Made by a program: the position numbers and the translations under genes. This document shows positions 1 to 31,107 of a DNA stretch of 31,107 bases, piece after piece; position 1 is the stretch's first letter, and every line of letters begins with the position of its first letter. Source of the DNA: a virus; IMG/VR virus record IMGVR_UViG_3300009093_000100, positions 1 through 31,107 of that record, one strand, 5' to 3'. The notes below the pieces were generated by a model that saw only the letters and a program-made list of their open reading frames with translations, searched no databases and was not told the origin of the DNA.

Positions 1-233
1 AAAACCGCCTCCAACTCATCCACGCGCCTGCGCAGGGCGTCGATCTTTTCTTGCGACAGGCGTACAGTTTCGTTTCTGAAATCGATCGCCTCATTAGCCA
101 CACGACGCAACCGCTCGTTTTCCCGAGCCAGCTCCGCAACCGCCGCGCGGATCAACGGTACGTCAGTCAGTTCAAGGAATCCGTTATCCAGCAAATCCAG
201 CACTTCACTCACAGGCATTGTCTGCTCGCTCAC
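1..233 (-). CDS. Partial coiled-coil protein, cut by the left edge
   Basis: This reading frame begins at a GTG (231-233) that overlaps the stop of the upstream small gene in a GTGA junction and continues off the left end. A second possible start is the ATG at 216-218. A GAGG about nine bases before the GTG favours the earlier start, as does the coupling. The visible 77 residues have a hydrophobic, acidic start (SEVLDLLDNGFLELTDVPL) followed by a charged heptad-like stretch rich in Arg, Glu and Leu that should form a coiled coil (AELARENERLRRVANEA, then SQEKIDALRRRVDELEAV). It is the last visible gene of the minus-strand replication operon. The function is not recognised; a small DNA-binding or scaffolding-type accessory protein is possible. 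Confidence 0.6.
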   Translation of the reverse strand, partial: MSEQTMPVSEVLDLLDNGFLELTDVPLIRAAVAELARENERLRRVANEAIDFRNETVRLSQEKIDALRRRVDELEAV

Positions 234-376
234 TTCTCGGCCCTCACGTTTTTCCGCGTTGAATAGCGATTTTTGAGCTGCCAACGCAGGATCGCGCGCA
301 TAGCCTCTGCCTCGGTCGCCCAAGGTGGCCACGGCCAATCCCACTTATGCGGCGGCTTTGGCTTCTTGGTGTTCAT
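230..376 (-). CDS. Small tryptophan/proline-rich protein (48 aa)
   Basis: A 48-codon gene starts at the ATG at 374-376, preceded by a good GGAGAA ribosome-binding site eight bases upstream, and its TGA overlaps the GTG of the next gene. The protein opens with a basic, proline-rich stretch (MNTKKPKPPHKW), then has four tryptophans within about ten residues (WDWPWPPW), then an amphipathic helix and a basic end (RYSTRKNVRAEK). There is no signal peptide or membrane segment. The ribosome-binding site and coupled junction support a real gene. Compact Trp/Pro-rich phage proteins of this kind have no function I can name. Confidence 0.55.
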   Translation of the reverse strand: MNTKKPKPPHKWDWPWPPWATEAEAMRAILRWQLKNRYSTRKNVRAEK

Positions 377-420
377 GGCTGCATTCTCCGTTTCTTATTG
401 AGTCTCACTTGCAGACCAGA

Positions 421-438
421 AGAGCCGTCCATGGCTCT
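421..438 (-). terminator. Small hairpin after the exported-protein gene
   Basis: The arms AGAGCC and GGCTCT are perfect 6-bp complements around a 6-base loop, placed 10 bases past the stop of the gene ending at 448. On the minus strand only a weak T-rich run follows, so at best it is a weak terminator or an mRNA-end-stabilising hairpin. The rest of the gap 377-447 holds only the ribosome-binding site of the next gene. Confidence 0.25.
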
Positions 439-447
439 AGGTACTTT

Positions 448-1140
448 TTAGTTCTGGAACTTGCCCTGTACCGCGACGATGCAATTGCCTACGGTGCATG
501 GTACGAAGGTCGAAGCACTGATCGGCTGGCGGGGCTGTACAGTGCCGGGGATCAGATTCAGCCAGTAGTTCTTGGTTGGATCGAGCTTGCATGCACCGGC
601 CGAACCGTTAGAGCTGGCTACGAGGTTGAGATCGCGCGCGGCGTTGCAGACCACGTTCGGGTTGCCGTCGGTGAACACGCCTTGCACTGTAGCGATGGAA
701 CCGGTGATGTTGCGTGCGTTGGTGAAGGTACTGTTGATCAGAAAGTCGACCGTGTGCCCGGGCGTCGGCTTGAACGGGATTGCGACATACTGCCCCGGCT
801 GTAGCGTGAATATCGCATTCGCCGTCGACAAGCTGCCGGGCCACGTAGCGCCGAACACCTTGTCGAAGGTCCAGTTACCGCTGTCCGAAGTAGTCACCGA
901 ACTAACGACGTTGTGCTTGAATGCGCCCGCACACACGGCGTGTTGGTTCGGCAAATCCGAACCGAGCCCCGGCTGGCATGTAGCACTGGTCGGCGGTGGC
1001 GGTGTATCCGGGCACTGCACTGTGGCCGAAGTGCTTGGAGCATTTAGCGCGATGCTCGTTGCTGCGCAGTTGAGTGGTTGGTTGTAGGATGCAGCAAATG
1101 CTTGTGAAGCGATAAGAGCTAACGCAAGTACGATCTTCAT
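448..1140 (-). CDS. Exported cysteine-rich protein of unknown function (230 aa)
   Basis: The chosen ATG (1138-1140) gives a clean Sec signal peptide (MKIVLALALIASQAFA, cleavage after the AFA near residue 16). A GGAG ribosome-binding site lies in the last codons of the preceding gene, one base away from it. Longer upstream in-frame starts would bury the signal peptide. The mature part has eight cysteines (residues 24, 43, 55, 70, 165, 184, 215, 220), consistent with disulfides in the periplasm, a TPPPPT linker near 46-51, and a Ser/Thr/Asn/Val-rich body that looks beta-sandwich-like. It is the product of the same minus-strand operon as the primase-helicase, so it should be made early, unlike virion proteins. 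No family was recognised. A role at the cell envelope, such as superinfection exclusion, is only an inference from export plus early position. Confidence 0.75.
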   Translation of the reverse strand: MKIVLALALIASQAFAASYNQPLNCAATSIALNAPSTSATVQCPDTPPPPTSATCQPGLGSDLPNQHAVCAGAFKHNVVSSVTTSDSGNWTFDKVFGATWPGSLSTANAIFTLQPGQYVAIPFKPTPGHTVDFLINSTFTNARNITGSIATVQGVFTDGNPNVVCNAARDLNLVASSNGSAGACKLDPTKNYWLNLIPGTVQPRQPISASTFVPCTVGNCIVAVQGKFQN

Positions 1141-1141
1141 T

Positions 1142-1351
1142 TCAGTTCTCCGTTGGTGGGTGGTTTGCCGCGATAAGCAATAGCGCGGCGTATGGCTCGA
1201 GGGCATTGGTATACCAGTCATAAACATTTATCGTTGCAGGACCGAAACGTTGTTTTAAGCCCCTCGTTCCGAAGAATCCGAGTGGAGCGGGATCACGATT
1301 GCCCCCAGTGATATGAATTCCACGGTACATAAAACCAACGCAATCGCTCAT
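1142..1351 (-). CDS. Small hypothetical protein (69 aa) coupled to the primase-helicase
   Basis: The ATG at 1349-1351 overlaps the TGA of the primase-helicase gene (ATGA), and a strong GGAGGA lies six bases upstream, so the start is well supported. The protein runs MSDCVGFMYRGIHITGGNRD and ends with a hydrophobic patch (ALEPYAALLLIAANHPPTEN). It has one cysteine and no clear signal peptide; the C-terminal hydrophobic stretch is short for a membrane span. Its stop is one base before the start of the exported protein gene. I do not recognise it. Confidence 0.65.
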   Translation of the reverse strand: MSDCVGFMYRGIHITGGNRDPAPLGFFGTRGLKQRFGPATINVYDWYTNALEPYAALLLIAANHPPTEN

Positions 1352-3693
1352 ACGGCTCCTCCGGCGATGTCTTTGCGTGCTTGGGCCAGCCACTTCGGAT
1401 CGGGCTTCCAATTCACGTCGATGCCTCGGACGTTGCGGTTGTTTTTCCAGATCTGCTTCAAGTGCAATTTGTGGTGCTTGAGCAAACTGGCAAACTTGTT
1501 CGGGCTACGCGGCATACCGCCGACGCACCATTCTGTGATCACTAAGAGCTCGTCGCGTGTGATCCTGAAGTCTAGAGTGTTGACCAGATCGATGATTAGC
1601 TCACGATACGGTGCGTACTTGGTATTCTCGAGCGGGGACATTTTGTCCGGAGTCACGGAGCTTAAGTGATCCCAGAAAAACTCCAAGTCCCCACGTAGTA
1701 GAGCATCACTCACGGTGTCGATCGCTGTGCGCGAAATATCGATGAGCTGGTCGCGTGCGAGCGATACTAGCGGGGTACGAGCGACGATTTTGGAAGCAGG
1801 GTACGCGCGAAGATACGCGTAGAACGCTTCGAGCTCATTGGGGATGTCTTCTTCGATTTCTTTGACCGAGAGGCTGATTTTGTGTTCTTGATATGGTCCG
1901 ACGTTGAATCTGCGGTCATCGCTGCTTACCTCGACAGGGGCGGGTTTATTGCTCGCAAAGATCATGTTGGAATGATTAGGTGCCATGTAGGCTTGGGTGT
2001 ACATCTTGCGGATCGAGATCGTCGGTTCGACGATTAGATTCTTGAGCTTGGCCGTGATCTTGGTGTGGTATAGAGACCTACCGGCCTCGATTTCATCGAT
2101 GAAGACGATGAATTTATTCTCCATGTATCCGGTGAACTCGCTTTCGATCTCTTCCATGCGTTTGGACACGGTGTTTTGTGCCCCGAATATCGGGGTCAGT
2201 ATGCTATGAAACAGCACACCCTTGCCGGTTCCTTGGGTGCCTTGCCATACCCACGCCGTGCCCGAGGCCTTGAGATTCTGGACGATTACTGCGAGCCAGT
2301 TCATGAAGTGATGGATCGTCGCAGCATCGTTGCCGAGCACGTGCGAGATTACTTTCATGATTGTCGGCGGGACAGAGCTCACCGTAGGTAAGCTCTGTAA
2401 CTGGAAAAACGTGCTAGGTTGGTAGGTGTTGATCTTCCGGCTCTTGGTGTCGATCACGTATTGACACGTCGGATCCCATGTGAGTGTCCAGTCTGGAACG
2501 ATGTCACCGAGGGCCTGATCGTACTGCGCCAAGAATTGACGCAATTGGTTTTCAGATTTGGCAGGAGCCAGTACCAGCTGATCAGTGAGGCTGTTGTACG
2601 TGCCGTTGTAGTAGTTCCCGGTGCTGAAGTCACGGAAGGCGAGGTGAATTTCACCCTTTGAATTCGGCTGATAGCTCAGAGTCTGGGCAATCTTGGCCGA
2701 TTGTAATTTGGCCCAGTACTGCGGGAGTAAGTCTTGAGTGCGATAGGTCGGCTCGCCCTTGAAGTTATAGATGAACTCGGGGGAGTTCTCGGGATGGTAG
2801 TAAGCCCAACTGTCACCGCCGTTGAGGTTGAAGTATACAAATCCGCGTTCGGTCTTCGAGGCCGTAATGCTTGCAGCGTCGGGATTGGATAGATACTCGA
2901 TTTCACCTTGGAACTTGAACTTGGCAGCTCGGATCTTAGGCAATCCGGCCTTGGCACGAAGGTCGGCGATGATTTGTGAGATCTGGTTGCGCTGTACCTC
3001 TTGAGCCTGAAAGCTCGTGGGTAGGGTCAGTACTCGATTCAGACGGGCATTGAATGTGATTCGGTTACCTTTGGGGTAGGGGTCTTTGATCCTCGGTGCG
3101 AGTGCTGGCGGTGCGATGTAGAGGAGCTTGTCGTTTTGGCACGTGGTGACGTCCAGAGGCCAGCGCAGACTGGTGTTGGTTTTGGTGAGTTTGAGCTGAG
3201 AGTTGAGCTCTGGGACCGCGAGATTAAGTCCTAGGAGCCAGCGTTTGAGTTGTGCTGGCTGGTATTCACGGTCGAGCTGTATGAAGATGTGGCAGCGCAG
3301 ATCCGTTGCGCTCTCGAGTCCCATAGAGCTTGACCATTGAAGGATGTAATCGGTGTCCTGCGCTCCGACGGCTTTGAGAAAGGCATCCACGGACTGAAAC
3401 CCAGAGATACCGTCTAGGTCCAGACAGATCCAGTTGGTGGGGGTGTTCGGGTCAGTTGATCCAGCTCGGGATTCGAGTTGTAACTTGCGTTGTAATTCAC
3501 CCTTTAGCAGACATGCGCCTTTTGCTGCGTACTTGCAGATGTGCTGATAAAGCTCGTAGAGGCTGGTTGGATGCTCTTCGTACGAGGTTACCTCGTACAC
3601 GAAGGGGTAAGGGTGTTTGATTAATGTTCCATCTGCTGCTAGCTCGTAAGCCTTGACGATCGGCTGTTTTGCAGCGAGGAAGTTAATCTTCAT
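1348..3693 (-). CDS. Primase-helicase: AEP-type primase fused to SF3 (D5-like) helicase
   Basis: This 781-residue protein should start DNA synthesis and unwind DNA at the phage replication fork. The N-terminal third carries the three signatures of archaeo-eukaryotic primases/prim-pols: a DxD metal motif (CLDLDG, Asp92 and Asp94), an xH motif (RCHIFIQL, His135) and a third acidic motif (RWPLD, about 177-181). The C-terminal half is an SF3/D5-like AAA+ helicase: Walker A GTQGTGKG (485-492), Walker B FIVFIDE (528-534, Asp533-Glu534), then SNKPAPVEVSSDDRRF (581-596) with the polar sensor and arginine residues of the family. The ATG at 3691-3693 overlaps the upstream regulator gene by 11 bases. 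It lies beside the AT-rich, DnaA-box-bearing region 4007-4362, which fits a replication module. No DNA polymerase is in the window, so the phage may use that of the host or encode one elsewhere. Confidence 0.92.
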   Translation of the reverse strand: MKINFLAAKQPIVKAYELAADGTLIKHPYPFVYEVTSYEEHPTSLYELYQHICKYAAKGACLLKGELQRKLQLESRAGSTDPNTPTNWICLDLDGISGFQSVDAFLKAVGAQDTDYILQWSSSMGLESATDLRCHIFIQLDREYQPAQLKRWLLGLNLAVPELNSQLKLTKTNTSLRWPLDVTTCQNDKLLYIAPPALAPRIKDPYPKGNRITFNARLNRVLTLPTSFQAQEVQRNQISQIIADLRAKAGLPKIRAAKFKFQGEIEYLSNPDAASITASKTERGFVYFNLNGGDSWAYYHPENSPEFIYNFKGEPTYRTQDLLPQYWAKLQSAKIAQTLSYQPNSKGEIHLAFRDFSTGNYYNGTYNSLTDQLVLAPAKSENQLRQFLAQYDQALGDIVPDWTLTWDPTCQYVIDTKSRKINTYQPSTFFQLQSLPTVSSVPPTIMKVISHVLGNDAATIHHFMNWLAVIVQNLKASGTAWVWQGTQGTGKGVLFHSILTPIFGAQNTVSKRMEEIESEFTGYMENKFIVFIDEIEAGRSLYHTKITAKLKNLIVEPTISIRKMYTQAYMAPNHSNMIFASNKPAPVEVSSDDRRFNVGPYQEHKISLSVKEIEEDIPNELEAFYAYLRAYPASKIVARTPLVSLARDQLIDISRTAIDTVSDALLRGDLEFFWDHLSSVTPDKMSPLENTKYAPYRELIIDLVNTLDFRITRDELLVITEWCVGGMPRSPNKFASLLKHHKLHLKQIWKNNRNVRGIDVNWKPDPKWLAQARKDIAGGAV

Positions 3694-4006
3694 TAGTCAC
3701 AATCCCCGGGGTTTGGCCTGTTCCACGTGGAACACCGGCTTCGATCAAGTGGCTACGAGCCACGAAAGCTTTTACGTTTTGGGTGTTGGTATTCAGGAAG
3801 CGCGGAAATTCGAGCACCTCACGGACATCGATCTCGTAAGCGCGGCATAGACTGTACAGGGAGTCGAGGGTGGGGTTGTACTCGGGGTCTGATTCTATAC
3901 TCCGAATGGTGGGCAGACTCAAGCCCGACATTAGGGCGATATCTGACTGGGATAACTGTAGGTGTTGCCGGATGGATTTGAGGGCAAGTCGGTTGATCTT
4001 TTCCAT
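3683..4006 (-). CDS. XRE-family helix-turn-helix regulator (107 aa)
   Basis: The first 65 residues form a Cro/C1-type HTH domain: LSQSDIALMSGLSLPTIRSI (about 18-37) gives the two helices of the HTH, followed by the usual NPTLDSLYSLCRAYEIDVREVL. A C-terminal tail of about 38 residues follows, too short for a LexA-like protease or C1 dimerisation domain. The ATG (4004-4006) has an AGGAG about nine bases upstream. It is the first gene of the minus-strand operon and is likely to control the promoter at 4085-4113 and perhaps the divergent gene at 4363. Its tail-coding part contains the 16-bp palindrome at 3719-3734. Whether it acts as lytic/lysogenic switch, Cro-like or early repressor cannot be told. 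Confidence 0.88.
   Translation of the reverse strand: MEKINRLALKSIRQHLQLSQSDIALMSGLSLPTIRSIESDPEYNPTLDSLYSLCRAYEIDVREVLEFPRFLNTNTQNVKAFVARSHLIEAGVPRGTGQTPGIVTNED
3719..3734. other. parS-like 16-bp perfect palindrome TGTTCCACGTGGAACA
   Basis: The sequence is its own exact reverse complement and matches the known ParB/Spo0J site consensus TGTTNCACGTGNAACA; the C/G variant is the form known from pseudomonad chromosomes. It lies in the tail-coding part of the HTH regulator gene (codons for GVPRGTG), outside the DNA-binding domain. No parA or parB gene is in the window, so ParB would have to come from the host or another part of the genome. An operator for the HTH protein itself is the main alternative. 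Confidence 0.6.
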
Positions 4007-4068
4007 CAGAAAAAGCTCCTATCGGTCCTAGTTTTGGGGGGTCCAAAAATTTTGCTAGAATCGAGGAT

Positions 4069-4077
4069 TGTGGATAA
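4069..4077 (-). promoter_or_regulatory. Consensus DnaA box (TTATCCACA)
   Basis: The minus strand reads TTATCCACA, the strict consensus of the high-affinity DnaA box. It is next to a strongly AT-rich stretch (4082-4190) and upstream of the replication operon, the arrangement expected of a DnaA-dependent origin. Only one such box was found, whereas chromosomal origins carry several. It sits at the predicted transcription start of the promoter at 4085-4113, so DnaA binding could also repress that promoter. Confidence 0.55.
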
Positions 4078-4084
4078 GTCCGGA

Positions 4085-4113
4085 AATATATCTTCATCAA
4101 GTATATTTTGCAA
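4085..4113 (-). promoter_or_regulatory. Predicted sigma-70 promoter for regulator and primase-helicase
   Basis: On the minus strand a -35 element TTGCAA (4108-4113, four of six consensus bases) is followed by a 17-base spacer and a -10 element TATATT (4085-4090, five of six). Transcription would start near 4078 and leave a leader of about 70 bases before the HTH gene. It is the best match in the AT-rich region, but such regions give chance matches. Confidence 0.5.
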
Positions 4114-4216
4114 TATTTTTCTGAAAAATCTTGTCCGAGAAAAAAAGTGCTAGGATTGCTAAAAGCTCTAAAGAATATTTTTTAACTAACAAAGACTTAG
4201 AGATTCTAGCAATTCT

Positions 4217-4253
4217 AGAAGAAGGAAAGAGAAAAGAGAAAAGAGAAAAGAAA
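4217..4253 (+). repeat. Homopurine tract with three GAGAAAA tandem units
   Basis: All 37 bases on the plus strand are A or G. The core is three perfect 7-bp copies of GAGAAAA (4229-4249) within a longer GA-rich context that continues, with a few pyrimidines, to about 4290. Such tracts can form triplexes or act as unwinding and strand-bias elements. It sits just beside the DnaA-box/AT-rich region and just ahead of the plus-strand regulator gene. Confidence 0.7.
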
Positions 4254-4362
4254 TAGAAAACAAAGGATCAAGAAGAAATGAGAGTATTAGAGAGGTTACC
4301 TTTTAGGTTTGGGAGGTCTGGTGAAATATTGTTTTTAACGGGATTCTAACGCATTCGACTGT

Positions 4363-4614
4363 ATGCTCGCGTCCATGAATAGGCACACAAAACGCTGGTC
4401 GTTGGACTATCCCGATGCGCGTGGAACGGCGAGGTATTTGCTCAGTCTTCCTGAAGCGATGCTCAAGGATTTGACATTGCATGCTGAGTTGCAGGGGATC
4501 TCGGCTGCTGAGTTTGTAAGGCGTGCGATCACTGCGAGTATGCTGGCGCATGCAGACAAGAAGGTGTATGCACGGATGCATGGACAGCCGTTGGCTCCCA
4601 CGACTGAGAGCTAG
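4363..4614 (+). CDS. Ribbon-helix-helix-type regulator (83 aa)
   Basis: The middle of the protein has the pattern of an Arc/MetJ-type ribbon-helix-helix domain: a strand (ARYLLSLPEAM) followed by two helices (LKDLTLHAELQGISAAEFVRRAITASML), about residues 22-62. Basic residues flank it at both ends. It is the only plus-strand gene in the early region and is divergent from the XRE-type regulator across the AT-rich region, a classic two-regulator layout. The start is uncertain: ATGs lie at 4363 and 4375, and neither has a convincing ribosome-binding site. It ends just before the palindrome at 4621-4648. A role as transcriptional repressor of early genes is inferred. Confidence 0.7.
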   Translation: MLASMNRHTKRWSLDYPDARGTARYLLSLPEAMLKDLTLHAELQGISAAEFVRRAITASMLAHADKKVYARMHGQPLAPTTES

Positions 4615-4620
4615 GTTAAA

Positions 4621-4648
4621 AGCACCTCGCTCCTAGGAGCGAGGTGCT
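4621..4648. terminator. 28-bp perfect palindrome, bidirectional terminator
   Basis: The arms AGCACCTCGCTCCT and AGGAGCGAGGTGCT are exact reverse complements with no spacer. It lies between two convergent genes, the plus-strand RHH gene ending at 4614 and the minus-strand gene ending at 4660. Read on the minus strand the stem is followed by TTTTAA, as an intrinsic terminator requires. On the plus strand the run after the stem is G-rich, so termination there would be weaker. Confidence 0.8.
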
Positions 4649-4659
4649 GAGTGGGTGGA

Positions 4660-5403
4660 TCAAGCTGCCATCATGAAGCGTTCGATGTCTTCGGCTTTGC
4701 CGATGTTATTGCGTTGCGCAATGCCGCGTTCTTTTTGCAACTGCCGATAGTCATCGAGATCGTAGATCGGCGTGAACGTGCCGTTGTCCTCAGCACGTTG
4801 GTCGAGGGGGCACAGGCCATTTTCGAACCCCCAGAACTGCTGGGATTCGACCGACATGCGACTGAAACCCGAGATCAGCCAGATCTGCAGATACTCGATC
4901 GCGTCGACTGCATCTTCGATCGATGTTGCCGTGATGTCCTGTTCGGGTCCGGCATATTCTTCGCGTTCGGTAGCTCGATTGAAATCGGATTGGTCGAAGA
5001 GTGGGACGTCCGTCAGGTCTACAGGGTGATCTTCGAACATGGCGTCGACACCTTCTTCGATCGCTGTAGCGTCGATCTGTCGGTTCAGGCGACTGATGTC
5101 GATGTTGGCTTGGAATGCGCAGTCCTTCATGAGTTCCTTGACCATGACGACCGCTGCGGTCGTGTTTTTGGTCTGCGCAAAATAGGCCACGGTTTTTGCA
5201 ACTGCGAGTTTTGGATCATCGAACTTTTTTGCGGCGGTGCCGAGAGCGTGTCGGATTTCGTGGAGTGTGATTTCACGATTGGTCAAGCGCTCCGAATTTT
5301 TGCGCTTGGCCTTGAGCGCGGCTATGAAGTTCGGATGTAGCGGATCGAGTGCGACTTTTTGGATGGCGTGTGCCAAGTACTTGAGATGCGTATTCGTGTT
5401 CAT
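4660..5403 (-). CDS. Hypothetical early protein (247 aa)
   Basis: The last gene of the minus-strand early operon, just before the palindromic terminator. Its ATG (5401-5403) overlaps the preceding stop in an ATGA junction. The N-terminal third is basic and helical (MNTNTHLKYLAHAIQKVAL to LKAKRKNSERLTNREIT). The middle is strongly acidic (QIDATAIEEGVDAMFEDHPVD), and a Trp/Phe/Tyr-rich part follows near 170-225. No membrane segments or metal sites were seen. It is probably a soluble phage protein of host takeover or DNA metabolism, but I recognise no family. Confidence 0.7.
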   Translation of the reverse strand: MNTNTHLKYLAHAIQKVALDPLHPNFIAALKAKRKNSERLTNREITLHEIRHALGTAAKKFDDPKLAVAKTVAYFAQTKNTTAAVVMVKELMKDCAFQANIDISRLNRQIDATAIEEGVDAMFEDHPVDLTDVPLFDQSDFNRATEREEYAGPEQDITATSIEDAVDAIEYLQIWLISGFSRMSVESQQFWGFENGLCPLDQRAEDNGTFTPIYDLDDYRQLQKERGIAQRNNIGKAEDIERFMMAA

Positions 5404-5693
5404 GATTGAAAACCTCGAGTGAGTGATTTGAGTAGTTTGAGTTTGCGCTCGATTACGTTGATAGTTCGTGTGTGATCGAGTTCGAACGTGACAGCTGGGC
5501 GTACACGTGCCCGTATGCTTACCTCCTTGCTGGTTGCGTTGAAATCGTTGACGAGATTCATTGCTTCTTCGAGCGTGATCTCGCCGCTGTAAAGCCTGTC
5601 TTCGAGTGCTTCGACGAAAGTGATTACGTCGTCCTCGGCTTCAACTTCATTGAGATCTAAATGGCCGTCTTTACTTCTGATTAAGAGATTCAT
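5400..5693 (-). CDS. Small hypothetical early protein (97 aa)
   Basis: The ATG at 5691-5693 has a GGAG five to six bases upstream; a longer in-frame opening exists but lacks such a site and would overlap the upstream gene deeply. The protein starts MNLLIRSKDGHLDLNEVEAE and has an acidic first half, ALEDRLYSGEITLEEAMNLV, that looks helical. Its C-terminal half is basic (SKEVSIRARVRP and IERKLKLLKSLTRGFQS). The stop overlaps the start of the next gene. No function is recognised. Confidence 0.65.
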   Translation of the reverse strand: MNLLIRSKDGHLDLNEVEAEDDVITFVEALEDRLYSGEITLEEAMNLVNDFNATSKEVSIRARVRPAVTFELDHTRTINVIERKLKLLKSLTRGFQS

Positions 5694-5973
5694 AATTGCT
5701 CCATAAATGACCGCGCATGTAGACCTTGGTGCTGGGATCGATGTAACCAAATGCCCAGCGACCAGCTGATGTGAATCCAGAGCAAAGTAGCCCAGCAACT
5801 GCTGCTGCCATGATGCCGGTAAACGTCCCGTAATGGAGAATGTAAGTGAGAATCGTTATCACTACGTCTATCATTAGCGGTCGCCCTAGCATTCGCAATG
5901 AGACCTTTGGCGGTAGTTTCACAAATAATAGAAACAGACCGAGAAACACGATGAACCCAGATTCGATGATCAT
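5671..5973 (-). CDS. Small membrane protein (100 aa)
   Basis: The protein begins MIIESGFIVFLGLFLLFVKL, a hydrophobic N-terminal segment. A second long hydrophobic stretch (VVITILTYILHYG, then FTGIMAAAVAGLLCSGF) could cross the membrane once or twice, and a hydrophilic end follows (STKVYMRGHLWSNYESLNQK). Its ATG (5971-5973) overlaps the stop of the upstream membrane protein (ATGA), and its 3' end overlaps the next gene by 23 bases. Early small membrane proteins in phages often alter the host envelope or block superinfection, but no specific family is seen. Confidence 0.6.
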   Translation of the reverse strand: MIIESGFIVFLGLFLLFVKLPPKVSLRMLGRPLMIDVVITILTYILHYGTFTGIMAAAVAGLLCSGFTSAGRWAFGYIDPSTKVYMRGHLWSNYESLNQK

Positions 5974-6137
5974 AGCGTTATGTGTCTTAGTGCTACCTCG
6001 ATGAGTACCACGACACTCAGTGCCCAGACCGAAATTCCTGCGATCTTTTCGATTGGCACTGTGTTGATCGCGGCGTATGCCCGAATGCCCAGCACCGCAG
6101 TGCTGAACAACGAAAGTATAAAAATATACTTAATCAT
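5970..6137 (-). CDS. Small two-span membrane protein (55 aa)
   Basis: From the ATG at 6135-6137 (GAGG upstream) the 55-residue product has two hydrophobic segments, IKYIFILSLFSTAVLGIRAY near the start and IAGISVWALSVVVLIEVAL near the end, joined by a short polar loop (NTVPIEKI). It overlaps its neighbours by ATGA and 8-base junctions on either side. The first segment could instead be a signal peptide. Function unknown; it belongs to the cluster of membrane proteins at 5671-6485. Confidence 0.6.
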   Translation of the reverse strand: MIKYIFILSLFSTAVLGIRAYAAINTVPIEKIAGISVWALSVVVLIEVALRHITL

Positions 6138-6354
6138 TGCGGATGACCTCGAGCTTGGTGATTCGCAGCTCGCGGCAGTTCCATGCAGTGCGAGCACCAC
6201 GATAGAAGCACTTGGTGTGTATGTTCAGAGCTGAGTACTTCGTACTCAGCGATTCAGCAACGACGTTCGTCGCGTTTGATACTGCGCGCGAAGCCTTGAT
6301 CAAACCATTCATGGCATTGAAGCCAGCGCAGAAAAATTGTGCATGTGTGTTCAT
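6130..6354 (-). CDS. Small hypothetical protein (74 aa)
   Basis: The ATG at 6352-6354 has AGGA about nine bases upstream. The product starts MNTHAQFFCAGFNAMNGLIK, with three Cys residues (9, 49, 59), and ends with a basic stretch (YRGARTAWNCRELRITKLEV). The N-terminal part, rich in Ala, Asn and Val, is moderately amphipathic but not a clear membrane span. The 3' end overlaps the next gene by eight bases. Family not recognised. Confidence 0.55.
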   Translation of the reverse strand: MNTHAQFFCAGFNAMNGLIKASRAVSNATNVVAESLSTKYSALNIHTKCFYRGARTAWNCRELRITKLEVIRND

Positions 6355-6383
6355 GAGTGAGTTTCCTAGTGTGAGTGAGTGAT

Positions 6384-6485
6384 TTAGTTTCTGGTCCAGC
6401 GATACAACAGCGCACCGAGTATTAATACAACAACTACTCCGACCTTGATTGTGTGAACCATTTCAGCGAAGTCGATCGAGCTCAT
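6384..6485 (-). CDS. 33-residue single-span membrane peptide
   Basis: A short gene whose ATG (6483-6485) overlaps the stop of the upstream gene (ATGA) and has GGAG six bases ahead. The product is MSSIDFAEMVHTIK followed by a hydrophobic span (VGVVVVLILGALLYRW) and a short basic tail (TRN). This is the form of a bitopic phage membrane peptide with its N-terminus outside or in the cytoplasm. The ribosome-binding site, coupling and clean topology argue for a real gene despite its length. Function unknown. Confidence 0.55.
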   Translation of the reverse strand: MSSIDFAEMVHTIKVGVVVVLILGALLYRWTRN

Positions 6486-6697
6486 GCTTTGCTCCAATGG
6501 GTCCAGTCAATCGAATTGCGTTTGCGTACACGAGTAGCAAAGCGCTCAGCCACTGAGCGATTTATAAACTTATACTTGTGTACAAATCTACTTCCAGTGC
6601 GCTCGAAGAGCACACGCACTTGGTACCAAGTGCTAAGTAGATCATCACAAGTTACGATCTCCAAGTGAGCGCGATCCAATCTCGTGCGAACTTTCAT
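6482..6697 (-). CDS. Small basic protein, first gene of the early operon (71 aa)
   Basis: The ATG at 6695-6697 is preceded by GGAG eight bases upstream; an in-frame ATG at 6719-6721 is the less likely alternative. The 71-residue product is markedly basic (MKVRTRLDRAHLEIVTCDD at the start, FVHKYKFINRSVAERFATRV and RKRNSIDWTHW near the end) and has no membrane span. As the first gene after the divergent control region it is probably expressed at once after infection. It could be a nucleic-acid-binding protein, judging only from charge. Confidence 0.6.
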   Translation of the reverse strand: MKVRTRLDRAHLEIVTCDDLLSTWYQVRVLFERTGSRFVHKYKFINRSVAERFATRVRKRNSIDWTHWSKA

Positions 6698-6731
6698 CTG
6701 AGAACTCCGTGTTGAGAACACAGACTTCAGT

Positions 6732-6754
6732 CACTTCGCGCGAAGCGCGAAGTG
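6732..6754. other. Strong GC-rich hairpin in the early-operon leader
   Basis: The arms CACTTCGCGC and GCGCGAAGTG are perfect 10-bp complements around a GAA triloop. It lies about 35 bases upstream of the first early gene on the minus strand. No T-run follows on either strand, so it is not a standard intrinsic terminator; an mRNA-protecting 5' hairpin or a protein-binding site fits better. Confidence 0.6.
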
Positions 6755-6840
6755 GGGGTGGGGGTAGAGACTCCTTTTCGGGAAATCCGAAACCGAATCC
6801 GAAGTGGGGGGTGCTAAGGGCGAGGGGAGAGGGGGAGGGA
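6754..6840 (+). other. G-run cluster with a canonical G-quadruplex pattern
   Basis: The plus strand holds GGGGGTGGGGG (about 6754-6764). After a gap it holds four or more G-runs separated by loops of 1-6 bases (GGGGGG, TGCTAA, GGG, CGA, GGGG, AGA, GGGGG, A, GGG; about 6806-6840), which satisfies the usual G3+N1-7 rule. It sits between the divergent early and late operons. The complementary C-rich strand is the coding-sense strand for the early leader. A reading frame through this stretch exists on the minus strand but is low-complexity with a TTG start, and I reject it as a gene. Confidence 0.55.
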
Positions 6841-6890
6841 CCCATCGCCTGATTTGCGAAACTTCTTCGTACTTTGTACCCTGCACTTTG

Positions 6891-6932
6891 GTAGCCGTAG
6901 CTCAACGGCAGAGTGCTGACCTGTGAAGTCGG
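6891..6932 (+). other. 5' half of a tRNA-His-like gene (truncated)
   Basis: The order and lengths match a tRNA 5' half: 7-base acceptor strand (6891-6897), TA at positions 8-9, D-stem GCTC/GAGT around AACGGCA, base 26, then a 5-bp anticodon stem (CTGAC/GTCGG) with loop CTGTGAA. That loop contains T33 and the anticodon GTG for His. After 6932 there is no GTTCRA T-arm and no strand complementary to the acceptor. Instead come other inverted repeats (CCCAA/TTGGG and AATTGG GTA CCAATT). It therefore cannot fold as a normal tRNA and is a relic, a recombination junction or a tRNA mimic. Confidence 0.5.
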
Positions 6933-6982
6933 TTACCCCAAATGCTTTGCAATTGGGTACCAATTTGGTACGCTTTTGGCCC

Positions 6983-7231
6983 ATGGAGCTCAACCCCAAC
7001 CATTCCGTTACTCAGTCTGTGCACGATCAGTGGCATAAAATCTGCGCTCTCTTGCTGTTCCAGAGCGGTAAGGCCGACGTCACGATCGACGCGACCACGG
7101 TCGAGGCGTTTTGTAATTCAGATCTGTGTAACATCGTGCTTCGTGCTGACGAGCGTGGCTTGCATCTGAGTCTTGCGAGCACCTCCGAAGCTGCAGACTT
7201 GGCCCGCAAGGAGGGCGGTCTTCCGACCTGA
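6983..7231 (+). CDS. Small protein ahead of the terminase genes (82 aa)
   Basis: The ATG at 6983 gives MELNPNHSVTQSVHDQWHKI. An in-frame GTG at 6923 would make it 20 residues longer but would start inside the tRNA-like anticodon loop. Neither start has a clear ribosome-binding site, so translation may be near-leaderless. The product shows a helical first part, then VTIDATTVEAFCNSDLCNIV and LRADERGLHLSLASTSEAAD. It resembles small phage proteins of unknown role found before terminase genes. Its stop is in the same frame as the next gene, six bases ahead of that gene's ATG. Confidence 0.65.
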   Translation: MELNPNHSVTQSVHDQWHKICALLLFQSGKADVTIDATTVEAFCNSDLCNIVLRADERGLHLSLASTSEAADLARKEGGLPT

Positions 7232-7237
7232 TTTCCT

Positions 7238-7855
7238 ATGCGCGATCTCGAGACCGTGTTTAACAACTTGCAGGAACGCGGTGCGTATCAGAAAAAAATG
7301 ATGCGCAAGAAGAACTACACCGGCACTCGGCCCGTAGATCTGAACTCGAAGACCGACTCTCGTGCGTTTTTGACCGAGAAACAGCGTCAGTACGTTGTAA
7401 ATCGCGCCGAACACGGCATGACACAGTCCGCAGCTGCTCGTGCGGCGGGCTACAGCCTCAGTTCTCCGGCTGTGATCACTCAGCTAGAGACGAACCCCAA
7501 GATCCAGATGGCCATTGCGAAGAAGCGAGCCGAGTTCGCCAAGGTATCGCAGATGACCCGCCAGAAGGTGATCGATGGCTTCAGTGAAGCTATCGAGATG
7601 GCCAAAACCCAAGGTGATCCGATCGTGATGGTCGCCGGCTGGCGCGAAATCGGTAAGATGTGCGGGTTCTACGAGCCTGTGAAGACCAAACTTGAGGTCA
7701 CGATCAATGGCCAAATCGCGCTCGAAAAAATCCAAACCCTCTCCGACGCTGAGCTCCTTGCCCTCGCCGAAGAAGGCGGCAACGGTCTTCCGGCACTTGA
7801 AGGACAGCTCATCGCGTCTGAGGACTCAGATCGAGAAACAGGTCAAGAAGGATAA
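7238..7855 (+). CDS. terS: Terminase small subunit
   Basis: The 205-residue product has the typical order of a DNA-recognition terminase subunit. A basic N-terminus is followed by an HTH (FLTEKQRQYVVNRAEHGMT, then QSAAARAAGYS; about 45-73), then a helical oligomerisation part (about 85-150) with MVAGWREIGKMCGFYEPVKT and an acidic C-terminal tail (ALAEEGGNGLPALEG). It binds the phage packaging site and guides the large subunit. The ATG at 7238 has no nearby ribosome-binding site; an AAGGAGGG is 23 bases upstream, too far. The 3' end overlaps the large-subunit gene by 149 bases. Confidence 0.85.
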   Translation: MRDLETVFNNLQERGAYQKKMMRKKNYTGTRPVDLNSKTDSRAFLTEKQRQYVVNRAEHGMTQSAAARAAGYSLSSPAVITQLETNPKIQMAIAKKRAEFAKVSQMTRQKVIDGFSEAIEMAKTQGDPIVMVAGWREIGKMCGFYEPVKTKLEVTINGQIALEKIQTLSDAELLALAEEGGNGLPALEGQLIASEDSDRETGQEG

Positions 7856-9527
7856 GCGCGAGCAGGGCCAGCGCAGTGTTCTTGCCCGGAACGCACCCAA
7901 GAATCAGCCCCCGCCGGCTCCGCCCCCAGCTCCAAAACCCCTAACCCCCAGTCTCTACTCCCAGCAGGTGCTCGCGCGCAGGGTGCTCGCGCGCCGCCGG
8001 CTCTTGCAGTTCGTGAAACTGACGTTCCCCAAGTACCTAGCCGGCTGGGTGCATGAGGATATCTGCGAGCGCTTGGAGAAGTTCTCTCAGGACGTAGCTG
8101 CGGGGAAATCCCCGCGGTTGATGCTCCTGCTCCCGCCGCGGCACGGCAAGAGCGAGCTGGCCAGTATCCGCTTCCCAGCGTGGCACTTGGGACATAACCC
8201 CAGTCACGAGATTGTGAACGTCGGGTATAACTTGGACTTGCCCATGAAATTTTCGCGGCGTGTCCGCGAACTCATGCGCGATAAGCACTATCAAGCCATT
8301 TTTCCGGACACTCAGCTCGATCCTGATAGCCAAGCGGTCGGTGAGTGGTCGACGACGCGTGCCGGCGGGTTCTTGGCCGCTGGCGTCGGCGGCGGTATCA
8401 CTGGCAAAGGCGCGCACGTGCTGATCATCGACGACCCGATCAAGAATCAGGAAGAAGCCGATAGCGCCGACATTCGCGACAAGCTCTGGGATTGGTACCA
8501 GTCCACGGCGTACACACGCTTGGCCCCCGGCGGCGGGGTACTGGTTATTCAGACTTGGTGGAACGACGACGACCTCGCCGGCCGGCTGCAGGCTGCCATG
8601 CGCGCGGGCCCGGGCGACGATGGTTATGCTGCTGACGACTTTGACTTGATCAAGTACCCGGCCCTCAGCGACGAGTGGGAGTACAAGGAGCCCAGCACCG
8701 GGCGCGTGATCCGCGAGAAAGAAGAGTGGGTGCCTATCGAGGGGGAAGAGCCTGAAAGGGTCTTGCTTCGCCCGCCCGACACTTGCCTGCACGAAGCCCG
8801 CTACCCGACCGAGGCCCTCAAGCGGATTCGGGCCAATATGGATGCGCGCATCTGGAGCGCGCTGTTCCAGCAGAATCCCGTGCCCGACACCGGCATGTAC
8901 TTCAAGCGGGAGTACTTTCATAAGGCTCCGCCCAGCATGCCTGCCGCCGGGGCCCGGATTTTCACTGCTTGGGACTTCGCCATTGGCGAGAAGCAGACCA
9001 ACGACTGGACCGTAGGGGCTACGATTTATCAGGATGAGCACGATAACGTGTACGTGCTGGATATCCATCGCATGCGCGGCGGCACGTTCGAGATCATCGA
9101 GGCCATGCTCAATGTCGCAGCGCGCTGGAATGTGCAGCTGATGGGGGTCGAAGATTCGCAGATATGGCGGGCGCTCAAGCCCGTGCTGGACAAGCGCATG
9201 GTGGAGCGCCAGCAGTATGTGGCGTACGAGCCGCTCCAGCCCCTGACCGACAAGCAGGTGCGCGCCCGGCCCTTGCAGGGCCGCATGATGCAGGGGAAGC
9301 TCTGGTTCCCGGACGGAGCGCCTTGGTACGATCAGGCGCAGCAGGAGATGCTGCGGTTCCCAGCCGGCGTGCACGACGACGTGGTCGATGCGCTCGCATG
9401 GGCCGCGCACATGGTCGTGAAGCGCCCGCCCCCTCGTGCTGCGAGTACGAGCGCAAACTTACCCTCTTGGCGCGACAAGCTGGAAAGTGATATCGTCCGC
9501 GGAATTGGGACCCACATGGCCGCTTAA
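7707..9527 (+). CDS. terL: Terminase large subunit (packaging ATPase/nuclease)
   Basis: This protein of about 606 residues pumps DNA into the prohead and cuts the concatemer. In numbering from the ATG at 7707, the ATPase has a Walker A LPPRHGKSE (about 142-150) and Walker B VLIIDDP (238-244). The C-terminal nuclease has FTAWDFAIGEKQTNDWTV with Asp423, then GVEDSQ (481-486) and HDDVVDALAW (556-565) with the remaining acidic metal ligands. The chosen start has GAGG about nine bases ahead but lies deep in the small-subunit gene. No ATG, GTG or TTG occurs in frame after that until 7968, which would remove a basic, Pro-rich N-terminal tail (about residues 55-80, PPPAPPPAP). A TTG at 7692 is also open. 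Function is sure, the start less so. Confidence 0.95.
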   Translation: MAKSRSKKSKPSPTLSSLPSPKKAATVFRHLKDSSSRLRTQIEKQVKKDKREQGQRSVLARNAPKNQPPPAPPPAPKPLTPSLYSQQVLARRVLARRRLLQFVKLTFPKYLAGWVHEDICERLEKFSQDVAAGKSPRLMLLLPPRHGKSELASIRFPAWHLGHNPSHEIVNVGYNLDLPMKFSRRVRELMRDKHYQAIFPDTQLDPDSQAVGEWSTTRAGGFLAAGVGGGITGKGAHVLIIDDPIKNQEEADSADIRDKLWDWYQSTAYTRLAPGGGVLVIQTWWNDDDLAGRLQAAMRAGPGDDGYAADDFDLIKYPALSDEWEYKEPSTGRVIREKEEWVPIEGEEPERVLLRPPDTCLHEARYPTEALKRIRANMDARIWSALFQQNPVPDTGMYFKREYFHKAPPSMPAAGARIFTAWDFAIGEKQTNDWTVGATIYQDEHDNVYVLDIHRMRGGTFEIIEAMLNVAARWNVQLMGVEDSQIWRALKPVLDKRMVERQQYVAYEPLQPLTDKQVRARPLQGRMMQGKLWFPDGAPWYDQAQQEMLRFPAGVHDDVVDALAWAAHMVVKRPPPRAASTSANLPSWRDKLESDIVRGIGTHMAA

Positions 9528-9529
9528 CT

Positions 9530-11713
9530 ATGCCCGTCAATACTTCGATTGCTACGGACGTCTGGCTGCGGTACGCGTGGTTACGCGACAACGGCCATCT
9601 GGCCTATGTCAAGAAAGCCACCCAGTGCGATGATTTCTTTGTCGGCATGCAGTGGGATCCGCACGATCTGGCTCTTTTGAAAAGCCAGCGCCGGCCGGCT
9701 CTGACGATCAACAAGATCATCAGTACTGTGTCCAACGTGCTGGGCGAGCAGATCTACCAGCGCACGGACACGGCGTTTAGGCCCCGTAACGAGGGGGCGA
9801 CGGAAGATATCGCCAGCGCGCTGACCAAGGTCTACATGCAGATTTCGGACAACAACCAGCTCTCGTGGCTGCGCTCCGATGTGTTTTGCGACGGCATCAT
9901 TACTTCACGCGGTTTTTTCGACGCCCGGCTGGACTTTACCGACTCGCTCCGCGGCGAAGTCCGTATCACTCAGCTGAATCCCAAAAACGTGCTCGTTGAT
10001 GCAGACGCAGATGAGTACGACCCGGACAAATGGGGGGACGTGATCGTCACGAAGTGGATGTCTCCGGACCAGATTGAGCTCCTCTACTCGAAGGCCGACG
10101 CAGACCTTCTGCGCTCCCGGACCGACAGCTACTTCCCCTATGGATACGACTCGATTGATCGTGATCGTGACCGGTTTGGCTTCCCCCGGGCGATGCAGGT
10201 ACTGGGGAGTGAGAACGAGCGGAACATCTCCCGCAACATTCGGGTGATCGAACGTCAGTGGCGGAAGCTCGATCGCGTGTTGCATTTTGTCGATGTGCGC
10301 ACGGGCGACATGCGCGAGGTGCCGAAGGATTGGGACGACGTTCGTATCGCCCAGTATCTGCAGGCTAACCCGGATATCACGACAACGAAGAAGCTGATCC
10401 ACCGGATCCGCTGGACCGTCATCGCTGACAACGTGGTCCTTCACGACGACTGGTCCCCGTACAAGCACTTTACGGTGGTGCCGTACTTTCCGTACTTCCG
10501 CCGCGGTCGGACGATTGGGCTGGTGGAGAATCTTCTTGGCCCGCAGGAGCTTCTCAACAAGGTTTCGTCCCAAGAGCTTCATGTGGTCAATACTACCGCC
10601 AATTCGGGGTGGATGATCAAGCGCAACGCGCTGACGAATATGAGCATCGCCGAGCTCGAGCAGCGCGGAGCCCAGAGTGGCTTGGTGCTTGAACTCGACG
10701 AGCTGACGAATGCGGAGAAGATTTCCCCGAACCAGACTCCGTCGGGGTTGGATCGCATCAGCTTCAAGGCTGAGGATCACATCAAGAGCATCTCGGGTGT
10801 TTCTGACTACATGCAAGGCTTCGCGCGCGAGGACGTGGCGGCTAAAAGCGTGAGCGCGAATAAGCAGTCGGGCCAAGCGAATCTGGCCAAGGTCATGGAC
10901 AACATGAACCGGACCGACTACATGCTGGCTCGGAACATTCTGGACATGGTGCAGGATTTCTACACCGAGCCGCGGCTGATGCACATCACCACGGACCGGT
11001 TGATGAATACCACTCAACAGCTGCAGCTGAATCAGCCTACGCCCGAAGGGCAGATTCTCAACGACCTGACCCTTGGCGAATACGCCGTAGTGATCACCAC
11101 CCAGCCCGAACGCGATACGTTCGAGGACTCGCAGTTCGATCAGGCTGTCTCGCTGCGCAAGGACATCGGCGTGCAGCTGCCGGATTCGGTGATCATCCAA
11201 GCCAGCAAGCTCAAGGACAAGGCGAAGATCCTCCAGCAGATGCAGGAAGCCGCGAACTCGCCCGAACAGCAGCAGGCGGTGCAGCTGAACCTGCGCAAGC
11301 AGCAGGCTGAAGTCGGGAAGCTCGAGGCCGAGGCTCAGCAGAAAGGTACCGACGCGCAGCTCAAGCACGCCAAGGCACAGAAAGAGATGGTGCTCGCGCA
11401 TCGCGAGACCCAGACCGTGATGAATGGCGGGGTTGATCCGTCTCAGCCGCCGGCGCCGATGCCCGAAGATCCTATGGCCAAGCTGCAGGCCGAGATGGAC
11501 TTCAAGCATGCGCAGCTGGAGCAAGAGATGGCTCTCAAGCGCGAGCAGATGGAGCGCGAGTTCGCGCTCAAGAAAGAGCTCGCCGACCGCGAGTTTGCGT
11601 TGAAGAAACAGGACGCCGAGAGCCAGCGCATGGCTCAACGGGTCCAGCAAGTACATTCGAGCGCCTTGCAGCGTAAGAAGACCAAACCACAACCGGAGAG
11701 TGCACATGGCTGA
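9530..11713 (+). CDS. Portal protein, P22 gp1-like
   Basis: At 727 residues and directly after the large terminase this is the dodecameric portal through which DNA enters and leaves the head. Features of P22-type portals are visible: an N-terminal helical part ending LLKSQRRPALTINKIISTVSNVLG, the LNPKNVLVDADADEYDPDKW block (about 150-170), a wing region and a stem region with AEDHIKSISGVSDYMQGF near 416-433. The last 170 residues are a long Gln/Glu/Lys/Ala coiled coil, including an 11-residue duplication (EREFALKKELA, DREFALKKQDA), like the barrel helices of P22. The ATG follows the terminase stop by two bases; no strong ribosome-binding site is seen, so coupling is likely. The end overlaps the scaffold gene by eight bases. 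Confidence 0.92.
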   Translation: MPVNTSIATDVWLRYAWLRDNGHLAYVKKATQCDDFFVGMQWDPHDLALLKSQRRPALTINKIISTVSNVLGEQIYQRTDTAFRPRNEGATEDIASALTKVYMQISDNNQLSWLRSDVFCDGIITSRGFFDARLDFTDSLRGEVRITQLNPKNVLVDADADEYDPDKWGDVIVTKWMSPDQIELLYSKADADLLRSRTDSYFPYGYDSIDRDRDRFGFPRAMQVLGSENERNISRNIRVIERQWRKLDRVLHFVDVRTGDMREVPKDWDDVRIAQYLQANPDITTTKKLIHRIRWTVIADNVVLHDDWSPYKHFTVVPYFPYFRRGRTIGLVENLLGPQELLNKVSSQELHVVNTTANSGWMIKRNALTNMSIAELEQRGAQSGLVLELDELTNAEKISPNQTPSGLDRISFKAEDHIKSISGVSDYMQGFAREDVAAKSVSANKQSGQANLAKVMDNMNRTDYMLARNILDMVQDFYTEPRLMHITTDRLMNTTQQLQLNQPTPEGQILNDLTLGEYAVVITTQPERDTFEDSQFDQAVSLRKDIGVQLPDSVIIQASKLKDKAKILQQMQEAANSPEQQQAVQLNLRKQQAEVGKLEAEAQQKGTDAQLKHAKAQKEMVLAHRETQTVMNGGVDPSQPPAPMPEDPMAKLQAEMDFKHAQLEQEMALKREQMEREFALKKELADREFALKKQDAESQRMAQRVQQVHSSALQRKKTKPQPESAHG

Positions 11714-12656
11714 TACAGCCGTAGTAGATCGTGGGGATACTCACGTCGCAACCGACGATAACAAAGTAGGTGACAAGAAAGTCCCGGCGGGCGACGTCAC
11801 CGATACGGAGGCGGATACCGCAAAGACCGACGCCGGCGATAGCTTGGATGACGAGGGGCTCGAGACCGAGGAGGAGCGCGTAGCGCGCGAAGCTACGGAG
11901 AAGACGGAAGCCGAAAAGAAGCGCATTCGGATCCCGAAGGCTCGCTTCGACGAGGCCATGAACAAGGCTCGTCAGCGCGAAGAAGCCCTCCAGAAACAGC
12001 TCGAAGCGCTTCAAAACCAGCAAGCCGGCTCGGTGCAGCAGGGCGATATCGCTCGGGCGAAGCAGTACTTGGAGAGTCTGCAGAACAAGTACGAGGATCT
12101 GGTGCTGGACGGCAAGAAAGAAGACGCCCGTACTGTGCGCCGGCAGATCGACAACCTGCGCGAGCAGCTCACCGAACTCAATGCCTCGTACAAGGCCGAT
12201 TTGGCCCGCCGCGCGGCGGTCGAAGAGCTGCGCTACGACACCGCGCTGGCCGAGATGGAGCGCACGTACCCAGTGCTGAACCCCGATTCCGACCAGTTCG
12301 ATGAGAGCAAGACCGACGAGATCAGCACTTTGCTCGAAGCGTTCGCTGCGAAAGGGGTTCCGCGCTCGCAGGCGCTCCGGAAGGCCGTCAAGTACGTGGT
12401 CGGAGCGCCCCCCGCCGGCGCGGCGGACGACAAAGGCGCTGATCTGGCGCTCAAGCGCGCCGAAGAGGCGCGCCGCAAGGCTGCCGCAGCGTCGAAACAG
12501 CAGCCGTCGAACACCGGCGGCGTCGGAGTCGATTCCGACAAACGTGGTGCTGGGGCCGACAAAGCTGGCGGCGTGGACGTGCTGCGCCTGAACCAGAACA
12601 GCTTCGCGAAACTGGACGAGGACACGAAGGCTCGCTTGCGTGGTGACGAGGTATGA
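11706..12656 (+). CDS. Scaffolding protein (316 aa)
   Basis: It lies between portal and major capsid genes and has the make-up of phage scaffolds: very acidic N-terminus (MADTAVVDRGDTHVATDDNK), then a long charged helical/coiled-coil centre (EEERVAREATEKTEAEKKR to about residue 170). A second helical part and a Lys/Arg-containing C-terminus (NSFAKLDEDTKARLRGDEV) of the kind that binds coat protein follow. The ATG at 11706 has GGAG eight bases upstream and overlaps the portal stop; an earlier ATG (11700) lacks this spacing. The stop overlaps the next gene (ATGA). Confidence 0.82.
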   Translation: MADTAVVDRGDTHVATDDNKVGDKKVPAGDVTDTEADTAKTDAGDSLDDEGLETEEERVAREATEKTEAEKKRIRIPKARFDEAMNKARQREEALQKQLEALQNQQAGSVQQGDIARAKQYLESLQNKYEDLVLDGKKEDARTVRRQIDNLREQLTELNASYKADLARRAAVEELRYDTALAEMERTYPVLNPDSDQFDESKTDEISTLLEAFAAKGVPRSQALRKAVKYVVGAPPAGAADDKGADLALKRAEEARRKAAAASKQQPSNTGGVGVDSDKRGAGADKAGGVDVLRLNQNSFAKLDEDTKARLRGDEV

Positions 12657-12931
12657 GGTTCTTCCATCGTCGCAGTAGCTTCGACGACGCGATGATGCCC
12701 GATCGGGGGCTGTTTTTGTTCCCCGGCGGGTTTCACTTGGTGCTTGGGTTCACGGGCAGGAAGCTCCGCGGCTTTATGCTCGACTACGACCGGGTGTACG
12801 TAAGCGCTAAACCATTGTTTTGGATGCGCTGGTCGGTGTACCGGTGGCGTTCTTGGTTCGCTCGGGGGGTGTCTCCTTCTCCCGGCACCGAATCTGCTCG
12901 AGTGCTTGCGCCCCGTCGAGAGTTGATATAA
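12653..12931 (+). CDS. Small basic, tryptophan-rich protein (92 aa)
   Basis: The ATG overlaps the scaffold stop (ATGA) and has ACGAGG just upstream. The product is basic and aromatic (MRFFHRRSSFDDAMMPDRG, then KPLFWMRWSVYRWRSWF), with a Gly/Phe-rich part near 20-45 (LFLFPGGFHLVLGFTGRKLRG). Its last codons run into the extended -10 and palindrome at 12920-12940, so its 3' end is also regulatory DNA. No family was recognised; the C-terminal third looks less constrained and the gene is less certain than its neighbours. Confidence 0.5.
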   Translation: MRFFHRRSSFDDAMMPDRGLFLFPGGFHLVLGFTGRKLRGFMLDYDRVYVSAKPLFWMRWSVYRWRSWFARGVSPSPGTESARVLAPRRELI

Positions 12932-12957
12932 TATCAACTCCCCCAACACGGGAGTTG
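12920..12957 (+). promoter_or_regulatory. Extended -10 promoter inside a palindrome, followed by an SD-hiding hairpin
   Basis: The sequence TGATATAAT (12924-12932) is a perfect extended -10 element. It is embedded in a 21-bp palindrome (GAGTTGATAT and ATATCAACTC around one A; 12920-12940) that could be an operator. A second hairpin, CAACTCCC and GGGAGTTG around a 7-base loop (12935-12957), shares the CAACTC arm with the first, so the two cannot form together. The right arm of the second hairpin contains the GGAG of the gene starting at 12965. A -35 element is poor (TTGCGC at an off-distance), as allowed with an extended -10. Confidence 0.55.
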
Positions 12958-12964
12958 AACCCCT

Positions 12965-13192
12965 ATGGACTTCGAAACTTTCCTCAAAACTCTATCCGAC
13001 GGCCCAGTTACTCTCGAGCTGGCCGTCGGCACCGACGGGCACGTCGAGCTGCAGATGAACTCGCGCCGGTATAGGATCGTGAGCAATACGGCCACGCCGA
13101 TCCCAGCTCTTGCGGACTCGTCCAAGCCCCCGCCGCGGATTCTCGGCGTTGCCGGGTTCCACACCACCAAGATGATGGGAGATCGCTCTTGA
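12965..13192 (+). CDS. Small hypothetical protein (75 aa)
   Basis: The ATG has GGGAG ten bases upstream, which is inside the hairpin at 12935-12957. The product has a helical start (MDFETFLKTLSDGP), a strand-rich centre (VTLELAVGTDGHVELQMNSR) and a Pro-rich stretch (SSKPPPRILGVAG). Its stop overlaps the TTG start of the next gene. It lies in a run of four small genes between scaffold and capsid and may be a minor virion or assembly factor. Function unknown. Confidence 0.6.
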   Translation: MDFETFLKTLSDGPVTLELAVGTDGHVELQMNSRRYRIVSNTATPIPALADSSKPPPRILGVAGFHTTKMMGDRS

Positions 13193-13482
13193 GCACTGTC
13201 GAGTTTGTGCTCTGGCTCGCCGGCGCAGTTGATCTGGTCGGCGACGAGCCGCCCACGCCGGCCCAATGGGCCCAGATTCGGGCCAAGGCGACGGAGGTGG
13301 TCGGCAAGCTTGCAGCTGACAAGCTCTTGGAGCGCGCGGCGAAAGTGGAGCAGGAGCAGATGTACACCGCCCCTTTTGCGGAATATAAGGCCCGAGTCGA
13401 GGGGTACTGGGCTCAACTGGCTCAAGCGGCTGTTAAACCCGCTGACTGGAACGATCTACTTATTAAGGCGCACGCGAAATGA
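13189..13482 (+). CDS. Small hypothetical protein with TTG start (97 aa)
   Basis: The start is the TTG at 13189-13191, which overlaps the preceding TGA (TTGA) and has GGGAG seven bases ahead. The product begins STVEFVLWLAGAVDLVGDEP, a hydrophobic helix, then PTPAQWAQIRAKATEVVGKL and a helical Ala/Glu/Lys-rich body (DKLLERAAKVEQEQMY, EYKARVEGYWAQLAQAAV). It is almost wholly alpha-helical. Its stop overlaps the next ATG (ATGA). I do not recognise it. Confidence 0.65.
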   Translation: MSTVEFVLWLAGAVDLVGDEPPTPAQWAQIRAKATEVVGKLAADKLLERAAKVEQEQMYTAPFAEYKARVEGYWAQLAQAAVKPADWNDLLIKAHAK

Positions 13483-13877
13483 CCCAGCTGCCGGTTTACA
13501 AGTCTCTGGCCCCGGAGCTTCGCACTCCGGAGAACTTCATCCGGCCGCTGCGGACTTCGTACAAGCACGTCGGCGTGAAACCGGTACATCCGACACGGCC
13601 TCTTACCCCCGAAGAGGCTTCTCGCTACGCGGCTCATAACTACGTTTGCTTCGAAGAATATCCGAAGAGCGACAGTCCGATTATTGGGCGCTTATGGACC
13701 TTCGAACAGCTGGCTAAAAGTGGTTGCGGTGCGGTGACTACAATGGCCGATGAGTTGGCCGAGACTTACGCCATCGACCCGAAGTTTTATTCCCATACCT
13801 ACTGCGTCGGGTGCGGCGATCACCTGCCGGTCGAGCAGTTCGTCTGGGCCGGTACCGACGATCGAGTTGGATCCTAA
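13479..13877 (+). CDS. Conserved-type phage protein with a CxxC motif (132 aa)
   Basis: The ATG overlaps the preceding stop (ATGA). The product has PVYKSLAPELRTPENFIRPL at the start and a distinctive end: HTYCVGCGDHLPVEQFVWAG followed by TDDRVGS, where CVGC may bind zinc or form a redox pair. This C-terminal motif recurs in many phage proteins of unknown role encoded near head genes, as far as I recall. The centre contains a helix-rich stretch (ADELAETYAIDPKFY). Its stop overlaps the next ATG (TAATG). Confidence 0.65.
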   Translation: MTQLPVYKSLAPELRTPENFIRPLRTSYKHVGVKPVHPTRPLTPEEASRYAAHNYVCFEEYPKSDSPIIGRLWTFEQLAKSGCGAVTTMADELAETYAIDPKFYSHTYCVGCGDHLPVEQFVWAGTDDRVGS

Positions 13878-14071
13878 TGGACGCCAATCAGCTGTTTTTC
13901 TGGATGCGAGGATTCTTCGAGCAGGTGACCGAGCCGTCACCTGCTCAGATCACAGCGCTTCGCAACGAAGTGCTCCGGGCTAAGCCCGTCGAAAATCAGA
14001 TCATACCCGTCACGGTGCAGAACCCGATTTCCGGTACGGGTGACTGCGGCTGCAAGAAAAAAATTCCTTGA
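13877..14071 (+). CDS. Small hypothetical protein (64 aa)
   Basis: The ATG at 13877 shares its A with the preceding TAA. The 64-residue product starts MDANQLFFWMRGFFEQVTEP, includes a helical stretch (SPAQITALRNEVLRAKPVE) and ends in GTGDCGCKKKIP, a short CxC-and-lysine tail. Many phages of this type have a small protein here. Its stop overlaps the -35 of the capsid promoter. Function not known. Confidence 0.6.
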   Translation: MDANQLFFWMRGFFEQVTEPSPAQITALRNEVLRAKPVENQIIPVTVQNPISGTGDCGCKKKIP

Positions 14072-14097
14072 CATCGTACAAACGATGCGCGTAATTT
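14068..14097 (+). promoter_or_regulatory. Promoter of the major capsid gene
   Basis: A perfect -35 TTGACA (14068-14073) is followed, after 18 bases, by TAATTT (14092-14097). The -10 lies in a palindrome spanning 14083-14107 (11 of 12 arm positions pair around T14095), and the spacer itself contains a perfect 6-bp inverted repeat (CATCGT/ACGATG; 14072-14087). The promoter would give the capsid and following genes an expression boost. The palindromes suggest a regulator-binding site. Confidence 0.6.
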
Positions 14098-14133
14098 ACG
14101 CTCATCGTTGTGCGTACGACATCGCACGGAGCT

Positions 14134-14222
14134 CGACCTCCTAAAAAGCCGATTCGCAGCGCAAAGCTGTCTCGAGCAACACCCCGAATCGCTTTTTTCA
14201 TCATCTGACCTTAGGAGGGTCG
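14134..14222 (+). promoter_or_regulatory. Structured leader of the major capsid gene with anti-SD and terminator-like stem
   Basis: CGACCTCCTAA (14134-14144) can pair with the ribosome-binding region TTAGGAGGGTCG (14211-14222) over 11 pairs with one bulged G. Between them AAAAAGCCGATTCG (14143-14156) pairs with CGAATCGCTTTTTT (14185-14198), 13 bp with one bulge and a T6 run, which looks like an intrinsic terminator. A local alternative pairs GGAG (14128-14131) with CTCC (14138-14141), freeing the ribosome-binding site. The leader can therefore be drawn in at least two states. Confidence 0.5.
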
Positions 14223-14226
14223 CGCC

Positions 14227-15342
14227 ATGCTAACCAATTTTAGCCAGCTCACCACGGAGCAAAAGACCATCTGGTCGATGGATCTGTGGAAGCAGGCACG
14301 CAACTACAGCTTCATCAACAAGTTCCTCGGCAAGGACTCCAATAGCCTTGTCCAGCACATCACCGAGCTGAAAAAGTCCGAGAAAGGCGCACGTGCAGTT
14401 ATCACGCTGCTCGCCGACCTCGAAGGTGACGGCGTCGCGGGCGACCGTACGCTGGAAGGCAACGAAGAGGCGATGAAGTCGTACGATCAGGTGATCCGTA
14501 TCGACCAGTTGCGTCACGCCAACCGCCACGAAGGCCGTATGGCCGATCAGAAGTCAGTTGTCGAGTTCCGTGAGAACTCTCGCGACGTGCTCGCCTACTG
14601 GCTTGCCGAGCGTTTGGACCAGCTCGCGTTCCAGACGATGTCCGGCGTGACTTACGCCCAGAAGCCCAACGGTGCGGCTCGCATTGGTTCGGACCTTCCG
14701 TTCCTCGAGTTTGCGGCTGACGTGTCGGCTCCGACCAACCTGCGCAAGCTGCGTTGGGATGGTACCTCCGCCACTCACTCGCTGGTCCAGAACGGTGCAA
14801 CCAACGCGGTTGCGGCGACGGACACACCGACGTGGGAGATGTTCGTCCAGCTCAAGGCCTACGCCAAAGACCAGTTCATGCGCGGCATCAAAGGTGCTGG
14901 TGGCGAAGAAATCTACCACGCGTTTCTGACCCCGCAGGCGATGGCGAAGCTCAAGATGGACAACAACTACATGTTGAACGTCCGTCACGCGCAGCAACGC
15001 GGCGACAAGAACCCGCTCTTCACTGGCGACGTGGTCGAGATCGACGGCATCGTGTTCAACACGTATCGCAACGTGTGCAACACCGCCGGCCTGACCTCGG
15101 GCAATAAGTGGGGTTCGGGCGGCACGGTCGACGGCTGCCAGATCCTGTTCTGCGGTGCGCAGGCGTTGGCCATGGCCGACATCGGCAACCCGGAATGGGT
15201 CGAGAAGGGCTTCGACTACGAGAACCAGCAGGGCATTTCCACGGGCAAGATCCTCGGCTTCCTGAAACCGAAGTTCAACAGCATCTATGCTGGCGACACG
15301 GTGCAGGACTTCGGCGTGATCTCGGTCTACACCGCGCAGTAA
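14227..15342 (+). CDS. Major capsid protein, N4-gp56 family
   Basis: The 371-residue protein forms the icosahedral shell. It has the hallmarks of the N4-gp56-type HK97-fold coat: QKTIWSMDLWKQARNYSFIN near the start, the loop LEGDGVAGDRTLEGNEEAM (about 65-83), then SYDQVIRIDQLRHANRHEGR, and the spine/A-domain parts FLTPQAMAKLKMDNNY and DIGNPEWVEKGFDYENQQGI near the end. A strong AGGAGG lies nine bases before the ATG, but in a leader that can hide it (14134-14222). It follows scaffold and four small genes and precedes a structural protein. Length is within the usual 350-400 residues. Confidence 0.93.
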   Translation: MLTNFSQLTTEQKTIWSMDLWKQARNYSFINKFLGKDSNSLVQHITELKKSEKGARAVITLLADLEGDGVAGDRTLEGNEEAMKSYDQVIRIDQLRHANRHEGRMADQKSVVEFRENSRDVLAYWLAERLDQLAFQTMSGVTYAQKPNGAARIGSDLPFLEFAADVSAPTNLRKLRWDGTSATHSLVQNGATNAVAATDTPTWEMFVQLKAYAKDQFMRGIKGAGGEEIYHAFLTPQAMAKLKMDNNYMLNVRHAQQRGDKNPLFTGDVVEIDGIVFNTYRNVCNTAGLTSGNKWGSGGTVDGCQILFCGAQALAMADIGNPEWVEKGFDYENQQGISTGKILGFLKPKFNSIYAGDTVQDFGVISVYTAQ

Positions 15343-15357
15343 GAGGAGAACGCACAC

Positions 15358-15804
15358 ATGACCGCTCTTGCAACTCTCCGTGCGACTCGCAGCGCGCAGT
15401 ATCCGCTCACTGCCGAGTGCACGATCAACTACAACGACACGTTCACCGACACCAGCGGTGTGCTGCAGACGGTTAGCGCCGTCGGGTCGTACACGTTCGA
15501 TGCCATCAACCTGCCGGTCGGCGCGATCATTGTCGGCGGCGATGTGACCACGGAGACCGCCTTTACGGGGTCGACCGCGTTCAACATCACCGTCGGCGAC
15601 TCGGCGTCGTCCAACCGGTACCTCGCGGCTACGGACAAGACCACGGCGGCTCGCACCGCTCTGACCTTGACCGGCTACGTGGGTCTGGGCGAGAACCTTC
15701 GCGTTGTGATCAACCCCACGGTGGCTACGGTCACCGCCGGCAAGCTCACGATTCGGGTTCAGTACATCGTTCGCGGCCGCGCGAACGAGGCAGTCACCGC
15801 CTGA
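15358..15804 (+). CDS. Head-associated structural protein (148 aa), decoration candidate
   Basis: It follows the major capsid gene by 15 bases, with GAGGAG as ribosome-binding site. The product is strand-rich with many Thr, Ala, Val and Gly (TINYNDTFTDTSGVLQTVSA, FDAINLPVGAIIVGGDVTTE), a beta-sandwich-like composition, and ends YIVRGRANEAVTA. Position just after the coat and before an intrinsic terminator suits a decoration or head-fibre protein expressed in similar amount. No named family could be assigned from sequence alone. Confidence 0.7.
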   Translation: MTALATLRATRSAQYPLTAECTINYNDTFTDTSGVLQTVSAVGSYTFDAINLPVGAIIVGGDVTTETAFTGSTAFNITVGDSASSNRYLAATDKTTAARTALTLTGYVGLGENLRVVINPTVATVTAGKLTIRVQYIVRGRANEAVTA

Positions 15805-15819
15805 TAGATCCCACAAACC

Positions 15820-15843
15820 GAAAGTCCCCTTCGGGGGCCTTTC
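15820..15843 (+). terminator. Intrinsic terminator after the capsid operon
   Basis: CCCC and GGGG flank a stable TTCG tetraloop, extended by a weaker AAAG/CTTT outer part, with T-rich bases (CCTTTCT) after the stem. It lies 16 bases past the stop at 15804 and ends the transcript from the 14068 promoter, at least in part. Confidence 0.75.
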
Positions 15844-15873
15844 TCCATACCCACTACACAACTTGGAGTGCTC

Positions 15874-16284
15874 ATGTCCGCCAATCAGAAATTGGTCCTG
15901 AACCGCGACTACACCCTCAACACCCTGACGGGGCACTCGATCTTCTTCAAGAAGAACGTGCCCACGCACGTACCGCGTCCAGCGTGGCGCGACGCACTCG
16001 CGATCGGTGCCCTGCCCCCAGATGGCGTGCCGGAAGAGCCCGAGCCCGAGAAGGCGTATACGCCTCCGCCCAGCGACCCCGACGAGCGCGCCGAGCAGAT
16101 TCTCAAGGCCTTCGGTGTCATCGTTGCCAAGAACGAGCGCGAGGACTTCACCGCCGCCGGGCTGCCTACGAACGCTGCAGTCGCTGCGCTGACTGGTTTC
16201 AAGGTCCAGTCGAAAGAAGTTTCGGCAGTATGGCAGCAATACAAAGACTCTCTTTCTGAAGAGACTTCGGGCGAGCGCGCGTGA
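15874..16284 (+). CDS. Head-tail region hypothetical protein (136 aa)
   Basis: The ATG at 15874 has GGAG seven bases upstream; an in-frame ATG six bases earlier is less well spaced. The N-terminal part (KLVLNRDYTLNTLTGHSIFF, then KKNVPTHVPRPAW) is strand-like. A Pro/Glu linker (DGVPEEPEPEKAYTPPPSDP) follows, then a helical C-terminal domain (ERAEQILKAFGVIVAKNERE to VWQQYKDSL). Such small proteins between coat and adaptor genes are common in this phage type. The stop overlaps the GTG of the next gene. Function not recognised. Confidence 0.65.
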   Translation: MSANQKLVLNRDYTLNTLTGHSIFFKKNVPTHVPRPAWRDALAIGALPPDGVPEEPEPEKAYTPPPSDPDERAEQILKAFGVIVAKNEREDFTAAGLPTNAAVAALTGFKVQSKEVSAVWQQYKDSLSEETSGERA

Positions 16285-16970
16285 ACACCGGAGAGCTCAA
16301 AGATCGTTTCCGCAGTGACGTACGGGACACCGATCCCGACACACCGCTGTGGAGCGACGCTGAGATCTACGATTACATGGACGACGCGCAGAAGATGTTC
16401 TGCCGTCTCCAAGGCGGCATCGCGGACACCACGACGGATAGCGTTTGCAAGATCAGCTATTCCGCGAACGATCAGTTCAAGACGATTTCGCCGCTGATCC
16501 TGAAAATTCGGCAGGTAGTGCGTGAATCCGACCAGCTCGAAGTTGAGATCCTCAACTTCGAAGATCTGCAGATGCACGTTTACGCCGACGACTACGGATT
16601 CCAGCCCCCGTACAAAATCGATGCGACGCCCGGGGAAGTTCGGGCGATTGTCACCGGCATGCAGGAAGGCCAGATCAGGTTGGTGCGCTTTCCGACCGCG
16701 GCCGACTCGCTGCGGCTCACCGTATACCGGATGCCGCTACTGACGATCGACACGACAGGTTCTCAGAGCTTCGAGATTGCTCCCGAGCACGTGCGTCCGC
16801 TGCTGTACTGGATGAAGCACCTCGGGCATCTGAAACAGGATGCTGAAACTTACGACAAGGGCCGCGCCGACATGTTCGAATTGCTGTTTCGGCAGTACTG
16901 CGATCAGGCCAAAGCGGAGCGCGAGAAGCGCGAACACAAATATCGGACGGTCGGATATGGTGGCTTGTGA
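16281..16970 (+). CDS. Head-tail adaptor protein (229 aa)
   Basis: The GTG start overlaps the preceding stop (GTGA). The protein opens MNTGELKDRFRSDVRDTDPD followed by PLWSDAEIYDYMDDAQKMFC, the helical start typical of phage adaptor/connector proteins that sit below the portal. A strand-rich middle (LRLTVYRMPLLTIDTTGSQ) and a helical end (ALLYWMKHLGHLKQD-like and QYCDQAKAEREKREHKYRT) follow. It would close the connector in P22 gp4 fashion and hold the tail. Position after the head genes supports this. Confidence 0.75.
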   Translation: MNTGELKDRFRSDVRDTDPDTPLWSDAEIYDYMDDAQKMFCRLQGGIADTTTDSVCKISYSANDQFKTISPLILKIRQVVRESDQLEVEILNFEDLQMHVYADDYGFQPPYKIDATPGEVRAIVTGMQEGQIRLVRFPTAADSLRLTVYRMPLLTIDTTGSQSFEIAPEHVRPLLYWMKHLGHLKQDAETYDKGRADMFELLFRQYCDQAKAEREKREHKYRTVGYGGL

Positions 16971-17007
16971 GACCCCCCAGCCGGCGGTGGGGTATAACAC
17001 CGGCAGA

Positions 17008-17047
17008 CCGGGGGGCCGGGCCTCGCACTCCCTCCCGGTTGCCCCGG
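17008..17047 (+). other. Nested GC-rich hairpin between operon segments
   Basis: CCGGGG (17008-17013) pairs with CCCCGG (17042-17047), and inside it CCGGG (17016-17020) pairs with CCCGG (17034-17038). There is no T-run after it, so it is not a standard terminator; a processing or 5'-stabilising structure ahead of the gene at 17074 is more likely. A second GC-rich imperfect fold lies at 16973-16994. Nothing coding was seen in 16971-17073. Confidence 0.4.
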
Positions 17048-17073
17048 CACTTTACTACATCTGGAGATGAGCT

Positions 17074-17511
17074 ATGAGCAATCAACTGTTTGACAACGCC
17101 CGCCGTAGCTTTCTCCGGGGCACGATTATCTGGGGAAGCACGAGCGGATCCATCGCCGGCGACACGATCAAAGCGATGCTGATCGCCAACACTGCGTCCT
17201 TGGCGGCTCAGGTCTTCGTGGCTGACTTTACGTCGGTCATCGTGGCCCGGTCTGGAGCGTTTACGACGAAGGAGGACACGAACGGCGCTGCAAGCGCCGA
17301 CAACGTGACTTTCGCGAGTATCACCACGGGCATGCTTCCGGGCGGCGCGACTTCGGTCGGCGCGATTGTGATCTACAAGGACACGGGCACCGATAGTACT
17401 TCTCCGTGCATCGCGTGGATCGATAGTGCTACGGGCTTGCCGATAGTACCTAACGGAGGTGATATAATTTGCACGTGGGACACTGGAGCTAACAAGATTT
17501 TCAAGCTATAA
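17074..17511 (+). CDS. Virion structural protein (145 aa)
   Basis: A good GGAG lies eight bases before the ATG. The product starts MSNQLFDNARRSFLRGTIIW and then is Thr/Ser/Ala/Gly-rich and strand-like (IVARSGAFTTKEDTNGAASA, TSVGAIVIYKDTGTDSTSP), ending CTWDTGANKIFKL. The FDNARRSFLRGTI opening recurs, as far as I recall, in phage structural proteins next to fibre genes. It is first in the block of surface proteins that runs to 20885. Decoration or fibre-base role is inferred from place and composition. Confidence 0.7.
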   Translation: MSNQLFDNARRSFLRGTIIWGSTSGSIAGDTIKAMLIANTASLAAQVFVADFTSVIVARSGAFTTKEDTNGAASADNVTFASITTGMLPGGATSVGAIVIYKDTGTDSTSPCIAWIDSATGLPIVPNGGDIICTWDTGANKIFKL

Positions 17512-17525
17512 CAAGGACTTACGCG

Positions 17526-17579
17526 TTGAGCAAGCTTACTGAGAGCGAACGCAACGAACTTTTTAGGAGATTCCAATGA
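17526..17579 (+). CDS. Possible 17-residue micro-peptide
   Basis: A TTG start with AAGGA eight bases upstream opens a frame for MSKLTESERNELFRRFQ, whose TGA overlaps the ATG of the next gene (ATGA). The only other content of this 64-base gap is the AGGAG of the next gene, which is inside the frame. The coupled junction copies the pattern of real neighbours, but a frame this short can arise by chance. Confidence 0.25.
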   Translation: MSKLTESERNELFRRFQ

Positions 17580-18088
17580 GCGGCGTTACTGCATTCAAAA
17601 CCATTTCCGGGCGTACCCCCCACGACTTCGACACGGCGCTTAACGCTGCGCTCTCCGATGGGTATCAGCCGATTCCGGGCAGCGGCCCCTACAACATGGA
17701 CCTCGGCGGCGTCACCTGCATGACGCTCGTGCAGGGATCTGTCGTTCTAGTGGGCGCAACCGGTGCGACTGGCCCGACTGGCCCGACTGGCCCGACTGGC
17801 CCGACTGGTGCGGTCTCGACGTTTTACGGCGAAACCAGCGATGCCGCTAACGTGTACACGGCTACGATCGCGGGCGCGACTTTGACAACCGGCACTGTCT
17901 TCGCGATCAAGTTCGATCACGCCCCGACTGACGCCGCGACGCTGAATGTCAACGGCCTCGGTGCAAAGGCCATTGTTGTGTCGACAGGCGCAGCGATTAG
18001 CGGTCCCCAAGGCATCGACGGTCAGATCGCGATGCTGGTGTACAACGGCACGCAGTTCGTCTACGTCGTGCAGCCGAATAACGCCTAA
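17576..18088 (+). CDS. Collagen-like tail-fibre-type protein (170 aa)
   Basis: AGGAG lies seven bases before the ATG. Residues about 60-78 are a short collagen-like run of Gly-X-Thr/Gly-Pro-Thr triplets (GATGATGPTGPTGPTGPTGA), which should form a trimeric triple helix or stalk. The N-terminal 58 residues (MSGVTAFKTISGRTPHDFDT) are an anchor-like domain. The C-terminal 90 residues are a strand-rich head with HAPTDAATLNVNGLGAKAIV, a stretch typical of phage fibre tips. It probably is a small trimeric surface fibre. Confidence 0.75.
   Translation: MSGVTAFKTISGRTPHDFDTALNAALSDGYQPIPGSGPYNMDLGGVTCMTLVQGSVVLVGATGATGPTGPTGPTGPTGAVSTFYGETSDAANVYTATIAGATLTTGTVFAIKFDHAPTDAATLNVNGLGAKAIVVSTGAAISGPQGIDGQIAMLVYNGTQFVYVVQPNNA
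17764..17807 (+). repeat. 9-bp tandem repeat coding the collagen-like triplets
   Basis: The unit GACTGGCCC occurs about four times in a row with no base change, flanked by diverged copies. Identical DNA, not only identical protein, indicates recent slippage or expansion, and copy number here can be expected to vary between relatives. Confidence 0.75.
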
Positions 18089-18093
18089 CTCCG

Positions 18094-18483
18094 ATGCCGA
18101 CCGGCCCCACCAGTTTTCCCGGCGCGCTCGACGCGTTTCCGACTGTCCTATCGACGACGTTCGAGGATGACAGCGGCTTCGAGCACGACCTGATTCACGA
18201 CTGGGAAATGACCGCGATCGCGGCGTTGCAGACGCTGTGCGGTATCGCGGGTTCGGCAGTCACCACGACTTTTCAGTACCGCATTACCACGATGGAAGGA
18301 TACTTCGCCTCTGGGATCCTCGGCACGGCGCACGGCGGTACTGGTAACAGCACCGGCAATGCCGTTACGGCGACCAAACTCGCAACTGCGCGCAACATCA
18401 ATGGCGTTTCGTTCGACGGGAGCGCCGATATCACGATCGCCACCAGCGGTGGCGGTGGTTCCTCGTTCAACTTTTTCGCGTGA
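18094..18483 (+). CDS. Tail-fibre protein with T4-fibre-like repeat (129 aa)
   Basis: The second half reads GILGTAHGGTGNSTGNAVTA followed by TKLATARNINGVSFDGSADI, the well-known phage tail-fibre shaft sequence found in T4 gp37-like and lambda-like side fibres. The first half is helical (FEHDLIHDWEMTAIAALQTL). It ends in a Gly/Ser-rich tail (TSGGGGSSFNFFA). At 129 residues it is far shorter than a full fibre, so it is a short fibre or a fibre segment that combines with neighbours. No ribosome-binding site is clear; coupling to the previous gene (five bases apart) is likely. Confidence 0.78.
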   Translation: MPTGPTSFPGALDAFPTVLSTTFEDDSGFEHDLIHDWEMTAIAALQTLCGIAGSAVTTTFQYRITTMEGYFASGILGTAHGGTGNSTGNAVTATKLATARNINGVSFDGSADITIATSGGGGSSFNFFA

Positions 18484-18495
18484 TGGGAGCACAGT

Positions 18496-19020
18496 ATGAC
18501 GGCTAACGTGCAACAAATCTTCAGCAAAGTCGGTATTGTTGGCTTCTGCAAGCTGCAGGCGGCAAATACCGCTGTGGACGGTACCGGCACGCTAGACACC
18601 GGCAGCACGGTCACAGCGGCCGGTGTGGCAACCTCCGGAACTGCCACGACGACGACCGGACATCTGGGCACATTGTTCGTGGCTGATGCCACGAACGGCG
18701 GGCGCGTTGAGCGCATTCGGCTCATGGCCGAAGGCACGAACGTGGCAACGGTATTGCGCCTCTTCATCAACAACGGCCTGACCAACGCGACTGCGATGAA
18801 CAACGTATTGATCGCGGAGATCGCGCTGCCGGCGACGACGGCCAGCAACAGTGCGCTTATCAATAGCGGCGTGATTGAACTGCCGACGCCCAGTCAGGTA
18901 ACGGCCTTCGATCTCACGGCTTTCCCTATCGTGCTGCCGATTGGTTACAAACTCATGGCTTGTCTGGGCACTGCCGTGGCGAGCTATTGGGACGCGACGG
19001 CGTTTGGCGGAGCGTACTGA
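18496..19020 (+). CDS. Virion surface protein (174 aa)
   Basis: GGGAG lies seven bases ahead of the ATG. The product is rich in Thr, Ala, Gly and Val with many strands (DGTGTLDTGSTVTAAGVATS, RVERIRLMAEGTNVATVLRL, YKLMACLGTAVASYWDATAF), consistent with a beta-sandwich surface protein. A very similar layout, a 170-180 residue structural protein within the fibre block, is common in this phage type. No named family is recognised. It sits between the T4-fibre-like gene and the LamG gene. Confidence 0.65.
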   Translation: MTANVQQIFSKVGIVGFCKLQAANTAVDGTGTLDTGSTVTAAGVATSGTATTTTGHLGTLFVADATNGGRVERIRLMAEGTNVATVLRLFINNGLTNATAMNNVLIAEIALPATTASNSALINSGVIELPTPSQVTAFDLTAFPIVLPIGYKLMACLGTAVASYWDATAFGGAY

Positions 19021-19023
19021 TTC

Positions 19024-20115
19024 ATGGCCATGCTCGACATGGGCGGCTTCGCGGCGACGGGTGGCGCGCCGCTCGTAGACCGATTCGGCCGTTCGCTGCG
19101 CGACACGCCGCAACTGCAGATTCCTATTCCCAAGCAGCATTCGTTCATCGCCTCAGGCGGCGAGGCTGGCTTTGTATTGGCGGCAGTTCCCATGCCCAAT
19201 ACATTGCAGGTCTATCGCAATCGCGTATTGGTTCATCCATCTGTGTATTCCCTATCCGGCGTGAGCGTCACCCTCGCCAACGCGCTGACGTATTACGTCG
19301 GCGACATCATCGACGTGAGCTACCTGACGATTTCTCCCATCGTTGGCGCTGCGGCGCTCAAGCCGGCCGGCGGCTATGCGGCGCAGGTTTTGGCGGATTC
19401 GCCAGAAGTATACATGTTGGCAAATGATACAAGCGGCACAGTGATGACGGACAGTTCCGGGCATGGGCGGCATGGGACATACAATTCCGGGGTATTGTTG
19501 AACCAAACGGCGCTGCGAGTCGGCAGCAGCGGTTGCATTGGGATGAGTTCAAATTCCTATGCCGCTAGAAATACCAGCCTTCCGTCCATGGGTGCCGTCA
19601 CGTTCGAGTGCATCATCCAATGCACAGGCGGAGGTTCGGTATATAGCGCCGCAATGCAGGATCAACAAAACACGCGCGCGATTGCCTACTTTGGAGCGAG
19701 CCGACATCACCTGTCGCTCATAAATCACAACAACGACTCAAGCTCGCCAAACAATACATTCGGCACAATCGTGCATGCGGTGCTTACGGTTTCCGGAGGT
19801 ACGTGGAATCTGTACGAAAACGGCTTGCTCGCAGCGACGGACTCATATGCAACCGTTCCCGATACCACGAACATGACGTTTCTTGGCGATACGGTTTTCC
19901 CCGGTAGCTTTGGTTGGATCGGTTACGGCAGCGATTTTGCCGTCTACTCGTATGCTCTTTCTGCGACTCGCATCGCGACGCACTACGCGAGCATGTTCAC
20001 CTTTGCTGGCGATCAAGATGCTGGTGTCGTTAGCGCTGGCACAGGCATCTCCATAAAGTCGATTGGCGGCGTGAGCGTAATTTCCGCACAGCAACCGGGG
20101 GTGTTCTCGCCATGA
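19024..20115 (+). CDS. Tail fibre / receptor-binding protein with LamG-like lectin domain (363 aa)
   Basis: The N-terminus, LDMGGFAATGGAPLVDRFGR, matches that of the next gene and is likely to be the virion anchor. Residues about 40-110 form a small strand-rich domain. Residues about 125-325 look like a concanavalin A/LamG-type jelly roll, judged by VYMLANDTSGTVMTDSSGHG at its start, VTFECIIQCTGGG, LTVSGGTWNLYENGLLAATD, and FAVYSYALSATRIATHYASM at its end; this is the usual order in phage sugar-binding domains. The last 35 residues have VVSAGTGISIKSIGGVSVIS. It probably binds host surface sugar. The stop overlaps the next ATG. Confidence 0.82.
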   Translation: MAMLDMGGFAATGGAPLVDRFGRSLRDTPQLQIPIPKQHSFIASGGEAGFVLAAVPMPNTLQVYRNRVLVHPSVYSLSGVSVTLANALTYYVGDIIDVSYLTISPIVGAAALKPAGGYAAQVLADSPEVYMLANDTSGTVMTDSSGHGRHGTYNSGVLLNQTALRVGSSGCIGMSSNSYAARNTSLPSMGAVTFECIIQCTGGGSVYSAAMQDQQNTRAIAYFGASRHHLSLINHNNDSSSPNNTFGTIVHAVLTVSGGTWNLYENGLLAATDSYATVPDTTNMTFLGDTVFPGSFGWIGYGSDFAVYSYALSATRIATHYASMFTFAGDQDAGVVSAGTGISIKSIGGVSVISAQQPGVFSP

Positions 20116-20885
20116 GCCTGGATATGTTCGGCTTCCCCGTCGCCTCGCAGCCGGTGTTTACCGACCGGTATGGTAATCCGCTGACGAAGTTGAAAACTTC
20201 TGGCGGCACAGCATTGACTAACCCAATGACGACGGCGGGTGATCTCATCGTCGGCGGTAGCGGCGGTACGCCGACGCGGTTGGGAATTGGCTCAAACGGA
20301 CAGGTGCCTACGGTGTCGGGCGGTGCGCTCGTCTTTGCGACGCCTGCGGCAAGCGGGATACCTTCAGGAACGTCGTTCCCCGGTTCGCCAGCGACGAACA
20401 CTATTTTTTTCCGCACAGATTTAGGTATGCCGTTTTACTACGACGGCACGCGGTGGCTTTCTTGGGGTGCTCCGCTCAAGTTCCGACTTGGATTTTACAA
20501 GAGCGCGTCCTCACAGCCGTTCTCTGCGACCGTTAGCGACGCCATGATGAACACTGCGCCATTTACGGGCGGCGGCAGCGATATTTGGCTCATAAATCAC
20601 CGCGTGTGTTTCCTTGTAAATGGCGGCGGCAGCGCCTTGAATGGCTCGAACAAGTGGGTCGGGAACTTGCACAAATACGACACGGCCCTTACATCAACGA
20701 CGATCGCAACAATCAACATTGATTCGGGCTCTTCTGGGGTCGCTCGCATGATCGACACCACGATCAATGCGCTTCTCGACAATGGCACGCCCCATTTCTT
20801 CATCGAGACGGACTGGACGAGGACCGGATCACCAGGATCGATCTATACGGCTGAAGAAATCGCTTATCGGATCGTAGCGGTTTGA
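20112..20885 (+). CDS. Tail fibre protein sharing the N-terminal anchor (257 aa)
   Basis: The N-terminus LDMFGFPVASQPVFTDRYGN closely follows that of the previous gene. Next comes the shaft stretch ALTNPMTTAGDLIVGGSGGT, then RLGIGSNGQVPTVSGGALVF, seen in many phage fibres. A tip domain (residues about 80-257) includes IFFRTDLGMPFYYDGTRWLS and ends TAEEIAYRIVAV. The ATG overlaps the preceding stop (ATGA). It is probably a second, alternative receptor-binding or stalk protein with the same attachment point. Confidence 0.78.
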   Translation: MSLDMFGFPVASQPVFTDRYGNPLTKLKTSGGTALTNPMTTAGDLIVGGSGGTPTRLGIGSNGQVPTVSGGALVFATPAASGIPSGTSFPGSPATNTIFFRTDLGMPFYYDGTRWLSWGAPLKFRLGFYKSASSQPFSATVSDAMMNTAPFTGGGSDIWLINHRVCFLVNGGGSALNGSNKWVGNLHKYDTALTSTTIATINIDSGSSGVARMIDTTINALLDNGTPHFFIETDWTRTGSPGSIYTAEEIAYRIVAV

Positions 20886-20893
20886 GTTCGTGA

Positions 20894-20998
20894 ATGGTCA
20901 CTTACCGCAAACACGCTCGCTACTACTGGACTGGATCCGCCGTGATCAGGTTACACTATCCCGCGTCGACTGGGGCGGGGGATCACCATGGTTGCTGA
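20894..20998 (+). CDS. Possible 34-residue protein in the gap before the lysis block
   Basis: The frame starts at the ATG at 20894 (MVTYRKHARYYWTGSAVIRL) and ends overlapping the next gene by 11 bases. It fills the only gap in this region, and its opening YRKH is like that of the repeat protein at 23079. The ribosome-binding site is weak, so support is slight. Confidence 0.3.
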   Translation: MVTYRKHARYYWTGSAVIRLHYPASTGAGDHHGC

Positions 20999-21344
20999 GT
21001 ACGAGCATTTTACGTCGGTCGGGCAGCGGCAGAGTATGTGGTCGAAATTCGACTGGGTTGGTTGGACCCGAGTACTTGTGGTTTGCCTGTTCGTGACTGG
21101 GGGGCAGTTGATCACGTTTTCGACCGAACGGCAGAAAACTATCGATGCGCAGACATCGCTTCAGCAGTCGCTGGACCACAACACCGCGGCGTTGCAGACA
21201 GCGATAGCCGAGCAAAAAGCACTGCGAGAGCAGATGGCTGACTTGAGTAAATGGCTCGCTCGCGTAGACCAGAGCAAATCGGACTTGGAGCGTCGAGTTG
21301 ACCGCATGGAACCCTACGTGTTTAAGCGAGCAAATCAACCATGA
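20988..21344 (+). CDS. Membrane-anchored coiled-coil protein (118 aa)
   Basis: GGGGGA lies four to nine bases ahead of the ATG. Residues about 27-44 are a membrane span (VLVVCLFVTGGQLITFS) after a short N-terminal cytoplasmic part. Then comes a long hydrophilic coiled coil (TIDAQTSLQQSLDHNTAALQ through SDLERRVDRMEPYV). This is the form of many phage proteins near lysis genes. It could act as an accessory holin/antiholin or in virion assembly. Its stop overlaps the next small gene. Confidence 0.68.
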   Translation: MVAEYEHFTSVGQRQSMWSKFDWVGWTRVLVVCLFVTGGQLITFSTERQKTIDAQTSLQQSLDHNTAALQTAIAEQKALREQMADLSKWLARVDQSKSDLERRVDRMEPYVFKRANQP

Positions 21345-21475
21345 ATTTGGACTTTATGGGGGACGTCGGAGTCGGCTTCCTGCTGCTAGGAACCGCTTTG
21401 ATGTACATATGCACGAAATTCGGTCACTCCGATTTTTTCGGCGGCTGGCCATTCAGCGGCAAGGACCATGACTAG
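21341..21475 (+). CDS. 44-residue single-span membrane protein
   Basis: The ATG overlaps the stop of the preceding gene (ATGA), and the end overlaps the endolysin start by eight bases. The product has a span DVGVGFLLLGTALMYICTKF and a Gly/Phe/His-containing tail (GHSDFFGGWPFSGKDHD). Its place just ahead of the endolysin suggests a lysis helper (holin or antiholin), but its size and lack of a known motif leave this open. Confidence 0.6.
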   Translation: MNLDFMGDVGVGFLLLGTALMYICTKFGHSDFFGGWPFSGKDHD

Positions 21476-22004
21476 GATCATCAACGCCCCCTCGAACGTT
21501 AAGGCGTTCCTAGACATGCTGGCAGTGTCTGAGGGGACGGCGCTCCGCGGTGACGACGGATACAATATCTTGGTCGGCGGCGGAACTTTTCAGGGATACA
21601 AGGATCATCCTCGTATCTACGTGCCTCTTCCACGGCTGGGGATTACTTCCAGCGCTGCCGGACGGTATCAGTTCCTCTGGGGGACTTGGGTCGATCTCCG
21701 CAACAGCATCGACCTGCCGGACTTCACCCCGATCTCGCAGGATCTTGCTTGCATCGAACTGATCAAGCGAGCCGGCGCGTATGAAGCCGTTCTCGCCGGC
21801 GACGTGCACACCGCCATCCTGAAATGCTCCAAGGTGTGGGCCAGTCTCCCGGGGGCTGGATACGGCCAGCACGAGAACGCTGAAGCGCAGCTAGTGGCCG
21901 CATACACCCGCAGTGGGGGCGAGGAAGTGCCGCAAGTCGCGGTCGATGTCGCGCACGCCACGGCGACCCTGATCAAGGTGTTTTCGGGGGCTCTGAATGG
22001 GTGA
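21468..22004 (+). CDS. R: Endolysin, lambda R-like lytic transglycosylase
   Basis: The 178-residue enzyme cleaves peptidoglycan glycan strands. The match with lambda R is clear by eye along the length. FLDMLAVSEGT (residues 14-24) carries the catalytic Glu22, followed by DDGYNILVGGGTFQGYKDHP, then SSAAGRYQFLWGTW, then KSQD-like ISQDLACIELIKRAGAYEAV, and CSKVWASLPGAGYGQHENAE. There is no signal peptide or SAR span, so it needs a holin to reach the wall. AAGG lies close to the ATG. The 3' end overlaps the holin candidate by eight bases. Confidence 0.93.
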   Translation: MTRIINAPSNVKAFLDMLAVSEGTALRGDDGYNILVGGGTFQGYKDHPRIYVPLPRLGITSSAAGRYQFLWGTWVDLRNSIDLPDFTPISQDLACIELIKRAGAYEAVLAGDVHTAILKCSKVWASLPGAGYGQHENAEAQLVAAYTRSGGEEVPQVAVDVAHATATLIKVFSGALNG

Positions 22005-22359
22005 CTTGATCTCGCAGTGCTTTACCGCGGCGACAGTTAATTGGCCGTCGACGTTTCTGATACTCGGTGTCGCCATGACGTTGATCGTCCTGTGGAAAGT
22101 ACAGAAGAACGTAAAAAACAAAGTCGACCTGTCAGAACTGCTGATCGATGCCGACGGCAAAGCCAGCTGGACGAAGATCACGGCTATTGGGGCGTTCCTT
22201 TTTTCCACTTGGGGGTTCGTGGTTCTGATAGAGCGCGACCACATGACCGAGGCCTTGTTCGGTCTTTATATCGCTGTATACTCCGGGGCACCGGTTGCGT
22301 ATCGCCTTGCGGCGACGCGCCATCAACCATCCGAAAGCGCAGAGGATCCAAAGCCATGA
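21997..22359 (+). CDS. Membrane protein, probable holin (120 aa)
   Basis: Three hydrophobic segments are visible: STFLILGVAMTLIVLWKV (about 18-35), WTKITAIGAFLFSTWGFVVL (about 58-77) and LFGLYIAVYSGAPVAYRLA (about 87-105), with a charged hydrophilic tail. This fits a class I-like holin that opens the inner membrane for the endolysin. It overlaps the endolysin stop by eight bases and is joined to the next small membrane protein by ATGA. The other candidate for holin is the 44-residue protein at 21341. Confidence 0.7.
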   Translation: MGDLISQCFTAATVNWPSTFLILGVAMTLIVLWKVQKNVKNKVDLSELLIDADGKASWTKITAIGAFLFSTWGFVVLIERDHMTEALFGLYIAVYSGAPVAYRLAATRHQPSESAEDPKP

Positions 22360-22514
22360 TTATCGAATTCCTGTTGTTTGGCCTTCTGGTTGTGATTGTA
22401 TTCGCGGCCTACAAGCTGCACTACATCGGTGCGATTCTCGCGGAAGCGAAACTCTTGGTCGGTGCGTTCAAAGACGATATCGTCAAAGCGGTCGACAAGA
22501 ACAAAACGCCATGA
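22356..22514 (+). CDS. 52-residue membrane protein of the lysis cassette
   Basis: Coupled to the probable holin (ATGA) and to the spanin gene (ATGATG). The product starts MIIEFLLFGLLVVIVFAAYK, one membrane span, and continues with an amphipathic helix (GAILAEAKLLVGAFKDDIVKA) and a basic end. It may be a second holin/antiholin or a regulator of spanins. No family recognised. Confidence 0.6.
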   Translation: MIIEFLLFGLLVVIVFAAYKLHYIGAILAEAKLLVGAFKDDIVKAVDKNKTP

Positions 22515-22879
22515 TGGACTTTTTGAAAGCGATTTGGGGCCACCTGCCCGGTCGTGCGTGGCTATACCTCGGTATAGCCATCGCCGGGTTCGCTTTCAAA
22601 TGGTGGTATGACGATCGGCAACAGAGCATCGGTGCCAAGGCCTGCGAGGACAGTATCGCCAGCGCCATCGCCAATGCGCGCGCCCAAGTAGCACGCGAAG
22701 CCGCTTCGGAGAACAAAACGCTTGATGCGCAGCTTGCCGAAAACGACCCGCTTATCGTTCAGTGGAGCAAAGAATATGCGCAACCCGGCAGTGATGATCC
22801 TAATTGCAAGCCTGCTGATCCTCAGCGGGTGCAAGCCGTCAACGCGGCCCATAGACCCCGAAGCGAAGGATCCCGTTAA
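22511..22879 (+). CDS. Rz: Inner-membrane spanin subunit (i-spanin, Rz-type)
   Basis: The 122-residue protein has an N-terminal span (about 15-30, RAWLYLGIAIAGFAFKWW) and a periplasmic helical part (GAKACEDSIASAIANARAQV to NKTLDAQLAEN). It is placed after the endolysin and holin. The next gene, the outer-membrane lipoprotein, starts inside it in another frame, the classic Rz/Rz1 arrangement. It fuses inner and outer membranes in the last step of lysis. Call rests on topology and genetic nesting rather than on sequence identity. Confidence 0.8.
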   Translation: MMDFLKAIWGHLPGRAWLYLGIAIAGFAFKWWYDDRQQSIGAKACEDSIASAIANARAQVAREAASENKTLDAQLAENDPLIVQWSKEYAQPGSDDPNCKPADPQRVQAVNAAHRPRSEGSR

Positions 22880-23069
22880 TCTGCATTGCGATGCGGTGTG
22901 CCCCGCTCCGTGTCCGGCGTTGCCGGATTGGGACGGGACGTTGAACGAGGATCGAGTCTCTGCGCTGCTGAAGATTTGGGGTAGCATGTACGTTGAGTGC
23001 GATATGTATCGCCAAGCCTGCGTGCAGTGCATTCGTCGCGGTGTAAAGGCGGGCGTCATCAAGATGTAG
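22776..23069 (+). CDS. Rz1: Outer-membrane spanin lipoprotein (o-spanin, Rz1-type)
   Basis: From the ATG at 22776 (GGAG nine bases upstream) the product begins MRNPAVMILIASLLILSGCK, a type II signal peptide with lipobox LSGC and lipidated Cys19. The mature part starts Pro-rich (KPSTRPIDPEAKDPV) with Cys38, 42 and 46, and has a helical end (RVSALLKIWGSMYVECDMYR). It overlaps the i-spanin gene by 104 bases in another frame. At 97 residues it is longer than lambda Rz1 (60). An earlier ATG would bury the signal peptide, so it is rejected. Confidence 0.82.
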   Translation: MRNPAVMILIASLLILSGCKPSTRPIDPEAKDPVNLHCDAVCPAPCPALPDWDGTLNEDRVSALLKIWGSMYVECDMYRQACVQCIRRGVKAGVIKM

Positions 23070-23078
23070 AGACCTGTA

Positions 23079-25520
23079 ATGGCCTACCGTAAACACCTAG
23101 CGTACAGAACCCACAAGCTGTACCCGGCGCTAGGTGTTGGGGACGTATTCCCCGCGGGCTGGTTAGATGAGACTTTCGGCATCGCTGCGGTCAAGGGGCG
23201 CGGTCTTGTCGCCCCTGCCGGGATTTCTCCGACCGATGTTGTCTATCACCCGTACGTTGCGTTTTATTACCAGTTCGTATCCGAGATTGGATACGGGTGG
23301 CTAGACGATCGCCTCGGCACTGCGGTCGCTCAGCTAAAGAAGCGGTTTATATTTCCGACTGGTTGGTTCGAAGAGCATATCGGAACCGGCACGGCGATTC
23401 AGCACCGTATCCAGCCGGCTCCACTTGGATGGCTCGATGAGCAGATTCCTCGGGCGCACGTCGACATCCACTTTAACAATATTCGTCTGACTGGCTGGCT
23501 CGATGACAGAGTTAGCGTCTACGCGACCGTACAGTGGAAGCGGCGCACGATCAGTTTTTTCGGCCAAGTCGATGAGCGGTTCGGCACTCCCGGAATCGTT
23601 AATCGCAATCGCTATGTCTACGAGCACCCACAGGGGTATGCCGACGATGTGGTGTCGCCGAACGCAATGGTTATCAATCGCAACCGCGTCATGCGCCCAG
23701 CGCCGTGGCAGGATGATCGGTTTGACTTCTTCGACGGAGCAATCCGCAATACCGGCCGAGCGTTGATCGAGTCGGGCTGGAGAGATGAGAAGTTCGGTGC
23801 CGGGACTTTTATCGCGTACAAAAACCGTTCGCTACTGCTCCACGGGTGGGTTGACGAAAGCTTCGGCAACAGCGTGCCGGCGAATCTTGCGTGGGGGGTT
23901 TACCCTCCCGGCATTCGCGTAGACGAGCGGATTGGCTTCCCGCGGCTTGCCAATACTCGGCGTTTTCTGCACCTGTTTGGCATCTCAAGCACAGATGCCA
24001 CCGGACGGCCGTTCGTATCGTTCCGCGTTCGGAACGTCGTACAGACTGCCGGCGCACACCCCGACGAAGTGTTCGGGTTTCGTACGGAAGCCCGGCATAA
24101 CCCGTACCCAGTACACCCGACTAGCTGGATCGATAGCGATCGGCAGTTTGGCTGGCCTGCGGTCTTCGCACACTCACACAACCTGCATCCGAACCCGATC
24201 GTTTCGATCGATGTGTTCGGACTGCCCTACGTGGTTAACCGTAACCGGGTGGTTTTCGTACCTTCGCCGGATCTGCGCGAAGCGTTCGGCAATACCCACA
24301 TCGAGCTACGTAATCGGCATCTACTCCCCGTCGGGGCGAGCACCGAATTTTTCGGCGCTGCGCTTGTGCAGTGGAGCACGCGGTACGTTTATCCGAGCCA
24401 TTTCTCGGTGCCGGCGATTTCGACCTACCATCGGATTTCAGAGTCCGTCGTTGACGGGCCCCCAGAGGACCAGAACGTCTACCCGGCTAGTTGGGACGAC
24501 TCACAGTTCAAATACGGCTCGGTCACGGTGTACATCCATGGCATCTTCGCTTCCGGATGGTCCGATGAACACTTCGGCTCGATAAAGGTACTCAACAACA
24601 CGATCGACTTGCAGAAACACTCGATCGTCAACCTCAAACAAGTCGGCACGCCGATCCTAATCTACACTCGGGGGGTCTTTCCGAGTTCGATTCCGCCTGC
24701 GCCGCCTATCGGCAAACGTGGCGATAGCGATCAGTTCACGTCGCTTCCGCGCGTTGATCCGTTCCATATCTATGCTCCGTTCGGAGAGCTTACGCCGCCG
24801 GGCTACATCCCCGGTGGTCGCGGGCTGTATATGGACTCGCTATTGCCGGAAGGGTATCTCGCCTCTCGGTGGCCGTGGTTCGGACACCAGACTATAACCA
24901 ACAAGAACCGAGCGGTCTTCGTGTCTCCGTCGAACTTCGGCGGAACTGTGGGGGATAACACATCGGTCGACTGGAAGACGCACTACGTTCGCCCGAACGG
25001 CATCAAGCAGTGGCGTGTAGGGCTGGTGCGTTTCCTCAACGTGCCGCAATACATCAACTTCGACACGTACCATCTTGGGTTCATGGATGAGAGCTTCGGT
25101 TCTGCAGCCGTCGCCCCACCCGTAGACGGCAACAACGGAGTCCTTGTGCCCTCGCTCGGCGTAGATGAGCGTTTCGGCGGGAACGTCATCGATCTTAAAA
25201 ATCGCAACCGGTTGCCCCCGAGTCTCGGGCTGGATGAAAGCTTTGGGTTGGCGATCTTTGGCACTACCCGGTACTACAACCTGTCTGGCTGGTTCGATGA
25301 GAACCTGATCTGGACCACTGAGTTCGTCTCGTACCGGATTCGCCACCTGCTTGCGACCGGTTTCATCGACGACTCGTTCGAGCGCATCGATGATGACCCC
25401 ATATGGTTCGGCGAGCGTATGCGCGTGTCGACCAAGGCCTACGCACTGCATGACAAAGGGTTCGTGGATACGAAATTCGGTGTGGCAGTTGTAAAACACG
25501 AACACGAGTGCTGTAATTGA
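23079..25520 (+). CDS. Tandem-repeat tail protein with about 23-residue GWxDExFG units (813 aa)
   Basis: From near residue 27 to the end the protein is built from more than 20 diverged copies of a short unit that begins GW-x-D-[DE]-x-F-G, followed by a strand (xxxV) and an arginine-containing stretch (NRNR or KNR). Starts at 73, 95, 117, 139, 162, 186, 209, 233 and 256 give a period of 22-24 residues; examples are GWLDETFG, GWLDDRLG, GWVDESFG and LGLDESFG. Later copies are more diverged, and a non-repeat insert lies near 500-620 (Pro-rich, PPAPPIGKRG). A solenoid, such as a beta-helix, is the natural guess. It is large, late, and next to tail genes, so a tail or appendage protein is likely. 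Its stop overlaps the next TTG. Confidence 0.75.
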   Translation: MAYRKHLAYRTHKLYPALGVGDVFPAGWLDETFGIAAVKGRGLVAPAGISPTDVVYHPYVAFYYQFVSEIGYGWLDDRLGTAVAQLKKRFIFPTGWFEEHIGTGTAIQHRIQPAPLGWLDEQIPRAHVDIHFNNIRLTGWLDDRVSVYATVQWKRRTISFFGQVDERFGTPGIVNRNRYVYEHPQGYADDVVSPNAMVINRNRVMRPAPWQDDRFDFFDGAIRNTGRALIESGWRDEKFGAGTFIAYKNRSLLLHGWVDESFGNSVPANLAWGVYPPGIRVDERIGFPRLANTRRFLHLFGISSTDATGRPFVSFRVRNVVQTAGAHPDEVFGFRTEARHNPYPVHPTSWIDSDRQFGWPAVFAHSHNLHPNPIVSIDVFGLPYVVNRNRVVFVPSPDLREAFGNTHIELRNRHLLPVGASTEFFGAALVQWSTRYVYPSHFSVPAISTYHRISESVVDGPPEDQNVYPASWDDSQFKYGSVTVYIHGIFASGWSDEHFGSIKVLNNTIDLQKHSIVNLKQVGTPILIYTRGVFPSSIPPAPPIGKRGDSDQFTSLPRVDPFHIYAPFGELTPPGYIPGGRGLYMDSLLPEGYLASRWPWFGHQTITNKNRAVFVSPSNFGGTVGDNTSVDWKTHYVRPNGIKQWRVGLVRFLNVPQYINFDTYHLGFMDESFGSAAVAPPVDGNNGVLVPSLGVDERFGGNVIDLKNRNRLPPSLGLDESFGLAIFGTTRYYNLSGWFDENLIWTTEFVSYRIRHLLATGFIDDSFERIDDDPIWFGERMRVSTKAYALHDKGFVDTKFGVAVVKHEHECCN

Positions 25521-26770
25521 CGTCGGTGAACAAGACGCTGCCATTCCCGTTGCCCGTTCTCGGAGTCGACGAGCTCTCGCACGAGACGTCGCTGCCGCGC
25601 GGAGCTGTTCGCAGCATGACCAATATCGATGTGGGGCGCACTGGCAAGATGCGGCTGCGCCCCGGTTTTGTGCGGTCTATTTCGGCCCCGGCGCATAGCA
25701 TCAGATACATGCCCCAGCGCGGGATTACGCTGGTCGGCAAGGGGAACGCCCTCTACCAGCTGGACACGAGCAGCATGGCGACCACTTTGGTCGCCATGCT
25801 GAATTCTGGGCATCCGCTCGAGTACATCGAGTATAACGGCCACGTCTATGCGTCCAACCGTACCAGTCTGGTCTGGCTCCCCGCAGATGCCAATACTTGG
25901 CGCACCGTCGGAGTTCCCGTACCTGACGCGCCTACGGTTGCGGCTTCCTTGACAGGGGATCTACCTTCGGGCCGGTACGGGGTTACGATAACGAAACTCG
26001 ACGACCGCGGCGAGGAAAGCGGCAGCGCTACGGTCCAATTCGTGGACCTCCCCAACGGCGGGGGGATCCAGCTTTCGAACCTACCGGTTTTTTCGGGTTC
26101 GGTGGCGATCTATCTCACTGCGGCGAACGACGAGAACTTGCGGGTCTCCGAGACCATTCCTGCAGTGTTTAGCACCTATCTGGCTTCGTTATACCCCCAA
26201 GGACGCCCGCTAGAGACGTTCTCCATGGTGCCGCTGCCCCCGGGGGACTTCATCCGCTGGCATAACGGTCGTCTGTATACGGCCGTCTACGATACCCTGC
26301 GCTGGACCGAAGCGCTCCGTGCTCATGTACACGACGCGTCCGCAGATCTCATGAAGTTCAGCGGATTCATTTCCTTTATCGAACCCGTAGTCGACGGCAT
26401 CTACGTCGGCGACTCCCGCGGCGTCTGGTTCCTGAAAGGCGGAGACCCCGATGAATTCGCTCCTGTGCGCGTCAGTCCGTGCCGTGCTGTGGCTCGGTCT
26501 AGCATTTCTGTGCCTCCCGAGCACTTCAATCCGAAGCAGGTTCAGACTTCGTACCCGTGTGCTGTCTGGCTGAGTACTTCGGGCTATGTTGTCGGCACGG
26601 CTGGCGGTACCGCCATCGAGCTTCATGCCGATCGTATCCGTGTGCCCGGCGGGCTTGTTGGGCGCTCGCTGTTTTTCTACTCGGAGGGTCGCAAGCAGAT
26701 TGTGACTCCTGTAAACTCCAACACCACTGCGGCCTATGGCTTGGCTGCGGACTCGACTTATACACCCTGA
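25517..26770 (+). CDS. Tail protein, possible beta-propeller-like (417 aa)
   Basis: The TTG start overlaps the preceding stop (TTGA); a GTG nine bases later is also possible. The protein has RGAVRSMTNIDVGRTGKMRL followed by RPGF, a conserved opening of phage tail/tailspike-associated proteins, then repeated strand pairs such as GKGNALYQLDTSS, GHVYASNRTSLVWL, RWHNGRLYTAVYDTLRW and YVGDSRGVWFLKGGDPDEF, suggestive of blades or a hub. The role is probably a tail tube, hub or stabiliser subunit. A possible Ig-like insert is near 140-215. Confidence 0.68.
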   Translation: MTSVNKTLPFPLPVLGVDELSHETSLPRGAVRSMTNIDVGRTGKMRLRPGFVRSISAPAHSIRYMPQRGITLVGKGNALYQLDTSSMATTLVAMLNSGHPLEYIEYNGHVYASNRTSLVWLPADANTWRTVGVPVPDAPTVAASLTGDLPSGRYGVTITKLDDRGEESGSATVQFVDLPNGGGIQLSNLPVFSGSVAIYLTAANDENLRVSETIPAVFSTYLASLYPQGRPLETFSMVPLPPGDFIRWHNGRLYTAVYDTLRWTEALRAHVHDASADLMKFSGFISFIEPVVDGIYVGDSRGVWFLKGGDPDEFAPVRVSPCRAVARSSISVPPEHFNPKQVQTSYPCAVWLSTSGYVVGTAGGTAIELHADRIRVPGGLVGRSLFFYSEGRKQIVTPVNSNTTAAYGLAADSTYTP

Positions 26771-26780
26771 GGAGATTCCC

Positions 26781-27380
26781 ATGCTGCACCGTGATTTGAT
26801 CAAGCACGCCGGCGAGTTCATGCGGTATCTCCGCAACCGGCAGTATGAGCGCACCGCCGACGGACTCCTGTTCGCCAGAGCAGGCGTCATCGCCACGGGC
26901 ATGTACAAGCACGACATCAACGGCGAAGATGTTCGGTACGATAAGAACAATCTTCCCGACGAGGGGCTGAAATACCTGCTCTCCGTCGGCGTATGCGCCG
27001 GCACGCAGTTGGCAGCGTGGTATCTGGCCCTTTACGGCTCGAACTACACCCCGACCAGTACGCTTACCGGGGCAAGTTTCCCGGCGACGGCTGGCGAGAT
27101 TACGAGTGGCACTGAGGGGTATACCCAGAGTACGCGTCCGGTCTGGACTCCCCCCGGCTCGGTGACCTCAACCACGGTGAACAACTCGGCGTCGAAGGCG
27201 GCATTCACGATCGCGACAGCCAGCGTGCTGGTGATCAACGGTGCGGCTATGCTGTCCAACGCCACTAAGGGCGACGTCACGGGCAAGATCGTGTCGGCGA
27301 CGAAGTTCTCGGCAGCGCGCAACGCCTATAACACCGACACGTTCAATCTCGAGTACGACGTCACTCTGACCTCGTCTTGA
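26781..27380 (+). CDS. Tail-region structural protein (199 aa)
   Basis: The ATG has a perfect GAGGAG eight bases upstream. The N-terminal part is helical and charged (HRDLIKHAGEFMRYLRNRQY), followed by GVCAGTQLAAWYLALYGSNY and a Thr/Ser/Ala-rich beta part (PTSTLTGASFPATAGEITSG through TKGDVTGKIVSATKFSAARN). Strand-rich ends of this kind are found in small virion proteins. It is coupled to a cluster of virion genes on either side. Family not certain; it resembles the structural proteins found next to tail-tube genes in such phages. Confidence 0.68.
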   Translation: MLHRDLIKHAGEFMRYLRNRQYERTADGLLFARAGVIATGMYKHDINGEDVRYDKNNLPDEGLKYLLSVGVCAGTQLAAWYLALYGSNYTPTSTLTGASFPATAGEITSGTEGYTQSTRPVWTPPGSVTSTTVNNSASKAAFTIATASVLVINGAAMLSNATKGDVTGKIVSATKFSAARNAYNTDTFNLEYDVTLTSS

Positions 27381-27386
27381 TGCCTC

Positions 27387-27836
27387 ATGGCCCTCTACGA
27401 CGGCGTACCGTCGATTCGGCTTGAGGGCGATGAGAAGCGAGCCCTTGCCCTCATCCCCGAGGGCAAGGCGTTGTTGTACCGCATGCAGCTGATCATGCAG
27501 CGTGCGGGCATTCGCACGTTTGCCAACGCGCAGCGCATCGACGATGACTCTTACATCTACGTCCTCAGCGCCGAGGGCGTTAACATCATTTCGATTTCGG
27601 TAGCCCCACGCGCCGTAGAACAGACTTACGAAACGCCGACGTCTGAGCCGTACGTGGTGCTTGAGCCGACGATCTACTCGGGCATTGTTCATAACGGGTA
27701 CATCGAGCAGCAGATCGTAGCTGGTAAAACGATCTCGGTTTGCGACGAATTCATTCCGACGATCGATTGTGCGCAGAACAACAAGGCCATGGTCTCGTTG
27801 CCGATATCGCTCAGCGCGTGGCACGGCTCGCGGTGA
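27387..27836 (+). CDS. Tail-region structural protein (149 aa)
   Basis: The ATG follows the previous stop by six bases. The product has a helical, charged first half (YDGVPSIRLEGDEKRALALI, KALLYRMQLIMQRAGIRTFA), then a strand-rich second half (IYVLSAEGVNIISISVAPRA). Its stop overlaps the GTG of the next, larger gene. The pair may form one tail component. No specific family recognised. Confidence 0.6.
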   Translation: MALYDGVPSIRLEGDEKRALALIPEGKALLYRMQLIMQRAGIRTFANAQRIDDDSYIYVLSAEGVNIISISVAPRAVEQTYETPTSEPYVVLEPTIYSGIVHNGYIEQQIVAGKTISVCDEFIPTIDCAQNNKAMVSLPISLSAWHGSR

Positions 27837-29767
27837 AGCCGGATCAGAGCCTCTCCGAACTGAATAACCCGAACCCGCTGAGCGCTTTGGTATTTTCTCA
27901 GTACTCGCTACTTCGTCCGTCGATGTACTCCGGCACGATGACGATCGTCGTTCAGCTCGTCATGGGGCTGGGGCGTATCGGTAAGGCCGCTTTGCGGGAC
28001 AAAGACAAGACCGACGAACCGGTTACGCAGTATATGCGTGAGGTCGAGACCAGCGGCGTGCAGGTTCGGTATGACTACAAATTCTCGCGTACGCACGGCA
28101 TCACGGTCGGCGACGATGGCAAGCTCTGGCTAATCGAAGTCAGCATCACCAACGGCGTGCGTGCCATGCTGTTGCCAGTGTTTCCGCATCTAACCGGTGC
28201 AGCAGTCGCCGCGGAATTCAAAACCGCCGGCAACGCATCCATGGCCGCTGCGATCGAAGCCTTAGGATGCTTGCCTACGGGTGAGAGTTTTCCGACTGGA
28301 CAGAATCTGGCCAACCAGATCGCGCTCGGAAATATCCTGCAGCTCTTGCCGGCGTCTGCGCTCGCGGAGTTCTACCAGAGTAGTGGGTACAGCTCCATTC
28401 TAGGTTGGGCGTTCAACGCTTCCGGGCGCGAGGCTTCGAATACGGGGTATTACTACGGCGATGACGGTATCCAACGCGGGGTGTGGTATCGGATCAATCT
28501 GCATATCGGCGCAGTGAAGCTCACCCGCGCACCGGGCGAATCGTTAGCCGATGCCGTGGCGACGATCACCAAGGTCAAAGAGGGCAAGATCTGGGCTCCA
28601 TGGATCGGCACCGACCAGTTCATACCGTTCAAGGTGCATGAGCCGCTCGTAAACGGGCTGCTCAGCCATAACGGTCAGCCGACGATTCCCGGGCGCGCTG
28701 CGCCAATCCCGACATGCGATACGCCGGTATTCGTCGCCTACATCGGTGATTCGATCAACGTGGTGAGTTTCTTTCGTCACGCCGGTGTGGACGATTACAG
28801 TACGATTAACGACGAGACTATTGGCGTCGACTGCCTGCTCGCGGGCAGTTGGACGATTACTCAGACTTCAGGCTCGCGCAGTTTTCCGACGATGATGTAC
28901 TCGAATACCTACGACGAGCGCGAAATCGTGCAGGCCAATGTCACGACGACGCAGATCAAGTCCGAGGATCTCGGGTACGACAACCCCCGGTTTTCGGATT
29001 ACCTCGAAGCTCCGTTCGCAGCCCGCGTTAACCGCTTCCGCATGTTCCGGAAAACGGTAACCGTCGACACCGTCAATGGCGAGTTCATCGGCGGTGTAGT
29101 GGCCGTTCCGGCCCTCGCGCGAGAGGCGTATTACTACGCCGTAGCGCACGGGTATAGCCACCACTTCGGCAGCAGTACGGTGTCGTGGGATCTGATTCAG
29201 GACCCGAACGTCGGATACAGTTGGCGGTGCTTCCCGTCGCTCGGCGTTGCCGCTCCGTACCCCACTGGTAGAGACTGCGATACACGTAATTGCGGGGGCG
29301 ACTGCACCTTCGGCGGAATCGGCGTGCACCGCGAGCGCCGGATCATCTGCACGAATTTTGAGCCGTCTACTTGTTCGGATTATGCAGACGAAGGTCCGTG
29401 GCTCTCCGCGTGCGAGAACGTCGATAACTTCGACAACTTGCCGCTCGCACCGAAGCCGACGCCGCATACCAGTTTCGATCTCGGACAGGACATCAAGACC
29501 AAACTCCGGTTCGTGAACCCCAGCGGCACGTTCGACATCCCTCTGACCGCTAGTGACTACACTAACCACTGGGCGATACCGTCGCCTGACCCGAACACTG
29601 GGAACGTGCAGGTGATTGTTGCTACGTACAGCGTTATCGGGGATGATGGGATGGTCTACTCCCAAGGGCTGTCGGATTACGGTTTGGGGACTACGACCAG
29701 AGGTATACTCCCCGGGGGCGCGGTTACCACGTACTACCCATGCTTCATCGGCGTGAACGGTCCGTAA
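27833..29767 (+). CDS. Large tail-region protein with Cys-rich segment (644 aa)
   Basis: The GTG start overlaps the previous stop (GTGA); an earlier in-frame start would overlap it by 90 bases. The protein starts KPDQSLSELNNPNPLSALVF and has a helical first third (TGAAVAAEFKTAGNASMAAA), then strand-rich parts. Residues about 466-527 hold seven cysteines (including DCDTRNCGGDC and TCSDYADEG), perhaps a metal or disulfide site. It lies in a row of tail genes and has the size of a tail hub or internal virion component. No enzyme motif was found. Confidence 0.65.
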   Translation: MKPDQSLSELNNPNPLSALVFSQYSLLRPSMYSGTMTIVVQLVMGLGRIGKAALRDKDKTDEPVTQYMREVETSGVQVRYDYKFSRTHGITVGDDGKLWLIEVSITNGVRAMLLPVFPHLTGAAVAAEFKTAGNASMAAAIEALGCLPTGESFPTGQNLANQIALGNILQLLPASALAEFYQSSGYSSILGWAFNASGREASNTGYYYGDDGIQRGVWYRINLHIGAVKLTRAPGESLADAVATITKVKEGKIWAPWIGTDQFIPFKVHEPLVNGLLSHNGQPTIPGRAAPIPTCDTPVFVAYIGDSINVVSFFRHAGVDDYSTINDETIGVDCLLAGSWTITQTSGSRSFPTMMYSNTYDEREIVQANVTTTQIKSEDLGYDNPRFSDYLEAPFAARVNRFRMFRKTVTVDTVNGEFIGGVVAVPALAREAYYYAVAHGYSHHFGSSTVSWDLIQDPNVGYSWRCFPSLGVAAPYPTGRDCDTRNCGGDCTFGGIGVHRERRIICTNFEPSTCSDYADEGPWLSACENVDNFDNLPLAPKPTPHTSFDLGQDIKTKLRFVNPSGTFDIPLTASDYTNHWAIPSPDPNTGNVQVIVATYSVIGDDGMVYSQGLSDYGLGTTTRGILPGGAVTTYYPCFIGVNGP

Positions 29768-29768
29768 T

Positions 29769-30926
29769 ATGCCAATCATCAACGACTCGCTGTCCAGTTC
29801 GGCGAACGCTACCTCCAGCGTACTGCTCGGGCTGGCCGTAATCGGATGTGGTTGCGGCATCGCTGCTGGCTCCGTCTTTACCGGCTGGACCGTAGCCCTC
29901 GCCAGTTCCGCCAACGCTACCTCAAGTGCTGTACCCACCGGCTGGGCCGGCTGCCTCGGCGGAGCCAACGCTACTTCGAGCGTAGCGCTGGGAGTTACGA
30001 CCAAGCTGAGCAGTGCCGCGGCGGGCTCGAGCTTGCTGCGAGTGGATATACCCACTACGGCAACGGGTACGGCCAACGGCACCAGTGCTATTAGCCTTAT
30101 TTACGCCGACTGGACGCTAGCGTCTTCGGCGAACGGCACAAGTGCGCTTAGCTACGCCTACACCACCAATCTGGCTCTGGCCGCTGCGGGCGTAGGTACA
30201 TCGCGCGTTGTTTATGGCGGCATCGAGATCTGTAGCGGTACAGCCGACGCGACCGCGGCGATCGCACTCAACCGGTTTATTTCGGTACTGTGCGCCGCTT
30301 CGGCGAACGCAACCGGTTCCGTCAACGAGTCGGCAACGATCCCCGATGTCCTGCTAGCTGGCTCTGCCGCCGGCAGCGCGTCTGTCGCGTTGTTCTATAC
30401 CTCGAACGTGACCGGGAGTTCTTCTGCGCAAGGTGAGTCGAGCGTGTACTACAACGACCCAGCGCTCAAAGCATGGGTCATGAACACCGAGACCGGAGCT
30501 CCGTTCTGGTACGACAACTACAACTTCGAATCGATGACTCAACTGCCGGATGGGCGCATTCTTGCGGCCAGCGCCGGCGGGGTGTTTACGATCACGCGAG
30601 GCGATGACGCCGGCAGTCCGATCAACTACCGGCTGATTACGGGTTTCATGGACTTCGGGCAGCCGACGATCAAGCGCATGGATGCGATGTACATGTCTGA
30701 GACGAATGCGGCCGGGATTTCGATCTGGCCAGAGGTGCAGGAAACCGGTCCGGCCGTTACGGCGAAAATGATCGAGCCACACAGCTCTTCGATGCCGCGC
30801 AACTCTCGAGTCTTATTCCCCAAAGGGTTGTGGGGCCGGCATTGGAGGTTTACTATCTCCGGTGCGGCGGAATTCCAGATCAACGACATGACGATGGACG
30901 TAGCGTTCTCGAACCGGAGATTGTGA
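29769..30926 (+). CDS. Repeat-containing tail appendage protein (385 aa)
   Basis: The first 230 residues consist of units of about 18-20 residues with a core [SAT]AN[AG]TS[SA]V. Copies start near 11, 47, 65, 101 and 120, with diverged ones at about 32, 84, 140, 158, 178, 200 and 219 (SANATSSV, GANATSSV, TANGTSAI, SANGTSAL). The period equals that of beta-helix turns. The C-terminal 150 residues are a separate domain (WVMNTETGAPFWYDNYNFES to RHWRFTISGAAEFQINDMTM). The ATG follows the previous stop by one base. It is probably a surface appendage or tail hub with a shaft. Confidence 0.68.
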   Translation: MPIINDSLSSSANATSSVLLGLAVIGCGCGIAAGSVFTGWTVALASSANATSSAVPTGWAGCLGGANATSSVALGVTTKLSSAAAGSSLLRVDIPTTATGTANGTSAISLIYADWTLASSANGTSALSYAYTTNLALAAAGVGTSRVVYGGIEICSGTADATAAIALNRFISVLCAASANATGSVNESATIPDVLLAGSAAGSASVALFYTSNVTGSSSAQGESSVYYNDPALKAWVMNTETGAPFWYDNYNFESMTQLPDGRILAASAGGVFTITRGDDAGSPINYRLITGFMDFGQPTIKRMDAMYMSETNAAGISIWPEVQETGPAVTAKMIEPHSSSMPRNSRVLFPKGLWGRHWRFTISGAAEFQINDMTMDVAFSNRRL

Positions 30927-30927
30927 G

Positions 30928-31107
30928 ATGCCCATCGATCCGAATATCGCATCCGACCCGTTTGCGGAGTCCTTCGGGACCGTACAGGCCGTAGACGCGA
31001 TTGTCGAAGAGCGTATTGCCGACTCCAAAGCCGTAGCTCAGACGTTTCTCGACAGCGCGGAGGGTACGCTCACCGCGTTGCAGAGCATCGATTTCAATCT
31101 GGCGGGC
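30928..31107 (+). CDS. Partial late gene, cut by the right edge
   Basis: The ATG at 30928 has GGAG nine to ten bases upstream, one base after the previous stop. The visible 60 residues (PIDPNIASDPFAESFGTVQA, then DAIVEERIADSKAVAQTFL, with DSAEGTLTALQSIDFNLAG) look helical with a regular charge pattern. The frame remains open at the end of the window. It may be a further tail or internal virion protein; no domain can be assigned. Confidence 0.7.
   Translation, partial: MPIDPNIASDPFAESFGTVQAVDAIVEERIADSKAVAQTFLDSAEGTLTALQSIDFNLAG

Follow-up and report, generated by a model that had tools for sequence, protein, structure and literature searches.

A divergent member of the phage repeat family PHROG_11272, encoded next to a nozzle-like gene, as a probable tail structural protein

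Introduction

The window analysed here, the whole 31,107-nucleotide stretch of a virus record, encodes at 23079–25520 on the plus strand (ATG at 23079 and TGA stop at 25518–25520 in the ORF check) an 813-residue protein tiled by 27–31 divergent units, mostly 22–25 residues apart. On sequence comparison this protein is a divergent, collinear member of PHROG_11272, a catalogued but unstudied phage family of which it represents a divergent branch, rather than a new family. Judged from conserved gene order and from the mosaicism seen in its relatives, it is very probably a structural protein of the tail. A full-length member of the family, gp51 (YP_164315.1), is encoded by F116, a classical transducing phage whose group has variously been called podovirus, siphovirus-like and myovirus-like owing to its thin tail, and the members of PHROG_11272 are good candidates for making up this tail.

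Results

The autocorrelation of the 813-residue sequence peaks at a lag of 23, and the period is 22–23 residues. To avoid circularity, a 19-column unit model was trained on the relatives alone and then run on the window protein, in which it found 27 units with a score of 191.9, against 14.9 ± 7.0 for 300 shuffles (maximum 40.5), that is, about 25 standard deviations above them. When refined on the window protein itself the unit model gave 31 units, again at spacings of mostly 22–25 residues, and the more than 20 short repeats of GWxDExFG type that a sequence-only reading had proposed are therefore borne out. A simple motif HMM (HMMER) was too insensitive to detect the units in this protein. 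The strict motif G[W..]x[DE][DE]x[FIL] occurs ten times where 0.03 occurrences are expected, and the acidic GWxDExFG form makes up about a third of the units, the remainder being degenerate. Across 59 proteins, 2415 units give xPxG[FI][DN]SxxFGxPx[VI]xNRxRx[IVL] as the general unit; acidic residues at unit positions 6–7 have a mean of 0.86 in the window protein as against 0.35 in the relatives, and the GWxD[DE]xF form is a local flavour of the window protein.

The array falls into blocks, all on the plus strand. The first (23148–24389, residues 24–437) holds about 18 units at a spacing of 21–25, and the second (24480–24683, residues 468–535), which follows a spaced stretch, about three. An insert lacking clear units (24699–24851, residues 541–591) carries the family signature PR[VL]xPHTIYA, here in the form PRVDPFHIYA, and the third block (24852–25517, residues 592–813) comprises about 8–9 units and contains a conserved stretch around RMRV.

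Pairs of units inside the window protein are 16% identical on average, adjacent units being no more alike than distant ones, and no tandem or direct repeats were found in the gene at the DNA level, in agreement with the strong DNA divergence described earlier. Slippage or recent duplication was rejected on the lack of a DNA repeat and on this comparison of near and far units. The collected relatives align collinearly with the window protein over nearly its full length and have invariant unit positions in common with it, and BLOSUM scores are 11.4 for aligned units against −2.9 for non-aligned units; since aligned units are so much more alike, the unit order must be old. This supports the earlier view that the architecture is ancient and maintained, and did not arise by slippage.

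A direct tblastn search of the phage collection with the window protein gave no match, and no Pfam or NCBIfam model matches it. Relatives were gathered by way of the neighbouring Hc3 gene, through a distant match on an Acinetobacter plasmid, and by scanning contigs of viruses and bacteria, which yielded 129 sequences including the window protein, or 73 once close copies were removed. The PHROG_11272 profile matches residues 192–710 of the window protein (E=2.4e-23), and identity to the relatives is about 20–28%. The statement that no named repeat family has this pattern thus stands for Pfam and NCBIfam, and falls in so far as PHROG_11272 covers the protein and minor tail proteins of mycobacteriophages contain similar 23-residue units. 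F116 gp51 has the same 22-residue unit, and its gene likewise lies just before those for Hc3 and PHROG_8123; it differs in length (987 against 813 residues), is about 21–25% identical, and is set apart from the window protein by the acidic DE doublet in the latter's units. The closest relatives, at up to 28–29%, form an uncultured branch of IMG/VR contigs (L014–L017 and L119–L123), which shares NPYP and VPQYI-like stretches with the window protein and has a longer N-terminus and fewer acidic doublets. F116-type members end at the C-terminus in YIRPDGN...RKG; this end is absent from the window protein, and also from L015 and L017, and marks the F116 sub-branch rather than the whole family.

Family members contain 23–60 units each according to the unit model, and their lengths, from 813 residues (the window protein) to 1630, vary chiefly at the N-terminus. 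Carriers include Hollowayvirus phages and phages or prophages of Shewanella, Pseudoalteromonas, Acinetobacter, Variovorax and Acidovorax, and the hosts named in the relatives' records include these five genera as well as Pseudomonas, Psychrobacter and Alkanindiges. In each scanned phage locus the array is strong in this ORF only. On the Acinetobacter plasmid pANC7919.1 (L003:16418–20079) the homologue consists of two overlapping ORFs in different frames, two pieces of one gene split near 17050 that is whole in relatives such as L019, and a frameshift or sequencing error would account for the split.

Repeats of comparable length are known from other phages. The PTGVPSRAAVGTPTI repeats of mycobacteriophage minor tail proteins (PHROG_13352, for example prophiGD08-3 gp66) have the framework PxGxxSxxxxGxPx[VI] in common with the unit described here. 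Relative L123 matches the mycobacteriophage repeat by tblastn (E=3e-5), the PHROG_13352 profile match has E=2.3e-6, and the mycobacteriophage repeat outscores all 2000 shuffles on the phage unit model; hhalign returned a probability of 0.7%, so that homology lacks profile–profile support. Unlike the window protein, the mycobacteriophage proteins have only about eight near-identical units, followed by other domains. One such minor tail protein, at L201:3845–5584, has about eight near-identical units of 23 residues, and 45 phage records match this stretch. These likenesses suggest that there may be a wider class of tail repeats, with homology unproven. A match to a Rhizobium phage carried no unit signal and was rejected.

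The family profile also matches Crov588 (PDB 6nyr; E=1.6e-6 for the whole sequence, 0.003 for the best domain), an FNIP leucine-rich repeat protein which closes into a ring (PMC9525666). FNIP/FGxxFN repeats resemble the phage unit in their 22-residue period and in the similar spacing of P and FG, but they have an LRR leucine where position 7 of the phage unit is polar, and the unit model from 2415 units does not follow the LxxLxFGxxFN pattern. Pfam FNIP (PF05725) has no match in the window protein or in any of 18 members, and 38% of the shuffles of the FNIP unit score as high as the FNIP unit itself on the phage unit model. Membership of the FNIP/LRR class was rejected on the failed unit-level shuffle test and the missing Pfam match.

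Structure prediction with AlphaFold2 gave unusable models, both for the whole window protein (18 sequences; pLDDT 28, pTM 0.17) and for a 371-residue segment of a relative (73 sequences; pLDDT 46, pTM 0.16), and both monomer models have almost no secondary structure. The solenoid or many-bladed ring of the sequence-only reading accordingly found no support here. Monomeric solenoids are commonly well predicted by AlphaFold2, so the failure leans toward an interlocked multimer: it would fit a chain unable to fold outside a multimer, shallow alignments could also account for it, and the low confidence, atypical of a self-sufficient solenoid, excludes nothing. Coevolution computed on pairs of adjacent units has its strongest long-range class at a separation of 22, a weak signal which is not decisive for stacking. 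A rival reading, in line with the earlier proposal of a ring, is a compact ring or collar in which a curved solenoid chain encircles the junction of adaptor and nozzle. The 22-residue period, the weak profile match to the ring-forming Crov588 and the position of the repeat gene next to the nozzle gene would all suit such a ring, whereas the FNIP results and the failed monomer predictions argue against it, and we consider it distinctly improbable.

The virus record carries a podovirus-type virion module with terminase subunits, portal and major head protein. The major head protein is followed by a PHROG_399 virion structural protein (16281–16970; plus strand, like all the genes given coordinates in this list), the counterpart of ORF014 of the related phage KPP25; two short tail-fibre-like proteins (17576–18480) with a collagen-like GPTG run and tail fibre PHROG matches; a LamG (concanavalin A-like lectin) protein (19024–20115; PF13385, E=4e-9), which is a candidate tip adhesin encoded about 3 kb upstream of the repeat gene; a further virion structural protein (20112–20885); the lysis cassette; the repeat gene; and the gene for the nozzle-like head closure protein Hc3 (PHROG_8040, 25517–26770). 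The window Hc3 has a TTG start, which overlaps the stop of the repeat gene by 4 bases. The N-terminus of the LamG protein resembles that of its downstream neighbour (19024–20885 for the two), both showing DMxGF...DR[FY]Gx.L, and tail tips perhaps dock by this shared end.

Hc3 lies downstream of the repeat gene in every one of the 70 non-redundant relatives whose sequence extends far enough beyond that gene, as the next gene in 64 and with one gene intervening in six, and the stop of the one and the start of the other usually overlap (by 1 base in 23 cases and 4 bases in 12). In L097, L101, L094, L098, L096 and L099 a gene of about 860 codons is inserted between the two. The window Hc3 is a homologue of chain K of the solved PDB entry 26fb, in which the PHROG_399 protein of KPP25 is chain T; since KPP25 Hc3 and the PHROG_399 protein are both chains of this entry, Hc3 is part of a virion structure. 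This gene order supports the association with the tail that had been proposed for the repeat protein. KPP25, and the regions examined of AP1, MetMV, Rollin and ctwe8250, have Hc3 without a strong repeat array.

Downstream of Hc3 the window encodes, on the plus strand, a PHROG_8123 protein (26736–27380), the next gene, as in F116 (gp53), and then a homologue of F116 gp54 (PHROG_11362, 27740–29767). A PHROG_12240 protein comes after these. In F116-like phages the downstream neighbours include a very large internal virion protein (PMC5217972), which would be in keeping with a repeat protein that is itself internal and is ejected with the DNA, for example as part of a trans-envelope tube. The repeat gene, however, lies in the part of the operon that holds the nozzle and fibre genes, its beta-type repeat is rich in G, P and aromatic residues, and mosaicism at the N-terminus is typical of exposed proteins; an internal role is thus very improbable.

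This mosaicism is seen in close pairs of repeat proteins, whose first 100–300 residues can fall to 0–60% identity while the remainder stays near 95%, and the drops coincide with exchange of the genes directly upstream. Over 441 pairs alike in the C-terminal 600 residues, identity of the first 200 residues has a Spearman correlation of 0.85 with the upstream gene, 0.68 with the C-terminus and 0.66 with Hc3. The correlation with the upstream gene is suggestive only, because the pairs are not independent and adjacent DNA is inherited together, and the linkage may reflect nothing but DNA proximity and common descent. For the C-terminus, identity tracks Hc3 (0.64) no more closely than it tracks the upstream gene (0.73). 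In 8P and on the Acinetobacter plasmid the upstream genes encode lectin-like domains, of F5/8 type C or of LamG type. A hypervariable end in otherwise nearly identical proteins, and the need of phiC725A for type IV pili (PMC5217972), could mean that the repeat protein is itself the receptor-binding fibre with its N-terminus as the adhesin. Against this, the variable part consists of the same 22-residue units as the rest and is linked in some phages to separate upstream lectin-like genes, and Pfam scans found no known adhesin domain. We regard this reading as unlikely.

Published micrographs bear on the form of the tail. In the F116-like phage phiC725A, which carries the gene and requires type IV pili for growth, the head measures 78 nm and the tail, thin and rigid, 66 nm, the latter being described as ‘tightly packed long fibers’ (PMC5217972). 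Y11, in which the repeat gene is the second ORF, was described as siphoviral, its tail measuring 72 nm (PMC10846135), and USP_18, which carries the repeat gene in a gene order of F116 type, was assigned to the Myoviridae from micrographs together with USP_25 (PMC7573221). Tails of 20 nm have been reported for the KPP25 relative CRPAP1904 (PMC13340246) and for JC1 (PMC9144972), which carry Hc3 or a head-closure gene yet are without the repeat gene; no repeat array was found in the 50 of 62 kb scanned for CRPAP1904 or the 41 of 61 kb scanned for JC1. Tails of 66–72 nm with the gene and of 20 nm without it are what an extended shaft predicts, in a contrast that draws on five reports and on phages which differ in many other genes too.

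The shafts of the adenovirus type, built as triple beta-spirals, have a 15-residue repeat with a G/P turn and alternating hydrophobic residues, and rise by about 0.87 Å per residue. The phage unit likewise is a short repeat with a G/P turn and alternating hydrophobics, of 22 rather than 15 residues, and at the same rise 35 units of 22 residues would span about 66 nm, matching the phiC725A tail; likeness and length are both a numerical lead only. If each unit were instead one turn of a beta-solenoid, the span would be about 17 nm. Tail length is not proportional to unit number, with 35 units for 66 nm against about 47 units for 72 nm in Y11.

Discussion

On the reading that we favour, the repeat protein is a structural tail part in a phage whose genes are of podovirus type, and its units of 22 residues would most likely form an elongated, probably multimeric shaft. 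The conserved C-terminal side of the shaft would bind Hc3, the constant nozzle protein that the following gene encodes, and the variable N-terminal side would carry exchangeable receptor-binding proteins encoded directly upstream, for which the F5/8C or LamG lectin-like proteins are candidates in some phages. Several shafts together would make up the thin 66–72 nm tail, or fibre bundle, of F116-like virions. That the protein is a shaft of this kind, linking nozzle to exchangeable tips in a long thin fibre or tail, we infer as a distinct possibility, if one somewhat short of probable. If true, a repeat fold without known structure joins a constant nozzle to exchangeable adhesins.

Our literature search found neither virion proteomics nor a structural map for the repeat protein, and the lack of proteomic evidence would also be in line with an assembly factor that does not enter the mature virion. 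The size of the protein, a unit order kept over wide divergence and the hypervariable end speak rather for a structural component, and of all the roles considered here we give that of an assembly factor the least credence.

Among the virion-module proteins of phiC725A and F116 that were tested, none matched a tape-measure or tail-tube family. F116-like phages might build a long thin tail with neither kind of protein, by fixing a single repeat protein to a podovirus nozzle for a roughly three-fold extension, a proposal that we put forward as doubtful. If it were true, the siphovirus or myovirus look of these phages would be a product of fibres.

Some further features of the window and of its relatives deserve mention. 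The window has no Rfam match or tRNA that we could find. On its minus strand, at 1348–3693, it encodes a large protein with matches to PHROG_24712 and to phage DNA primase profiles at residues 440–630. The lysis cassette is located within the tail genes, and directly before the repeat gene (22295–23069) overlapping frames encode an inner-membrane protein and a lipoprotein with an LSGC lipobox, a probable Rz/Rz1 spanin pair. Finally, a Methanosarcina virus (MK170447.1; L008:9971–11299) encodes an Hc3 homologue of 24% identity, and the nozzle family therefore extends to archaeal viruses.
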